Assembly: GCF_006476065.1 (NCBI RefSeq)
Contig: NZ_ML636798.1
Location: 310,001 to 374,000 of the forward strand
Reading direction: 5' to 3'
Source: Cognatiluteimonas lumbrici
GTDB taxonomy: Bacteria; Pseudomonadota; Gammaproteobacteria; Xanthomonadales; Xanthomonadaceae
DNA: 64,000 bases
The notes below the pieces were generated by a model. The model searched no databases, was not told the origin of the DNA, and saw nothing but the letters and a program-made list of their open reading frames with translations. How positions within the stretch are numbered: position 1 is the first letter of the stretch; each line of letters starts with the position of its first letter. Positions 1 through 64,000 of the stretch are shown one piece after another. The position numbers and the translations under genes are program-made.

Positions 1-1674
1 GTCCTCGGGCAATACCTCGGCGAAGACGGTGTCGATGTTGAGTTCCTTCGCGACCGCGTTTGCGACCGCCGTGGAATCACCCGTCAGCAGGACAACCTCC
101 AGTCCTTCGTCGTGCAGCCGCTTGACCGCGTCGAACGATTCGGGACGGATGGCATCCGCGATCGCAAATACGGCGAGCACCCGGTCGCCTTCCACCAGGT
201 AGGTTGCAGATTGACCATCGGCTGCCGCTGATTCGGCAGCCCGCCGAAGCGTCTCCGGCGGTTCGACCGCGAGCATTCTCAACAGACCCGGCCCGCCAAC
301 GTGAAGCGAGCGCTCCTCGACGACTGCGCGCACGCCGCGTCCCGGCATGGACTCGAAGTCCTGCGACATCGGAACGTCGATGCCATGTTCCTTGGCGCTG
401 GTCATCAGCGCCTGCGCGATCGGATGTTCAGCGTCGCGCTGGACCGACGCGGCCACGCGAAGCACCTCGTCGTCGGTGAGTCCATCGGCGGCAGTGGTCT
501 TCACGACGCGGTGCGAACCGAGCGTGAGCGTGCCTGTCTTGTCGAACACGACCGTGTTCAGCAAACGGGCCTCTTCCAGGCCGCGTCGATCGCGCACGAG
601 CAGGCCGTTCCGTGCGCCAATCGTGGTCGAGATGGCGGTCACCAGCGGGATGGCCAAACCTAGCGCATGGGGACAGGCGATCACGAGCACGGTCACTACG
701 CGCTCGATCGTGAAGCTCCACGGTCGACCGAGGAGTGGCCAGACAATGGCGGTAACCGCGGCGGAGACGATGGCGATGATCGTGAGGTAGAACGCCGCCC
801 GGTCCGCCAGGGCCTGGGCGCGCGAGCGCGACGTCTGGGCCTGCTCGACGAGCCGCATGATACCCGCGAGCGCGGTCTCGTCGCCGGTTCCCGTCACCTC
901 GACACGCAACGAGCCCTGTCCGTTGACGGTGCCGGCGATCACCCGGTCGCCCGTCGACTTGTCCATCGGCTTGGACTCGCCGGTGATCATCGCTTCGTTG
1001 ACGGCGCTGGTCCCTTCCTTCACGACGCCGTCGGCGGGAATGCTCGCGCCGGGCCTGATGAGCAGCAGGTCGCCGCGCTTCAGTTCCGCGACAGGGACTT
1101 CCTTCGCGGTACCGGCCTCATCCAACCGCACCGCCATATCAGGCAGCAGCTTCGCGAGTTCCTTGAGAGCGCCCTGTGCCTGGTTGATCGAACGCATCTC
1201 GATCCAGTGGCCGAGCAACATGATCGCCACCAGCGTCGCCAGCTCCCACCACAGGTCCAAGCCCTCGACAACGCCGAGCGTGACCAACGCGCTGTAAAGG
1301 AAGGCGACGGTGATCGCAAGCGAGATCAGCGTCATCATGCCCGGCAGGCGATTTCTCAGCTCGTGGTATCCGCCGCGGACGAACGGCGAGCCGCCGTAGA
1401 AGTACACGATCGTGCCGAACACCGCCGGGATGTACGCCGACCCCGGGAACTGTGGTGCGGTGTAGTCGAACCAATGCTGGATCATCCCGCTCCAGATCAG
1501 AGTGGGGATGGTCAGCAGCAGCGTGAGCCAGAACTTGTCGCGGAAGCTCGCCACGCTGTGGCCGGCGTGCTTGTCGTGCCCGGCATGGACGTCACCTTCA
1601 GCACCCGTGCGGGGATGCGGCGGTTGCTCGCCGTGCGCCTGATGATCTTGATGATGATGATTGTGTTGCGTCAT
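1..1674 (-). CDS. copB: CopB-type heavy-metal P1B ATPase (partial, C-terminus beyond left edge)
   Basis: Inner-membrane P-type ATPase that exports copper or silver to the periplasm. 558 residues are visible before the window ends. The N-terminus is His-rich (HNHHHQDHQAHG, then HAGHDKHAGH) instead of carrying CxxC metal domains. The transmembrane metal site reads Cys334-Pro-His336 (CPH), the phosphorylation motif DKTGT has Asp378, and a TGES actuator motif lies near residue 230. CPH plus a His-rich N-terminus is the P1B-3/CopB signature in the family literature, linked to Cu(II)/Cu(I)/Ag export; the exact metal is inference. It is the last visible gene of a long minus-strand series that also holds CusABC, which supports a copper/silver role. 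The ATG at 1674 is preceded by a 63-nt gap from the UbiB-like gene. The ATP-binding hinge and the C-terminus are not in view. Confidence 0.9.
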   Translation of the reverse strand, partial: MTQHNHHHQDHQAHGEQPPHPRTGAEGDVHAGHDKHAGHSVASFRDKFWLTLLLTIPTLIWSGMIQHWFDYTAPQFPGSAYIPAVFGTIVYFYGGSPFVRGGYHELRNRLPGMMTLISLAITVAFLYSALVTLGVVEGLDLWWELATLVAIMLLGHWIEMRSINQAQGALKELAKLLPDMAVRLDEAGTAKEVPVAELKRGDLLLIRPGASIPADGVVKEGTSAVNEAMITGESKPMDKSTGDRVIAGTVNGQGSLRVEVTGTGDETALAGIMRLVEQAQTSRSRAQALADRAAFYLTIIAIVSAAVTAIVWPLLGRPWSFTIERVVTVLVIACPHALGLAIPLVTAISTTIGARNGLLVRDRRGLEEARLLNTVVFDKTGTLTLGSHRVVKTTAADGLTDDEVLRVAASVQRDAEHPIAQALMTSAKEHGIDVPMSQDFESMPGRGVRAVVEERSLHVGGPGLLRMLAVEPPETLRRAAESAAADGQSATYLVEGDRVLAVFAIADAIRPESFDAVKRLHDEGLEVVLLTGDSTAVANAVAKELNIDTVFAEVLPED

Positions 1675-1737
1675 GGGTCTGCCTTCCTGGATGCACTGAT
1701 GCGCCGGGCACCAGCGGGGAGATAGATCAGTGTTCTG

Positions 1738-3330
1738 TTACAAGTGTCCCGATCTGGCGATGGCCATCACCAGCCGCAGTGAGAGCAATCCCGCAGCAGC
1801 GAAAGCCACCATAGCCAGGAAAGGCATGTGACCGAACACTTGCGGGCCGTCGGAATGCAGGCTCAACAGCGCACCGCTTACGTACAGGCCCAAGGTGACC
1901 AGGGCCAACGCCAGCCGGTTGCCCGTGCGCGCGATTGCCTCCTGCGTGGAACTCAGGCCATGGTGGTGTACGGAGAAGGCGGGTCGTCCGTCGCTCAGTT
2001 GCGCCTGCCGCAACAGGTCGGTGGCGATCTGTGGCAATTGGCGCGCAGTGCGGGCCAGCCGCATGGCAAGCGGCCTGTTGCCGCTGGGGCGGCTGGCGTC
2101 GGCGATGTCGGCGATCTCGGCCGCCTGTGCCGACAGCGTCCCCAGCAGGTCCAGATCCGGATCCAGTGCCCGCAGCGTGTTCTCGACCAGGAACAGCGTC
2201 CGGATCAGGGACAGCAGGTGGGCCGGAAGCCGGAAGCCAGCGCCCTGCCCAATGCGTGCCACGCGCCAGATTGCCTCGGCAATGGACCACTGCGCCAGCG
2301 GACGGCTGGCCATCTCGGCCAGGATCAGGTGGATCTCGCGCACATGCGAGCGGCGGTCGACCTGCGGCGGGAAGAAGCCCATGGCGATCGCTGCATCCAG
2401 CACGCCCTCGGCGTCGTCGGCCGCAATGGCCTCGACCATGCCGCCGAGCGCGAGCCGGGATGCAGGGTCGAGCACGCCGATCGAGCCAAAGTCATGCAGG
2501 CACAGGCGACCGTCGTCAAAGAAGAACAGATTCCCCGGGTGCGGGTCGGCATGGAAGACGCCGGCGCCGAAGAGCTGATGCACGTAGGCACCGAGCAGCG
2601 CCCTTGCCAGTGCGGGAGCCGCCGCCGTTCCATAAGCGGCTTCCAGGCGGGTGCCGTGGCTACGATCCTGGACCAGCACGTCGCGGGTGGCGTAGGGCTC
2701 AACGACATGTGGCTGTGTGATGCCGGGCAGGGCATCGAGCACCTTCGCCATGCGGCGCATGTTCTGCGCCTCGTGACGCATGTCGATTTCATCGCGCAGG
2801 AATGCGCCCAGCTCGTCCACCAGTTCGAGGGGGCGGTGTCGCTTCAGAGGCGGCCAGATCCACTGGGCTACGCGCAGCGTGCGTCGAAGCAGCCGCAGGT
2901 CAGCCTGCACTTGAGCGTGGATGCCGGGCCGGGTGACCTTGACGACCACGTTGCGACCGTCATGCATGCGTGCCGGATGGATCTGAGCCACCGACGCGGC
3001 GGCCAGCGGATGGTCATCGAAGCTGGCGAAAAGCTCTTCGACGGAGGCGCCGAACGCCTGCTCGACCATGTGTCTGGCCTGGTCAGCAGGAAATGCCGGC
3101 ACGTCGCTGTGCAACCGCGACAATGCCTCGCGATAGGGCGCCGGCAGCAGGTCCCAGCGCAGGCTCAAACCCTGGCCCAGCTTGACGAAGGTGGTACCCA
3201 GCCCCACCAGGGTGGCGCTGACGTACGCGGGAAGCCGTTCGGGTCTGCGTCGGCGCAGGCGCAACACCGCGACCCCGAGAGTCAGTCCGGCCCAGGCGAT
3301 CTGGCCTCCGCGGCGCACCGTGCCCGCCAT
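1738..3330 (-). CDS. ABC1/UbiB-family atypical kinase
   Basis: Membrane-associated atypical protein-kinase-like protein of the ABC1/ADCK/UbiB family, whose members support ubiquinone synthesis or lipid-linked functions. 530 aa, close to the usual 530-550. Visible motifs are the family KxGQ (FVKLGQGLS), the Ala-rich nucleotide loop (AAASVAQIH), the VVVKVTRPG lysine strand, FHADPHPGN (catalytic loop) and LHDFGSIG (DFG-like metal site). Two hydrophobic helices close the C-terminus, as in UbiB. The ATG at 3330 is chosen because it lies just before recognisable family sequence and has AGGA about 10 nt upstream; the reading frame stays open further upstream but there overlaps the phosphoketolase gene out of frame. 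It is probably not the housekeeping ubiB, because no ubi genes are nearby. Its role in this stress/metal series is unknown. Confidence 0.85.
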   Translation of the reverse strand: MAGTVRRGGQIAWAGLTLGVAVLRLRRRRPERLPAYVSATLVGLGTTFVKLGQGLSLRWDLLPAPYREALSRLHSDVPAFPADQARHMVEQAFGASVEELFASFDDHPLAAASVAQIHPARMHDGRNVVVKVTRPGIHAQVQADLRLLRRTLRVAQWIWPPLKRHRPLELVDELGAFLRDEIDMRHEAQNMRRMAKVLDALPGITQPHVVEPYATRDVLVQDRSHGTRLEAAYGTAAAPALARALLGAYVHQLFGAGVFHADPHPGNLFFFDDGRLCLHDFGSIGVLDPASRLALGGMVEAIAADDAEGVLDAAIAMGFFPPQVDRRSHVREIHLILAEMASRPLAQWSIAEAIWRVARIGQGAGFRLPAHLLSLIRTLFLVENTLRALDPDLDLLGTLSAQAAEIADIADASRPSGNRPLAMRLARTARQLPQIATDLLRQAQLSDGRPAFSVHHHGLSSTQEAIARTGNRLALALVTLGLYVSGALLSLHSDGPQVFGHMPFLAMVAFAAAGLLSLRLVMAIARSGHL

Positions 3331-3355
3331 CAGCGCGAGGTCCTGGCCGGCCTGC

Positions 3356-5818
3356 TCACGATGCCGGCCCCGCTTCCGCGCGCAGGATGGCGGTCGGATC
3401 GCCGCGACCATCCACGGCCGCCAGCTCCGCTTCGGACAGCAGGTTGTCGCGGGACTCGCCGAGGACGCCCGCAGCCGCGTCAACCACGTGCGCCCAGGTG
3501 CTGCGGTTGGCGAACAGCAGGCCCGGCACGTCCAGTGTGCCGCCCCGGTTGACGAAGCCCAGCGCCGCGGTGGTGGTGGGGCCGGTGTCGAGTCGGCGCA
3601 GCGCACCGAGGAAGGGCTCCGGACGGGTGTGGGTAACGAATACGCGCGGCCGGCCCACCGGAAACAGCGCTTGGACCGCACTGTCGGAGTGCACGTACCT
3701 TGCCTCCTCCGGATCGCGCGGGGCGCGAAATCGGCCGGGTTCGGCGAGATAGACGATCGCGGCCGACATTCCGCGTGCGGCCAGACGCGCCTGTGCGCGG
3801 CGCACTTCCTGCAGCTGGTACGCGCCGGTGGCCACCAGCAGGATCGCCGCCGTCTCCGGATCGCCGGCGAGGCATGTTGCGCCGGTCTCGGCCAGTGCCT
3901 GGGCCTGCTGCGGGGTCAGCTCATGAGGCACCGGACGCTTGGGAACGACCAGTGTGGTGACCGTGCCCCGTTGCGCGTAGGCGCGGGCGAGGGCGGCGGC
4001 AGCGCCATTGGCGTCCGGCGGGAACACCACGCGCGAAATGTCGGCCATTTCGCCCATGAGTGCCTCGGCCATGGTCGGATCCTGGTGGGACTGTTCGTTC
4101 TTCGCGTTCTCCCACGTGTGCGAGGTCAGCACCAGGGGCACGCCCAGCCAGCCGGGTGGGCGCCCGGCCTGGGCCTGGTGGCGGGCGAAGATCAGTTCCT
4201 GACGTACGGCGCCGAGCATCTTCGGTGCAAACGCCTCGTAGGTGACCACCAGGTTTAGCCCGCCCTTGTTGCCGAGCGCCGCGCAGACCACGGCTTCTTC
4301 GTTGAGCGCAGTGATGACCGCGCCGGTTGGCGATTCGGCGACGCCGGGCTCGGGCTCGTGCACCCGGTGCTTCATCGCGTCCAGGGTCCGGTCGAGCTTG
4401 TTGCTGCGCAGCTCATCGGGATTGCCCACGCGCACCCGCAGTCCCGGATTCGCCTCGGCGATGGCGACGAACTGCTCGTCGAGTGCGGTCATTGGCGAGC
4501 TCTCACCGCCGGCGCCGCGGTCGGCGATCGCCGGGACGCGGGGCGGTTCCACCTGGCGATCGGCCAGCGCATGGTCGCGCTCGCGCACCCGCTGCTGGAG
4601 ATCGTGGCTGTTGAGTGCGGCAACGGCCTGCTCGAGCTCCGACGCGGCCACGAACAGCGCCGCTGCGCCTTCATTGAAGAGCGTGCGCGCCGCGGCATCC
4701 TTCGCCGGATTCCCCGGCAGCGGCAAGTTGTGCGAGGCGTTGGTCCCGGCGCCGGGGAAGCCGAAGCCCTTGACGGTTTCGGCGATGCCATAGGGCAGCC
4801 GCACGTCGGCGGGAACAGCGGCGCCCGCTTGCAGGCGCGACTCCATCACGTGGATGCCCCACGCGATGCTGGCCGGATCGCGCCCGTCCAGCGCGATCGG
4901 ATCAAAGCCGTTCAATCGCAGGTGCCGGTCCAGCCACCGCTCGCCGCCCTGCTGGGTGATCTGGCTGCGCTGTTCGATGCGGCGCCCGTTGAGGATGATG
5001 ATCGGGCTGACCAGTCCGCTGTCCTCGGCGCGCCACCAGCGTGGCGCCCAGTCGCTGCCACGCTGTTCCTCGAACGCACCGTCGCTGAGGAAGGCGACCA
5101 GGCGTTCATCCTTGAGCGGCGCATGCACGTACTGCAGCTCGGCAAAGCCGAGATAGCCGCCTTCCATCACGCCCCCGGCGGTGTGCGCATTGACGTGGGA
5201 GCCGAGGGGCGACGCCGGCGTTCCGTCCGGATTGAGGGTGTAGGCATAGAAGTCGCTTACGAACCGGCTCAGCCCTTCGCCGGTGCGGTCGTAACGTTCG
5301 GCGTGCCGGTCGGTCATGTTGCCAACCAGCACGTTCAGCGCGTCGATGGCGGCCACGCAGTGCCCCTGGCCCATCATCCACGCGCGGGTGACGCCATCCA
5401 GGGAATCCATCAGCAGGTAGCCGGCGTAGGCGGGCACCATGTTGAGGGACCCGCCGGTGTGGCCTTCAGGCGTGGTCTTGAAATCATCGACCTCCAGGGC
5501 CGCGCCGTCGGTACGAACGCGCTGGCTGTAGGTCATGTGCGCCACCAGCCACATGCCGGCGCTGGTGACGCGGTCGGCCGCGGCGAGCCGCTGCCATGCG
5601 GTGCCGGCATCCGGCGTGCGGCCCAGGGCGACCAGCTCGTGCACCATCTGGCGGACCCGGAGCTGGGTAAGCGGGTCATGTCGGATCACCCCGTAGCCGG
5701 CCGCCCAGTGGGCGAACGCGGGATCGGCCTGCCGGTGGGCGTCGGCGAGTTCAAGGATCCGCTGGCGCTCGGCGGCCGACAGCTGGTCGGCGGTGCAGCA
5801 GTTGAGATGCAGGTTCAT
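3356..5818 (-). CDS. Divergent phosphoketolase-family enzyme
   Basis: Thiamine-diphosphate enzyme of the Xfp/phosphoketolase family. Classical members cleave xylulose-5-P or fructose-6-P with phosphate to acetyl-phosphate plus an aldose phosphate. 820 aa, the usual length. Family landmarks include GHTGGSLNM, a GQGH segment, an ETVKGFGFPGAG stretch and SHQDPTM. Several canonical strings are altered: GHWGTSPG is replaced by GHTGGSLN, and the usual DHNGFSHQDPG context is ENAKNEQSHQDP. I therefore place it as a divergent branch whose substrate is not certain. Its start overlaps the stop of the PRPP-synthetase-like gene by 4 nt (ATGA), so the two are translationally coupled. The neighbours (nucleotide phosphorylase and ribose-phosphate enzyme) suggest feeding of pentose phosphates released from nucleotides into acetyl-phosphate. 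Confidence 0.85.
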   Translation of the reverse strand: MNLHLNCCTADQLSAAERQRILELADAHRQADPAFAHWAAGYGVIRHDPLTQLRVRQMVHELVALGRTPDAGTAWQRLAAADRVTSAGMWLVAHMTYSQRVRTDGAALEVDDFKTTPEGHTGGSLNMVPAYAGYLLMDSLDGVTRAWMMGQGHCVAAIDALNVLVGNMTDRHAERYDRTGEGLSRFVSDFYAYTLNPDGTPASPLGSHVNAHTAGGVMEGGYLGFAELQYVHAPLKDERLVAFLSDGAFEEQRGSDWAPRWWRAEDSGLVSPIIILNGRRIEQRSQITQQGGERWLDRHLRLNGFDPIALDGRDPASIAWGIHVMESRLQAGAAVPADVRLPYGIAETVKGFGFPGAGTNASHNLPLPGNPAKDAAARTLFNEGAAALFVAASELEQAVAALNSHDLQQRVRERDHALADRQVEPPRVPAIADRGAGGESSPMTALDEQFVAIAEANPGLRVRVGNPDELRSNKLDRTLDAMKHRVHEPEPGVAESPTGAVITALNEEAVVCAALGNKGGLNLVVTYEAFAPKMLGAVRQELIFARHQAQAGRPPGWLGVPLVLTSHTWENAKNEQSHQDPTMAEALMGEMADISRVVFPPDANGAAAALARAYAQRGTVTTLVVPKRPVPHELTPQQAQALAETGATCLAGDPETAAILLVATGAYQLQEVRRAQARLAARGMSAAIVYLAEPGRFRAPRDPEEARYVHSDSAVQALFPVGRPRVFVTHTRPEPFLGALRRLDTGPTTTAALGFVNRGGTLDVPGLLFANRSTWAHVVDAAAGVLGESRDNLLSEAELAAVDGRGDPTAILRAEAGPAS

Positions 5819-6729
5819 GGGTCCTCCGGGGAATCGGTCGAAGCGGTCATCAGGGTCGATGCCGCGGCGGCGAGGTCCGCACCCAGCGCGATGGCGTTGG
5901 AGGGGTGGGAAATGGTGTCAGTGCTGACGATGCGGGCCAGGCCCGCCTCCTGCAGGCGGGCATAGGCGTCGCCTGCGAACACCGGATGGATGGCGACCAG
6001 CAACGGCGACGGCAACGACAACCGGCGCAGGTGTGCGAGGGTCTCCAGGATCGTGTGGCCGGACGACACGATGTCGTCGATCAGCACCGGAGTCCGACCA
6101 GCCACGGCTGCCGGGTCGGGCAGGCTGACGCGCACGTCGTAGTCGCCGTGCCGCTCCTTGGCCAGCACCTGGTAGGGCATGCCGGACAGGGCGGCGATGT
6201 CCGCTACCCACTGCTCGCTCTCGCTGTCAGGGCCGATCAGCACAGCGTCGGGGACGGTCTCAGCGATCCAGCGGGCCACGGCCGGCGTCGCCGATACGTG
6301 GACCGTCGGAATGCGGTAGAGCGACTGCAGGCGCTCGACGCGGTGCAGGTGCGGGTCCACGGTCACCAGCCAGTCGAAAGCCTCTTCGAGGAATTGCGCA
6401 AACAGCGGTGCACTGACCGCCTCGCCGCGATGGAAGCGGGTGTCCTGGCGCATATACCCCAGGTAGGGTGCGATGAGGCCGACCGAACTAGCCCCGAACT
6501 CGCGCGCGGTCCGGGCGGCGAAGCGCAACGGGAGGGCCGTGGCATCGGCGTTGCGCAGGCTGGCCAGGAGCGCCACATCGGCTCCGGCCAGTGCGTCGTC
6601 CAGGGTGACCAGCGACTCGCCATCTGGGAAGTGCCGCCAAGCCACGGGTGCAATGCGCGCCTGCAGGGGCTGGTTGATGTTGCCGGCCAACACTGCATCG
6701 GCCGGGAAGGGCATCAGCACACGGGTCAT
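5815..6729 (-). CDS. Ribose-phosphate pyrophosphokinase-like protein
   Basis: Phosphoribosyltransferase-fold protein of the PRPP synthetase family (ribose-5-P + ATP to PRPP + AMP). 304 aa, slightly short of the housekeeping Prs (about 315). Visible landmarks are RQDTRFHRGEAVS (ATP/R5P region), DPHLHR, a KERHG segment equivalent to the catalytic flexible loop, and the PRPP-binding loop LIDDIVSSGHT. It begins with ATG at 6729, overlapping the phosphorylase stop by 4 nt, and its own stop overlaps the phosphoketolase start. It is unlikely to be the housekeeping prs because of divergence at the N-terminus (no canonical FSGN.. start) and because of its context. It may run in reverse or handle ribose phosphates released by the adjacent phosphorylase; that is inference. 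Confidence 0.85.
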   Translation of the reverse strand: MTRVLMPFPADAVLAGNINQPLQARIAPVAWRHFPDGESLVTLDDALAGADVALLASLRNADATALPLRFAARTAREFGASSVGLIAPYLGYMRQDTRFHRGEAVSAPLFAQFLEEAFDWLVTVDPHLHRVERLQSLYRIPTVHVSATPAVARWIAETVPDAVLIGPDSESEQWVADIAALSGMPYQVLAKERHGDYDVRVSLPDPAAVAGRTPVLIDDIVSSGHTILETLAHLRRLSLPSPLLVAIHPVFAGDAYARLQEAGLARIVSTDTISHPSNAIALGADLAAAASTLMTASTDSPEDP

Positions 6730-8243
6730 GGAACCTCTCCAAGCACAAAGGGTTGCAGCGTCGCGGCGTGCTCCAGGGCGTAGGCCAGTTCTCCCGGCGA
6801 CTCCGCATGCAGGGTCATCATGGGCTGTCCCCGCTCGACCGTATCGCCGATCCGCAGACCGGTCTCGAGGCCGGCGGTGGGGGATGTCGGGGCGCCGGCC
6901 AGCTTGGCCAGTTTGGCCAGCCTGCGGTTGTCGATCGCCGCGATGCGGCCCGATGCAGGCGCCGGGACGTCGGCGGTGAACGCCGCCCGTGGCGGTTCGC
7001 GGAAGCCTCCCTGGGCCTCGCAGATCGCCAGGAACTTGGCCAGCGCCGCCCCGGAATCCAGCACGCCGCGCGCGCGCTCCAGTCCGGTGCCGGCGTTGCT
7101 GCCCGGTGCCATGTCCAGCAGCGCCGCGGACAGCGCAAGTGCACGTTCGCGAAGGTCGGCGGGTGCATCGGCTGCGTTGCGCAGCACCTTGAGCACATCG
7201 TGCGCCTCGAGCGCCGGACCGATTCCCCGCCCCACCGGCTGGCTGCCGTCGGAGCGATGGATGCCCAACTGCAATCCAAGCGCGCCCGCGGTGTGGGCAA
7301 GCCGCGTGCCGAGGCTGTGGGCCGCGGCCTCACCACGCACCTTGGCGGTCGGACCCACCGGCATGTCGATCAGGACGTGGGTGGAGCCCGCGGCTATCTT
7401 CTTCGACAGCACGCTGGCCACCAGTTGACCGTCGCTGTCGAAATCCAGCGGGCGCTGCACCCGGATCAGGATGTCGTCGGCCGGACTCAGGCGCACGTTG
7501 CCACCCCAGACGATGCAGCCGCCCTCGCGCTCCACCACCCGGCGCATCGCCGCCAGATCGAGCGCCACGGGCGCCATGACCTCCATGGTGTCGGCGGTGC
7601 CCGCGGGCGACGTGATCGCGCGCGAGGACGTCTTCGGGATGCGGTAGCCCAGCGCAGCCACGATGGCCACCACGATCGGCGTGGTGCGATTGCCGGGCAG
7701 GCCGCCGACGCAATGCTTGTCCAGCACCGGCCCATCGCCCCAATCCAGGCGCTGGCCAACGGCGATCATGGCCCGTGTCAGCGAGGTCGTCTCGGCGTTG
7801 TCGAGGCGGTCGCCCGCGCTGGCCGTGACGAAAGCCGCAAGCTCCAGGTCCGACAGCCTGCTTTCCATCACGTCCTGCACCAGGGCGAGGTACTGCGCGT
7901 CGTCCAGCCGTGCCCCGAACACCTTGGCGCGGAGCGCGCCTGCCGACGACGCGGGTTCCGCATGCCGCACCCGGGCGAGGGCATCGGGCATGGGATCGAG
8001 GAGCGTCCACGCGGCCTCCGACAGCGCCACCTCGTCGAGGCCGAGCCGATCGTCGACGACCACGTTCAGCGTCGCCACCAGCGTGCGCGCGCCGACGTCC
8101 AGCCTCACGCGCGTCATCGCGGCAAAGCCTTCCGAGCGGCAGACTTCGCAGTCACGGTGCATATAGACCACCGGCTGCTGGTAGGTGTCGATGCCGGCAC
8201 GGGTGACGCGCAGGCGGGTGTGGCCCGGGGCCTGCGTGGTCAT
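6726..8243 (-). CDS. Thymidine phosphorylase / AMP phosphorylase family protein
   Basis: Nucleoside or nucleotide phosphorylase, class II. 505 aa, which fits the long archaeal-type AMP phosphorylase (about 500 aa) better than E. coli DeoA (440 aa). The phosphate/pyrimidine-site region is very well conserved: DKHCVGGLPGNRTT, then KTSSRAITSPAGTADTME. An extra N-terminal domain of about 85 residues, as in AMP phosphorylases, contains HRDCEVC. The family reaction is phosphorolysis of AMP/CMP/UMP to ribose-1,5-bisphosphate, or of thymidine to deoxyribose-1-P. The enzyme is encoded between an RNA-type metallo-beta-lactamase and a ribose-phosphate enzyme with 4-nt overlaps on both sides, which favours a nucleotide (RNA-derived) substrate. 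The substrate is inferred, not shown. Confidence 0.85.
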   Translation of the reverse strand: MTTQAPGHTRLRVTRAGIDTYQQPVVYMHRDCEVCRSEGFAAMTRVRLDVGARTLVATLNVVVDDRLGLDEVALSEAAWTLLDPMPDALARVRHAEPASSAGALRAKVFGARLDDAQYLALVQDVMESRLSDLELAAFVTASAGDRLDNAETTSLTRAMIAVGQRLDWGDGPVLDKHCVGGLPGNRTTPIVVAIVAALGYRIPKTSSRAITSPAGTADTMEVMAPVALDLAAMRRVVEREGGCIVWGGNVRLSPADDILIRVQRPLDFDSDGQLVASVLSKKIAAGSTHVLIDMPVGPTAKVRGEAAAHSLGTRLAHTAGALGLQLGIHRSDGSQPVGRGIGPALEAHDVLKVLRNAADAPADLRERALALSAALLDMAPGSNAGTGLERARGVLDSGAALAKFLAICEAQGGFREPPRAAFTADVPAPASGRIAAIDNRRLAKLAKLAGAPTSPTAGLETGLRIGDTVERGQPMMTLHAESPGELAYALEHAATLQPFVLGEVP

Positions 8244-9625
8244 CTCGCATCCTCCAATCCGACTTGCTCCAGGTGCTCCGGCACGCGCGCACGCCAGCCC
8301 AGTTCACGCTGCACGCGCGCGCGCAGTGTGTCGGCTGCATCGGGCTCGCCATGGGTGAGGTACACCACGCGCGGCGCGGACGGCGCGGTGCGCATCCAGT
8401 CCAGCAACTCCCCGGCGTCGGCGTGGCCGGAGAAGCCTTCCAGCTGCACCACTTCAGCGCGGATGGGGACCTCGCGGCCGAACATGCGCAACGTGCGCTT
8501 GCCTGCCGCCAGCGCGGCACCGCGTGTTCCTCCGGCCTGGTAGCCCGCGAGCAGGATCGCGTTGCGGTCATCGGGGCCGAACGCCTCGATGTGGTGCAAC
8601 ACGCGCCCGCCGGTGATCATGCCGCTGGCCGAGATGATGATCATCGGCCCGCGCTGGCGGTTGAGCGCCTTTGACTCCTCCACGGTGTTGACGAAAGTGG
8701 CCACATCGAACATCCGTTGGCAGTCTTCGTCCGAGACATGGTGCTCGTCGTGATGGGCGTGGTAGTGCCCGGTGGCGTTGACCGCCATCGGACTGTTGAG
8801 AAAGACCGGTACACGTGGGATCTCATTGCGCTCACGCAGCCGGGCGATATGAAGCATGAGTGCCTGGGCGCGACCGACGGCGAACGCCGGGATGACGATC
8901 ACGCCACCACGGGCGGCCACCCGGCGAATGATCGGCGCGAGCTCGACCTCCTGATCGATCGCGACATGGGCCCGGTTGCCGTAGGTCGATTCACAGACCA
9001 GCACGTCACAGGCAGGAAGCGGCGTCGGCGGATTCATCAGCGACTCGTGCTGCCGCCCCAGGTCACCGCTGAAGTGCAGGCGCTGGTTCTGGACGTCCAT
9101 GCTGACGTGGGCGGCGCCCAGGATGTGGCCTGCCGGATGGAAGCGGACCGTAAAGCCGGGCGCGACCTCGATGTCGAGACCGTAGTCATGCCCCTTGAGC
9201 TGCTTCAGGCTGCGGCGGGCGTCATCCTCCGTATAGAGCGGCCGCGGCTCCGCGTGCTTCGAGTAGCCCTTGCGCGCGGCGTATTCCGCCTGCTCCTCGA
9301 GCAGGTGTCCGCTGTCAGGCAGCAGCAGGCCGCACAGGGCGACGCTGCCGCGAGTGCAATGGATGCGTCCGCTGAATCCCTGCTTGACCAGGGCGGGCAG
9401 GTAGCCCGAATGGTCCAAGTGGGCGTGGGTCAAGACCACCGCGTCGATCGATGACGGTTCGACCGGAAACGGAGCCCAGTTACGGTCGCGCAACTGCTTG
9501 TAGCCCTGGAACAGGCCGCAGTCGACGAGCAAGCGATGGCCGTTGGCCTCGACCAGGTAGCGCGAGCCGGTGACGGTGCCCGCGGCACCGAGGAACTGGA
9601 GGGTGGGACTGGTTTTGTTGTTCAT
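8240..9625 (-). CDS. Metallo-beta-lactamase/beta-CASP RNA-processing-type exonuclease
   Basis: 461-aa MBL-fold hydrolase with a beta-CASP domain, the CPSF-73/RNase-J-like group acting on RNA. The Zn-binding HAHLDHSGYLP motif (HxHxDH) lies near residue 65. GHILGAAH and the beta-CASP segments (STYGNR, SASGMITGGRVLHH, GFSGHADAGELLDW) are all present, so the catalytic site looks intact. The ATG at 9625 is 22 nt downstream of the cusA stop; the stop overlaps the phosphorylase start (ATGA). In many bacteria this family travels with the PRPP-synthetase/AMP-phosphorylase pair, suggesting an RNA-to-sugar-phosphate salvage line; that link is inference. Confidence 0.88.
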   Translation of the reverse strand: MNNKTSPTLQFLGAAGTVTGSRYLVEANGHRLLVDCGLFQGYKQLRDRNWAPFPVEPSSIDAVVLTHAHLDHSGYLPALVKQGFSGRIHCTRGSVALCGLLLPDSGHLLEEQAEYAARKGYSKHAEPRPLYTEDDARRSLKQLKGHDYGLDIEVAPGFTVRFHPAGHILGAAHVSMDVQNQRLHFSGDLGRQHESLMNPPTPLPACDVLVCESTYGNRAHVAIDQEVELAPIIRRVAARGGVIVIPAFAVGRAQALMLHIARLRERNEIPRVPVFLNSPMAVNATGHYHAHHDEHHVSDEDCQRMFDVATFVNTVEESKALNRQRGPMIIISASGMITGGRVLHHIEAFGPDDRNAILLAGYQAGGTRGAALAAGKRTLRMFGREVPIRAEVVQLEGFSGHADAGELLDWMRTAPSAPRVVYLTHGEPDAADTLRARVQRELGWRARVPEHLEQVGLEDAR

Positions 9626-9647
9626 GGGTGCTCCTGTGGGTGGGCGG

Positions 9648-12600
9648 CTATGACGCTTCGCTCTCTGCGGGAATGGCTGAACGCACGGCCAGCTGCCGCT
9701 GCTTGATCAGCGAGTACAGTGCCGGAATCACCATCAGCGTCAGCACCGTCGACGAAACCATGCCACCCACCATCGGCGCGGCGATGCGGCGCATGACCTC
9801 CGAACCGGTGCCTGTGCTCCACATGATCGGCAGCAGGCCGGCCATGATCGCGACCACGGTCATCATCTTCGGGCGCACGCGGTCGACCGCGCCTTCGATG
9901 ATCGCCTCGCGCAGGTCGCCGGCATCCAGCGAGCGGCCTTCGGCGCGGCGCTGCGCGGCGCGAGCCTCCAGCGCGTGGTCGAGATAGATCAGCATCACCA
10001 CGCCGGTTTCCGCGGCGACGCCGGCCAGCGCGATGAAGCCGACGATCACGGCGACGCTGACGTTGTAGTTGAGCAGCCACATCAGCCACACACCGCCGAC
10101 CAGCGCGAACGGCACCGACAGCATCACGATCAACGACTCGGTGACGCGGCGGAAGTTGAGGTACAGCAGCAGGAAGATCAGCGCCAGCGTCACCGGAACG
10201 ACAACGCGCATCTTTTCGGCGGCACGCTGCATGTACTCGTATTGACCGCTCCAGGTCACGTAGTAGCCCGGTGGAAACTGCACCTGTTCGGCGACCGCTT
10301 CCTGCGCTGACTTCACGTAGCGGCCCAGATCGCTCTGACGCGTATCGACGTAGATGTAGGCCGCCAGCATCGCGTTCTCGGTGCGGATGCTCGGCGCCCC
10401 TTTCTTGACCTCGATCCGCGCCAACTCGCCGAGGGGCACCTGGGCGCCGCCGGGCACCGGCACCAGGACCTGGGTTCCGATCCTGTGCGGGTCGTCGCGC
10501 AGCTCGCGTGGATAGCGCACGATCGCGCTGAAGCGCTCTCGGCCCTGGAGGATGGTGGTGACGATCTCGCCGCCCAGCGCGGCCGCCACCACGTCCTGCA
10601 CCTCGCCCAGAGTGACGCCGTACTGGGCCAGGCGGGCCAGGTCGGGGGTGATGTCCAGGTAGTAAGCGCCGGTCAGGCGTTCGGCGAATGCGCTGGTCGT
10701 CCCTGGCACTTCGCGCACCACGGCTTCGATCTCGGTGGCGAGGGCGTCCAGCTGTTCCAGGTCGTTGCCGAAGAGCTTGATGCCCACGGGCGTGCGGATG
10801 CCGGTGGCCAGCATGTCGGTGCGCGCCTTGATCGGCATCGTCCAGGAGTTGGCGACGCCCGGGAACTTCAACGCCTCGTCCATCTCGGCGATGAGCTTGT
10901 CGATGGTCATGCCGTCGCGCCATTGGTCCTCGGGTTTGAGGTTGATGACGGTTTCGAACATCTCCAGCGGCGCCGAATCAGTGGCGGTCAGGGCGCGGCC
11001 CGCCTTGCCGAACACCGACTCCACTTCCGGAAAGCCCTTGATGATCCGGTCCTGCTGCTGCAGCAGCTCCGACGCCTTGGTCACTGACATACCCGGGAGC
11101 GACGTGGGCATGTACAGCAGCGTGCCCTCGTTGAGCGTGGGCATGAACTCGCTGCCCAGCCGCGACGCCGGCCACAGGCTGGCGAACAGGGCGACCAGCG
11201 CGATCGCGATGGTCGCCATCCGGTACCGCAGCACGACGTCGATCACGGGCCGATAGGCCGCGATCAGGGACCGGTTCACCGGGTTCTTGTGCTCAGGCAC
11301 GATCTTGCCGCGCACGAACAGCAGCATGAGCACCGGCACCAGCGTGACCGAAAGCAGCGCGCCCCCCGCCATCGCGAACGTCTTGGTGAACGCCAGTGGC
11401 TTGAACAGGCGGCCTTCCTGCGCTTCCAGCGCGAATACCGGAAGGAACGAGACAGTGATGATCATCAGGCTGAAGAACAGCGCCGGCCCGACCTCCCGGC
11501 AGGCGTCGATGATCAGCTGGGCTCGGCTGCGGGAGCCGTCGGAGCGCTCGATGTGCTTGTGCGCGTTCTCGATCATCACGATCGCCGCGTCGACCATCAC
11601 GCCGATCGAGATCGCGATGCCGCCCAGGCTCATGATGTTGGAGTTCATGCCCAGCGCACGCATCGCGATCACCGCGATCAGCACGCCGACCGGCAACATG
11701 ACGATCGCGACCAGTGCGCTGCGCGCATGGAACAGGAACAGCAGGCACACCAGCGCGACGATCAGGCTCTCCTCAAGCAGTGTCGTGCGCAGCGTCTTGA
11801 TCGCACGCACGATGAGATCGGACCGATCGTAGACCGCCTGGACGCTGACGCCTTCGGGCAGACCGCGTGCAAGTTCCGCGATCTTGTCCTTCACCCCGCC
11901 GATCACGGCCAAGGCGTTCTCGCCGAATCGCGCAATGACGATCCCGGCCACGACATCGCCTTGGCCGTCCAGGTCGGCGATACCACGGCGCTCGTCGGGT
12001 ACCAGTTCGACCCGGGCGACGTCTCTGATCAACACCGGTGCGCCCCCTTCGGCGCGCAGCACAAGACTCTCGATGTCCTCGATGCCGCGCAGGTAGCCGC
12101 GGCCCCGGACCATATACTCGGTCTCGGCCATCTCGATCACGCGGCCGCCGACGTCGCGGTTGCTCGTGGCAATCACTTCCGACACCCGCGAAATCGGGAT
12201 GTCGAACTCGCGCAGCCGGACCGGATCGACGGTAATCGAGTACTGGCGCACGAAGCCGCCGACGCTGGCGACCTCTGCCACGCCGGGCGCGGTAGTGAGC
12301 TGGTAGCGCAGGTACCAGTCCTGCATGGCGCGCAGCTCGTCCAGCGAGTGGCGGTCGCTTTTCAGCACGTACTGGTAGACCCAGCCCACGCCTGTGGCGT
12401 CGGGGCCCAGTGCGGGTGCCACGCCAGGAGGCAGGTTCTTCGACGCGACGTTGAGGTTTTCGAGCACGCGCGAGCGCGCCCAGTACAGGTCCGTGCCTTC
12501 CTCGAAGATGACGTAGATGAAGGAGGCGCCGAAGAACGAGAACCCGCGGACGTCTTTCGACTTCGGTACCGCGAGCAGGGCGCTGGTCAGCGGATACGTC

Positions 12601-12794
12601 ACCTGGTCCTCGACCACCTGGGGCGCCTGCCCCGGGTACTCGGTGAACACGATCACTTGCACATCCGACAGGTCAGGCTGTGCGTCCAGCGGCGTGTTCA
12701 TCAGCGCGTAGATGCCGCCGGCTACGATCGCCAGCGTCATCACCAGCACCAGGAAGACGTTGCGGACCGACCATTCGATGAGGCGTGCCAGCAT
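9648..12794 (-). CDS. cusA: CusA-type heavy-metal efflux RND transporter
   Basis: Inner-membrane RND proton antiporter (1048 aa, about 12 membrane spans) that takes monovalent copper/silver and passes it to the adaptor and outer-membrane channel. The HME-RND Cu/Ag subgroup shows in the stretch around NLKPEDQWRDGM and DMLATGIRTPVGIKLFG. The membrane relay region has VMVDAAIVMIENAHKH. I start at the ATG at 12794 (MLARLIEWSVRN, matching the CusA/CzcA N-terminus); it lies 1 nt after the cusB TGA. An upstream in-frame ATG at 12830 would overlap cusB and adds non-family sequence. It is transcribed after cusC-cusB. Confidence 0.95.
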   Translation of the reverse strand: MLARLIEWSVRNVFLVLVMTLAIVAGGIYALMNTPLDAQPDLSDVQVIVFTEYPGQAPQVVEDQVTYPLTSALLAVPKSKDVRGFSFFGASFIYVIFEEGTDLYWARSRVLENLNVASKNLPPGVAPALGPDATGVGWVYQYVLKSDRHSLDELRAMQDWYLRYQLTTAPGVAEVASVGGFVRQYSITVDPVRLREFDIPISRVSEVIATSNRDVGGRVIEMAETEYMVRGRGYLRGIEDIESLVLRAEGGAPVLIRDVARVELVPDERRGIADLDGQGDVVAGIVIARFGENALAVIGGVKDKIAELARGLPEGVSVQAVYDRSDLIVRAIKTLRTTLLEESLIVALVCLLFLFHARSALVAIVMLPVGVLIAVIAMRALGMNSNIMSLGGIAISIGVMVDAAIVMIENAHKHIERSDGSRSRAQLIIDACREVGPALFFSLMIITVSFLPVFALEAQEGRLFKPLAFTKTFAMAGGALLSVTLVPVLMLLFVRGKIVPEHKNPVNRSLIAAYRPVIDVVLRYRMATIAIALVALFASLWPASRLGSEFMPTLNEGTLLYMPTSLPGMSVTKASELLQQQDRIIKGFPEVESVFGKAGRALTATDSAPLEMFETVINLKPEDQWRDGMTIDKLIAEMDEALKFPGVANSWTMPIKARTDMLATGIRTPVGIKLFGNDLEQLDALATEIEAVVREVPGTTSAFAERLTGAYYLDITPDLARLAQYGVTLGEVQDVVAAALGGEIVTTILQGRERFSAIVRYPRELRDDPHRIGTQVLVPVPGGAQVPLGELARIEVKKGAPSIRTENAMLAAYIYVDTRQSDLGRYVKSAQEAVAEQVQFPPGYYVTWSGQYEYMQRAAEKMRVVVPVTLALIFLLLYLNFRRVTESLIVMLSVPFALVGGVWLMWLLNYNVSVAVIVGFIALAGVAAETGVVMLIYLDHALEARAAQRRAEGRSLDAGDLREAIIEGAVDRVRPKMMTVVAIMAGLLPIMWSTGTGSEVMRRIAAPMVGGMVSSTVLTLMVIPALYSLIKQRQLAVRSAIPAESEAS

Positions 12795-12795
12795 G

Positions 12796-14055
12796 TCAGT
12801 GGCCCTCGTGGCCGGTGGCACCACCGCCAAGACCTTCCAGCGCCGACTGCAGGTTGCTTTCCGCGTCGATCAGGAAGTTGGCCGAGACCACGACCTGTTC
12901 GCCTTCGGCGATGCCCTCAAGCACTTCGACGCGATCGCCGCCGCGCCGACCCAGAGTGACGTCGCGCGGTGCGAAGCGGCCGGGGCCGGTCTCGACCAGC
13001 ACCACCTGGCGCGTGCCGCTGTCGAGCACGGCCGAGCGCGGAATGGTCAGGACCGGTCCGGCTCCGGGCTCCTCGAGCAGCACCGTCCCGTAAAGCCCCG
13101 GCCGCAGGTCGCCATCGAGGTTGGGCAAGGCGATACGCACGTCCACGGTGCGCGTTGCCGCATCGATGACCGGCTGCACGAAGGTGACTTCGCCCTCGGC
13201 TACCTGGCCCGGCAGGGCCACGGTTTCAAACCGGGCCGGCTGGCCGGGCTTGATGCCCGCGGCCTGCGCCGCCGGCACCTTGGCGATCACCCACACCGTC
13301 GACAGGTCCGCCAGTCGCAGGATGGTTTCGCCGGCTTCGAAGCGCGCGCCCTGGACGACCGGTTTTTCGATCACGACCGCGTTCGCGGGTGCGGTGAGGA
13401 CCAGGGCCGTCTTGCCCAATTGCGAACCGCTGATCTCCCAGTTGCGCAGACGGGTCCGGGCGGCATCGCGCAGGCGGACCATCGACGCCGCGCTCGCGGG
13501 GTCGGACTCGGCCAGCCTGCGGGCAGTCTCGTCGGCCAGCCGGTACTCCTGCTGCGCCGCGGCCAGCTGTGGACTGTAGACAGACAGCAGCGGCTGCCCG
13601 GCGCGGACCCGCATGCCGGTCTGGTTCGCGTACAGCCGCTCCACCCAGCCTTCGAAGCGCGGCGCGATCGCGTATTGACGGGTCTCGTCGACCTCGACGG
13701 TGCCGCTAGTGCGCACCGTGGTGGCCAGGTCCTCGCGCTTTACCGCTTCGGTGCGCACGCCCAGCGCTTGCACCTTGTCAGGTGGCAGCACCACCGTTCC
13801 AGGCGCCGCCGGCGGGGCGTCGTCGGCATAGACCGGAACATAGTCCATGCCCATCGGATCCTTCTTGGGCACTGGCGAGGTGTCCGGAAGGCCCATGGGA
13901 TTGCGGTAATAGAGCACCTTGCGTTCCGCGGCCGGCGCCTCGGCGGACCTGTTTGCGCTCGTGGAGTCGTTCGTCGCCCGGCCGGCCATCCAGCCGACGG
14001 CGAGGGCGGCGAGGACGGTGCCGATGGCGAGCGACAGGGTCTGGGCACGGGTCAT
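12796..14055 (-). CDS. cusB: CusB-type RND periplasmic adaptor
   Basis: Membrane-fusion protein (419 aa) that bridges CusA and the outer-membrane channel. An N-terminal membrane anchor or signal (LSLAIGTVLAALAVGWMAG) is followed by the CusB heavy-metal segment (YYRNPMGLPD ... KDPMGMDYVPVY). The lipoyl/barrel-sandwich and beta-barrel segments follow (GWVERLYANQTGMRVRAGQPL; LRPGLYGTVLL). It ends in a His-containing tail (ATGHEGH). The ATG at 14055 overlaps the cusC stop (ATGA), and the TGA is 1 nt before the cusA ATG. Confidence 0.93.
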   Translation of the reverse strand: MTRAQTLSLAIGTVLAALAVGWMAGRATNDSTSANRSAEAPAAERKVLYYRNPMGLPDTSPVPKKDPMGMDYVPVYADDAPPAAPGTVVLPPDKVQALGVRTEAVKREDLATTVRTSGTVEVDETRQYAIAPRFEGWVERLYANQTGMRVRAGQPLLSVYSPQLAAAQQEYRLADETARRLAESDPASAASMVRLRDAARTRLRNWEISGSQLGKTALVLTAPANAVVIEKPVVQGARFEAGETILRLADLSTVWVIAKVPAAQAAGIKPGQPARFETVALPGQVAEGEVTFVQPVIDAATRTVDVRIALPNLDGDLRPGLYGTVLLEEPGAGPVLTIPRSAVLDSGTRQVVLVETGPGRFAPRDVTLGRRGGDRVEVLEGIAEGEQVVVSANFLIDAESNLQSALEGLGGGATGHEGH

Positions 14056-15311
14056 CGGATCTCTCCTTCGATGGCGCGCACGGCGGCGGCGCCCAACAGT
14101 TCGTCACGCAGTGCATCGACCCGTGCGAGGTCGGCGCCCTGCCATTCGTTGAGTGCTTCCAGCAATGTCCCGAAGTCGACTTCGCCGACTTGGTAGCTGG
14201 CAAGCGCGGACTGCCAGGTGGCGTCGGCCTGCGGCAGCAGCGTGTTCTCGATCAGCCCCCGGCGTTCGCGTGCGCTGGTCCACTGGGACCAGGCGGAGGC
14301 GCCGCGTTCCTCCACGGCCCGCAGCGTGGCGTCCATCCGCGCCAGCGCCGCGGCTTCGAGCAGGCGCGATTCGCGCTCGCGCTCGCGGCGGGCGCGCTGC
14401 TGGAACGGGATCTCGACCTCCAGCATCAGCTCGGTACTTTCGATACCGTTGCCGAGCTGCATCGCACCCACGCCGACGGTGATGTCGGGAAAGCGGTTGC
14501 GACGCTCCAGTACCACGTTGGTGCGCGCCGCTTCGGCGCGGGCCTGCTGTGCGCGGACCGCCGGGTGCGCATCGGCGCCATCCAGTGCCTCGGCGAGCGA
14601 GGCACTGTGAACGACGAGGGGCGGTGCCTCGTCGGGCGTCGCCAGCGGTGCATCGGAACGGCGCCCGAGCACGGCGTTCAGCGTGGCAGCCGCCTCCTGC
14701 TTGGCCGCGAGGCGTTCGATCCGCTCGCGCCGGAGGCTGGTCTGCTCGACTTGGGCGCGGATGGCATCCTGCTGCGCCGCGCGCCCCAGGGCGTAGCGCA
14801 CACCGGCCATTTCTTCGACCTGGCGGAGCAGGGCAATGCGGCGGTCGAGCACGGCCACGGCCTGGTCGGCATGCCAGTAGCGCACGTAGGCCGTTTCAGC
14901 CTCTGCCAGCAGGTCGCGAGCCGTGGTGATGCGGTCGAGTCCGATCGCAGCCGCGCCCTGGCGCGCGACGGTCCGTGCCAGGTCGCGCTTGCCCCACAGC
15001 GGGACGTGCTGGCGCAGCGCGTATTCCACCTCGCGATGGGCGCCGGCGGCGCGCCAGGGCGTTTCGGGGTCGAGGCCGCGGAATCCAACGGAGGCCGTCG
15101 GGTCGGGCAGGGCGCCTGCAGGCAGGATCCGCGCTTCGGCGGCCTGGGTCTCGAAGTCCAGTGCCCGCAACTCGGGGTTGTGTTCGAGAACCCAGGCGTG
15201 GACCGACTCGAGACTGTGTCCCGGGACGGGTTCGGTTGCGACAGAGGGTAGCGCCAGCGTCAACAGGGCGCCGGCCAGCACGCAGGGAAGCAGCTTGAAC
15301 GAGGATGCCAT
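14052..15311 (-). CDS. cusC: TolC-family outer-membrane efflux protein
   Basis: Outer-membrane channel of the Cus-type tripartite pump. The ATG at 15311 gives a good Sec signal peptide (KLLPCVLAGALLTLALPSVA) and a 419-aa precursor. Further upstream in-frame sequence (from 15356) would put 15 unusual residues before the signal, so I reject that start. The body is long alpha-helical (OEP repeats), for example LESVHAWVLEHNPELRALDFETQ at the first repeat, with Ala/Arg/Glu-rich coiled-coil helices. It is translationally coupled to cusB. Confidence 0.9.
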   Translation of the reverse strand: MASSFKLLPCVLAGALLTLALPSVATEPVPGHSLESVHAWVLEHNPELRALDFETQAAEARILPAGALPDPTASVGFRGLDPETPWRAAGAHREVEYALRQHVPLWGKRDLARTVARQGAAAIGLDRITTARDLLAEAETAYVRYWHADQAVAVLDRRIALLRQVEEMAGVRYALGRAAQQDAIRAQVEQTSLRRERIERLAAKQEAAATLNAVLGRRSDAPLATPDEAPPLVVHSASLAEALDGADAHPAVRAQQARAEAARTNVVLERRNRFPDITVGVGAMQLGNGIESTELMLEVEIPFQQRARRERERESRLLEAAALARMDATLRAVEERGASAWSQWTSARERRGLIENTLLPQADATWQSALASYQVGEVDFGTLLEALNEWQGADLARVDALRDELLGAAAVRAIEGEIR

Positions 15312-15414
15312 GGCATTGTCCGGAGGCCGAACGAGAGCAGGGCCGTGGCGAAGCACGGCGCGAACGCAACATGACTGCGCCGCACAGGCGTGCGGCTCAG
15401 TCAGCGTTCGGGCA

Positions 15415-15831
15415 TCAAATCAGCAGGAGCGCAGCCGGATGCGCGGTCGGGCGGTGCCAAGCGGACCTGGGTGGCGAGTCCACCCAGAGGGACGTGACCG
15501 CCGGCACGCCATGAACGACCTCGGCTACGGCGAACCAGGGGAGCCAAGTTCCGATCAACAGGGGGGGAACCGGCGGGATCCGCGCACTGTCCGCCGAAAT
15601 GTCCCCCTCGGTGCAATGCGCGGTACACAGCGCATCGCCCGCCGGGGCGGGATCGCAGTCGTGGCCGTGGTCGTGGTCGTGATGGGCACCCATGGCGCCC
15701 GGAATCGTCGGGTTGCCAGCGGCATCCAGGCAACCAGCATGACCGGCCAGCGCGACCTGAGACCACAGCAGCGCCGTCATCGCCAGCAGGGCGGTACGCT
15801 GGAACCAGTTGCGACGGCGACGGCGGGTCAT
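15415..15831 (-). CDS. Secreted His/Cys-rich putative metal-binding protein, first gene of the cus series
   Basis: 138 aa with a basic start (MTRRRRRNWF) and a signal-like segment (TALLAMTALLWSQVALA). A compact His/Asp/Cys cluster follows (AHHDHDHGHDCD, then CTAHC) that would suit binding of copper, silver or zinc in the periplasm. Small His-rich proteins often head czc/cus operons; the family is not otherwise recognised. A hydrophobic stretch (PPLLIGTWLPWFAVAEVV) follows. It lies 103 nt upstream of cusC and is probably co-transcribed. Codon usage and the clear signal peptide support it as real. Confidence 0.7.
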   Translation of the reverse strand: MTRRRRRNWFQRTALLAMTALLWSQVALAGHAGCLDAAGNPTIPGAMGAHHDHDHGHDCDPAPAGDALCTAHCTEGDISADSARIPPVPPLLIGTWLPWFAVAEVVHGVPAVTSLWVDSPPRSAWHRPTAHPAALLLI

Positions 15832-15886
15832 GACCTGAGCTTACCCCTTGCACGGCCCGATGCGCCTGATCCAGGTCATGTGCCTG

Positions 15887-17122
15887 CTACTGCAGCTCGC
15901 GCAGGTCCAGCCGGCGCAGGCGCGGCGCGCGCAGGGCGGTGACCGCGGCCACGCCCATGGTCACGCAGCCGCCGAGCACCACCGCCGGCACCAGCCCGAG
16001 CAGCCGCGCCATCGAGCCGGCGTAGAACGCGCCGAGCTCGTTGGACGAGCCGATGAAAATGCCGTTGATCGACGACACACGGCCGCGCATCGCGTCCGGC
16101 GTGGCCAGTTGCAGGATGGTCGAGCGCACCACCACCGAGACCCCGTCGCAGGCGCCGGAGAACAGCAGGAACGCGGCCGACAGCCACAGGCTGGTGGACA
16201 GCCCGAAGCCGATGTTGCACAGCCCGAAGCCGGCCACCGCGTACAACAGGATACGGCCGGCGTTGCGTTCCAGCGGCTTGCGCGCGAGCCAGGTGGCCAC
16301 GCAGATCGAACCCAGCGCCGGCGCCGCGCGCAGGATGCCGAGCGCCTCCGGCCCGGCGTGCAGGATGTCCTTGATGAAGGCCGGCAGCAGCGCCACCGCG
16401 CCGCCGAGCAGCACCGCGAACATGTCCAGCGCCAGCGCCGCGAGCAGGATCTGGTGTCCCCAGACGAAGCGCGCGCCCTCGGCGATGCTGCGCAGCACCG
16501 GCTGCTTCGGCGGTGGCGGCGGTTCGGTGACGCGCAGCAGGCGCACCGCGACCATCGCCACCAGCGCGAAGCCGACCGCGGTGGCGTAGGCGACGTGCTT
16601 GCCGGCGAAACCGGTGAGGGCGCCGCCCAGTGCCGGCCCGACCACCAGGCCGGCCTGGAACACCACGCTGCCGAAGCCGGCGCCGTGCGCGTACTGTTGC
16701 CGCGGCAGCACCCGCGCGAACAGCGCGTTGTACACCGGGCCCAGGAACGAGCGCACCGAGCCGGTCAGCAGGATCGCGGCGTAGATCGCGCCGACCCCGG
16801 ACGTCGGCAGCCAGCCGAGGGTGATCGCGACCAGCAGCAGCGGCGTGACCGCCAGCAGCGCGCACGCCAGCGCCCCGAGCTTGCGCCGGTGCACGTTGTC
16901 CACCAGGTAGCCGGCGAAGGGCGCGGTGCAGAAGTAGGGGATGACCTCGGCCAGGCCGATCAGGCCGAGCGAGAACGGGTTGCGGGTGATCTCGTAGACG
17001 TGCCAGCCGACCGTCACCGCCACCACCTGGTAGGACAGGATCGAACTCAGGCGGTAGACCAGCAACTGCAGGAACGGGCCGTTCCGCAACGGCGAACCAG
17101 GCGCCGGGAGCAGCGATCTCAC
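15887..17122 (-). CDS. MFS transporter (DHA/YfcJ-like exporter)
   Basis: 411-aa inner-membrane major facilitator with about 12 hydrophobic helices, starting at RNGPFLQLLVYRLSSILSYQVVAVTVGWHVYEITRNPFSLGLIGLAEVIPYF. The loop 2-3 motif appears as LVDNVHRRKL and the mid-loop as LARKPLERNAGR. The substrate cannot be read from the sequence. The start overlaps the sufE stop by 4 nt, so it is the last gene of cysS-sufE-MFS. The MFS_3 group (enterobactin-exporter-like) is a reasonable guess, but metabolite export is only inference. Confidence 0.85.
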   Translation of the reverse strand: MRSLLPAPGSPLRNGPFLQLLVYRLSSILSYQVVAVTVGWHVYEITRNPFSLGLIGLAEVIPYFCTAPFAGYLVDNVHRRKLGALACALLAVTPLLLVAITLGWLPTSGVGAIYAAILLTGSVRSFLGPVYNALFARVLPRQQYAHGAGFGSVVFQAGLVVGPALGGALTGFAGKHVAYATAVGFALVAMVAVRLLRVTEPPPPPKQPVLRSIAEGARFVWGHQILLAALALDMFAVLLGGAVALLPAFIKDILHAGPEALGILRAAPALGSICVATWLARKPLERNAGRILLYAVAGFGLCNIGFGLSTSLWLSAAFLLFSGACDGVSVVVRSTILQLATPDAMRGRVSSINGIFIGSSNELGAFYAGSMARLLGLVPAVVLGGCVTMGVAAVTALRAPRLRRLDLRELQ

Positions 17123-17565
17123 GGGGCCGCGAGCGCCGCCTCGGCGCGCGCGCGGATGAAGCCGAGCAACGCCGCGAGGCCGTTGCTGCGGGTCGGCGAG
17201 AGGTGCTTCGACAGCCCGATCGCGGCGATGTAGTCCGGTTCGGTGGCCAGGATCTCGGCGGCCGGGCGCCCGGAATACACGCGCAGCGCCAGGTACACCA
17301 GGCCGGACACGATCGCGGAATCACTGACCGCGGCGAAGTCGAGCCGCGCGGCGTCGCCGGACGGCACGATCCAGACCTTGGACTGGCAGCCGTGCAGCCG
17401 GTGTTCCTCTGTCTTCCACTCCTCGGGGAACGGCGGCAGCTTGCGGCCGAGGTCGATCAGGTACTGGTAGCGCTCGGACCAGTCGCCGAAGAACGCGAAC
17501 TCGTCGGCGATCGCGGCCTGCGCCTCGGCGGCGGTGGCTTCGAGCGGGAAGGGCGCGTCGTTCAT
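17119..17565 (-). CDS. sufE: SufE-family sulfur-acceptor protein
   Basis: 148-aa cysteine-desulfurase activator that accepts persulfide sulfur for Fe-S cluster assembly. The family core is present: [23 protein letters not shown], then HGCQSKVWI, whose Cys60 is the sulfur acceptor. GRPAAEI and LSPTRSNGL also match. The ATG at 17565 overlaps the cysS stop (ATGA) and the stop overlaps the MFS start. Being encoded right after cysteinyl-tRNA synthetase gives a common cysteine/sulfur theme. Confidence 0.92.
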
Positions 17566-18935
17566 GCCGGTGCCTTGCGGGTCCAGCGCACGCCCTGCGG
17601 CGTGTCCTCGAGCACGATGCCGTCGCCTGCGAGCTGCGCGCGGATCGCGTCGGCGCGCGCGAAGTCGCGCGCCTGCTTGGCCGCGGTGCGTTCGTCCACC
17701 AGCGCCTGGATGCGGGCGTCGTCGTCGCCGGAGGCGCCGCGCGCGAACCACTGCGCCGGATCCTGCTGCAGCAGGCCGAGCGCCGCGCCGGCACCGAGCA
17801 GCTCGCCCTTCAGGCGCGCACGCTCCGCGGGTTCGGTCGCCTTGCGCGCCTCGCCGGCGATGCGCGCGATCGCGGCCAGCGCCGCCGGCGTGTTGAGGTC
17901 GTCGTCGAGCGCGGCCTCGACCGCCGCGGGGATCACCGGGGTCGCTTCCACGTCCGCCAGGTCGCGCAGGGTGCCGTACAGCCGGTCCAGCGTGCTCACC
18001 GACTGCTCGATCAGGCGCGGGGTCCAGTCCAGCGGCTGCCGGTAGTGGGCCGACAGCAGCGCCAGGCGCAGGGCCTCGGCCGGATGCCGTTGCAGCAGGT
18101 CGTGCACCTTCTCGATGTTGCCGACCGACTTCGACATCTTCGCCCCGCCGAACTCGAGCATCCCGTTGTGCAGCCAGAAGCGCGCGAACGGCTTGCCGTG
18201 CGCCGACTCGCTCTGCGCGATCTCGTTCTCGTGGTGCGGGAACTGCAGGTCCACGCCGCCGGCGTGGATGTCGATGGTCTCGCCCAGGTGCGCCGCGGCC
18301 ATCGCCGAGCACTCGATGTGCCAGCCCGGGCGGCCGCGACCCCAGGGCGAATCCCAGCCGGGCAGGTCCGGGGTCGAGGGCTTCCACAGCACGAAGTCGC
18401 CGGGGTCGCGCTTGTACGGAGCTACCTCGACCCGCGCGCCGGCCAGCATCTCCTCCGGGTCGCGGCGCGACAGCTTGCCGTAGTCGCCGAAGCTGGCCAC
18501 CGAGAACAGCACGTGGCCCTCGGCGGCGTAGGCGTGGCCGGACGCGACCAGCCGCTCGATCATCGCGATGATCTCGGGGATGTGCGCGGTGGCCTCCGGC
18601 TCGACGTCGTAGGCCGAGACCCCCAGCGCAGCCATCTCCTCGCGGTAGGCCGCCGCGTAGCGGTCGGTGATCCTGGCGATCGGGACCCCGGCCTCGCGGG
18701 CCGCGGCGTTGATCTTGTCGTCCACGTCGGTGATGTTGCGGGCGAAGCGCAGGTCGCCGTGGCGCCGGCGCAGCAGGCGCGCCAGCACGTCGAACACCAC
18801 CGGCCCACGCGCGTTGCCGATGTGCACGTAGTTGTAGACCGTGGGCCCGCACAGGTACATCGTCGGGCAGCCCGGGTCCAGGGGCGCGAACGGCTCCAGC
18901 CGTCGCGTCAGGCTGTTGTGGAGGTGCAGGCTCAT
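17562..18935 (-). CDS. cysS: Cysteinyl-tRNA synthetase
   Basis: Cytosolic class I aminoacyl-tRNA synthetase charging tRNA-Cys; 457 aa, the standard length. It shows the HIGH-equivalent [14 protein letters not shown], the zinc-site Cys in [28 protein letters not shown] and the KMSKS loop (KMSKSVGN). The ATG at 18935 is the only sensible start. It is divergently transcribed from the secreted hypothetical at 18973, with only 37 nt between them. Confidence 0.97.
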
Positions 18936-18972
18936 GGGCCCGCGATTCTAAACGGCCCGGCCGCCGACAGCG

Positions 18973-19530
18973 ATGATTCAGCCGTTTCCGGAGCCGCAGC
19001 GCATACACTGTTGCCCCGTGGAACCGTCCCGTCCCGCCTCCTGCCCAGCGCAGGCGCGCCCGCAAGGCCGCCTGGCCTTCGCGTGCCTGCTACTGGCGTG
19101 CGTGCTGCTGGCCGCGCTGGCGCTGCCGGCCGCCGCGCAGGAAACGGTGGTGCCCAAGCGCAACGTCCGCACCGGCTACGCCAAGGTGCTGAGCGTGACC
19201 CCGGTGTACCAGACCCTCACCGCCAGCCGCATGGAGCAGCAGTGCGAAGGCGCGGAGGCGGAGGAGCCGCCGCGCCGCGGGATCGCGCGCCTGGTGGACA
19301 AGGTGAAGGACGCGCTGGGCGGGGAGGAGGAAGCGCCTGCCCCCGCGCCGTCCGCGGAGGACTGCCGCATGGTCCGGGTGGAGCGCGAGTTCCGGCGTCC
19401 GATCGCCTACGACGTGGACTACATCTACCGCGGCATGAAGTACCGCTCGCGGCTGCCCTACGACCCCGGCCACCGGCTCAAGGTCCAGGTGACCCTCGAG
19501 CCCTACGTGGCCCCGCCCGACGGGGAATGA
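18973..19530 (+). CDS. Secreted hypothetical protein
   Basis: 185 aa if started at the ATG at 18973. An in-frame GTG at 19018 gives a shorter n-region before the same hydrophobic signal ([22 protein letters not shown]), and either start is possible. The mature part has two Cys, an acidic linker ([13 protein letters not shown]) and a C-terminal module ([32 protein letters not shown]). That module resembles the Tyr/Arg-rich surface-antigen-like tail seen in periplasmic xanthomonad proteins. The function is unknown. It is encoded just upstream of the possible arg leader. Confidence 0.75.
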
Positions 19531-19574
19531 CCGGTGCTTGCCCGCGGCCCCCGCGCGTGCGAGGATGCGCGCCG

Positions 19575-19679
19575 ATGAACCACCCCAGCGCCAACGCCTC
19601 CGTCCTGACCAGCGCCCGCATGGCCGCTGGCATGACCTCGCGCGCGCGCCGCCTGGAAGCCCACATTCCCGCTGGGTAA
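19575..19679 (+). CDS. Possible arginine-rich leader peptide upstream of the arg cluster
   Basis: A 34-codon reading frame with an ATG at 19575, GAGG about 10 nt upstream and TAA at 19677. It contains four Arg codons, three of them in a tight SRARRLE cluster at residues 22-28. A canonical intrinsic terminator follows 28 nt after the stop and lies before argF. CGCTGGG at 19670-19676 is complementary to CCCAGCG at 19716-19722, within the terminator, so mutually exclusive structures are possible. This layout is like amino-acid attenuators (hisL, ilvL). That it is translated and regulates arg genes is inference; it could also be chance in GC-rich DNA. Confidence 0.4.
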
Positions 19680-19707
19680 CCCGGACGCGCAACTGCACCT
19701 CCGATAA

Positions 19708-19733
19708 AAGCCCGGCCCAGCGCCGGGCTTTTT
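19708..19733 (+). terminator. Rho-independent terminator/attenuator upstream of argF
   Basis: A 9-bp perfect stem AAGCCCGGC / GCCGGGCTT (19708-19716 with 19722-19730) with a 5-nt loop, followed by TTT-G-CTTTT. It lies between the secreted hypothetical (or possible leader peptide) and argF, 34 nt before the argF start, so arg transcription either starts after it or must read through it. Confidence 0.8.
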
Positions 19734-19739
19734 GCTTTT

Positions 19740-19760
19740 CCGAGTCCCGAGTCCCGAGTC
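19740..19760 (+). repeat. Three tandem copies of the 7-bp unit CCGAGTC immediately before argF
   Basis: The unit CCGAGTC is repeated three times in direct register and followed by CCGCCA and the argF ATG. It occupies the place where a Shine-Dalgarno sequence would be expected. No purine-rich SD is visible there. Copy number could vary by slippage. Confidence 0.9.
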
Positions 19761-19766
19761 CCGCCA

Positions 19767-20777
19767 ATGAAGCATTTCCTCAATACCCAGGACCTCTCCC
19801 GCGCCGAGCTGGACGCGCTGCTGGCCGCCGCCGCCCGCTTCAAGCGCGCGCCGGTCGGCGAAGCGTTGAAGGGAAAGTCCATCGCGCTGGTGTTCTTCAA
19901 CGCCTCGCTGCGCACCCGCGCCAGCTTCGAGCTCGGTGCGTTCCAGCTCGGCGGGCACGCCATCGTGCTGCAGCCGGGCAAGGACGCCTGGCCGATCGAG
20001 TTCGACCTCGGCACGGTGATGGACGGCGACGCCGAGGAGCACATCGCCGAGGTGGCGAAGGTGCTCGGCCGCTACTGCGACCTGATCGGCGTGCGCGCAT
20101 TCCCGAAGTTCACGGACTGGTCGCTGGACCGCCAGGACCGGGTACTGCAGGCCTTCGCCCGGCACGCCACCGTGCCGGTCGTGAACATGGAGACCATCAC
20201 CCATCCCTGCCAGGAACTGGCGCACGCGATGGCCCTGCGCGAGCACTTCGGTACCAACGACCTGCGCGGGAAGAAGTACGTGCTGACCTGGACCTACCAC
20301 CCCAAGCCGCTCAACACCGCGGTCGCCAACTCCGCGCTCACCATCGCCACCCGCCTGGGCATGGACGTGACCCTGCTGTGCCCCACGCCCGACTACGTGC
20401 TCGACGAGCGCTACATGGGCTGGGCGCGCGACAACGTGGCCGAGGCCGGCGGCTCGCTGCACGTCAGCCACGACATCGAAGCCGCCTACGCGGGCGCCGA
20501 CGTGGTCTACGCCAAGAGCTGGGGCGCGCTGCCGTTCTTCGGCAGCTGGGCCGCGGAGAAGGCGATCCGCGACCGTTACCGCCACTTCATCGTGGACGAG
20601 GCCAAGATGGCGCTGACCAACGACGCCGTGTTCTCGCACTGCCTGCCGCTGCGCCGCAACGTCAAGGCCACCGACGCGGTGATGGACTCGCCGCGCTGCA
20701 TCGCCATCGACGAGGCGGAGAACCGGCTGCACGTGCAGAAGGCGGTGATGGCGTGGCTGGCAGGAGGCGCGGCATGA
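19767..20777 (+). CDS. argF': N-acetylornithine carbamoyltransferase
   Basis: Transfers carbamoyl from carbamoyl-phosphate to N-acetylornithine, the xanthomonad replacement for OTC. 336 aa. The carbamoyl-phosphate loop reads SLRTRASFE (SxRTR), and [13 protein letters not shown] and [21 protein letters not shown] closely match what I know of the Xanthomonas enzyme. It also carries the family-specific stretch [20 protein letters not shown], which distinguishes AOTCase from OTC. It is the first gene of the arg cluster; argG overlaps its stop by 4 nt (ATGA). There is no obvious SD, because a 7-bp tandem repeat fills the leader. Confidence 0.95.
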
Positions 20778-22000
20778 ACCGGGACATCGTGCTGGCATTC
20801 TCCGGCGGGCTCGACACCAGCTTCTGCGTGCCGTACCTGCAGGAGCAGGGCTGGACCGTGCATACCGTGTTCGCCGACACCGGCGGCGTGGGCGCCGCCG
20901 AGCGCGCGGCGATCGAGGCGCGCGCGGCCGAACTGGGCGTCGCCTCGCATCGCACCGTGGATGGCGGGCCGGCGCTGTGGCGCGACTTCGTGCGCCCGTT
21001 CGTGTGGGCGGGCGAGGGCTACCAGGGCCAGTACCCGCTGCTCGTCTCCGACCGCTACCTGATCGTGGACGCGGTGCTCGCCCGGGCGCGGGAGCTGGGG
21101 ACCAATGCCGTTGCCCACGGCTGCACCGGCATGGGCAACGACCAGGTGCGTTTCGACCTGGCCGTCATGTCCACCAGGAGCGGGGCCACCGGCGACTGGG
21201 CGATCGTCGCCCCGATCCGCGAGATCCAGAAGCAGCACGCGCAGACCCGCGCCTACGAACAGGCCTACCTCGAGCAGCGCGGCTTCGCCGTGAACGCGAA
21301 GCAGAAGGCCTACACCATCAACGAGAACCTGCTCGGCGTGACCCTGTCCGGCGGCGAGATCGACGACTGGCAGGCGCCGGGCGAGGGCGCGCGCGGCTGG
21401 TGCGCGCGGCGCGAGCAGTGGCCGGCCGAGCCGCTTCAGGCGCGGCTGCGCTTCGAGCGCGGCGAAGCGGTCGCGCTGGACGGCAAGCCGCTCGCCGGCC
21501 AGGAGCTGCTGGCGCGCCTCAACACGATGTTCGCCCAGTACGGCGTCGGCCGCGGGCTGTACACCGGCGACACCACCATCGGGCTCAAGGGCCGGATCGT
21601 GTACGAGGCGCCGGGCCTGGCCGCGCTGCTCGCCGCGCACCGCGCGCTCGAGGAGGCGGTCCTCGGCAAGCAGCAGAACCGCTTCAAGCCGCAGGTCGCG
21701 CGCAAGTGGGTGGAGCTTGTCTACGAGGGCTTCTGGCACGACCCGTTGAAGGCCGACGTGGAGGCGTTCCTGGCGTCGTCGCAGCGCACCGTCAACGGCG
21801 AGGTGCTGCTGGAGACCCGCGGCGGCCGCGTGGACGCGGTCGCCGTCGAGTCGCCCCACATCCTGCGTTCCGGCACCGCCACTTACGCGCAGAGCGCGGA
21901 CTGGGGCGTGGAGGAGGCGGAGGGGTTCATCCGGCTGTTCGGGATGAGCTCAACCCTGTGGGCCGAGGTCAACGGCAAGGGCAGCGGCGATGCTGCCTGA
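20774..22000 (+). CDS. argG: Argininosuccinate synthase
   Basis: Joins citrulline and aspartate with ATP. In this pathway the product of AOTCase is acetylcitrulline, which ArgE deacetylates first. 408 aa. The PP-loop is [11 protein letters not shown] at residues 7-17; [14 protein letters not shown] and the Tyr/Lys-rich [10 protein letters not shown] follow. The ATG at 20774 overlaps the argF stop, and the 3' end overlaps argE by 11 nt. Confidence 0.95.
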
Positions 22001-23066
22001 GGTGCTGCGCCACCTGGAGGCGCTGGTGGCGTTCGACACGCGGAATCCGCCGCGGCGGATCGGTGCCGGCGGGATCTTCGAGTACATCGCGGCGCAGTTG
22101 CCGGGTTTCCGTTGCGAAGTGACGGACCACGGCGATGGCGCGGTGTCGTTGCTGGCGGTGCGCGGGAATCCGCGGCGGGTGTTCAACGTGCACCTGGACA
22201 CGGTGCCCGATTCGCCGGGATGGAGCGCCGATCCGTGGCGCCTGCGCGTGGAGGGCGAACGCGCCATCGGACTGGGCGCGTGCGACATCAAGGGTGCGGC
22301 GGCCGGGCTGATTGCCGCGGCCAATGCCACCGGCGGCGACGCCGCGTTCCTGTTCAGCAGCGACGAGGAAGCCAACGACGCGCGCTGCATCGCCGGCTTC
22401 CTGGGGACGGATCACGGGTTCGCGGAAGCGATCGTGGCCGAGCCGACCGGCTGCGAGGCGGTGCTCGCCCACCGCGGCATCGGCTCGGTGCTGCTGCGCT
22501 TCCGGGGCGAGGCGGGGCACGCCTCGGCCGCGTCCGCGCTGGAGGCCAGCGCGCTGCACCAGGCGGTGCGCTGGGGCGCCGGCGCACTGGCCCTGGTCGA
22601 AGCCGAATCGCACCGCCGCTTCGGCGGCCTGACCGGGCTGCGCTTCAACATCGGCCGCATCGAGGGCGGGATCAAGGCGAACGTGGTCGCGCCCGAGGCG
22701 GAGCTGCGCTTCGGGTTCCGCCCGCTGCCGTCGCACGACATCGACGAGTTGCACGCGCGTTTCGCCGGTTGCGCCGGCCCGATCGCGCACTACGAGGAAA
22801 CCTTCCGCGGCCCGCCGCTGCCCGCCGGCGACGTCGCCGCGGCGGAGGAGCGCCGGCTGGCCGCGCGCGACCTCGCCGACGAGCTCGGCCTGCCGATCGG
22901 CAACGCGGTGGACTTCTGGACCGAGGCTTCGCTGTTCTCGCGCGCCGGCATGACCGTCTTCGTCTACGGACCCGGCGACATCGCGCAGGCGCACTCCGCG
23001 GACGAGTGGGTGTCGCTCGCGCAGCTGCAGCGCTATGCGGACTCCGTCGCTCGGATCATCGGCTGA
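21990..23066 (+). CDS. argE: Acetylornithine/acetylcitrulline deacetylase (M20 family)
   Basis: Zinc-dependent M20 amidohydrolase. In organisms with AOTCase it acts on N-acetylcitrulline. 358 aa. The metal ligands appear in FNVHLDTVP (HxD), the bridging Asp in GACDIKGA and the Glu pair in SSDEEAND. The C-terminal Ala-His ([11 protein letters not shown]) closes the site. It starts inside the end of argG; the stop TGA is immediately followed by a REP-like palindrome. Confidence 0.92.
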
Positions 23067-23089
23067 TCGCGGCTTCCGCCGCTCCCACA
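23067..23089. repeat. REP-like palindrome, GTGGGAGC type
   Basis: A 23-bp sequence starting TCGCGGCTTCCGCCGCTCCC with an imperfect hairpin (GCGGC-TTCC-GCCGC). An identical 23-mer lies at 51337-51359. It begins directly after the argE TGA, in the 33-nt gap before argB/A. Confidence 0.8.
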
Positions 23090-23099
23090 CCTGAACTCC

Positions 23100-24440
23100 A
23101 TGAACATCCACGACCTGCAAACGCGACAGACCATCATCCGCCTGCTGTCCAGCATGGGCAGCGCCAAGGAGGTCTCGCAGTACCTCAAGCGCTTCTCGCA
23201 GCTCGACGCCGCGCGCTTCGCCGTGGTCAAGGTCGGCGGCGCGGTGCTGCGCGACGACCTGCCGGCGCTGGTGTCCTCGCTGGCGTTCCTGCAGGACGTC
23301 GGCCTGACCCCGATCGTGGTCCACGGCGCCGGGCCGCAGCTCGACGCCGAGCTGGCCGCGGCCGGCATCGACAAGCGCACCGTGGACGGCCTGCGCGTGA
23401 CCTCGGCGGAAGCGCTGGCGGTGGTTCGGCGGGTGTTCCATGCGCAGAACCTGGCCCTGGTCGAGGCGCTGCAGGCGGAGGACGCGCGCGCCACCTCGAT
23501 CGTCACCGGCGTGTTCGAGGCCGGCTACGTGGACCAGGCCACGCTCGGGCTGGTCGGCAACGTCCAGCGCGTGCAGCTCGCGCCGATCCACGCCGCGCTC
23601 AAGGCCGGCTCGATCCCGGTGATCGCCAGCCTCGGCGAGACCGCCGGCGGGCAGATCCTCAACGTCAACGCCGACTTCGCCGCCAACGCGCTGGTGCGCG
23701 AGCTGCAGCCGTACAAGATCGTGTTCCTCACCGGCACCGGCGGCCTGCTGGACGGGGAGGGCACGGTCATCGACTCGATCAACCTGACCACCGAGTACGA
23801 CGGGCTGATGGCGCAGCCGTGGATCGACGGCGGCATGCGCCTGAAGCTGGAGCAGGTCAAGCAGCTCCTGGACGGCCTGCCGCCGTCGTCCTCGGTCTCC
23901 ATCACCCGTCCGGTGGAACTGGCCAAGGAGCTGTTCACGCACAAGGGCTCGGGCACGCTGGTGCGGCGCGGCGAACGGGTGCTGCAGGCCGAGGCCTGGG
24001 ACCAGCTCGACCTGCCGCGGCTGCGCACGCTGGTCGAGTCCGCGTTCGGGCGCAGGCTGGCCGCGGACTACTTCGAGCGCACCCGGCTGCACCGTGCCTA
24101 CGTGAGCGAGCATTACCGCACCGCGATCATCCTCACCAGGGAGGACGCGGGCATCTACCTCGACAAGTTCGCGGTCCTGGACGAAGCCCAGGGCGAGGGC
24201 CTGGGGCGCGCCGTGTGGCAGGTGATGCGCGAGCGGACCCCGCGCCTGTTCTGGCGCTCGCGTCGCGGCAACCCGGTGAACCCGTTCTACTTCGCCGAGT
24301 GCGACGGCTGCCTCAAGCAGCCGCGCTGGAAGGTGTTCTGGTACGGCTTCGAGGCGCTTGCCGACATCGCCGCCTGCGTGGAGCATTGCGAACACCGCCC
24401 CGCGACCCTCGAGGAGCGCGCGTTGGAGAACCTGCCATGA
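23100..24440 (+). CDS. argB: Bifunctional N-acetylglutamate kinase/N-acetylglutamate synthase
   Basis: 446-aa fusion of the xanthomonad type. Residues about 35-280 form an amino-acid-kinase domain ([52 protein letters not shown]) that phosphorylates N-acetylglutamate. Residues about 290-440 are a GNAT-like domain ([43 protein letters not shown]) that makes N-acetylglutamate from glutamate and acetyl-CoA. The fusion therefore covers the first two pathway steps, and arginine feedback usually acts on it. The GNAT start overlaps its stop (ATGA). Confidence 0.95.
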
Positions 24441-25039
24441 GCGCCGACTGGAGCACGCCGCCGACACTGCAGGGCGCGCACGTCCGGCTCGAGCCGCTGC
24501 AGCCGGCGCATGCCGCCGGCCTGCGCGCCGCGGCGGCGGACGGCGAGCTGTGGACGCTCTGGTACACCAACGTGCCGGCGCCGGCCGAGGTGGACGCATG
24601 GATCGAATCCGCGCTCGCCAGGCAGGCACGGGGCGAGCAGCTCGCATTCACCGTGCGCGATGCCGGCGGTCGCATCGTCGGCAGCACCCGCTTCTACGAG
24701 ATGCTGCCGGACACCCCGCGACTGTGCATCGGCTACACCTGGTACGCGCGTTCGGTGCAGCGGACCGGCGTGAACACCGAGGCCAAGCTGCTCCTGCTCG
24801 AGCACGCCTTCGATACGCTGCGCTGCGCCAGCGTCGGCTTCCACACCAGCACCGAGAACGCGGCCTCGCGCGCCGCGATCGCGCGGCTCGGGGCCACCCA
24901 GGAGGGCATCCTGCGGCAGCACCTGCGCCACCGCGACGGCAGCCTGCGCGACACCGTGTGCTTCTCGCTGCTCGACGTCGAATGGCCGGCGGTGAAGGCA
25001 CGCCTGCGGGCGCGGCTGGGAGCGCACGCCCATGGCTGA
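24437..25039 (+). CDS. GNAT N-acetyltransferase (RimJ/RimL type) inside the arg cluster
   Basis: 200 aa with the RimJ/RimL-like GNAT fold: [19 protein letters not shown] at the N-terminus, [31 protein letters not shown] (acetyl-CoA region) and [23 protein letters not shown]. It overlaps argB/A by 4 nt and argC by 8 nt, so it is embedded in the operon. Its acceptor is not known; a protein N-terminus or a small amine is typical for the family. It is not needed for the known arginine route. Confidence 0.85.
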
Positions 25040-25985
25040 GCCGCGCATCACGCTGGGCATCGTCGGCGCCCGCGGCCACACCGGCGCCGAACTGATCCGC
25101 CTGGTCGCCGCCCATCCGCGCTTCGAGCTCGCCTTCGTGTCCTCGCGCGCGCTCGACGGCCAGCGCGTGGCCGACCACGTACCCGAATACAGCGGCGAGT
25201 TGCGCTACGGCGCGCCTGGACACGAGGACCTGCCCGGCTTCGGCGCCGACGCGGTGGTGCTGGCGCTGCCCAACGGCAAGGCCGCGGCCTGCGTCGCCGC
25301 GTTCGATGCCGCCGGCGCGGATCCGGTGATCGTGGACCTGTCCGCGGACCATCGCTTCGACGACGCATGGTGGTACGGCCTGCCCGAACTCACCCGCGAC
25401 GACTACGCGGGGCAGCGGCGCATCGCCAATCCCGGCTGTTACGCCACCGCGATGCAGCTCGCGGTGGCGCCGATGCTGGACCTGCTCGCGGGGCCGGTGC
25501 AGTGCTTCGGGGTGTCCGGCTACTCCGGTGCCGGCACCACGCCTTCCGAGCGCAACGACCCCGCGAACCTGCGCGACAACCTGATGCCATACGCGCTCGC
25601 CGACCACGTGCACGAGCGCGAGGTCACGCGCCGGCTCGGCCACCCGGTGGAGTTCATGCCGCACGTGGCGCCGCACTTCCGCGGCATCACAGTGACCGCG
25701 AACCTGCACCTGGCGCGGCCGTCGTCGCTCGACGAAGTCCAGGCCCGCTATCGCGAGCGCTACGCCCACGAGCCGCTGGTGCGCGTGGTGGACGAGGCGC
25801 CCTGGGTCAGCCGCGTCGCCGGCAGGCACCATGTCGAGATCGGCGGCTTCACGCTGTCCCCGGATGCGCGCCGCCTGGTCGTGGTCGCCACCGAGGACAA
25901 CCTGCTCAAAGGCGCAGCCACCCAAGCCCTGCAGAACCTCAACCTGGCCTTCGGCCTGCACGAACTCACCGGCATCCCCCTGTAG
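25032..25985 (+). CDS. argC: N-acetyl-gamma-glutamyl-phosphate reductase
   Basis: NADPH-dependent reductase making N-acetylglutamate semialdehyde. 317 aa. [16 protein letters not shown] is the dinucleotide-binding loop. The catalytic Cys lies in [12 protein letters not shown], and HVAPHFRGI carries the conserved His. The TAG stop falls inside a REP element (GTAGGAGCGGCG), so the REP supplies the stop codon. Confidence 0.95.
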
Positions 25986-26006
25986 GAGCGGCGCTGGCGC
26001 CGCGGC
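25982..26006. repeat. GTAG-type REP element (SMAG-like) at the argC stop
   Basis: GTAGGAGCGGCGCTGGCGCC forms a GC-rich hairpin (GGCGC/GCGCC region). The GTAG head is the hallmark of the REP family described in Stenotrophomonas (SMAG). The TAG of GTAG is the argC stop codon. Confidence 0.8.
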
Positions 26007-26023
26007 CGCCGCAAGGAACCCAC

Positions 26024-27310
26024 ATGTCCGATCTCCTCTGGCAAAAACCCGGCGTCGAAGTGGACGCGAACATCCAGGCCTTCCTCGCCGGCGACGACGT
26101 GCTGCTCGACCGCGAGTTCTTCCTGTTCGACATCCAGGCGAGCCAGGCCCACGCCGAGGGCCTGCAGCGCATCGGCCTGCTGTCGCAAGCGGAACTCGAC
26201 GGCATCGTCCGCGAACTGGACGCGCTGGCGGCCGACTTCCGCAGTGGCGCCTTCGTGCTCGACGACCGCTTCGAGGACGGCCACTCGGCGATCGAGGCGC
26301 GCCTGGTCGAGCGCCTCGGCGACGCCGGCAAGCGCATCCACGCCGGCCGCAGCCGCAACGACCAGGTGCTGGTCGCGACCCGCCTGTGGCTGAAGGAGCA
26401 GCTGGGCCAGGTGCACGCGATCGCGCGCGAGGTCGCCGGCATCGCGCTGGAGCGCGCCGAGGCCGAGCAGGGGCTGCCGATGCCCGGCTACACCCACCTG
26501 CAGCGCGCGGTGGTGTCGTCCGCGGGCCTGTGGTGGGCCGGCTGGGCCGAGGCCTTCCTCGACGACGCCGTGCGCGCCCGCGACACCCGCGACTGGATCG
26601 ACGCCAATCCGCTCGGCAGCGCCGCCGGCTACGGCGTCAACCTGCCGCTGGACCGCGACCATTCCACCGAGGCTCTCGGCTTCGGCCGCCTGCAGCTCGC
26701 CGCCAGCTACGCCCAGCTCTCGCGCGGCAAGTTCGAACTGGCCGCGCTGGAAGCCCTCGGCAGCGCCATGCTCGACCTGCGCCGCCTGGCCTGGGACCTG
26801 TCGCTGTTCACCAGCGCCGAGTTCGGCTTCGTCGCGCTGCCGCCGCAGTACACCACCGGCAGCTCGATCATGCCCAACAAGCGCAACCCCGACGTCATCG
26901 AACTCATGCGCGGCACCTACGCCAGCGTCGCCGCCGCCAAGGCCGAACTCGAACACCTGCTGTCGCTGCCCTCCGGCTACCACCGCGACCTCCAGGTTTC
27001 CAAGGGCGCCCTGTTCCACGGCTTCGGCAGGGGCATCCAGGCCCTCGCGCTGCTCCCCGACCTCCTGCGCCGCATGCGCTGGAACGAGGAGGCCATGCGC
27101 GCCGCCCTAGAACCCGCCATGTACGCCACCGACCTCGCCGTCGACCTCGCCCGCCAGGGCACCCCCTTCCGCGACGCCTACCGCCAGGCCGCCGACCCCG
27201 CCCGCTGGGCCGAAGGCGACCCCGAAGCCAGCCTAGCCGCCCGCGTCTCCCCCGGCGCCCCGGGGGACCTCCGGCTGGGGGAGCTCCGGCGACGGCTCGG
27301 CTCGGCCTGA
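26024..27310 (+). CDS. argH: Argininosuccinate lyase
   Basis: Cleaves argininosuccinate to arginine and fumarate; last gene of the cluster. 428 aa, slightly shorter than the 457-aa E. coli enzyme. It has the fumarase/lyase signature [22 protein letters not shown] and the [12 protein letters not shown] active-site segment. The ATG at 26024 follows AAGGAACCCAC (a good SD) after the REP element. Confidence 0.95.
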
Positions 27311-27420
27311 GGGGGCCGCGGTCGCCAGCCCGGGGGAGTCGCGCAGGCGCCACTGTCGCTGCACAATCGGCCGCGGGGGCTCCGGCCACGGAGCGGTGTG
27401 CGTACTCCAGGGAGAGGGGA

Positions 27421-28704
27421 ATGAAGAGACTTCTGGTCATCGTGCTTGCCTGTTGCGCGACGGCGGGCTGCGTCAGCAACCCTTGGACCATGCGCTCGCG
27501 CGCCAAGCTGCCGCCGCCGCACGACATCGCCGTCTTCATGGACGGCACCGCGAACGACTTCGAGTCGCGGACCAACGTCATGAAGCTCAACCTCATCCTG
27601 TCCGAGGATGCGGGCGACACGGTGGACACGTTCTACGTCGAAGGCATCGGCGCGAAGGACAAGCTGGTCGGCGCGGCCACCGGCTGGGGTTTCCGCTACC
27701 GGATCAAGCAGGCCTACGCCTACCTGCTCATGAACCACCACGAACGCGACCGCGTCTTCCTGTTCGGCTTCAGCAGGGGCGCCTACTCGGCTCGCGTGCT
27801 CGCCTCGCTGCTGCACTACGGCGGACTGCCCGTGGAGCCCGTCGCCAAGGAGGCACGGGCACGCCAGATCGCCGATGTCCTGTTCGACGCCTACAAGGGC
27901 GACATCAGCGACGAGTTGCGCAGGAAAAGGATCGCCGCCGCGCAGGCCCGCCTCGGCCTGGAGTTCCGGCCGGCGACGGTCGAGTTCATGGGCCTGTGGG
28001 ACACCGTGGAGTCGATGGGCCTCCCCGACGAGGACGAGGACGTCGAGGGCGAGAACCGGCAATACGCCGACCAGCTCTGCAACGTGCGCAAGGCAGCGCA
28101 TGCCATGTCGCTGGACGACAACCGCGCCTGGGACTTCACCCCGATCCTGCTGACGCGTCGCCACCTGCTGCACCACTGCACGCGGACGCCCGACGGAGAA
28201 CCCTGGACCTACACGGATGAGGCCGCCGACGCGTGGCTCGACGCCAAGGTCGACGAGGTGTGGTTCTCCGGCGCGCACTCGGACGTGGGCGGCGGCTACG
28301 AGGAAGGCCGGCTCAGCGGCGTCAGTCTCAACTGGATGCTCGCCAAGCTGCGGGCCTACGGCATTGCCGCCGACCATCCCGGCGTCAACGAGGACCTGAC
28401 CAGTGAACTGCACGACCCGCAGGAGGCAATGAAGATCTACCGCCGGAAACCGCGGAGCCTGGAGCGCTATGCACTCGAGTCCGGCTACAACGGCGGCAAG
28501 CTGAAGCTGCACCCGACCGTCCTCTCCCGCCTCAGCGCGCTGCGCGTAGACGGCCCGATCGTGGACGGCAAGCGCACCGACGGCCTCCGCTCTCCGGCCG
28601 GCCTGGGCAGCCGGCTGTTCAAGCCCTGCTTCCGTCCCCTGGGTGGCGAGCGCTTCCTTTTCGACCCCGAGCCGGACCTGTGCCGGCTGACCGTGGCCAA
28701 CTAG
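27421..28704 (+). CDS. DUF2235 alpha/beta-hydrolase lipoprotein
   Basis: 427 aa with a lipoprotein-like signal (LLVIVLACCATAGC, Cys19). The rest is a DUF2235 domain: AVFMDGTANDF, the nucleophile elbow GFSRGAYSAR (GxSxG, about residue 117) and SDVGGGY (about residue 287). DUF2235 includes T6SS Tle1-type phospholipases and uncharacterised hydrolases. No immunity gene, VgrG or PAAR is visible here, so an envelope-localised lipase is more likely than an antibacterial effector. GGGAGAGGGG precedes the ATG. Confidence 0.85.
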   Translation: MKRLLVIVLACCATAGCVSNPWTMRSRAKLPPPHDIAVFMDGTANDFESRTNVMKLNLILSEDAGDTVDTFYVEGIGAKDKLVGAATGWGFRYRIKQAYAYLLMNHHERDRVFLFGFSRGAYSARVLASLLHYGGLPVEPVAKEARARQIADVLFDAYKGDISDELRRKRIAAAQARLGLEFRPATVEFMGLWDTVESMGLPDEDEDVEGENRQYADQLCNVRKAAHAMSLDDNRAWDFTPILLTRRHLLHHCTRTPDGEPWTYTDEAADAWLDAKVDEVWFSGAHSDVGGGYEEGRLSGVSLNWMLAKLRAYGIAADHPGVNEDLTSELHDPQEAMKIYRRKPRSLERYALESGYNGGKLKLHPTVLSRLSALRVDGPIVDGKRTDGLRSPAGLGSRLFKPCFRPLGGERFLFDPEPDLCRLTVAN

Positions 28705-28736
28705 CCGGCAGCAGAGCTCGAGCGCGGTTGAGCGTT

Positions 28737-28806
28737 GCGGGAAGGCGGGGGTCCTGACCGACGACTCAAAACGCTCTGGAGGAGGGCAGGGCCCCCGCCT
28801 TCCCGC
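28737..28806. repeat. 20-bp inverted repeat (19 of 20 matched) between convergent genes
   Basis: Left arm 28737-28756 (GCGGGAAGGCGGGGGTCCTG) and right arm 28787-28806 are reverse complements with one mismatch and a 30-nt spacer. It sits between the DUF2235 gene (+) and tRNA-Pro (-). It could act as a stem-loop terminator without a T-run, or be a remnant of a small inserted element. Confidence 0.85.
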
Positions 28807-28854
28807 AGGAGCGCCCATCCGAAGCCGAGTCCACGTCCCGACGGCACGGCCAAC

Positions 28855-28879
28855 AAAAAACCGGCCGCAAGGGCCGGTT
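28855..28879 (-). terminator. Rho-independent terminator of tRNA-Pro
   Basis: On the minus strand AACCGGCC-loop-GGCCGGTT (28859-28866 with 28872-28879) is followed by a T6 run (28855-28860). It lies 11 nt past the 3' end of the tRNA. Confidence 0.85.
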
Positions 28880-28889
28880 CCAGGATCTT

Positions 28890-28966
28890 TGGTCGGGGAG
28901 ACAGGATTTGAACCTGCGACTTCTACGTCCCGAACGTAGCGCTCTACCAGGCTGAGCTACACCCCG
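28890..28966 (-). tRNA. tRNA-Pro (anticodon CGG)
   Basis: 77 nt on the minus strand, starting CGGGGTGTAGCTCAGCCTGG and ending in encoded CCA. The anticodon stem-loop is CTACG-TTCGGGA-CGTAG (anticodon CGG), and the T arm contains GGTTCAAATCC. The acceptor stem pairs apart from one T/T position. It reads CCG codons, which are abundant in this GC-rich DNA. Confidence 0.96.
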
Positions 28967-29057
28967 ACAGGTGAGCCACCCATTTTACGGACCCCCGAGG
29001 GTCCCGGGCAAGTAGCGGACCGGTAAACTGTCCACGGATTCAGTCTCCGGAGCCCCC

Positions 29058-30410
29058 TTGATCAAGCCCCGCACCCCGCCCGGCGTCATGGAACTGCTGC
29101 CGCGCGACCAGGTCGCCTTCCAGCGCATGCTCGACGCCATCCGCGGCACCTTCGAGTCCTACGGCTTCCTGCCGGTCGAGACCCCCGTGTTCGAGCTCAC
29201 CGACGTGCTGCTGACCAAGTCCGGGGGCGAGACCGAGCGCCAGGTCTACTTCGTCCAATCCACCGGCGCCCTCGAGAAGGGCGGCCCCGGGCTGCCCGAG
29301 CTGGCCCTGCGCTTCGACCTGACCGTGCCGCTGGCCCGCTACGTGGCCGAGCACGAGCACGAGCTGGCGTTCCCGTTCCGCCGCTACCAGATGCAGCGCG
29401 TGTACCGCGGCGAGCGGGCCCAGCGCGGGCGCTTCCGCGAGTTCTACCAGTGCGACATCGACGTGATCGGCAAGGACGGCCTGTCGCCGCGCTTCGACGC
29501 CGAGATCCCGGCGGTGATCAACGCCGTGTTCGAGCGCCTGGCGATCGGCGAGTTCACCATCCAGTTCAACCACCGCAAGCTGCTGCGCGGCTTCTTCGAG
29601 GGGCAGGGCATCGACGGCGAGCGCCAGCTGCTGGTGCTGCGCGAGCTCGACAAGCTCGACAAGCGCGGCGAGGAGGCGGTGGCGGCGACCCTGGCCGGCG
29701 GCGACTTCGGCCTGGCGTCCGACGTCGTCGCGAAGCTCATGGCCTTCTCGCGCGTGCGCTCGACCGGCCACGCCGACGCGCTGGCACAGCTCGAGGCGCT
29801 CGGCAGCGGCACCCCGCTGTTCGAGGAGGGCCGCGAGGAACTTCGGCTGGTGCTGGACCAGCTCAAGGCGCTTGGTGTCCCCGAGCACCGCTATGCCCTC
29901 AACCTGTCGATCGCGCGCGGCCTCGACTACTACACCGGCATCGTCTACGAGACCACGCTCGACGCGCACCCGGAGATCGGCTCGATCTGCTCCGGCGGCC
30001 GCTACGACGACCTCGCCAGCCACTACACCAAGTCGAAGCTGCCCGGCGTCGGCATCTCCATCGGTTTGACCCGGCTGTTCTACCAGCTGCGCGAGGCCGG
30101 CCTGCTGCCGGCGGCGGAAAGCCCGGTGGACGTGCTGGTCGCGCTGATGGACGACGCCATGCTCGGCGACGCGCTGACGCTGTCGCAGCGGCTGCGCGCC
30201 GCCGGCTTCAAGGTCGAGACCCAGCTCGAGCCGCGCAAGCTGGCGAAGCAGCTGCAGTACGCCGACCGTGCGGGCATCCGCTTTGCGCTCATCCGCGGCA
30301 GCGACGAGGCCGCGCGCAACGCGGTGGCGGTCAAGGACCTGCGCCGCGGCGAGCAGTTCGAGGTCGCCGAGGACGCCCTCGTGGAACGGCTGCGCGAGGC
30401 GCTGGCATGA
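29058..30410 (+). CDS. hisS: Histidyl-tRNA synthetase
   Basis: Class II synthetase charging tRNA-His. 450 aa from a TTG start at 29058 ([14 protein letters not shown]); the alternative ATG at 29088 would cut the conserved start. Motif 2 is [29 protein letters not shown], and the histidine loops are [12 protein letters not shown] and SGGRYDDL. An anticodon-binding domain follows. The hutH-like ATG overlaps its stop (ATGA). CGGAG about 10 nt upstream can serve as SD. Confidence 0.93.
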
Positions 30411-32008
30411 GCGCGCTCGCCGGGGAGCCGGTCCATCTCGACGGCCGCTCGCTGACCCGCGCGCAGCTGGTCGCGGTCGCCCGCGGTGCCAGCGTCACGC
30501 TCGACGAGGGAGCGTTGCGCAACGTGGCGCGCGCCGCCGCGTTCCTCGCCGACAAGGCCGAGCAGGGCGCGCCGATCTACGGCGTGACCACCGGTTTCGG
30601 CATGAACGCCGACAAGCTGCTGGCCGGCGCCGGGCACGCGCTGCGCGGCGCGTCCGAGAAGCTGCAGCGCAACCTGATCGAGACCCATGCCGTGTGCGTG
30701 GGCGAGCCGTTCGCGCCGGAGGTGGTGCGGGCGATGCTGTGCATCCGCATCAACACCCTGCTGCGCGGGCACTCCGGGATCCGGGTCGGCACCGTGCAGG
30801 CGCTCGCGGCCATGCTCAACGCCGGGGTGGTGCCGGTGGTGCCGCAGCTCGGCTCGGTCGGCGCCTCGGGCGACCTGGCGCCGCTGTCGCACCTGGCGAT
30901 CGTGCTGCTTGGCGGCGGCGAGGCGTTCTTCGGTGGCGAACGCCTGCCCGGTGGCGAGGCACTCGCGCGCGCCGGCCTGCAACCGGTCACGCTGACGATC
31001 AAGGAAGGCCTCGCGCTCAACAACGGCACCGCGCAGATGCTGGCGACCGGCGTGCTGGCGCTGGCGAAGCTGGAGGATTTGCTGGACACCGCCGACCTCG
31101 CGGCGGCGATGACGCTGGACGCCTTCGCCGGCCGTCTTGGCGCGTTCGCGGAAGAGGTGCACGCGCTGCGTCCGCATCCAGGGCAGGTCCACGTGGCGGC
31201 GCGGATGCGCGCGTTGCTGGCGGGCTCCACCCTGGCCGACATCGCCTACGACCGCGTCCCCGGCAAGAAGGTGCAGCCGCAGGACAGCTACTCGTTGCGC
31301 TGCGTGCCGCAGGTGCACGGCGCGGTGCGCGACGCCGCGGCCCAGGCCGCGCGCGTGCTCGAGATCGAGCTCAACGCGGTCACCGACAACCCGCTGGTGT
31401 TCCCGGACGCCGGCGACGCGCGCCTTGACCGCCAGGTGATCTCGGCCGGCCACTTCCACGGCATGCCGTTGGCGCTGGCGATGAGCTACGTCAAGGCGGC
31501 GATCCCGGTGCTGGCCTCGATCAGCGAGCGCCGCCTGAACAAGCTGGTGGACCCGGCGACCAGCGACGGCCTGCCGGCCTTCCTGGTCGGCAACGCCGAC
31601 GGCACCGAGTCCGGCTTCATGATCGTGCAGTACACCGCGGCGGCGATCGTCAACGACCTCGCCACGCGCGCGATGCCGGCCTCGGTGTATTCGATCCCGA
31701 CCTCGGCCAACGCCGAGGACCACGTGTCCATGGGCGCCAACGAGGCGCGCCACGTGCTCGCGATGGTGGACGATCTCGGCAAGGTGCTGGCGCTGGAACT
31801 GATGACCGCGGCCCAGGCCCTGGACCTGCGCCTCGCGATGGTCGAGGGCGGGGCCCGTCCGGGCCATGCGGTGGCCGCCGCGCACGCTGCGATCCGCGAG
31901 CGCATCGCCTTCCTCGCGCACGACCGCGCGCTGGACCGCGACGTGCGCGAAGCGGTCGGCATGGTCGCCGACGGGAGCGTGCTGGCCGCGGCGAGGAGCG
32001 GCAGGTGA
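30407..32008 (+). CDS. hutH: Histidine ammonia-lyase family (HAL/PAL/TAL) protein
   Basis: MIO-type aromatic amino-acid lyase that removes ammonia from histidine (to urocanate) or a related amino acid. 533 aa, a little longer than HutH (about 510). The self-processed Ala-Ser-Gly triad is intact in [43 protein letters not shown] and [11 protein letters not shown] also match. The substrate-selecting region reads IETH where HutH has LSH, close to the His type but not identical. No other hut gene is adjacent; instead it is coupled to hisS, so the substrate is not settled. Confidence 0.75.
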
Positions 32009-33552
32009 TCCGTCACCGCCCCGGCCCTTGTGGGAGCAGCCCTTGGCCGCGATCGCGCGCAAGGCGCGCTCCCACAGGATGGGTGTTTGCAATCCTCCTG
32101 TTCTTTTCGGCCCCCGCAGTTGCCGGCACCGCCTCCGGCATCGTGTTCGAGGACGCCAACGGCAACGGCCTGCACGATGCCGGCGAGCAGGGCATCGGCG
32201 GCATCGGCCTCTCCAACGGCCGCGCGATCGTGCGCAGCGCCGCGGACGGCAGCTATGCCATCGAAGCCGCGAAGGGCGACGTGGTATTCGCCATCAAGCC
32301 CCCTGGTCGTGCGTTCGGACGCGGCGACGACGGCCTGCCGTCGTTCTGGCACATCGCCGACGCCGACGACGGCCGCTTCGACGTGGCGCTGTCGCCGCCG
32401 CGCGCGGCTGGCGACGCCCTCGAGGTGCTGGTGTTCGCCGACCCGCAGGTCGCGTCGCTGGTCGACATAGACGACTACTACACCGACATCGTCCAGCCGC
32501 TGGAGGGCACCACGGCACGGCTGGGCCTGAGCCTGGGCGACATCGTCGCCGACGACCTGTCGCTGTATCCGACGATCAACAAGGTCACCACCTCGCTGGG
32601 CGTGCCCTGGCTGCACGTCGCCGGCAACCACGATCTCGACGGCGACGCCGCGGACGACGCCGCTTCGCTCGCGACCTTCCACCGCACCTACGGCCCGGAC
32701 ACCGTGGCCTGGGAGGAGCCGCAGGCGAGCTTCATCGGCCTGGACGACGTCATCGCGCAACCGGGCCGGCGCCCCGCCTACCTCGGCGGCCTGCGCGACG
32801 ACCAGTTCGACTTCCTCGAGGCCTACCTGCCGGGCGTGCCGAAGGACCGGCTGCTGGTGCTCGCCCTCCACATCCCGCTGTTCGATGACGCGTTCCGCGC
32901 CGCCGACCGCGAACGCCTGCTCGCGTTGCTGCAGCCGTTCCCCCGCGTGCTGGTGCTGAGCGGGCACAGGCACACGCAGCGGCACGTCTTCCACGGGCAC
33001 GTGCACGAGTACAACGTCGGCGCCGCCTGCGGCGCGTTCTGGTCGGGCGTGGAGGACGCGGCCGGCGTCCCCGACGCGACCATGGCCGACGGCACGCCGA
33101 ACGGTTACGCGCGGCTGGTGGCCGGGCAGGGCGGCGACTACGCGCTGTACTGGCACAACGCCAGGGATCCGGACGACGCCACGATCGGGCTGCATGCGCC
33201 GAAGGTGCTGCGCCGCGGCGCCTACCCGGCCTTCGGCGTCTACGCGAACGTCTACATGGGCATGGACGACACCGTCGTCGAATACCGCGTGGACGAGGGC
33301 GCGTGGCGTCCGATGCGCAAGGTGCTGCAGCCCGATCCGCGCCTGGTGGTGGAGAACGTGCGCGACGACCTGGCCACCGAACTGCGGGGCTGGGACCGCT
33401 CGCCAGAGGCGGAACCGTCGCACCACCTGTGGCGCGGCGCGCTGCCGACCGACCTCGCGATCGGCGAACACACCGTGGAGGTCCGCTACATGGACCGCTG
33501 GCGCGGCGAACAGCGCGCCAGCACCCGCTACCGCCTAGCCGACGGAATGTAG
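32005..33552 (+). CDS. Secreted calcineurin-like metallophosphoesterase
   Basis: 515 aa from a GTG at 32005 that overlaps the hutH stop (GTGA). Another in-frame GTG at 32083 lies at the hydrophobic segment VFAILLFFSAPAVAG. An SdrD-B-like N-terminal repeat (EDANGNGLHDAGEQGIGG) is followed by the phosphoesterase core: FADPQ, GDIVADD, GNHDLDGD, LHIP and SGHRHTQRH. A C-terminal domain typical of this family follows. Part of the N-terminal region (residues about 9-25) is encoded by a REP-like palindrome, so the native start is uncertain. Its TAG stop lies in another REP. Confidence 0.85.
   Translation: MIRHRPGPCGSSPWPRSRARRAPTGWVFAILLFFSAPAVAGTASGIVFEDANGNGLHDAGEQGIGGIGLSNGRAIVRSAADGSYAIEAAKGDVVFAIKPPGRAFGRGDDGLPSFWHIADADDGRFDVALSPPRAAGDALEVLVFADPQVASLVDIDDYYTDIVQPLEGTTARLGLSLGDIVADDLSLYPTINKVTTSLGVPWLHVAGNHDLDGDAADDAASLATFHRTYGPDTVAWEEPQASFIGLDDVIAQPGRRPAYLGGLRDDQFDFLEAYLPGVPKDRLLVLALHIPLFDDAFRAADRERLLALLQPFPRVLVLSGHRHTQRHVFHGHVHEYNVGAACGAFWSGVEDAAGVPDATMADGTPNGYARLVAGQGGDYALYWHNARDPDDATIGLHAPKVLRRGAYPAFGVYANVYMGMDDTVVEYRVDEGAWRPMRKVLQPDPRLVVENVRDDLATELRGWDRSPEAEPSHHLWRGALPTDLAIGEHTVEVRYMDRWRGEQRASTRYRLADGM
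32027..32078. repeat. REP-like palindrome within the 5' part of the phosphoesterase gene
   Basis: Inverted ends TGTGGGAGC (32029-32037) and GCTCCCACA (32068-32076) flank an imperfect GC-rich core (CCGCGATCGCGCG). It matches the GTGGGAGC type of REP. It follows the hutH stop by about 20 nt and is read through by the phosphoesterase frame if that starts at 32005. Confidence 0.8.
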
Positions 33553-33632
33553 GAGCGGCGCTCGCGCCGCGACCGTAGGAGCCGCCATGGCGGCGAGCTG
33601 TTTCCCGGTCGCGGCGCTAGCGCCGCTCCTAC
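33549..33632. repeat. Composite REP: inverted GTAG pair with a third arm between
   Basis: The outer arms (33549-33574 and 33607-33632) are 26-bp reverse complements with one mismatch, starting GTAGGAGCGGCGCT. A shorter GTAGGAGCCGCCATGGCGGC hairpin lies between them. The left arm's TAG is the phosphoesterase stop (+), and the right arm's TAG is the mtnC stop (-). It forms a strong bidirectional stem-loop between convergent genes. Confidence 0.88.
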
Positions 33633-34324
33633 AGGTACGGGTCCACCGCGGAGAAGGACCCGACGCGCGGATGGCCGTTGCATTCGGCCTTGGTACGGGG
33701 CTGCGGATAGTCCTCGCGGCGGTCCAGCAGCACCGTGCGCATGCCGGCCTCGCGCGCTGCGTCCAGTTCCTCGACCACGTCCGACAGGAACACGATGTCG
33801 CCGGCCTCGACGCCGAGCTGGCTGGCGATCGTGGCGTAGCTGCCGGACTCGCGCTTGTGCCCGACCTCGGTGTCGAAAAAGGCATCGAACAGCGAGGCCA
33901 GGTCGCCGGCGTCGGTATGCGCGAACAGCAGCTTCTGCGCCGCCACCGAGCCCGACGAATACAACGCCAGCCGGTGCCCGGCGGCGTGCCAGCGCTGGAG
34001 GCCGGCGACCGCGTCCGGGTACATGTCGGCGCGGAGCTCGCCCGACAGGTAGCCCTCGCGCCAGACCATGCCCTGCAGCGCCTTGAGCGCGGTGTGCTTG
34101 CGGTCCTGGTCGATCCAGCCCTGCAGGGTCTCGACGATCATCGCGTCGTCGCACATGGCGCCGTGCTCGGCCGCCACCGCGTCCAGCCAGCGCCGCACCT
34201 CCGGGTCGTCGCCGTGCGTGCGCACGAACCCCGGCAGCGCCCTGCGCGCGAACGGGAACAGCACCTCCTTCACGAACGAGATGCTGCTAGTGGTCCCCTC
34301 GATGTCCGTCAGGATCGTCGTCAC
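33629..34324 (-). CDS. mtnC: Acireductone synthase (enolase-phosphatase E1)
   Basis: HAD-family bifunctional enolase-phosphatase that converts diketo-methylthiopentyl-1-P to acireductone in methionine salvage. 231 aa from a GTG at 34324. It carries [11 protein letters not shown] (nucleophile Asp), [12 protein letters not shown] and [12 protein letters not shown]. It follows mtnD but is separated from it by an 83-bp inverted-repeat element. The stop TAG is supplied by a REP arm. Confidence 0.93.
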
Positions 34325-34339
34325 TTGGAAGTATCTTTG

Positions 34340-34422
34340 GCCACAGATTTCACAGATTCAAAAGGATCAAAAAACATAAAAACCTCTGTGTAAATCGTTT
34401 TGAAATCTGTGCAATCTGTGGC
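34340..34422. mobile_element. MITE-like inverted-repeat element without a gene (copy A)
   Basis: Terminal arms GCCACAGATTTCACAGATT (34340-34358) and its complement (34404-34422) differ at one of 19 positions. The similarity continues inward (CAAAAGGAT against CAAAACGAT) to about 28 bp. The AT-rich core of roughly 25-30 bp has no coding capacity. The arms match those around the GxxExxY gene at 48010-48465. It lies between mtnD and mtnC, leaving only about 27 nt of other intergenic sequence. Confidence 0.75.
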
Positions 34423-34434
34423 AAGAATCATGTG

Positions 34435-35016
34435 TCATTCGTAGCGAGGGAAGCGCCGGGCGATGTCGGTGCCGGTGAAGTGGCCGACCCAGCCGTCGGG
34501 TTCGGTGAAGAAGCGGATCGCGACGAAGCTCGGCTCCGGGCCCATGTCGAACCAGTGGGTGGTCGAGTCCGGCACCGCGATCAGGTCGCCCTGCGTGCAC
34601 AGGACCTCGTAAACGCGGTCGCCCACGTGCAGGGTGAACAGACCTGAGCCGGCGACGAAGAAACGCACCTCGTCTTCCTTGTGGAAGTGCTCGTCGAGGA
34701 ACTTCGCGCGCATCGCCTCGCGTTGCGGGTGGTCCGGCGCGATGCTGACCACGTCCACGCTGCGGAAGCCGCGCTCGGCGACCAGCCGGTCGATGTCGGC
34801 GCGGTAGGCCTCCATGACCTCCTCGGGCGAGGCGCCCGGCATCACCGGCCGCGAGGCTTCCCACTGCTCGAAGGTGACGCCGATCGCGGCCAGCTCGCGT
34901 GCCATCTCCCCGCGGTCCTGCGTGGACAGCAGCGCCTCGTCGGGATGGTCGTCGCGGAAGATGCGCAGCCGGCTGGCCGTTGCCGGGCCGGTCGCCTGGG
35001 TGGTCACACCGGGCAT
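34435..35016 (-). CDS. mtnD: Acireductone dioxygenase
   Basis: Cupin dioxygenase that cleaves acireductone to the keto-acid of methionine plus formate (Fe form), or to methylthiopropionate, formate and CO (Ni form). 193 aa. The metal ligands are visible in [12 protein letters not shown] (HxH...E) and STTHWFD. The ATG at 35016 is used; it starts 13 nt inside the mtnB end. Confidence 0.93.
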
Positions 35017-35648
35017 TGCAGGTTCCTCAGGTCGAGCTCGCAGCCGAGCAGGAATTCGAACGCCTCCAGGTGGCGGCGCGCTTCGGCCATGTCGCGCCCC
35101 CAGGCATACAGGCCGTGGCCGTCGATCAGGTAGCCCCACATGCAGCGCTCGTCGAGCAGCGCGTCCACCTGCGCGGCGAGGGTCGCCATGTCCTGGCTGT
35201 TGGGCAGCACCGGCAGGTCGATCCTGGTCTCGTGCGTGGTGTTGCCGTGGAAGGCCTTGAGCAGCTCGTAGCCCTCCAGCCGCACGTGCCCGGCGCCGGC
35301 GAACAGGCGCGAGGCCACGGTCTGTACCCGCGAATGGGTGTGCAGCACGCAGCCGATCTCGGCGAAGCGCGCGTAGAGCTGGGTGTGCAGCAGGGTCTCG
35401 GCGGAGGGGCGGTGGTCGCTGCCGACGGCGCGGCCGTCGAGGTCGACGACCATGATGTCGGCCTCGGTCAGGCGGCCCTTGTCGCGCCCGGACACGGTGA
35501 TCGCGACGTGGCGCTCGTCCAGGCGCTGCGAGAAGTTGCTGCTGGTCGCCGGCGTCCAGCCCGCTTGGGCGAGTTCGCGGACGTTGGTGATCAGCTCGCC
35601 GGCCAGGTGGCGCAGGCGCTGGCCGTCATAGGCGGGGGCGGCGTTCAT
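35004..35648 (-). CDS. mtnB: Methylthioribulose-1-phosphate dehydratase
   Basis: Class II aldolase-fold zinc enzyme of methionine salvage. 214 aa. It has [27 protein letters not shown], the zinc His in LHTHSRVQT and DGHGLYAWG. The ATG at 35648 lies 10 nt after the upstream permease stop. With mtnD and mtnC it covers the middle of the pathway. mtnA, mtnK and mtnN are not in this window. Confidence 0.92.
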
Positions 35649-35658
35649 GCCGCCCAGT

Positions 35659-36939
35659 TTAGCCCCGGCGGCCGAAGATCCGGTACAGGATCCAGGCCAG
35701 CGCCATGGCGCCCGCCGCACCCACCATCATGTCCACCGACGAGGACGCGAACAGCAGTGCACAGGCGACCAGCGCGCCGATGCCGAGCAGGCGGTCGCGC
35801 AGGCTGGGCCGGCGCTCGCGCGTGCCCACCACCAGGCTCAGCCCGGCGGCGGCGTAGGCCAGCACCACCAGGTTGACCACGATGTTGATGATTACCCCGA
35901 ACTGCCCGGAGACCTTGGGCGACAGCGTCAGGATCGCGATCAGCGACATCGCCGAGGCGATGATGAGCAGGCCCCAGCCGGCGGCGCCGCGGCTGTTCAG
36001 GCGGCCGAAGATCGCCGGCAGGTAGCCGTGCTGCGCCGCGCGCGCGCCGGTCTCGCCGCTCACCAGCATCCAGCCGCCGAGCGTGCCGGTGGCCTTGAGC
36101 GCCGCGGCGGCGGCGATCGCCACCGCTGCCCACGGCCCGAAGATCTCGGCCGCGACCAGCGCGAAGGGCGCGCTCGAGGCCTCTAGCTCGGCCGCCGGCA
36201 CGATGCCCATCACCAGCACCGAGGACACGACGTAGACCGTACCCGCGAGCAGCACGCCGCCGAGCGTCGCCAGCGGCACGTCGTGGTCGGGGTCGCGCAC
36301 CAGGCCGGCGATCATCGCGCCGGTCTCGAGGCCGACGAAGGCCCAGAACACCGGCGAGAGCGAACCGAACACCACCGCCGCGTCGGACTGCCCGGACACG
36401 TTCCAGGCGGCCTCGTAGATGCCGCGGTCGAAGCTGCCCCAGCCGAACAGGAGCACCAGCGCAACGGGCGCCAGCCCGAACACCACGCACAGCGACTGGA
36501 ACCTGGCGACAGGTTTCGGGCCGAGCAGGTTGATCGCGAACATCAGCCAGATCAGCACGATCTGCCCGGCGACCTGCACCTGCGGGTCGCCGCCGTCGAG
36601 CGGCAGCAGCGTCACCAGGTAGCCGAACGCGGCCACCGCGATCGCGTTGTTGCCGATCCACGAGGACGCCCAGTACAGGGTCGAGGCGAGGAAGCTGGCG
36701 TCGCGCCCGAGCGCCGGGCGCACGTAGTCGTCGGCGGAGGAGAGGTCGGGGTAGTCGCGCGCCAGCCGCGCGAACGCGCCGCCCAGCACGACCGCCAGCA
36801 GGGTGCCGATGACCCAGCTGAAGGCGGTGATCGCGCCGGAGGCGGCGAGGCTGGCCGGGAGCAGGAAGAACCCCGAGCCGATCATGTTGTTGGCGACCAC
36901 GAAGGTCGCCAGCACGGGACCGATCTTGCGCGTCTGCAT
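35659..36939 (-). CDS. APC-family amino acid permease
   Basis: 426-aa inner-membrane transporter with 12 predicted helices of the AdiC/PotE-like APC group. The helix-1 unwound motif is [40 protein letters not shown] resembles the helix 6-7 region. The substrate cannot be read; its position just ahead of mtnB-mtnD-mtnC makes a sulfur or neutral amino acid possible. It follows the second permease by 12 nt. Confidence 0.85.
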
Positions 36940-36951
36940 TGCCTTGCTTGC

Positions 36952-38436
36952 TTAGCCGGCGCGGAGCTTGCTGTGGCGGTATCCGTACAGCGCGTACACG
37001 ATCGCGCCGATCACCAGCCAGCCGACCAGCAGGTGCCAGTGCTCGCGGAACACCTGCCAGAACAGGTACATGCACGACAGGAAGCCGAGCGGGCAGATCA
37101 GGAGCGCGAACGGCACCTTGAACGGGCGCTGCACGTTCGGCCGGGTGTAGCGCAGGATCAGCACGCCGATGCTGACCACCGCGAACGCCAGCAGCGTGCC
37201 CATCGAGACGATGTCGCCGAGGAAGCCGACCGGCAGCAGGCCGGCCAGCAGCGCCGCGATCACGCCCACGATCACCGTGCCGATGTGCGGCGTGCGGTAC
37301 TTCGGGTGGCAGCGGCCGAACATCTTCGGCATCAGGCCGTCCTGCGCCATCGAATAGAAGATGCGCGGCTGCGCCATCAGCATCACCAGGATCACCGAGG
37401 CCAGGCCCGCGATCGCGGCGATCTCGACCAGGGTCTGCAGCCAGCCCAGGGCCGGGTAGTTGTTGAGCGCGGTCGAGACCGGCTCCGGGGTGCCGAGCTG
37501 CGCGAACGGCATCATGCCGGTCAGCACCGCGCTCATCAGGATGTAGAGCAGGGTGCAGACCGCGAGCGAGCCGAGGATGCCGATCGGCATGTCGCGCTGC
37601 GGGTTCTTGGCCTCGCCGGCGGCGGTCGAGACCGCGTCGAAGCCGATGTAGGCGAAGAACACCACCGCCGAGGCGCGGATCACGCCTTCCATGCCGTAGC
37701 GGGTGCCGCCCTCGTTGGCCGGGATGAACGGCTCCCAGTTGGACGGGTCCACGTACTGCAGGCCGAAGCCGATGAACATCACGATCACGGTGACCTTGAT
37801 CGCGACGATGATCGAGTTCACGAACGCCGACTGGCTGATGCCGACGTAGCCGACGCCGCTGACCGCGGCGATGATCAGCACCGCCGGCAGGTTCAGGATC
37901 GCGCCGGTGCCGACGAACTTTCCGGTGGCCGCCTCGTACACGTAGGGCGCGCTGGCCAGCGCTTCGGGCAGTTGCGCGCCGAAGTTGCCCAGGAACGCAT
38001 TCAGGTACCCGGACCAGCCGACCGCCACGGTCGAGGCCGCGAACAGGTACTCGAGCACCAGGCACCAGCCGATGAACCAGGCCACGCCCTCGCCGAGGGT
38101 GGCATAGGAATAGGAGTAGGCGCTGCCCGAGACCGGCAGCATGGCCGCGAACTCGGCGTAGCACAGGCCGGCGAAGGCGCAGGCGAGGCCGGCGAGCACG
38201 AAGCTGAGCATCACCGCGGGGCCGGCGTACTCGGCCGCCGCCTGGCCGGTGAGCACGAAGATGCCGGCGCCGATGACCGCGCCGATGCCGAGCAGGATCA
38301 GCTGGGTGCCCGTGAGCGTGCGCTTGAGGGTGACCTCGCCCTGCAGCGAGCCTTCGAAGGGTTCGCCGGCGTCCACGTGCCCCGCGGGAGCGATCGGCTT
38401 GGTCCTGAACAGGTTGTCGAGCATTGAAATCCCCAT
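36952..38436 (-). CDS. APC-family (CAT-type) amino acid permease
   Basis: 494-aa transporter with 12 or more helices. It belongs to the cationic-amino-acid-transporter-like group (YfnA/CAT): TGTQLILLGIGAVIGAGIFVLTG, YIGFDAVSTAAGEAKNPQRDMP and IFYSMAQDGLMPKMF. An alternative ATG at 38424 removes four residues. It heads the permease-permease-mtn series. The substrate is unknown. Confidence 0.88.
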   Translation of the reverse strand: MGISMLDNLFRTKPIAPAGHVDAGEPFEGSLQGEVTLKRTLTGTQLILLGIGAVIGAGIFVLTGQAAAEYAGPAVMLSFVLAGLACAFAGLCYAEFAAMLPVSGSAYSYSYATLGEGVAWFIGWCLVLEYLFAASTVAVGWSGYLNAFLGNFGAQLPEALASAPYVYEAATGKFVGTGAILNLPAVLIIAAVSGVGYVGISQSAFVNSIIVAIKVTVIVMFIGFGLQYVDPSNWEPFIPANEGGTRYGMEGVIRASAVVFFAYIGFDAVSTAAGEAKNPQRDMPIGILGSLAVCTLLYILMSAVLTGMMPFAQLGTPEPVSTALNNYPALGWLQTLVEIAAIAGLASVILVMLMAQPRIFYSMAQDGLMPKMFGRCHPKYRTPHIGTVIVGVIAALLAGLLPVGFLGDIVSMGTLLAFAVVSIGVLILRYTRPNVQRPFKVPFALLICPLGFLSCMYLFWQVFREHWHLLVGWLVIGAIVYALYGYRHSKLRAG

Positions 38437-38616
38437 TGACCCCGGCCCGCCGCGCAGCGCGGTGGGCGACGCAGCACCTTACCCCAGCGCCGAATCAAGC
38501 GGCAAGGCATGACCTATGGCAGGGTCGGCGCCCCGCGCGCACCGCATCCATGGGGGTGCGCAGCGGTCGCGGGGGCTGGTAGGCTCACGGCTCTTTTCCG
38601 CAGGGGAGCGGCTGTC

Positions 38617-40089
38617 TTGCAAGAGACCCTCGACGCGATCAACGCGATCATCTGGAGCCCCGCGCTCATCTACCTGTGCCTGGCGCTGGGCCTGTACTTC
38701 TCCATCCGCACGCGCTTCATGCAGGTGCGCGGCGTGCCGGAGATGCTGCGGCTGATGGCCAACAACAAGTCCTCGCAGTCGGGCGTTTCGTCGTTCCAGG
38801 CGCTGGCCATGTCGCTCGCCGGCCGCGTCGGCACCGGCAACATCGCCGGCGTCGCCACCGCGATCGCGTTCGGCGGCCCGGGCGCGGTGTTCTGGATGTG
38901 GGTGATGGCGTTCCTCGGCGCCTCGACTTCCTACGTCGAGTGCACCCTGGCGCAGATCTACAAGGAGCGCGACGACAACGGCCAGTACCGCGGCGGCCCC
39001 GCCTACTACATCGAGAAGGCGATGGGGCAGAAGTGGTACGCGTGGCTGTTCGCGGTGGTCACCATCGCGGCCTGCGGCTTCCTGCTGCCGATCGTGCAGA
39101 TCAACACGCTGTCCGAGAGCATGGTCAACGCGTTCGAGGTGCCGCCGCTGGCGCTGGCAGCGGTGATCACCGTCGGGCTCGCGCTGATCATCTACGGCGG
39201 CGTCAAGCGGATCGCGACCTTCGCCGAGGTCGTGGTCCCGTTCATGGCCGCGGCCTACATCATCGTCGCGGTGGCGCTGATGGTGCTCAACGCCGACCGC
39301 CTGCCGGCGATGTTCCAGATGGTCATCGGCAGCGCCTTCGGATTCGACGCCGGCTTCGGCGCGATGGTCGGCCTGGCGATCGAGTGGGGCGTCAAGCGCG
39401 GCGTCTACTCGAACGAGGCCGGGCAGGGCACCGGTCCGCACTCGGCCGCCGCCGCCGAGGTCGCGCACCCGGCGCAGCAGGGCTTCGTGCAGGCGTTCGC
39501 GGTCTACGTGGACACGCTGCTGGTGTGCAGCGCGACCGCCTTCATGATCCTGTCGACCGGCATGTACAACATCCCCGATCCGGCGGTCGCCGGTGGCTTC
39601 CTGTACCAGGCGCTGCCGGGTGCGGTGGCCGGTCCCGACTTCCCGCAGGCGGCGGTGGACTCCGCGCTGCCGGGCTGGGGCGCGGGCTTCGTGGCGCTGG
39701 CGGTGCTGTTCTTCGTGTTCACCACGCTGGTCACGTACTACTACATGGCCGAGACCAACGTCGCCTACATCAACCGCAAGGTGCACCGGCCGTGGCTGAT
39801 CCAGCTGCTGCGGGTGGTGATCCTGGCCGCGGTGGTCTGGGGCGTGCTGCGCACCACCAGCGCGGCCTGGGGCTTCGGCGACATCGGCGTCGGCCTGATG
39901 GCCTGGCTCAACCTGGTCGCGATCATCATCCTGCAGAAGCCGGCGCTCGCCGCGCTGCGCGACTACGAACGCCAGCGCAAGGCGGGCGGTGAACTGCGCT
40001 TCGACCCCGAGGGCCTGGGGATCCGCAACGCCGAGTTCTGGGTCAGGCGCAAGCACGAGCAGGACGCCGGCGCGGGTGCCGGGGACTGA
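38617..40089 (+). CDS. Sodium:alanine symporter family (AGCS) protein
   Basis: 490-aa sodium-coupled amino-acid symporter. It has the AGCS landmarks GRVGTGNIAGVATAI, GPGAVFWMWVMAFLGASTSYVECTLAQ, GGPAYYIEKAMG and SNEAGQGTGPHSAAAAE. I start at the TTG at 38617 (LQETLDAINAIIWSPAL), with AGGGGAG about 8 nt upstream. The frame is open upstream to an ATG at 38509, but that part has no family character. The Nudix gene overlaps the 3' end. Confidence 0.9.
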   Translation: MQETLDAINAIIWSPALIYLCLALGLYFSIRTRFMQVRGVPEMLRLMANNKSSQSGVSSFQALAMSLAGRVGTGNIAGVATAIAFGGPGAVFWMWVMAFLGASTSYVECTLAQIYKERDDNGQYRGGPAYYIEKAMGQKWYAWLFAVVTIAACGFLLPIVQINTLSESMVNAFEVPPLALAAVITVGLALIIYGGVKRIATFAEVVVPFMAAAYIIVAVALMVLNADRLPAMFQMVIGSAFGFDAGFGAMVGLAIEWGVKRGVYSNEAGQGTGPHSAAAAEVAHPAQQGFVQAFAVYVDTLLVCSATAFMILSTGMYNIPDPAVAGGFLYQALPGAVAGPDFPQAAVDSALPGWGAGFVALAVLFFVFTTLVTYYYMAETNVAYINRKVHRPWLIQLLRVVILAAVVWGVLRTTSAAWGFGDIGVGLMAWLNLVAIIILQKPALAALRDYERQRKAGGELRFDPEGLGIRNAEFWVRRKHEQDAGAGAGD

Positions 40090-40636
40090 CCCGCGACGCC
40101 CGTTGCAGGCCGCGCTGGCGGACTACCGCCGGCGCTGGCCGGGCGAAGCGGGCACGGTCGCGCTGTTCGAGGAACTGCTGGCGGAAGGCGGCCACGGGTT
40201 CCTGCGCGAGCGGCTCGCCGGGCACTTCACCGCTTCCGCCTGGCTGGTCGCCGCGGACGGCGCGCGCACCCTGCTGACCCACCACCGCAAGCTCGGGCTG
40301 TGGCTCCAGCTCGGCGGCCATGCCGACGGCGACGACGACCTGGCGCGCGCAGCGCTCAAGGAAGCCGGGGAGGAGTCCGGGCTGCCGGACCTGCGGCTCG
40401 AGGGCGACGCGATCTTCGACCTCGACCGCCACTGGATCCCCGAGCACAAGGGCGTGCCGCCGCACTGGCACTACGACGTGCGCTACGTGGTGCGTGCGGG
40501 CGCGGACGAAGCCTTCGTGGTCAGCGACGAGTCGCACGCGCTGGCGTGGCGCGGGATCGCCGAACTGGCGCGCGACGAAGCGGCGGACGCGTCGGTCCGC
40601 CGCATGGCGCGGAAGTGGATGGAGCTGCGCGTGTAG
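40076..40636 (+). CDS. Nudix hydrolase
   Basis: About 186 aa. The Nudix box is recognisable: GGHADGDDDLARAALKEAGEESGL, with Asp at the first acidic position and KE in place of RE, so substrate binding and catalysis remain likely. WLQLGGHADG and HYDVRYVV match the YfcD/CoA-type Nudix proteins with an extra N-terminal region. The start is ambiguous: GTG at 40076 (overlapping the symporter by 14 nt) or TTG at 40103. The stop TAG lies in a REP. The substrate is unknown. Confidence 0.82.
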   Translation: MPGTDPRRPLQAALADYRRRWPGEAGTVALFEELLAEGGHGFLRERLAGHFTASAWLVAADGARTLLTHHRKLGLWLQLGGHADGDDDLARAALKEAGEESGLPDLRLEGDAIFDLDRHWIPEHKGVPPHWHYDVRYVVRAGADEAFVVSDESHALAWRGIAELARDEAADASVRRMARKWMELRV

Positions 40637-40659
40637 GAGCGGCGCTGGCGCCGCGATCA
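40633..40659. repeat. GTAG-type REP element between the Nudix and efpL genes
   Basis: GTAGGAGCGGCGCTGGCGCC, the same sequence as at 25982. The TAG at 40634 is the Nudix stop (+), and the opposite edge (TGATCGCGG on the minus strand) contains the efpL TGA. Both convergent genes therefore end inside the element. Confidence 0.85.
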
Positions 40660-41223
40660 GTCCGCGCGGCCGGCGAACTCGCCGGTGGTGGTGTTGACCC
40701 ACACCTTCTCGCCGCTGGCGACGTACTCGGGCACCAGGATCTCGATGCCGGTGGACAGCGTCGCCGGCTTCGGCCGCTTGGTGGCGGTGCCGCCCTTGAG
40801 CTCCGGCGGCGTCTCGACCACCTCGATCGCCACGCTCTGCGGGAGTTGCAGCGCCACCGGCGTGTCGTCGATGAGTTGCACGTAACAGCCGGACAGGTCG
40901 TCCACGATGTAGCCGGCGTCGTCGCCGACCAGGTCGGCGTCGAGCGTGTACGGCGTGTAGTCCTCGTCGTCCAGGAACACGAAAGCCTCGCCGTCGCGGT
41001 AGGAGTAGGTCGCCTGCCGGCGCGTCAGCTCCACCTCGCGCAGGTCGTCCTCGGCGCCGAGGCTGAGGTCGAGCTTGTTGCCGCCCGGCACGGAGTACAG
41101 CGTGAAACGGTACTTGACGTTGCCGCCGCGGCCCTGCGGCGAGCTGCGCTCGATGTCGCGGACCTGGTAGACGCCGCCGTTGTGCTCGACGACGTTGCCC
41201 TTCTTGATGTCGTAGGCCTTCAT
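40657..41223 (-). CDS. efpL: Elongation factor P-like protein EfpL (YeiP)
   Basis: 188-aa EF-P paralogue that helps ribosomes through difficult peptide-bond formation. The tip loop is SPQGRGGN, with an Arg where EF-P is modified, as in EfpL/Yei[43 protein letters not shown] and [17 protein letters not shown] match YeiP rather than EF-P. It is followed 7 nt away by the SDR gene on the same strand, which is upstream in transcription. Confidence 0.93.
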
Positions 41224-41230
41224 GGAGTGC

Positions 41231-42001
41231 TTACTTCGGTGCCAGGCGCGTCGCGCCGTCGAGGCGGATGGTCTCGCCGTTGAGGTAGGTGTTGCCGAGG
41301 ATGTACGCGACCAGCGAGGCGTATTCCTCCGGCTTGCCGAGGCGCGAGGGGAACGGGATCGAGGCAGCGAGCGACTCCTGCACGCTGTCCGGCATGCCGT
41401 CCACCATCGGGGTCCAGAACACGCCCGGGGCGATGGTCATCACCCGGATCCCGAAGCGCGCCAGCTCGCGCGCCATCGGCAGGGTCATGCCGACCACGCC
41501 GCCCTTCGAGGCGGAATAGGCGGCCTGGCCGATCTGGCCCTCGTAGGCCGCGACCGACGCGGTGTTGACGATCACGCCGCGCTCGCCGTCCTCGCCCGTT
41601 TCGTTCTCCTGCATCAGCGCGGCGGCGGCCTTGGCGACGTTGAAGCTGCCGACCAGGTTCACCATGACCGTGGCCTGGAAGCGCGACAGTGGCATCGGGC
41701 CTTCCTTGCCGAGCACGCGCCCGGCGCCAAGGATGCCGGCGCAGTTCACGGCCACGTTCAGGCCACCCAGGAACCCGCGGGCCTGGGCCAGCGTCGCCTC
41801 GACCTGCGCCTCGTCGGTGACGTCGGTGCGGAAGAAGCGCGCGTTGCCGTCGCCGAGTCCGGCGACCGCTTCGGCGCCTTTCTCCTCGTTGACGTCGAGC
41901 AGCGCGACCTTGCCGCCCTTGGCGACCAGGTGGCGGGCCACGGCGAGTCCGAGTCCGGACACGCCGCCGGTGATCACGGCGCGTGAGGCATTCAGTTGCA
42001 T
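41231..42001 (-). CDS. SDR oxidoreductase (3-hydroxyacyl-CoA dehydrogenase type II-like)
   Basis: 256-aa short-chain dehydrogenase. The cofactor loop is [15 protein letters not shown] (GxxxGxG) followed by an acidic Asp (LLDVNEE), favouring NAD. The catalytic YSASKGG and the Ser in [13 protein letters not shown] are present. Its overall likeness is to HSD10/3-hydroxy-2-methylbutyryl-CoA dehydrogenase, which fits branched-chain catabolism nearby; the substrate is inference. Confidence 0.85.
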
Positions 42002-42030
42002 CGGGCGATCCTGCGGGGAAAGCCGCGATT

Positions 42031-42522
42031 TTACAGGTCGCGGAGGTAGAACGTATTGCAGCCGCCGTGCCCGGTGGCCCCCAGCGGGCCCTCGATGCGG
42101 CGGAAGCCGCTGCGCGCGTACAGGCGCTGCGCCGCGCCCATCCCGGTGAGGGTTTCCAGGTAGCAGCGGGCGAACCCGGCGGCGCGCGCCGCCTCCAGGC
42201 AGCGGGCCATCATCGCCGTGCCCGCGCCCAGTCCGCGGGCCTCGGGCAGGAAGTACATCTTGCGCAGTTCGCAGGTGTCCGCCGGCCCGGCGACCAGCGG
42301 CGCGATCCCGCCACCGCCCAGCACGGAGCCGTCGCGCTCGAGCACGAAGTAGGCGTTGCGCGGGGCCGCGTAGGCGCGCGACATCCAGTCCACCTCGGGG
42401 TCGTTGATCGCGAAGCCCTCGCCACAGGCGCCGAACTCGGGCATCACGGTGCGGATGATGCGCGCGACCGCGGCATCGTCCGCGGGCGCGATCGGCCGGA
42501 TCGACCAGTCGCGAGCGCTCAT
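42031..42522 (-). CDS. GNAT N-acetyltransferase
   Basis: 163-aa single-domain GNAT. WSIRPIAPADDAAVARIIR starts the fold, ELRKMYFLPEARGLGAGTAMMARCLEAA carries the acetyl-CoA loop (RGLGAG), and LYARSGFRRIEGPLGATGH closes it. The ATG at 42522 overlaps the stop of the GGDEF/EAL gene by 4 nt. The acceptor is unknown. Confidence 0.87.
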   Translation of the reverse strand: MSARDWSIRPIAPADDAAVARIIRTVMPEFGACGEGFAINDPEVDWMSRAYAAPRNAYFVLERDGSVLGGGGIAPLVAGPADTCELRKMYFLPEARGLGAGTAMMARCLEAARAAGFARCYLETLTGMGAAQRLYARSGFRRIEGPLGATGHGGCNTFYLRDL

Positions 42523-45092
42523 GCGGTGACGGTCTCCGAGGTCGAGCCCGCCAGCCGCGCCGCGAACTCGTCCGGGGCCAGCCCGGGTGCGAACAGGAAG
42601 CCCTGGCCGACCGGCACCCCGAGCGCGATCAGGAAGTCGCGCTGCGCCCCGGTCTCCACGCCCTCGGCGACCAGGCCGAGCCCGAGGCTGCGCGCGATCC
42701 CGGCTACCGCCTGGCACACCGCCACGTCGGATTCGTTGCCGGGCACGCCGTGCACGAACATCTGGCTCAGCTTGAGCCCGTGGATCGGCAGCCGGCGCAG
42801 GTAGTTGAGCGCGCTATAGCCCTCGCCGAAGTCGTCGATCGCCAGCTTCACGCCGAGCGCGCGCAGCGCGGCGAAGTTGCGCTGGGTGTCGGGCGCGTCC
42901 TCGATCAGCACGCGCTCGGTGAACTCGAGCTCGAGCGCGTCGCCAGGCAGCCCGAACTCCTCCAGCAGCGCGCGCACGGTGATCGCCAGGTCGTCGCCCA
43001 GGAACTGCCGGTAGGAGACGTTGACCGCGATCCGCACGTCGCCGGGCCCGCTGTCGCGCCAGGCGCGCGCCTGGCGGCAGGCCTCGCGCAGCACCCAGTT
43101 GCCGATGCGCACGATGTCGCCGGTGACCTCCGCGTGCGCGATGAAGTGGTCCGGGCGCATCTCGCCCAGTTGCGGGTTGTCCCAGCGGATCAGCGCCTCG
43201 GCGGCGACGATGCGGCCGCTGGCGAGCTCGACCTGCGGCTGGTAGACAAGGTGGAACTCGTCGTTCTCGACCGCGCGCCGCAGGTGCGTCTCCACCCGCA
43301 GGCGCTCCTCGCGCGACTTCGCCAGCGCCGGGGTGTAGGCCTGCCAGCCGTTGCGGATGCGGCGCTTGGAGTCGTACATCGCCGCGTCCGCGTTCTGGAT
43401 CAGCGCCTGCACGGTGCTGCCGTCGGTGGGGGAGTGGGCGATGCCGATGCTGGCGGTGATCGCGAAGTCCTCGTCCTCGAAGTGGAAGCTCTCGCCGAGC
43501 GCATCCACGATCGCGTTGGCGATGCGTTCGGGGCGGCCGGGGTCGTCGGAGGCGCCGCACACCACCAGGAACTCGTCGCCGCCGAAACGCGCGACCAGCC
43601 CTTCCTCGCCGACTGCGTCGCCGATGCGCCGCGCCACCGACACCAGCAGGCCGTCGCCGGCGGCGTGGCCGAGCACGTCGTTGACCACCTTGAAGCGGTC
43701 CAGGTCGACGTACAGCACCGCGAAGCGCGACATCGCCGGATCGTCGAGCCAGTCGGCGACCTGGCCGAGGATGGCGTCGCGGTTGAGCATTCCGGTGAGC
43801 GGGTCGGTGCGCGCCTGCACCCGCAGCGCCTCCTCGGCGCGCTTGCGCTCGGTGATGTCCTGCACGGTGCCGGTGAGATGCAGGGCCAGCGGGTTGCCGG
43901 CCTCGGACTCGCCGATCACGCGCACCCAGAACGTCTCCCCGGCACGGGTGCCGCGCAGCTCCAGGTCGAAGCCGCTGCCGCCGGCGAGCAGCCGCTCGAC
44001 CGCCGCCTGCAGGCGCTTGCGGTCGTTCTCGACCAGCACCTGCTGCGCCTCGTGCATGGTCCCGGGCGGGTGCTCCAGGCCGAGCATGCGCATGGCCTCG
44101 CCGCTCAGGTACAGGCGGTCGCGCGCCGAGTCCCACTCCCAGGCGCCGATGTGCGCCATCTCCTGCACGCGCGCGAACAGCGCGCTGTCGCGCTTGAGCT
44201 TGGTGACGTCGGTGAACAGCGACAGCACCTGGTGCGGCCGGTCGGCGCCCGGCGCGTACTGCGGCACCGAGGTCACCGCGAACCAGGTCAGCTTGCGCAG
44301 GCCCAGGTGGTAGAAGCCGAGCACCTTGTTGTCCTCGGCCTTGCCCTGGCGCAGTGCGCGGAACGAGGGCATGTCCTGCTCGGACAGCTCCTTGCCGTCC
44401 TCGTCGATCACCTTCCAGCGCGACGGGCGCATCGACTCGGCCACGCCCAGGGTCGGATCAACGTCGAGCATGCGCATGGCCGCGGCGTTGGCGTAGACGA
44501 CCGTGCCCGAGGCGTCGCGCACCAGGATGCCCTTGTCCACCACCGCCATCAGCTCGCGGTAGCGCAGCTCGGCCTCGGCGCGCCCGCTCATGTCGCGCGC
44601 CACCGCGACCACGCACGGCTGCGCCTCGTACTCGAAGTTGGCCGAGTGCACCTCCACCGGGAAACGGGTGCCGTCGGCCCGCATGTTGGTGACCTCGACC
44701 ACGTGGCTGCGGCCGCTGGCGAGGGTGTCGCGCACGGGCCCCATGTGGTCGCGCGGCAGGTCCGGGTTCAGCACGTTGATGTCCTGGCCGATGATCTCGT
44801 GCGCGGGACGGCCGTACGCCTCGGCGCCGGCGCGGTTGAGGTCGAGCACGGTGCCGTCCCAGGCGATCACGCTCACCGGGTCGGGCACCGCGTCGAACAG
44901 AGCGCGGTAGCGGACGCGCTCGGACTCGGCCACCAGCAGCGCGACCTGCAGCGCGTCGGCGGCGTCCTGCAGCAGCGCGCGGGCGTCGTCCGGCAGGCCC
45001 GGGTCACCAAGCGCGCCCAGCAACGCGAGCAGCGTGTCCTCGCCGCCCGGCGCGGGCGGCTGGGGCGGGGCGTCTGGCGCGCGCCTGCTCAC
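42519..45092 (-). CDS. PAS-GGDEF-EAL cyclic-di-GMP signalling protein
   Basis: 857-aa cytosolic sensor without membrane segments. Three PAS-like domains occupy roughly residues 60-170, 175-300 and 305-415. A GGDEF domain follows (RFGGDEF, Gly504-Phe508, intact) and then EAL (AEALIRW near 633, intact). Later EAL residues include NVSYRQF, EFTE and DDFGEGYSALNYLRRL. The usual KID reads KLS, so phosphodiesterase activity should be tested, not assumed. The start is the GTG at 45092, overlapping the HMG-CoA lyase stop (GTGA). Confidence 0.92.
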   Translation of the reverse strand: MSRRAPDAPPQPPAPGGEDTLLALLGALGDPGLPDDARALLQDAADALQVALLVAESERVRYRALFDAVPDPVSVIAWDGTVLDLNRAGAEAYGRPAHEIIGQDINVLNPDLPRDHMGPVRDTLASGRSHVVEVTNMRADGTRFPVEVHSANFEYEAQPCVVAVARDMSGRAEAELRYRELMAVVDKGILVRDASGTVVYANAAAMRMLDVDPTLGVAESMRPSRWKVIDEDGKELSEQDMPSFRALRQGKAEDNKVLGFYHLGLRKLTWFAVTSVPQYAPGADRPHQVLSLFTDVTKLKRDSALFARVQEMAHIGAWEWDSARDRLYLSGEAMRMLGLEHPPGTMHEAQQVLVENDRKRLQAAVERLLAGGSGFDLELRGTRAGETFWVRVIGESEAGNPLALHLTGTVQDITERKRAEEALRVQARTDPLTGMLNRDAILGQVADWLDDPAMSRFAVLYVDLDRFKVVNDVLGHAAGDGLLVSVARRIGDAVGEEGLVARFGGDEFLVVCGASDDPGRPERIANAIVDALGESFHFEDEDFAITASIGIAHSPTDGSTVQALIQNADAAMYDSKRRIRNGWQAYTPALAKSREERLRVETHLRRAVENDEFHLVYQPQVELASGRIVAAEALIRWDNPQLGEMRPDHFIAHAEVTGDIVRIGNWVLREACRQARAWRDSGPGDVRIAVNVSYRQFLGDDLAITVRALLEEFGLPGDALELEFTERVLIEDAPDTQRNFAALRALGVKLAIDDFGEGYSALNYLRRLPIHGLKLSQMFVHGVPGNESDVAVCQAVAGIARSLGLGLVAEGVETGAQRDFLIALGVPVGQGFLFAPGLAPDEFAARLAGSTSETVTA

Positions 45093-45988
45093 GCCCCCGC
45101 CAGCGCGCGGCCGACCTTGCTGCCGCTTTCGCGCCCCAGCAAGGCCGCCAGCCAGCGCCCGGTGGCGACCAGCCGGTCCAGGTCGATGCCGGTCTCGATC
45201 CCGAGCCCGTGCAGCATGTACACGACGTCCTCGCTGGCGACGTTGCCGCTGGCGCCGCGCGCGTACGGGCAGCCGCCGGTGCCGGCCACCGAGGAGTCCA
45301 CCACCGCCACGCCTTCCTCCAGGCAGGCGAGGATGTTCGACAGGGCCTGGCCGTAGGTGTCGTGGAAGTGCACCGCAAGCCGCTCCATCGGCACTTCGCC
45401 GGCAACCGCGCGCAGCATGTCGCGGGCCTTGCCCGGGGTGCCGACGCCGATGGTGTCGCCGAGCGAGACCTCCTCGCAGCCCATCGCGTGCAGCGCGCGC
45501 GCCACCCGCACCACGTCCGCCAGCGGCACCTCGCCCTGGTAGGGGCAGCCGAGCACGGTGGAGACGTAGCCGCGCACGCGCACGCCGTCCGCGCGCGCCC
45601 GCTCGAGCACCGGGGCGAAGCGCTGCAGCGACTCGTCGATGCCGGCGTTGGTATTGCGCTGGTTGAACACTTCCGAGGCCGCGGTGAACACCGCGATGTC
45701 CTCCGCACCCGCGGCGCGCGCGCGTTCGTAGCCCTGCAGGTTCGGCACCAGCACCGGGTAGCGCACGCCCGGACGGCGCTCGATGCCGGCCATGACCTCG
45801 GCGGCGTCGGCCAGCTGCGGGATCCACTTGGGACTGACGAAGCTCGTCGCCTCGATGCTCTGCAGGCCGGTGGCCGAGAGCCGGTCGATCAGTTCGATCT
45901 TGGCGGCGGTGGGGACGATCGCCTTTTCGTTCTGCAGCCCGTCGCGGGCCCCGACTTCGACGATGCGGACGCTGCGGGGGAGCGCCAT
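45089..45988 (-). CDS. liuE: Hydroxymethylglutaryl-CoA lyase
   Basis: 299-aa TIM-barrel lyase splitting HMG-CoA to acetoacetate and acetyl-CoA, the last step of leucine degradation. VEVGARDGLQNEK near the N-terminus and the active-site GTGGCPYARGASGNVASED with Cys are intact. Its ATG lies 1 nt downstream of the stop of the carboxylase alpha subunit gene. Confidence 0.94.
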   Translation of the reverse strand: MALPRSVRIVEVGARDGLQNEKAIVPTAAKIELIDRLSATGLQSIEATSFVSPKWIPQLADAAEVMAGIERRPGVRYPVLVPNLQGYERARAAGAEDIAVFTAASEVFNQRNTNAGIDESLQRFAPVLERARADGVRVRGYVSTVLGCPYQGEVPLADVVRVARALHAMGCEEVSLGDTIGVGTPGKARDMLRAVAGEVPMERLAVHFHDTYGQALSNILACLEEGVAVVDSSVAGTGGCPYARGASGNVASEDVVYMLHGLGIETGIDLDRLVATGRWLAALLGRESGSKVGRALAGA

Positions 45989-45989
45989 C

Positions 45990-48002
45990 TCAAGCCTCCA
46001 GCTCCAGCAGCACGGTGTCGGCCTCGACGAACTCGCCGGCGCTGGCGGTGACGGCCGCGACCTTGCCGTCGCGCGGCGCCTTGAGCGCCAGCTCCATCTT
46101 CATCGCCTCGATCACCAGCAGTTCCTGTCCCGCCACGACGTTGTCCCCCCGTGCGGCCCGGACCACGACCACGCGTCCCGGCATCGGCGCGCGCAGCTTG
46201 TCGTCCTGTACCGACGACGTGTCGCTGTCCCGACGATACACCTCCACCGGAACCAGCGGCAGGCGGCGCTCGCCGTCGTGCAGCACCAGGCTGCCGGGCG
46301 CGTGCAGCACGCGGTAGCTGGCGGCGGCGCCGTCGAAGCGGGCGCTCAGGACGCCATCGTGCAGGAATGCGCCGTCAACTTCCACGATCGCGCCTTCTTC
46401 CGGTGCCATCGGCTGGATGCTGTAGCGGCCGCCGTGGCCGTGGGCCACGAGGTCCAGGCGCCGGCTGCGATGCAGGAAGCCGAGCAGGCGCTTGCCCGCA
46501 TGCCCCAACCGCCAGCCGTCCGCCAGCGCCCACGGCGATCCCGGATCGCCGGAGGCCGCGGCGCGGCGCGCGGCCGCCTGTTCCTGCAGCAGCATCCGCG
46601 CGGTCGCCGCCGCGACCAGCAGCGCGGGCGCGATCGGCGCGTCGGGATCGGGCAGGAACTCGTCCAGGTGGCGGTCGAGGTAACCGGTGTCGATCCGCGC
46701 CTCGACCACCGCGGGATGCCGCACCAGCCGCTCGAGGAAGGCGATGTTCGACTTCGGCCCCGCGACTTCGCACTGCGCCAGCGCCTCGCGCAGGCGCGCC
46801 AGTGCCCGCGCGCGGTCGGCGTCGTGCACGATCAGCTTGGCGATCATCGGGTCGTAGAAGATGGTGACCGTGTCGCCCTCGACCACGCCCGAGTCCACCC
46901 GCACGTGCGCCGACGCCGCCGGCAGCCGCAGCCGTTCCAGCTTGCCGGAACCGGGGAGGAAGCCGGCTTCCGGATCCTCCGCGTACAGCCGCACCTCGAT
47001 CGCGTGGCCGCGCTGCGGAATGTCCTCCTGCGCCAGCGGCAGCGGGGCGCCGGCCGCGACCCGCAGCTGCCACTCGACCAGGTCGAGCCCGGTGGTCATC
47101 TCGGTGACCGGGTGCTCCACCTGCAGCCGGGTGTTGATCTCCATGAAGAAGAACTCGCCCGACGGTGCGACGATGAATTCCACCGTGCCCGCGTTCGCGT
47201 AGTCGATCGCGCGCGCGGCCTGGACCGCGGCCGCTCCCATCGCCGCGCGCAGCTCCGGCGTCACGAACGGAGAGGGCGCTTCCTCCAGCACCTTCTGGTA
47301 GCGCCGCTGCGCCGAGCACTCGCGCTCATTGAGATGGATGACGTTGCCGTGGGCGTCGCCGAACACCTGGATCTCGATGTGGCGCGGGGACTCGACGTAG
47401 CGTTCGAGCAGCACGCGGTCGCGGCCGAAGGCGTTGGCGGCCTCGCGCTGGCAGCTCTCCAGCGCCGAGGCGAACTCGCCCGCTTCGCGCACGATGCGCA
47501 TACCCTTGCCGCCGCCGCCGTGCGCAGCCTTGATCATCAGCGGATACCCGATCCGATCGGCCTCGCGCCGGAGCAGGTCGGGCGACTGGTCCTCGCCGGT
47601 ATAGCCCGGCACCACCGGCACCCCGGCCGCCGCCATCAACTCCTTGGCACCGGCCTTGCTGCCCATCTTCCGCATCGAGGCCGCCTTGGGCCCGATGAAC
47701 ACCAGGCCGGCGGCCTCGACCGCGTCGGCGAAGTCCGCGTTCTCCGACAGGAACCCGTAGCCCGGATGGATCGCCTGCGCGCCCGAGGCCAACGCCGCCG
47801 CGATGATCGCGTCCCCGCGCAGGTACGACTCCTGCGGCCGCGGCCCGCCGACCGGATACGCCTCGTCCGCCAGCCGCACGTGCTGCGCATCCCGGTCCGC
47901 CTCCGAGAACACCGCCACCGTCCGCACCCCCAACCGCCGCGCCGTCCGGATCACCCGGCAAGCGATCTCCCCGCGGTTGGCAATCAGGATCTTCTCGAAC
48001 AT
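45990..48002 (-). CDS. liuD: Methylcrotonyl-CoA carboxylase biotin-containing alpha subunit
   Basis: 670 aa: biotin carboxylase domain, linker and C-terminal biotinyl domain. FEKILIANRGEIACRVIRTARRLG opens it, then KAAHGGGGKGMR (ATP loop), EINTRLQVEHPVTE, and the biotin site EAMKMEL. It forms the 3-methylcrotonyl-CoA carboxylase with the beta subunit at 54333-55943. The ATG at 48002 is chosen by family alignment; the upstream frame runs through the inverted-repeat element. Its ATG is only 7 nt from the left end of that element. Confidence 0.93.
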   Translation of the reverse strand: MFEKILIANRGEIACRVIRTARRLGVRTVAVFSEADRDAQHVRLADEAYPVGGPRPQESYLRGDAIIAAALASGAQAIHPGYGFLSENADFADAVEAAGLVFIGPKAASMRKMGSKAGAKELMAAAGVPVVPGYTGEDQSPDLLRREADRIGYPLMIKAAHGGGGKGMRIVREAGEFASALESCQREAANAFGRDRVLLERYVESPRHIEIQVFGDAHGNVIHLNERECSAQRRYQKVLEEAPSPFVTPELRAAMGAAAVQAARAIDYANAGTVEFIVAPSGEFFFMEINTRLQVEHPVTEMTTGLDLVEWQLRVAAGAPLPLAQEDIPQRGHAIEVRLYAEDPEAGFLPGSGKLERLRLPAASAHVRVDSGVVEGDTVTIFYDPMIAKLIVHDADRARALARLREALAQCEVAGPKSNIAFLERLVRHPAVVEARIDTGYLDRHLDEFLPDPDAPIAPALLVAAATARMLLQEQAAARRAAASGDPGSPWALADGWRLGHAGKRLLGFLHRSRRLDLVAHGHGGRYSIQPMAPEEGAIVEVDGAFLHDGVLSARFDGAAASYRVLHAPGSLVLHDGERRLPLVPVEVYRRDSDTSSVQDDKLRAPMPGRVVVVRAARGDNVVAGQELLVIEAMKMELALKAPRDGKVAAVTASAGEFVEADTVLLELEA

Positions 48003-48009
48003 TCTTTTG

Positions 48010-48041
48010 GCCACAGATTTCACAGATAAAAAAGGATTTGG
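48010..48041 (+). repeat. Left terminal inverted repeat of the GxxExxY element
   Basis: GCCACAGATTTCACAGAT followed by AAAAAAGGATTTGG. The GxxExxY stop codon lies 5 nt further in. Confidence 0.85.
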
Positions 48042-48045
48042 CTCG

Positions 48046-48426
48046 TCAGTAGATGCGGCGTCGCACTTGGGCCTTGGGGCCAAAGTTCAGGAGAAGGCCC
48101 AAAGGGATATTCGTGGCTTTCAGGTAGTTCAGAAGCTGGGCATCATGGGCAGGGAGAAGGTGCTCCACGGCTTTGATCTCCACGATCACTTTACCTTCCA
48201 CCAGGAAGTCTGCCCTGAAGATGCCGACGCATTTTCCCTTGAAGCGCACTTCCAGGCTGGCTTGGCGCACGAAGCCAATTCCCTGGGCTTCCATCTCCAG
48301 TGCCAGGGCATTTTCGTAGACCCCTTCCAGGAAGCCATGCCCCAGCAGGTTATAGGTCTCGTAGAACGCACCAATGATCCGGCGGGTCAACGCGGCTTCG
48401 ATGTACCGGCGTGAGTTCGCATCCAT
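48046..48426 (-). CDS. GxxExxY protein (PD-(D/E)xK nuclease-like)
   Basis: 126 aa. It carries the naming motif Gly31-x-x-Glu34-x-x-Tyr37 (GFLEGVYENAL) and, after it, a PD-(D/E)xK-like core: Asp73 in RADFLVEGK and Glu83-x-Lys85 in VIVEIKAVEHL. The family is grouped with the PDDEXK_3 fold, but no function is established to my knowledge. The start is the ATG at 48426; AAGGA about 10 nt upstream comes from the element's right inverted repeat, so the repeat itself supplies the ribosome site. It is the only gene between the two ends of the 456-bp element. Confidence 0.88.
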   Translation of the reverse strand: MDANSRRYIEAALTRRIIGAFYETYNLLGHGFLEGVYENALALEMEAQGIGFVRQASLEVRFKGKCVGIFRADFLVEGKVIVEIKAVEHLLPAHDAQLLNYLKATNIPLGLLLNFGPKAQVRRRIY

Positions 48427-48433
48427 GCGCACC

Positions 48434-48465
48434 CAATCCTTTTTTTCATCTGTGAAATCTGTGGC
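48434..48465 (-). repeat. Right terminal inverted repeat of the GxxExxY element
   Basis: Read on the minus strand from 48465 inward it is GCCACAGATTTCACAGAT, then GAAAAAAAGGATTGG. The first 18 bp are identical to the left end. Confidence 0.85.
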
Positions 48466-48476
48466 TAAAAAATGCC

Positions 48477-49259
48477 TTACCCCACCCACGAAGGTTTGCG
48501 TTTTTCGAGGAAGGCGGTGATGCCTTCCTGGCCTTCGGGGGAGACGCGGAGGCGGGCGATGAGGTCGGCGTTGGCGGCGTCGATGGCGACCGGGCCGGAG
48601 GCGTGGGCGACGTTGCGGACCAGGGCCTTGGCCGCGGCGGCCGCGACCGGGCCGGCTTTCAGCAGCAGGTCGACCTGGCGCTGCACGGCGGCGTCCAGCG
48701 CGTCCGCCTCCACCACCTCGTGCAGCAGGCCGATGCGGTGCGCCTCGGCGGCGTCGAAGACCTCGGCGCTGGCGAAGTAGCGGCGCGCGTTGCGGCTGCC
48801 GATGGCGGCGACGACGTAGGGCGAGATCACCGCCGGCAGCAGGCCTAGCCGGCTCTCGGTGAGCCCGAACTTCGCCGCGGGCACGCCGATGGCGATGTCG
48901 CAGGCGGCGACCAGGCCGACGCCGCCGCCGAACGCGGCGCCGTGGACGCGGGCGATGGTCGGCTTCGGCAGTTCGTCCAGGGTGCGCAGCAGGCGGGCGA
49001 GGGCGAGGGCGTCCTCGCGGTTGGCGTCCTCGCTGGCCGCGGCCATGCCGCGCATCCAGTTCAGGTCGGCGCCGGCCGAGAACGAGGCGCCGGCGCCCTC
49101 CAGCACCACCACGCGCACCGCGGCATCGGTGGCCAGCCCCTCGAGCGTGCGGGTCAGGGCCGCGACCAGGGCGTCGTCGAAGGCGTTGTGCAGTTCCGGG
49201 CGCTCCAGGCGCAGGCGGGCGACGGCGCCGTCCCGGGTCAACCGCATGGGTTCGCTCAC
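48477..49259 (-). CDS. liuC: Methylglutaconyl-CoA hydratase (enoyl-CoA hydratase family)
   Basis: 260-aa crotonase-fold hydratase. The oxyanion-hole segments are ASFSAGADLNWM and HGAAFGGGVGLVAACDIAI. The C-terminal SPEGQEGITAFLEKRKPSW is typical. The GTG at 49259 has AGGAG 7 nt upstream and gives SEPMRLTRDG; an ATG at 49247 is the alternative. The context (methylcrotonyl-CoA carboxylase, HMG-CoA lyase) indicates the methylglutaconyl-CoA step of leucine breakdown. Confidence 0.9.
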   Translation of the reverse strand: MSEPMRLTRDGAVARLRLERPELHNAFDDALVAALTRTLEGLATDAAVRVVVLEGAGASFSAGADLNWMRGMAAASEDANREDALALARLLRTLDELPKPTIARVHGAAFGGGVGLVAACDIAIGVPAAKFGLTESRLGLLPAVISPYVVAAIGSRNARRYFASAEVFDAAEAHRIGLLHEVVEADALDAAVQRQVDLLLKAGPVAAAAAKALVRNVAHASGPVAIDAANADLIARLRVSPEGQEGITAFLEKRKPSWVG

Positions 49260-49333
49260 GCCTCGGCTCCTGCTGCTGGATGGCGCTCCATGATACCGGC
49301 GGGCACCGCGCGCCCGGCCTGGCCTTGCCGGAA

Positions 49334-49356
49334 GCAAATGCGATCCATTCTCGTTT
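49334..49356. promoter_or_regulatory. Predicted Fur box upstream of the FTR1-type permease
   Basis: A 23-bp site reading GCAAATG...ATTCTC.TTT matches the classical dyad GCAAATGAGAATGATTCTC-ATTT at 18 of 23 positions by eye. It lies about 40-60 nt upstream of the permease ATG at 49396, where Fur would repress under iron sufficiency. It also lies just upstream of the divergent hydratase GTG (49259). Confidence 0.55.
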
Positions 49357-49395
49357 TCTCGTAGAATGCGGGGATTGTTTCCGACGGACACCCCG

Positions 49396-51330
49396 ATGCG
49401 CCTGCTCCCGATGAGCCTGCTCCGATTCGTTTCCCTGGCCGTCCTGCTGGCCGCGGCGCTTGCCGCCAGGGCCAACCCGCAGGTGCAGCAGCTTTGGCAA
49501 CTGCTGGACTACATCGCGGTGGACTACGCCGCGGCCGTGCAGGACGGCGAGGTCATCAGCGAGCTCGAATACGGCGAAATGCAGGAGTTCTCGGCGACGG
49601 TGTCCGAGCGGCTGGCCGGGCTCCCGGCGGAGCCGGCGCTCCCGGACCTGCAGGCGCGGGCGCAGGCGTTGCAGCAGGCGATCGCGGGCAGGGCGGACCC
49701 GTCGGAGGTGGACCGCCAGGCGCGCGCGCTGGCCGACGCCCTGCTCGAGGCCTATCCGGTGCCGCGCGGTCCCGCCGAGGTGCCGGATCTGGCCCGCGCC
49801 GACACCCTGTACCACCAGTACTGTGCGAGCTGCCACGGCCCCACCGGCGACGGCGACGGTCCCGCCGGGGTCGGCCTGGAGCCGGCGCCGATCGCCTTCA
49901 CCGACCTCGAGCGCGCGCGCCAGCGCAGCGTGTTCGGCCTCCAGCAGGTGATCGAGAACGGCCTCGACGGCACCAGCATGGCCAGCTATGCGCAGCTGCC
50001 CGAAGCCGACCGCTGGGCGCTCGCGTTCCACATCGGGCAGATGGCCTTCCCGGACAGCGAGGCCGGCAAGGCGCTGTGGGAACGGCGCGCCGACGTGCGC
50101 GCCGCGCTGCCCGACCTGGATGCACTGGTGCAGGCGCTGCCCGCCTCCATCGCCGGCCTGCAGGGCGCCGAGGCCGATGCGCTCACCGCGTACCTGCGCC
50201 GGCACCCGGAGGCCACCGCCGAGGCCGCGCCCGGGAGCGGCGGCCTGCTCGACCTGGCGCGCCTGCGCCTGCGCGAGGGTGCCGCGGCCTACGCCACCGG
50301 CGACCACGCGCTCGCGCGGGAAAAGATCCTGTCGGCCTACCTGGACGGGTTCGAGCCGGTCGAACCCATGCTGCGTGCGCGCGACGCCGGGCTGATGGCC
50401 GAAGTCGAGACCGCGATGGCGCGGCTGCGCGCGGACATCGGCAGCCGCGCGCCGGTGGGCGAGGTCGCGGCGCGCGCGGACGAGGTCGCGGTGCTGCTCG
50501 ACCGCTCGGAGCAGGTGCTCACGGACGACCAGGCCGCCGGTGCCGGCGCCGCCTTCGTCGGCGCGCTGACCATCCTGTTGCGCGAGGGCATCGAGGCCCT
50601 GCTGCTGGTGATCGCGATGGTCGCGTTCCTGCGCAAGGCCAACCGCACCGATGCCATGCCGTACGTGCACGCCGGCTGGATCGGCGCGCTGCTGGCCGGC
50701 TTCGCGACCTGGTTCGCGGCCACCAGCCTGGTCGCGATCAGCGGCGCCAGCCGCGAGATCACCGAGGGCATCGCCGCGCTGGTGGCGGTGGTGGTGCTGG
50801 TCTCGGTCGGCATCTGGATGCACGGCAAGGGCCAGGCCGACGCGTGGCAGCGCTACATCCGCGAGAAGCTGTCGCACGCGCTGTCGAAGGGCTCGAGCTG
50901 GTTCCTGTTCGGGCTCGCGTTCCTGATCGTGTACCGCGAGGCCTTCGAGACGGTTCTGTTCTACGCGGCGCTGTGGAGCCAGGGCAACCACGCCGCGGTG
51001 CTGTCCGGCGCGGCGGTGGCCGCGGTGGCGCTGGCGGTCGTGGCCTGGGCGATGTTGCGCTTCAGCAGGCGGCTGCCGTTCGGCACCTTCTTCAAGGCCA
51101 GCGCGGTGCTGATCGCGGTGCTCGCGGTGGTGCTGGCGGGCAAGGGCGTGGCCGCGCTGCAGGAAGCCGGCTGGGTGTCGATGACCCTGGTGCCGGTGCC
51201 GCGCGTGGACCTGCTCGGCATCCACTCGACGCTGGAAACGCTGCTGGCGCAGCTCGTGGTGCTGGTCGTGCTGGTGGCCGGGTTCGCGTGGAACGCGCGG
51301 ATGGCGCGGGGGTTGGCGGCGGCGCGCTGA
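49396..51330 (+). CDS. Cytochrome c-FTR1 fusion iron permease
   Basis: About 644 aa. A signal peptide (LLRFVSLAVLLAAALAARA) is followed by a helical periplasmic part and a heme-binding site Cys143-A-S-Cys146-His147. The FTR1 membrane domain comes last, with REGIE at about residue 396 and REAFE at about 514, the two acidic iron-pathway motifs. Such fusions belong to the EfeU/FTR1 iron-uptake family; coupling of Fe(II) oxidation to import is inference. The ATG at 49396 is preferred over the one at 49366. A predicted Fur box lies upstream, and a REP follows the stop. Confidence 0.9.
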   Translation: MRLLPMSLLRFVSLAVLLAAALAARANPQVQQLWQLLDYIAVDYAAAVQDGEVISELEYGEMQEFSATVSERLAGLPAEPALPDLQARAQALQQAIAGRADPSEVDRQARALADALLEAYPVPRGPAEVPDLARADTLYHQYCASCHGPTGDGDGPAGVGLEPAPIAFTDLERARQRSVFGLQQVIENGLDGTSMASYAQLPEADRWALAFHIGQMAFPDSEAGKALWERRADVRAALPDLDALVQALPASIAGLQGAEADALTAYLRRHPEATAEAAPGSGGLLDLARLRLREGAAAYATGDHALAREKILSAYLDGFEPVEPMLRARDAGLMAEVETAMARLRADIGSRAPVGEVAARADEVAVLLDRSEQVLTDDQAAGAGAAFVGALTILLREGIEALLLVIAMVAFLRKANRTDAMPYVHAGWIGALLAGFATWFAATSLVAISGASREITEGIAALVAVVVLVSVGIWMHGKGQADAWQRYIREKLSHALSKGSSWFLFGLAFLIVYREAFETVLFYAALWSQGNHAAVLSGAAVAAVALAVVAWAMLRFSRRLPFGTFFKASAVLIAVLAVVLAGKGVAALQEAGWVSMTLVPVPRVDLLGIHSTLETLLAQLVVLVVLVAGFAWNARMARGLAAAR

Positions 51331-51336
51331 AAACCT

Positions 51337-51359
51337 TCGCGGCTTCCGCCGCTCCCACA
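51337..51359. repeat. REP-like palindrome, GTGGGAGC type
   Basis: The same 23-mer as at 23067-23089 (starting TCGCGGCTTCCGCCGCTCCC), in the same orientation, 6 nt after the FTR1 stop. Confidence 0.8.
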
Positions 51360-51370
51360 AGGAGGAGCGG

Positions 51371-51736
51371 TCAGTGCTTGCGGCGGGCCTTCGCGCCCGT
51401 CGCCTCGGTCATCTCGACCTCGAGCGTGAAGCTGCGCTGGTCGCCGGGATAGAGCGCACCGACGCCGATCACCTGGCGGTTCACTTCCTCGCCGCGCTCG
51501 TTGCGGATGCTCAGCACCATGGCGTACTCCCAGGTGCGGTCGTCGCCGCCGGGCGGTGCGAGCGTGCCCTCGATGTGCAGCGGCTTGACCTTCGTCTTGT
51601 CGCGCGCGAGCGACGCCTCGTCGTAACGCAGGTGGCCCCGGCACGCGGGGCACACGCTGGCACTTTCGAGGATGGTCGCCTTGCAGTGGGGGCAGGCGCG
51701 GGTCGCGCCCGCGCTCCCCGGGCGCGCCGTGCTCAT
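51371..51736 (-). CDS. Zinc-ribbon hypothetical protein
   Basis: 121 aa. The N-terminal zinc ribbon ACPHCKATILES...VCPACRGHLRY has two CxxC pairs. A beta-rich domain follows (LHIEGTLAPPGGDDRTWEYAMVLSIRNERGEEV), and the basic tail is KARRKH. It overlaps the bactofilin stop by 4 nt (ATGA), so it probably serves with it. No known function. Confidence 0.82.
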   Translation of the reverse strand: MSTARPGSAGATRACPHCKATILESASVCPACRGHLRYDEASLARDKTKVKPLHIEGTLAPPGGDDRTWEYAMVLSIRNERGEEVNRQVIGVGALYPGDQRSFTLEVEMTEATGAKARRKH

Positions 51737-52242
51737 GACGCGGACAGCGACTCCACCTTGGCCTTGCCGTTGCTGCCGGCGCCTGCGGACTTCTCGTCCC
51801 AGCCGAAGTCGGCCTGGCCGCGCATGCGCGCGCCCGCGGCGACGGTGAGCGAGCCGGCCTTGACGTCGCCGACCAGCACGCCGCCCTGCTGCAGTTCGAC
51901 CTGCTGCGCGGTCTCGATGTTGCCCTCGAGCTCGCCGGAGATGACCACGCGGCGCGCGCGCACGCCGCCGGTGAGCTTGGCGCCCTGCTCGATGGTGAGG
52001 TCGCCCTGCACGTTGACGTCGCCCTTGAACTTGCCGGCGATGCGGACGTTGCCGGCGCCCTCGATCTTGCCCTCGATGGTGAGATCGGCGGCGATCAGCG
52101 ATTCCTTGCCGGAGGCCTGGCGCTGGGCCGGGGCGGCCTCGGGCGCGGTGTTGGCGGCCGGCGGCTCGCGGAACGGCGCCGGCTCGTTGGTGAACGGGGA
52201 CGCTTCCTTCCTGGCCGCGGTTTTCTGGTCGAAGATCGCCAT
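51733..52242 (-). CDS. Bactofilin (polymer-forming cytoskeletal protein)
   Basis: 169 aa with a central right-handed beta-helix typical of bactofilins (LIAADLTIEGKIEGAGNVRIAGKFKGDVNV, then GELEGNIETAQQVELQQGGVLVGDVKAG). The Pro/Ala-rich N- and C-terminal tails are disordered. The ATG at 52242 starts AIFDQKTAARKEAS. Bactofilins form membrane-linked filaments affecting shape or polarity. It is coupled to the zinc-ribbon gene. Confidence 0.9.
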   Translation of the reverse strand: MAIFDQKTAARKEASPFTNEPAPFREPPAANTAPEAAPAQRQASGKESLIAADLTIEGKIEGAGNVRIAGKFKGDVNVQGDLTIEQGAKLTGGVRARRVVISGELEGNIETAQQVELQQGGVLVGDVKAGSLTVAAGARMRGQADFGWDEKSAGAGSNGKAKVESLSAS

Positions 52243-52337
52243 GTCTGTTGCCCTCTGCGCGAAGTCTGCAATGGATCCGGATCCCCCGGGACGATCGAGC
52301 CTAGCACGCTCGCCCGGGGGCCTTGCCGTGACCGTCG

Positions 52338-54299
52338 TCAAGCGGATGCGTAGAGGAAGTGGCGGAAGCGGTTGTAGTGCACCAACGCGTCTGCAATCAC
52401 CTGTTCAGCGTCGTAACCGTAGATGTCGTAGCCGCGCCCGCCCTGCGCCAGGAACACCTCGACCTGCCAGTACCGGGTGCGATCGCCCTCGCGGCGGGCG
52501 GCATCGGCGAGCGCGAACGCGGGGATCGCGTGCTGCACCGCGCGCGCGGCGTACAGGAAATCCGGCACGCCCTCGTGCACCACCCGCAGCCAGGCGCCGC
52601 CGTCCGCGTCGCGGCCGGACTCCGCGGCCAGCCCGCTGCCGGCCATCTCGGCCGCCACCCGGGCCAAGGCCCCGGCCACCACCTCGTCCAGGTACTTGTC
52701 CGCCTGTGCCCGGGTAGGGTGGTTGACGATCGCGGCCAGCCGGCGTCGCCAGGGCACCGTCGTGCCGGGGACGGCCGGCGGGGCGGGCAGCAGCGCGCTG
52801 CGGTGGAGCAGGGTCTCCTCGCGCAGCGCCTTCCAGATGCCGTAGCACATCAGCAGCATCACCAGCGCCAGCGGCAGGCCCGCGATTACCGCGGCCATCT
52901 GCACCGCCGCCAGCCCCCCGGCCAGCAGCAGGGTGCCGGCGACCGCGCCGCAGGCGAGCGCCCAGCCGACGCGCAGCCACAGCACCGGCTCCTCGTCGCC
53001 GCGCGAGGTGATCATCGCGATCACCAGCGCGCCGGCGTCCGAGGCGGTGACGAAGTACACCGCCACCAGCAGGCCGGTGATCCACGACAGGAAGGTTGCC
53101 CACGGCAGGTAGTCGAACACGGTGAACAGCGCCACCGGCATGTTGTCGGCCACGGTGCGCCCGATCTCGCCGTCGGCGACGTTGATGTCGAGCCAGATCG
53201 CGGTGTCGCCGAAGATCGTGAACCAGATGAAGCTGAAGCCCGCCGGCGCGAACAGCACGCCGAATAGGAACTCGCGGATGCTGCGCCCGCGCGAGATGCG
53301 CGCGATGAACATGCCGACGAACGGCGACCACGAGATCCACCAACCCCAGTAGAACAGGGTCCAGGTGCCGACCCAGTCGGTCGGCTCGTAGGCGTAGATG
53401 TGGAAGGTGCGCGAGACGAAGCCGTCCAGGTACAGGCCGATGTTCTCGACGAACGCGCGCAGCAGGAACTCGGTCGGCCCCAGCGCCAGCACCAGGAACA
53501 TCAGCAGGAACGAGACCAGGATGATCAGCTCGCTCATGCGGCGGATGCCATTGTCCAGGCCGGTCGCGACCGTCAGCGTCGCGAGCAGGGTCACGATCGC
53601 GATCAGCCACAGCTGCATCGCCAGCGACTGCGGCAGCCCGAACAGGTAGTTCATGCTGGCGTTGAGTTGCGACACGCCGAGGCCGAGCGAAGTGGCGAGG
53701 CCGGCAAGCGTGCCGACCACGGCGAAGATGTCGATCAGGTCGCCGGCGATCCCGTCGGTGTGGCGGCCGAGCAGGGGCCGGAACGCCGAGCGCAGCAGCA
53801 GCGGCTGCCCGCGTCGGTACCCGAAGTAGGCCAGCGCGAGTCCCACCACCGCGTAGATCGCCCAGGCGTGCACGCCCCAGTGGAAGAACGTCGCCTCCAT
53901 CGCGTCGCGCGCGGCCTGTGGCGAGCCCGGCGCCGCGTCCGGCGGGAAGCCGAAGTGGGTGATCGGCTCGGCGACACCGTAGAACACGATGCCGATGCCC
54001 ATGCCGCCGCTGAACAGCATCGCGACCCAGGTGCCGAAGCCGTAGTCGGGGGTGGCGTCGTCCGGCCCGAGCTTGATCCGCCCCAGTGGGCTGAGCGCCA
54101 GCGCGAGCAGGAAGACCACGAAGATGCCGACCGAGAGCAGGTAGAACCAGCCGGCCTCGGCGATGATCCAGGCATTGGCGGCGTCGAACATCGCGGCCGC
54201 GCGCTGCGGCGCGAAGCTGGCGTAAGCGATCAGGCACAGCGCGATCGCGGTGGCGCCGAAGAACGGCAACGGCGACACACGTTCGAGCAATGCTTTCAT
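52338..54299 (-). CDS. BCCT-family choline/betaine transporter
   Basis: 653 aa with 12 membrane helices and a long cytosolic C-terminal tail of about 140 residues, like BetT. The substrate segment WTLFYWGWWISWSPFVGMFIARISRGR matches BetT closely, and GGMGIGIVFYGVAEP is the glycine-rich stretch. It imports choline, glycine betaine or similar osmolytes by proton or sodium symport; which one is inference. No betaine synthesis genes are near. Confidence 0.9.
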   Translation of the reverse strand: MKALLERVSPLPFFGATAIALCLIAYASFAPQRAAAMFDAANAWIIAEAGWFYLLSVGIFVVFLLALALSPLGRIKLGPDDATPDYGFGTWVAMLFSGGMGIGIVFYGVAEPITHFGFPPDAAPGSPQAARDAMEATFFHWGVHAWAIYAVVGLALAYFGYRRGQPLLLRSAFRPLLGRHTDGIAGDLIDIFAVVGTLAGLATSLGLGVSQLNASMNYLFGLPQSLAMQLWLIAIVTLLATLTVATGLDNGIRRMSELIILVSFLLMFLVLALGPTEFLLRAFVENIGLYLDGFVSRTFHIYAYEPTDWVGTWTLFYWGWWISWSPFVGMFIARISRGRSIREFLFGVLFAPAGFSFIWFTIFGDTAIWLDINVADGEIGRTVADNMPVALFTVFDYLPWATFLSWITGLLVAVYFVTASDAGALVIAMITSRGDEEPVLWLRVGWALACGAVAGTLLLAGGLAAVQMAAVIAGLPLALVMLLMCYGIWKALREETLLHRSALLPAPPAVPGTTVPWRRRLAAIVNHPTRAQADKYLDEVVAGALARVAAEMAGSGLAAESGRDADGGAWLRVVHEGVPDFLYAARAVQHAIPAFALADAARREGDRTRYWQVEVFLAQGGRGYDIYGYDAEQVIADALVHYNRFRHFLYASA

Positions 54300-54332
54300 C
54301 GGCGTCCCTGCGTGGCGGCCACCGCTGGCGCC

Positions 54333-55943
54333 CTACATCCGGAACACGCCGTAGCGCGGCGGCCCTTCGATCGGGGCGTTGAGGCTGGCCGAGATGCCCA
54401 ATCCAAGCACGCGGCGCGTGTCGGCCGGGTCGATGATGCCGTCGTCCCACAGGCGCGCGGTCGCGTACCAGGGGCTGCCCTGGGTCTCGTACTGCTCGCG
54501 GATCGGGGCCTTGAACGCGTCCTCCTCCTCCGCGCTCCAGCTGCCGCCGCGGGCCTCGATGCCTTCGCGCTTGACCGTGGCCAGCACGCTGGCCGCCTGC
54601 TCGCCGCCCATCACCGAGATCCGCGCGTTCGGCCACATCCACAGGAAGCGGCCGCCGTAGGCGCGGCCGTTCATCGCGTAGTTGCCGGCGCCGAAGCTGC
54701 CGCCGATGACCACGGTGAACTTCGGCACGTGCGAGCAGGCGACGGCGGTGACCATCTTGGCGCCGTCGCGGGCGATCCCGGAGTGCTCGTACTTCTTGCC
54801 GACCATGAAGCCGGTGATGTTCTGCAGGAACACCAACGGGATGCCGCGCTGGTTGCACAGCTCGATGAAGTGCGTGCCCTTGAGCGCGCTCTCGGAGAAC
54901 AGGATGCCGTTGTTGGCGACGATGCCGACCGGATAGCCGTGCAGGTGCGCGAAGCCGCACACCAGGGTCTTGCCGTAGCGCGCCTTGAACTCCTGCAGCT
55001 CGCTGCCGTCCACGATGCGCGCGATCACCTCGCGGATGTCGAACGGGCGGCGCGGATCCTTCGGCACGATGCCGTACAGCTCCTCGGCCGGGTACAGCGG
55101 CTCGCGGACCTCGCGCGTGGCTAGCGGCAACTGCTTGCGGCGGTTGAAGCCGCCGACGATGTCGCGCGCGATCTGCAGCGCGTGGCGGTCGTCCTCGGCG
55201 AAGTGGTCGGCGACGCCGGAGATGGAGGTGTGCACATCGGCGCCGCCCAGGGTCTCGGCATCCACGACTTCGCCGGTCGCGGCCTTCACCAGTGGCGGCC
55301 CGCCGAGGAAGATCGTGCCTTGCTCCTTGACGATGATCGACTCGTCGCTCATCGCTGGCACGTAGGCGCCGCCGGCCGTGCATGAGCCCATCACCACCGC
55401 GACTTGCGGGATGTTTTCCGCGCTCATCCGCGCCTGGTTGTAGAAGATGCGGCCGAAGTGCTCCTTGTCGGGGAACACCTCGTCCTGCAGCGGCAGGAAG
55501 GCGCCGCCGGAGTCCACCAGGTAGATGCAGGGCAGGCGGTTCTCGCGTGCGATCTCCTGCGCGCGCAGGTGCTTCTTGACCGTCATCGGGAAGTAGGTGC
55601 CGCCCTTGACGGTGGCGTCGTTGGCCACGACCACCACCTCCTGGCCCATCACCCGGCCGATGCCGCAGACCATGCCGGCCGCGGGGGCCTGGCCGTCGTA
55701 CATGTCCTCGGCCGCGAGCGGCGCGATCTCGAGGAAGGGCGAGGCCGGGTCGAGCAGGGCGATGATGCGGTCGCGCACCAGCAGCTTGCCGCGGGCGACG
55801 TGCTTGCCGCGCGCCTTCTCGCCGCCGCCGTCGGCGGCACGGGCCAGGCGGCGGTCGAGTTCGGCAACCAGCGCACGGTGGAAGTCGGCGTTGTCGCGGA
55901 ACTCCTGCGATCGCGGATCGAGTTGCGAGGTGATGGCGGCCAT
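54333..55943 (-). CDS. liuB: Methylcrotonyl-CoA carboxylase carboxyltransferase beta subunit
   Basis: 536 aa, the usual length. The carboxyltransferase fold shows [57 protein letters not shown] and [36 protein letters not shown]. It pairs with the alpha subunit at 45990-48002, about 6.3 kb away, with BCCT, bactofilin and the iron permease between. It is a split arrangement compared with a classical liu operon. Confidence 0.93.
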
Positions 55944-55964
55944 CCGCCGATTGTAGGGGCAAAA

Positions 55965-55990
55965 AAAAGACCCGCCGGAGCGGGTCTTTT
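55965..55990 (-). terminator. Rho-independent terminator after the 56013 lipoprotein gene
   Basis: AAAAGACCCGC / GCGGGTCTTTT stem with a CGGA loop. On the minus strand it is followed by a T8 run (55961-55968). It separates the lipoprotein transcripts from the carboxylase beta gene. Confidence 0.88.
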
Positions 55991-56012
55991 CTCGAAGCGA
56001 CGGAGTGGTGGC

Positions 56013-56348
56013 TCAGTCGTTCTCGCCGTCGATGGCGACGTCGGCTTCCTGCGCGGCCTCGTTGGTCTCGGCGGCAGCCTGGTCGGCGGCGGCGGAGACT
56101 TCCGCGGCGGCGTCCTGGGTGTTGCCGGCGATCTCGCTCACGGCCTCGCCGGTGGCGGCGGCAGCGGCTTCGGCGCCCTGCTCGACCATCTCGCCGGTGG
56201 CGGAAATGGCGTCGGAAGCCTCGGCGCCGGCGGCGTCGGCGGCGGCAGCGGCCTCGGCGGCCTCCTGCTGGGCGGCCGGGGTCTCGTTCTTGCAGGCCGA
56301 CAGCGCCAGCACGGCGGCAGCGGCGATGACCAGAAGCTTGGTGTTCAT
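56013..56348 (-). CDS. Ala/Glu-rich small lipoprotein (second of a pair)
   Basis: 111 aa. The lipobox is LSAC in KLLVIAAAAVLALSACKNETPAAQ, so it is probably a lipid-anchored envelope protein. The mature part is about half Ala with Glu/Asp (QEAAEAAAAADAAGAEASDA, then EVSAAADQAAAETNEAAQEAD), predicted to be a long, acidic alpha-helix. Function unknown. Its neighbour is a paralogue of similar composition. Confidence 0.75.
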   Translation of the reverse strand: MNTKLLVIAAAAVLALSACKNETPAAQQEAAEAAAAADAAGAEASDAISATGEMVEQGAEAAAAATGEAVSEIAGNTQDAAAEVSAAADQAAAETNEAAQEADVAIDGEND

Positions 56349-56379
56349 GACTCTCTCCTCATGGATGTCCGTCGAACGG

Positions 56380-56401
56380 AAAAGCCGCCGTTGCCGGCGG
56401 C
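56380..56401 (-). terminator. Rho-independent terminator between the two lipoprotein genes
   Basis: On the minus strand GCCGCCG-GCAA-CGGCGGC-TTTT. It ends transcription of the 56428-56805 gene or attenuates read-through to the 56013-56348 gene. Confidence 0.75.
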
Positions 56402-56427
56402 TCTCCGTAACCAGACCGAAGCCGGTC

Positions 56428-56805
56428 TTACTGGCCGTCGGTGTTGTTCTCGGCGTCGGCCGAAGCAGCAGCTTCCTCGGCGGCGTCCTGCGCCTGCTCG
56501 GCGGCGTCGGCCGCGTTCTCGGCAGCGTCGGCGGCGTCGTCGGCGTCGCCCATGTCGGTCGCCGAAGCAGCGGCGTCGGCCGAGGTGGAGGCAGCGTCGG
56601 CGGCGGCGGCAGCGGCGTCGGCCGAAGCCTGGGCGGCGTCGGCGGCGTCCATGTCACCCGCCATGGCGGCGTTGTCGGCGGCTTCCTGGGCCTCGTTCGC
56701 GGCCTCGGCGGCCTCGGCGGCCGAGTCAGCGGCCTGCTGCTGGTTGGTGCACGCAGCCAGGGCAAGGCCCATGGCAATGGCGAGCAGCGCCTTGTTGATG
56801 GTCAT
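56428..56805 (-). CDS. Ala/Asp-rich small lipoprotein (first of a pair)
   Basis: 125 aa. Signal with lipobox in ALLAIAMGLALAACTNQQQAAD. The mature part repeats Ala/Asp/Glu blocks (ADAAENAADAAEQAQDAAEEAA, with SADAAASATDMGDADDAAD before it), giving a highly acidic, helix-prone, low-complexity protein. It is a paralogue of the 56013-56348 product by design, not by close identity. It may be an Lpp-like periplasmic spacer or a stress protein; no known function. Confidence 0.75.
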   Translation of the reverse strand: MTINKALLAIAMGLALAACTNQQQAADSAAEAAEAANEAQEAADNAAMAGDMDAADAAQASADAAAAAADAASTSADAAASATDMGDADDAADAAENAADAAEQAQDAAEEAAASADAENNTDGQ

Positions 56806-56927
56806 GAAATATTTCCTCGTCGTTGAGTTTGGCAACGCGCAACTGCGCGCCGATAACATGATGACAACCCCATGTCGCCTGTCAAGCGGCAGGGCGTCTT
56901 TTTTTGGTTAAAAAATCATTCGTCCTT

Positions 56928-58103
56928 TCACGCCATTTCCACGGCGACTGCGGTTGCTTCGCCGCCGCCGATGCACAGGGAAGCCACCCCGCGCTTACCG
57001 CCCCGGGCCTGCAGGGCATGCACCAGGGTGACCAGCAGGCGGGCGCCGCTGGCGCCGATCGGGTGGCCGAGGGCGACCGCCCCGCCGTTGACGTTGAGCC
57101 GGTCATGGGGGATGCCCAGGTCGGTCATCGGCGCCATGGCCACGCACGAGAAGGCCTCGTTGACCTCGAACAGGTCCACGTCGCCGACCGACCAGCCAGC
57201 CTTGTCCAGCACGCTGCGCAGGGCCGAGACCGGGGCGGTGGTGAACCACTCCGGCTCCTGCGAGTGGGTGGCATGGGCGACGATCCGCGCGACCGGCTTC
57301 AGCCCGCGGGCGGCGGCCTCGTCGGCCGACATCAGCACGGTGGCGGCGGCGCCGTCGGAGATCTTCGAGGACGAGGCGGCGGTCAGCACGCCTTCCTTGC
57401 CGAAGGCCGGGCGCAGGCCGGGGATCTTCGCCGGGTCGATCCGGCCGGGCTCCTCGTCGGTATCCACCACGACTTCGCCCTTGCGGGTCTTGACCGTCAC
57501 CGGGACGATCTCGGCCTTGAACGCGCCGGAGGCGACGGCTTCCTGCGCGCGACGCACGCTCTCGGCCGAGAACGCGTCCAGCCTGGCGCGGTCGTAGCCG
57601 TACTTGTTGCAGGCCATGTCGCCGAACACGCCCATGGCCTTGCCGTCGTAGGGGTTGGTCAGGCCGTCGTGGGCCATGTGGTCCAGGAACTCGGCGCTGC
57701 CGTAGCGGATGCCGGTGCGCGAGCCGTTGAGCAGGTGCGGGGCGTTGGTCATGGACTCCATGCCGCCGGCGACGACCACCCTGGCCGAGCCGGCCTTGAT
57801 GGCGTCGTGGGCCAGCATCACCGCCTTCATGCCCGAGCCGCACACCTTGTTGATGGTGGTGCAGCCGGCCGCCGGCGGGATGCCGGCGCCGAGCGCGGCC
57901 TGGCGGGCGGGCGCCTGGCCGAGGCCGGCCGGCAGCACGCAACCCATGATCACCTCGTCCACCTGGTCGGCGGCGAGCCCGGCGTGCTCGAGCGCGCCGC
58001 GGATCGCGGTGCTTCCCAGGACAGGCGTGGGCACCCCGGTGAACTGGCCGAGGAGGGAACCGATGGCGGTGCGCTTCGCACCGACGATCACGACATCCGA
58101 CAT
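56928..58103 (-). CDS. Acetyl-CoA C-acyltransferase (thiolase)
   Basis: 391-aa thiolase II-type enzyme. The nucleophilic Cys is in INKVCGSGMKA, the His in GGAVALGHPIGASGAR and the second Cys in ASLCIGGGEA. It makes or cleaves acetoacetyl-CoA or other 3-ketoacyl-CoAs, and could take acetoacetyl-CoA onward from leucine breakdown if a CoA transferase is present. The ATG at 58103 (SDVVIVGAKRTAIGSLLG). The preceding minus-strand genes in transcription order are IVD/LeuDH, with the autotransporter between. Confidence 0.92.
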   Translation of the reverse strand: MSDVVIVGAKRTAIGSLLGQFTGVPTPVLGSTAIRGALEHAGLAADQVDEVIMGCVLPAGLGQAPARQAALGAGIPPAAGCTTINKVCGSGMKAVMLAHDAIKAGSARVVVAGGMESMTNAPHLLNGSRTGIRYGSAEFLDHMAHDGLTNPYDGKAMGVFGDMACNKYGYDRARLDAFSAESVRRAQEAVASGAFKAEIVPVTVKTRKGEVVVDTDEEPGRIDPAKIPGLRPAFGKEGVLTAASSSKISDGAAATVLMSADEAAARGLKPVARIVAHATHSQEPEWFTTAPVSALRSVLDKAGWSVGDVDLFEVNEAFSCVAMAPMTDLGIPHDRLNVNGGAVALGHPIGASGARLLVTLVHALQARGGKRGVASLCIGGGEATAVAVEMA

Positions 58104-58243
58104 GCTGACTCCGTTGGGTTTGTGACGGCCTCGCCGCATGTCGCGATTATCGCACCTGCTGCCGATGCCCGAAGAATTTGCATAATGGGCCAGCGGTGCG
58201 CAGCAGTTCCGCGGGGGTGGATGGCGCGCCGGGATGCGGAACC

Positions 58244-61198
58244 ATGTCCAAGCCTGATCGTCTTTCGAGTCCCTGCGCGCTCTCGGCCCTGGCCTGCGCC
58301 ATCGCCCTTGGCCTGGCTGCCTGCGGTGGTGGCGGCGGCAACGTCCGCGCCACCCCGCCGCCGCCGGTGGTGCCGGGCGGCACCGGCCCGGACTTCACCC
58401 CGACCGTACCCACCGATACCTCGCTGACCCAGGTGAACCCGCCGTCGGTGCCGGGGCGCGGGGCGCCGGTCAGCTTCGCCGACCCGAGCCTCAGCGAGCA
58501 CCTGGTCCTGATCAACGCGGCCGGCGCCCTGGGCGCGGGCCTGCGCGGCGCCGGCGTGACCATCGGCTTCGTGGACTCGGGCGTGAACCGCAACCACCCG
58601 ACGCTCGCCGGCCGGGTCACCGCCAACTTCGTCAACGTCAACCCGGCCACCAACGACCTCAGCGTGGACGACAAGGTCGGCCACGGCACCATCGTCGCCT
58701 CGCTCGCCGCCGGGCGCGCGGCCACCGGCCAGTACCTCAATTCCGACGGCAGCAACTCCGGCCAGACCGGGCGCTGGGGCGGCGGCGTGGCGCAGGACGC
58801 CACGGTGGTGTCGTCGCGCATCATCTCCGACGAGCCGCCCGAAGACGACGGCTCGGGCGAGGGCAACGAGATCGGCGCCGGGCAGGGCTACGGCGACTAC
58901 TTCCGCGCGATCAATGGCCAGCTCGCGGACGCGGGCGCAAGGATCATCAACAACTCCTGGGGCGGCCTGTACTGGAACGATCCGGCGCTCACCACCGAGC
59001 TGGCCAACGCGTGGAAGGACTTCGTGGTCAACCGCGGCGGCATCATCGTGTTCGCCAACGGCAACTCCGGCCGCAACGCCGCGTTGCGCCCCGAGCCGTC
59101 GGACAACGCGCGCCTGCCGACGCTGGCCAACGACGCCGCCCTCGAGAAGGGCTGGCTGGCGGTGGCGGCGCTCGATCCCGACAACCCGACCCAGCTCACC
59201 GACTATTCGCAGGAGTGCGGCTCGGCGATGAACTACTGCCTGGCCGCACCCGGCGACGTCGTGTTCATCGACCCCGACGCTACCTCGCAGGCGAACAGCG
59301 GGTTGTACGTCGGCGGCGGCACCTCGTTCGCGGCCCCGCTGGTGTCGGGCGCGGCGGCGGTGGTGTGGGCGGCGTTCCCGTACTTCAGCAACGACCTGGT
59401 GCGGCAGTCGATCCTCGGCGGCGCCAGGGACCTGGGCGCACCGGGCGTGGACCCGGTGTTCGGCTGGGGCCTGCTCGACGTCACCAAGGCCGCCAACGGC
59501 CCGAGCGTGTTCGCCTGGGGCGACGTCAGCGTGTCGTTCACCGGCAGCTCGGTGTGGCGCAACGCGATCAGCGGCAGCGGCGGGCTGACCAAGTCCGGCT
59601 CCGGCACGCTGACCCTGACCGAGCGCAGCACCTACACCGGCGACACCCGGCTGCTGCAGGGCGGCCTGTACCTGCGCGGCGGCAGCGCCAACTCCGACCT
59701 GTTCGTCAGCCAGGGCGCGACGCTGTGGCTCGGCGGCATGGCGCCGGCTGTGGACAACAAGGGTCGCCTGCTGGCATCGGCTTCCGGGAACGTCGGTGCC
59801 GAGACCTTCGTGCAGTCGGCCACCGGCAACCTCGGCGTGTGGCTGGGCAACCCGTTCCGGGTGACCGGGCAGGCCAGCCTCGACGGGCAGGTGAGCATCC
59901 TCGGCGTCAAGCAGGGCTACACCACCAGTTCGCGCGAGACCCTGCTCACGGCCGGTTCGATCACCGGCACGTTCGACACGCTGCGGGCGGCGCCGAACGT
60001 GTTCCTCGACGCCTCGCTGAGCTACGACCCGACCAACGTGTTCCTCGACATCAAGCGCATCGACGTCACCAAGGCGGCCGCGGGCATGGGCCTGGCGGGC
60101 ATCAGCATCGCCTCGGCGCAGCGGGTCGAGTCGGCCATGGGCGCGATCGACGCGCAGCTTGCAGGCACCGCGCCGGCCGGCATCGGCGGCGCCTTCATCG
60201 ACGCCGCGGGCGCGCTGCAGCAGTCCGGCAGCGTGGCCAACGCCGACCTGTCGCTGCGCAGCCTCGGCGGGCAGCTGCACGCGGCCTCGTCGGCGCTGAC
60301 CTTCGACACCATCGACGCCGGGCGCAAGGCGCTCGGCGCGCGCCTCGACCGGGTGGCGGCGCAGCCGCGCGCGGCCGGCGGCTGGTACCGCGACCTCGCC
60401 AGCAGCGGCACGCTGGCGCAGGCTGGGCACGACAGCATGGCGCTGGACGCGCAGGGCCAGATGATCGGCAACGACTGGCGCGTCGGCGACAGCGACGCGG
60501 TGGTCGGCCTGGCCATGAACCGCGTGCGCCAGGCCGGCTGGATCGGTGCGCTCGGCGACCGCAGCCGCGGCGAGCAGCGCGAGGTCCAGCTCTACGCGGC
60601 CGGCTGGCACGGCGACTGGCAGCTCCAGGGCCAGCTCGCGGCCGGCGGCTTCGAGCGCGAGATGCAGCGCAACCTGCTGCTCGGCAACGCTCGCGACACC
60701 GTCGGCACCTCGCTGTCGGGCCGCTACCAGAGCGCGTTCGTGGAGGCGGGACGCCGCTTCGACGTCGCCGGCGTGGCGCTGACGCCGTACCTCGGCACGC
60801 AGTACGCGCGGATCGACAACGACGGCTTCGCCGAGAGCGGCGACACCGGCTTCGGCCTGCGCGCCGAGGCCTGGAACAGCAGCCGCTGGCAGGGCTTCGC
60901 CGGCCTGCGCGCGGTGCGCGGCTGGACGCTGGGCGACGTGGCCTTGCGCGCCGACGCGCGCGCCGAGTGGCAGCAGACACTGGCGTCGCAAGGCCAGATG
61001 TTCGAGGCCAGCTTCACCGGCGTGGAGCAGTGGTCGCCGCTGCAGGGCATGGGCCTGGCCGACCACGCCGCAACCTTCGGCGCCGGCCTCTCCGCCCTGT
61101 TCGGCGACAACGCCCTCCTGCGCCTCGACGCCGCAAGCCGCCGCACGCCGCTCGGCACCAGCAACACACTGTCGCTACAGGGCCAGTTCCGCTTCTAG
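58244..61198 (+). CDS. Lipoprotein-type subtilisin (S8) autotransporter
   Basis: 984 aa. The signal with lipobox is LALAACGGGGG-like (IALGLAACGGGGG), so it is lipidated before secretion, as in NalP. An S8 peptidase domain carries Asp111 (GFVDSGVN), His147 (VGHGTIV) and Ser361 (GGTSFAAPLVSG). A passenger-associated repeat stretch follows (GSGGLTKSGSGTLTLTERSTYTGDTRLLQGGL). The C-terminal beta-barrel of about 270 residues ends in QGQFRF with a terminal Phe. An intact catalytic triad suggests surface proteolysis. The ATG at 58244 is chosen by the signal peptide. Confidence 0.92.
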   Translation: MSKPDRLSSPCALSALACAIALGLAACGGGGGNVRATPPPPVVPGGTGPDFTPTVPTDTSLTQVNPPSVPGRGAPVSFADPSLSEHLVLINAAGALGAGLRGAGVTIGFVDSGVNRNHPTLAGRVTANFVNVNPATNDLSVDDKVGHGTIVASLAAGRAATGQYLNSDGSNSGQTGRWGGGVAQDATVVSSRIISDEPPEDDGSGEGNEIGAGQGYGDYFRAINGQLADAGARIINNSWGGLYWNDPALTTELANAWKDFVVNRGGIIVFANGNSGRNAALRPEPSDNARLPTLANDAALEKGWLAVAALDPDNPTQLTDYSQECGSAMNYCLAAPGDVVFIDPDATSQANSGLYVGGGTSFAAPLVSGAAAVVWAAFPYFSNDLVRQSILGGARDLGAPGVDPVFGWGLLDVTKAANGPSVFAWGDVSVSFTGSSVWRNAISGSGGLTKSGSGTLTLTERSTYTGDTRLLQGGLYLRGGSANSDLFVSQGATLWLGGMAPAVDNKGRLLASASGNVGAETFVQSATGNLGVWLGNPFRVTGQASLDGQVSILGVKQGYTTSSRETLLTAGSITGTFDTLRAAPNVFLDASLSYDPTNVFLDIKRIDVTKAAAGMGLAGISIASAQRVESAMGAIDAQLAGTAPAGIGGAFIDAAGALQQSGSVANADLSLRSLGGQLHAASSALTFDTIDAGRKALGARLDRVAAQPRAAGGWYRDLASSGTLAQAGHDSMALDAQGQMIGNDWRVGDSDAVVGLAMNRVRQAGWIGALGDRSRGEQREVQLYAAGWHGDWQLQGQLAAGGFEREMQRNLLLGNARDTVGTSLSGRYQSAFVEAGRRFDVAGVALTPYLGTQYARIDNDGFAESGDTGFGLRAEAWNSSRWQGFAGLRAVRGWTLGDVALRADARAEWQQTLASQGQMFEASFTGVEQWSPLQGMGLADHAATFGAGLSALFGDNALLRLDAASRRTPLGTSNTLSLQGQFRF

Positions 61199-61208
61199 AG
61201 CATTTTCA

Positions 61209-61302
61209 GCCACAGATTTCACTGATTTGAAAACGATCTGCACGAGATCTTTTTATACAAAAAATCCGCTGTGATCCTTTTCCAATCTGTGGGATCTGTG
61301 GC
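61209..61302. mobile_element. MITE-like inverted-repeat element without a gene (copy C)
   Basis: Arms GCCACAGATTTCACTGATT (61209-61227) and the complement of 61284-61302 (GCCACAGATCCCACAGATT) agree at 16 of 19 positions. Inward they continue GAAAACGATC against GAAAAGGATC. The 94-bp element has no gene and lies between the convergent autotransporter (ending 61198) and the isovaleryl-CoA dehydrogenase gene, whose TAG starts at the element's last base. Confidence 0.7.
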
Positions 61303-62458
61303 TAATGCTTCCCGTCGAAGAGTTCGCGGCCGATGAGCATGCGGCGGATTTCGTTGGTGCCGGCGCCGATGGCGTAGAGCTTGGCGTCGCGCAGGATGCG
61401 GCCGGTGTCGAACTCGTTGATGTAGCCGTTGCCGCCGAGCGCCTGGATGCCTTCCAGCGCCACCTGCACCGCGGCCTCGCTGGCGTGCAGCAGGCACGAG
61501 GCCGCGTCCACGCGCGAGTCGTGGCCGGCGTCGTAGTCGCGCGCCACCTGGTAGGCGTAGGCGCGCGAGGACTGCAGCGCGGTGTACATGTCGGCGATCT
61601 TGGCCTGCATCAGTTCGAAGCAGCCGATCGGCTGGTCGAACTGCCTGCGTTCGCGCACGTAGGGCAGGGCGATGTCCAACGCCGCCTGCATCAGCCCGAT
61701 CGGGCCGCCGCTGAGCACCAGGCGCTCGGTATTGAGGCCGGACATCAGCACCCGCACGCCCTCGTTGACCTCGCCGAGCACGTTTTCGGCCGGGATCTCG
61801 CAATCCTCGAACACCAGCTCGCAGGTGTTGGAACCGCGCATGCCGAGCTTGTCCAGCTTCTGGGCGGTCGAGAAGCCCTTCATGCCCTTCTCGACGATGA
61901 AGGCGGTGATGCAGCGGCTGCCGGCGTCCTTCGGTGCGGTGCGCATGTACACGATCAGCACATCGGCCTCGGGGCCGTTGGTGATCCACATCTTGTTGCC
62001 GTTGGCGATCCAGACCCCGTCGCGCAGCTCGGCGCGGCAGGCCATCGAGCCGACCACGTCGGAGCCGGCGCCGGGCTCGCTCATCGCCAGCGCGCCCTTC
62101 CACTCGCCCGTGCACAGCTTCGGCAGGTACTTCGCGCGCTGCGCGTCGTTGCCGTTCTTGTACAGGTTGTTGACGCACAGGTTGGAGTGCGCGCCGTAGC
62201 TCAGGCCGACCGAGCCGGACGCGCGCGAGATCTCCTCCATCGCGACCACGTGGGCGAGGTAGCCCATGCCGCTGCCGCCGAACTCCTCGGGCACGGTGAG
62301 CCCGAGCAGGCCCATCTCGCCGAGCTTCGGCCACAGGTCCTGCGGGAAGGCGTTGTCGTGGTCGATCGCCGCTGCGCGCGGCGCGATCTCCGCCTGCGCG
62401 AAGCGATGGACCGCTTCGCGCAGGGCGTCTACCTCTTCACCTAGCGGGAAGGCCCGCA

Positions 62459-62459
<1 letters not shown>
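61302..62459 (-). CDS. liuA: Isovaleryl-CoA dehydrogenase
   Basis: 385-aa FAD acyl-CoA dehydrogenase. It carries [30 protein letters not shown], and the catalytic Glu of the IVD type in [20 protein letters not shown]. It ends [21 protein letters not shown]. The ATG at 62459 overlaps the leucine dehydrogenase stop (ATGA). It converts isovaleryl-CoA to 3-methylcrotonyl-CoA, the substrate of the carboxylase encoded about 6 kb away. Confidence 0.94.
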
Positions 62460-63559
<1,100 letters not shown>

Positions 63560-63766
63560 CGCGTGCTCCAGGGGCCGGCGGTCGTGTCGCGCTTCGCGGC
63601 CGACGCCAACTGTGTGTGGTAAGTCATTGAATCGCTTGTGGGTGGCGGCAGTCCGGGCGATGCCGCTCCGGCTGCAAGCGGCGATATTTTACGCGGGTCC
63701 GGGCTGAAAAGCCCGTGTCGACGGCCCCGGCAGCCGCCGACCCCGCGCTGGCCTATCCTTGGCCGG

Positions 63767-64000
63767 ATGCAGGATCCGACCCCGGGGCCAGACCCCGCCA
63801 GCCTCTGGGACCAGGCCGAACGGCTGCTCGCCGCGCGCGAGAACGCGCAGGCCGAGGCCGCCTACCGCCGGCTCACCGGCGTCCCGCGCTTCGCGCCGCT
63901 GGCGCACCTGCGGCTATCGCTGCTGGCGACCGCCGGCGGCCGTCACCGCGACGCGGTGGACGCGGCGCTGGCCGCGTACGAGACGCGGATCCCGGACCCC
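63767..64000 (+). CDS. Hypothetical protein, TPR-like N-terminus (partial, runs off right edge)
   Basis: 78 codons are visible. After a Pro/Asp-rich start, LWDQAERLLAARENAQAEAAYRRLTGVPRFAPLAHLRLSLLATAGGRHRDAVDAALAAY looks like Ala-rich helical pairs of a tetratricopeptide repeat. In relatives such N-termini can precede a sulfotransferase domain; nothing of that is visible here. Divergent from leucine dehydrogenase with a 207-nt gap. Confidence 0.55.
   Translation, partial: MQDPTPGPDPASLWDQAERLLAARENAQAEAAYRRLTGVPRFAPLAHLRLSLLATAGGRHRDAVDAALAAYETRIPDP

Follow-up and report, generated by a model that had tools for sequence, protein, structure and literature searches.

A single-copy GxxExxY nuclease-like gene and dispersed palindromes with the same short-unit arms in Cognatiluteimonas lumbrici

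The 2.36-Mb genome of Cognatiluteimonas lumbrici (G000) carries one gene of the GxxExxY family, encoding a protein of the PD-(D/E)XK nuclease fold and flanked on both sides by inverted arrays whose building blocks are short direct units, and the same arrays bound gene-less palindromes elsewhere in that genome. We favour, as slightly better than an even bet, the reading that gene and palindromes form a two-part system that works like REPIN-RAYT, with a RecB/Cas4-type nuclease replacing the HUH transposase. The stretch of DNA analysed, referred to as the window, is 64,000 nucleotides long and corresponds to C1:310001-374000. An earlier note on the window had described the gene and its terminal repeats; the unit arrays, the 22 dispersed gene-less copies, the co-variation of unit letters with the protein and the single-copy state of the gene go beyond it. 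The element and its neighbours are the following.

45990..48002, minus strand: methylcrotonyl-CoA carboxylase alpha subunit (MCC alpha, gene mccA), downstream neighbour, given as context
48005..48041, plus strand: left inverted arm, with a T-rich lead, CACAGAT units at 48012-48018 and 48021-48027, then AAAGGAT as third unit
48046..48426, minus strand: GxxExxY protein, 126 aa, RecB/Cas4/lambda-exonuclease-like PD-(D/E)XK fold
48432..48470, minus strand: right inverted arm, with units at 48457-48463 and 48448-48454 plus a third unit; AAGGA ribosome site at 48437-48441
48477..49295, minus strand: enoyl-CoA hydratase, upstream neighbour, given as context; start provisional

The earlier note had read the ends as a perfect inverted repeat (18 of 18) with near-identity beyond it, and both statements hold. 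The core, GCCACAGATTTCACAGAT, occupies 48010-48027 on the plus strand and 48448-48465 on the minus strand; around it the arms are 93% complementary over 29 nt (48005-48033 and 48442-48470), and the match resumes after a one-base shift for a further 14 nt (48028-48041 and 48432-48445, 93%). Each arm follows the pattern CACAGAT-TT-CACAGAT, the two arms being inverted around the gene, which is the only one inside, as had been said. The AAGGA that had been assigned to the right repeat lies on the minus strand within the third unit AAAGGAT of that arm, 10 nt ahead of the ATG, and because this unit doubles as the ribosome site of the GxxExxY gene, self-control would be possible. Given that the third neighbour is an HMG-CoA-lyase-like protein, besides MCC alpha and the enoyl-CoA hydratase, the operon looks like one for leucine degradation, in agreement with the leucine operon proposed earlier. 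A comparison of the window element with Rfam returned nothing above threshold, with a single chance-level match.

The 18-mer has 46 matches in G000 at up to two mismatches and its reversed control has none, which excludes chance and led us to reject a mere two-copy coincidence. In the stretches of G000 that were fetched, these matches resolve into 22 gene-less inverted pairs of 83-148 bp, besides which there are the pair around the gene and a single unpaired arm. Two of the gene-less palindromes, both of CACAGAT type, fall within the window.

34340..34422 (C1:344340-344422), no strand assigned: 83 bp between 18-mer ends
61209..61302 (C1:371209-371302), no strand assigned: 94 bp

The arms share the layout GC-CACAGAT-NN-CACAGAT followed by an AAAGGAT-like third unit. 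Since the pattern by which arms were collected tolerated mismatches anywhere, the placement of deviations is informative and overall arm identity is not: of 36 deviations counted across the 22 gene-less elements (44 arms), 30 affect the 2-nt spacer, and the left spacer equals the right one in 5 of 22 elements (shuffled mean 5.0). Between elements, likeness is 95% and 93% for the arms and 46% for the interiors, where shuffled sequences give 44%. Deviations that lie mostly in the spacer and are unmatched between arms, together with near-shuffled interiors, suggest that the unit is recognised by sequence. Hairpin pairing as the conserved trait is unsupported in the spacer. Three elements folded as single-stranded DNA were far more stable than their shuffles (z -7.8 to -12.9).

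The setting of the palindromes would also fit functional sites that selection keeps behind genes, such as two-way terminators or chromosome landmarks, with the nuclease as a host reader and nothing mobile. When gene orientation was assigned by a codon-composition rule instead of a gene finder, 15 of the 23 elements in G000 lay between convergent genes, eight between tandem genes (one of these beside a poor coding signal) and none between divergent ones; a stop codon stood no more than 17 nt from an end in all 23, and the one gene-less element scanned gave a terminator score on both strands. However, the same scan found no terminator-like site in the gene-bearing element, the interiors, and hence the terminator stems, are unconserved in sequence, and avoidance of promoters and reading frames would account for the positions as well.

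The occupancy of 12 other G000 sites in congeners bears on the same reading from both sides. Of the 11 sites readable in G003, 8 hold an element, though of the different CRCGGAT type, as host-serving sites would have it; E9 carries a GGGAAT palindrome, and E5 and E10 are empty. By contrast, G002 has an element at E11 and lacks one at the other 9 of its 10 readable sites. In G006, 6 of 9 readable sites are filled (five by CRCGGAT-type elements and E8 by a full CACAGAT-type one), E9 holds a GGGAAT-like palindrome, and E3 and E10 are empty. On balance we regard the host-serving reading as unlikely. Element places are common to genomes while the type often differs, reflecting either repeated hits on the same gene ends or ancestral elements that were rewritten. 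Target-site duplications are unreadable at these sites, where the empty versions have diverged and the insertion edges are illegible.

Palindromes of other kinds were seen at some of the same places. At E9 the GGGAAT-unit palindrome that stands in G003 and G006 (loci L184 and L191), where G000 has a CACAGAT element, lies beside a highly conserved stretch that resembles the end of an RNase P RNA. In G001, loci L207 and L208 carry REP-like GC palindromes at sites with CACAGAT elements in G000, that of L208 being of the GGAGCGGCTTCAGCCGCGAGC type. It seems that palindromes of various kinds accumulate at gene ends.

The junction between mccA and the hydratase gene was seen in 7 of the 9 genomes of the genus, with G007 and G008 outside the comparison. 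It is filled by a GxxExxY element in G000, G002, G003 and G006, holds 977 nt of other sequence in G004, and is empty in G001 and G005, where 34 nt separate the aligned flanks. The 18-nt gap that the earlier note expected of the operon is therefore not that of the empty junction but the remainder around the 18-mers. The gene stands at this junction in another genus too (G021), and three order-level junctions measure 43 nt (G036), 41 nt (G038) and 668 nt of other sequence (G037). Five species from two genera thus have the gene at the same locus, and this, combined with its single copy in G000, makes it look closer to a domesticated partner than to a selfish unit on the move. Of the minimal mobile or selfish unit proposed earlier, one part stands: a nuclease-like gene with its inverted repeats behaves as a unit whose orthologous site is empty in G001 and G005. 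The mobile part fares less well, in that the gene, with its one copy in G000, keeps to one locus in these five species, no transposition was seen and no target-site duplication can be read. A gene kept in all relatives between diverged flanks, which would have counted against that proposal, is not what we found, some relatives being without the gene at this site.

Between G000 and the other three filled congeners, the flanking proteins are 81-91% identical and the GxxExxY proteins 55-65%. In 9 of 10 pairs the dN/dS of GxxExxY lies between 0.13 and 0.31, a rough estimate because silent sites are saturated; by these measures the protein is fast-evolving or replaced, yet under purifying selection. 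Gene-bearing copies at new sites were looked for and rejected, since close pairs mostly have common flanks and are thus vertical; the Acidobacteria pair L102/L106 has DNA in common roughly over the element only. Separately, in L078 (2882-4372) the outer ~220 bp of the element recur several more times near the gene-bearing copy, as found by blastn against L075.

The family assignment made from the letters was borne out by profile searches: the window protein matches TIGR04256 (GxxExxY) with an E-value of 4.9e-40 and 136.5 bits against a curated cut-off of 35, and PF13366 (PDDEXK_3) with 3.1e-40. Among 47 aligned GxxExxY proteins E34, D73, E83, K85, Q97, Y101, N114 and R123 are invariant, and the D, ExK and QxxxY residues of the RecB/Cas4/lambda-exonuclease branch are present in all 47; QxxxY presumably links the family to that branch of PD-(D/E)XK. 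The folds nearest to an AlphaFold2 model of the window protein (pLDDT 95, mixed helix and strand) are those of SSO0001, which we take to be a Cas4, of LHK-Exo, of lambda exonuclease and of MGME1, with E-values from 2e-4 to 3e-3 and a TM score by query of ~0.5. A search by sequence for solved relatives gave no convincing match. Given the invariant catalytic residues and the Cas4/lambda-exonuclease-like fold of the model, the natural inference is that GxxExxY is an active end- or strand-processing nuclease. Membership of a defence system was rejected, the window protein having no PADLOC match and the marginal Cas4 HMM matches falling on 3 of 5 scanned proteins but not on this one. Cargo of phages or plasmids was rejected as well: with the window protein as query there was no match among 50,697 phage records, and the 8 plasmid records matched, out of 72,556, are without exception predicted to be non-mobilizable.

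That such repeats occur near GxxExxY genes in other bacteria had been suggested in the earlier note, and it proved to be the case. We collected 70 loci of the family, 57 from a scan of a contig collection and 13 from 60 relatives, the window's own included (L071 being the same as L043); 11 of the 60 relatives have GxxExxY genes. The sources comprise Lysobacteraceae, Planctomycetota, Chloroflexota, Nitrospira, Desulfo-groups, Acidobacteria, Bacteroidota, Verrucomicrobia and others. For each locus the best inverted match between the 250-nt flanks was scored, with 488 placements elsewhere in the same loci as controls. The score was at least 18 at 44 of 70 loci against 2 of 488 controls, and at least 14 at 55 against 11; arms at a score of 12 were absent at 12 of the 70. 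Seven of these 12 lie outside a sub-group of long relatives (L120, L121, L122, L125 and L126; 239-256 aa from the match start), which has neither the full motif nor arms. The flanks of the armless long PDDEXK_3 genes of Verrucomicrobia at L121, L122, L125 and L126 do repeat other 7-mers, namely GTCAGGA, TCCTGCC and TTCCTAC. Most arms are again arrays, and their general unit is CRCNRAK, mostly pointing inward and occurring as CACAGAT, CACGGAT, CGCGGAT, CGCAGAT, CGCTGAT, CGCAAAG, CACTAAT and others; L082, L092, L110 and L117 have units of another kind.

The comparison of unit letters with protein similarity kept 48 loci; the other 22 were dropped for weak arms, fewer than two CRCNRAK units, an internal stop, a length below 90 aa, or duplication (L071). 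Between loci of different phyla, as labelled from record titles, protein distance and unit distance correlate with r 0.518 (n=951; permuted maximum 0.212 in 2000), and a repeat with Delta/Desulfo and Ignavi/Bactero labels merged gave r 0.512 (n=945; maximum 0.204, reached by 0 of 2000 permutations). Positions 5 and 7 of the unit carry the signal (0 of 2000 permutations each), with a weak contribution from position 4 (32 of 2000) and none of significance from position 2 (135 of 2000). When labels are merged, the nearest protein of another phylum has a unit with the same last three letters for 42 of 48 loci (mean of permutations 19.8, highest 33 in 5000); the finer labels give 43 of 48. Because gene and arms are physically linked, part of this co-variation could come from their being inherited together as a block; the preservation of units between nearest other-phylum proteins that are only 44-70% identical speaks against linkage alone.

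Gene type and dispersed repeats also go together among relatives, to a degree. G000 and G002 have a CACAGAT-armed gene and 41 and 25 CACAGAT pairs, and G003 and G006 have a CGCGGAT-armed gene and 75 and 37 CRCGGAT pairs, whereas G001, G004 (76% complete), G005, G007 and G008 gave no GxxExxY match, no CACAGAT 18-mer and 1-5 CRCGGAT pairs; own-type dispersed repeats are thus present in 4 of 4 gene-bearing genomes of the genus and in none of the five gene-less ones. Beyond the genus, CTTTGCG pairs number 88 in G011, 38 in G043 and 18 in G044 and at most one in each of the other 57 relatives, and G011, G043 and G044 are the only ones of the 60 with CGCNAAG-armed genes. Such pairs had been predicted beforehand for G011 and G043, with G044 (arms CGCGAAG) held to be uncertain, and all three had them. 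G043 has three GxxExxY paralogues, one with CACAGAT and two with CGCAAAG arms, and both types are dispersed in it (63 and 38 pairs).

The association is not strict. Five relatives from the same bacterial family hold abundant CRCGGAT pairs with no GxxExxY match (G027 87, G034 38, G014 27, G030 25, G028 11); the repeats are nonetheless related to the genes, and the random occurrence that the earlier note had named as a refutation is not what we saw. Of five clusters in gene-less G034 (800 kb sampled) and G027 (400 kb sampled), a single pair was intact, a second had a degenerate partner and three lacked an opposing arm; this loss is perhaps decay, though the repeats persist without the gene. These CRCGGAT arms (L290, L294 and L307 in G027; L270 and L287 in G034) lie in some cases beside REP-like palindromes. 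CACAGAT pairs are also numerous in genomes brought in for other gene types (G086 219, G060 91, and many of a 42-genome panel likewise), where the gene type of a panel genome is that of the fetched gene and other GxxExxY genes lie outside the comparison. Types can be mixed: G006, with its CGCGGAT gene, holds four CACAGAT matches, one of them a full element at a site common with G000, and G003 and G006 both hold two sub-types, CGCGGAT and CACGGAT, with one gene match each. The own-unit match of G053 is weak (3 matches), and the own-unit count left out G041 and G051, whose unit is CGCAAAT.

Repeats without a gene match would be expected if another transposase or host recombination spread the palindromes and the nuclease gene were carried along as cargo or had been captured later by a pair of them. 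The lack of a transposition signature that would connect the nuclease with movement, and the matches to Y1 (RAYT-type, Y1_Tnp) transposases, one in G003 and two in G006, would fit as well; a RAYT may be involved in these two genomes. However, the unit type tracks the protein between phyla, the CTTTGCG repeats occur in no more than 3 of 60 genomes, those whose genes have such arms, and no Y1 transposase was found in G000 or G002. We rejected RAYT as the mover in G000 on this ground, the search there having been limited to the Y1 family. We consider it quite unlikely that the gene is a mere passenger.

Taken together, these results are best accommodated, in our view, by the two-part system. Its first part would be the single-copy nuclease gene between inverted arrays of direct units, and its second the gene-less palindromes, 22 of them in G000, that bear the same arrays close behind stop codons. 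The nuclease would read the CRCNRAK unit (CACAGAT in G000) by sequence, both in its own flanks and in the dispersed elements; such recognition is well supported, and binding suggested, by the co-variation of the unit letters with the protein. Its action would be in trans, the likeliest targets being hairpins of the dispersed elements, extruded or on the lagging strand; it would cut or process the hairpin or its ends, cleavage being suggested because of the catalytic residues. The elements might thereby be copied, converted, spread or maintained; that GxxExxY mobilises the palindromes we infer by analogy. With a change in protein specificity, the repeat population would change too.

A comparable plan is found around genes of an unrelated fold. 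Among 22 genomes chosen from those reached, 20 have genes of the S23/four-helix-bundle family (TIGR02436), and 25 of the best 30 S23 loci (L218-L247) were uncut; inverted arrays scoring at least 14 flank 18 of these 25 against 0 of 75 controls, with units of about 7 nt such as AGTGGAG, AGGTTTC and AGTTGAG. The same model gave no match in G000, where the built-in control was also silent. We put forward tentatively, as a generalisation that we would sooner bet against, a class of bacterial systems in which a small dedicated protein, either a RecB/Cas4-like nuclease or a four-helix bundle, owns genome-wide palindromes in its own short-unit code, and in which turnover of specificity rewrites the population at largely the same places. 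The case cited for rewriting in place is G000 (CACAGAT) against G003 (CRCGGAT) at the 8 of 11 readable sites.

The plan of a gene within inverted repeats, which is that of the Coxiella intervening sequence and of the S23-type genes of the genomes fetched, would also allow an element that acts at the RNA level, as in 23S rRNA, where RNase III cuts out the terminal stem and the protein is a byproduct. We hold this to be very improbable here: the element sits in a protein-coding operon and not in rRNA, its dispersed copies lie outside genes, and spacer changes are uncompensated between arms, so that pairing is not the conserved feature there.

In the literature searched, outside which most subscription journals lay, there was no report of these repeats and no described role for GxxExxY genes; six repeat strings and the term 'PDDEXK_3' were absent from it, and the part of PMC8934634 that mentions 'GxxExxY' does so incidentally. 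The partnership suggested here between a nuclease and dispersed palindromes is apparently undescribed. GxxExxY is found in many phyla, and since every such protein comes with a predicted recognition unit in its arms, its substrate is directly testable. The system also suggests that protein-owned dispersed palindromes would have arisen more than once, here with a nuclease replacing the transposase, and its loci provide a naturally occurring set of nuclease-site pairs from which DNA recognition could be learned.

Among known systems, REPIN-RAYT comes with a single-copy gene, two inverted repeats and a short, highly diverse spacer, and its repeats are commoner with the gene but present also without it, as set out in passages of PMC8049555. 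G000 is alike in its single-copy gene, its dispersed inverted doublets and their diverse spacer (G043 has three genes). It differs in that neither the element nor the genome has an HUH/Y1 transposase, the protein being PDDEXK_3, and in its arms: those of REPINs carry a GTAG motif, according to part of PMC8266576, whereas GxxExxY arms are arrays of 7-nt units without GTAG, and all 44 arms in G000 start with GCCACAG, which the collection pattern favours. MITEs are likewise short gene-less derivatives with ends like those of the gene-bearing copy, but the GxxExxY element has no transposase, the interiors are unrelated, and a target-site duplication is unreadable at the diverged empty sites. The 23S intervening sequence of Coxiella, sporadic and thought to be horizontally acquired, is a small ORF between terminal inverted repeats, as described in part of PMC4990558. 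GxxExxY shares this plan, and S23-type genes share the arrays of ~7-nt units, but its fold is unrelated (PDDEXK_3, no four-helix bundle), it lies outside rRNA and its arms recur in dispersed gene-less copies. With Cas4, lambda exonuclease and RecB it has the D, ExK and QxxxY residues and the fold in common, and it stands apart from them as a protein of 126 aa coupled to DNA repeats of its own.
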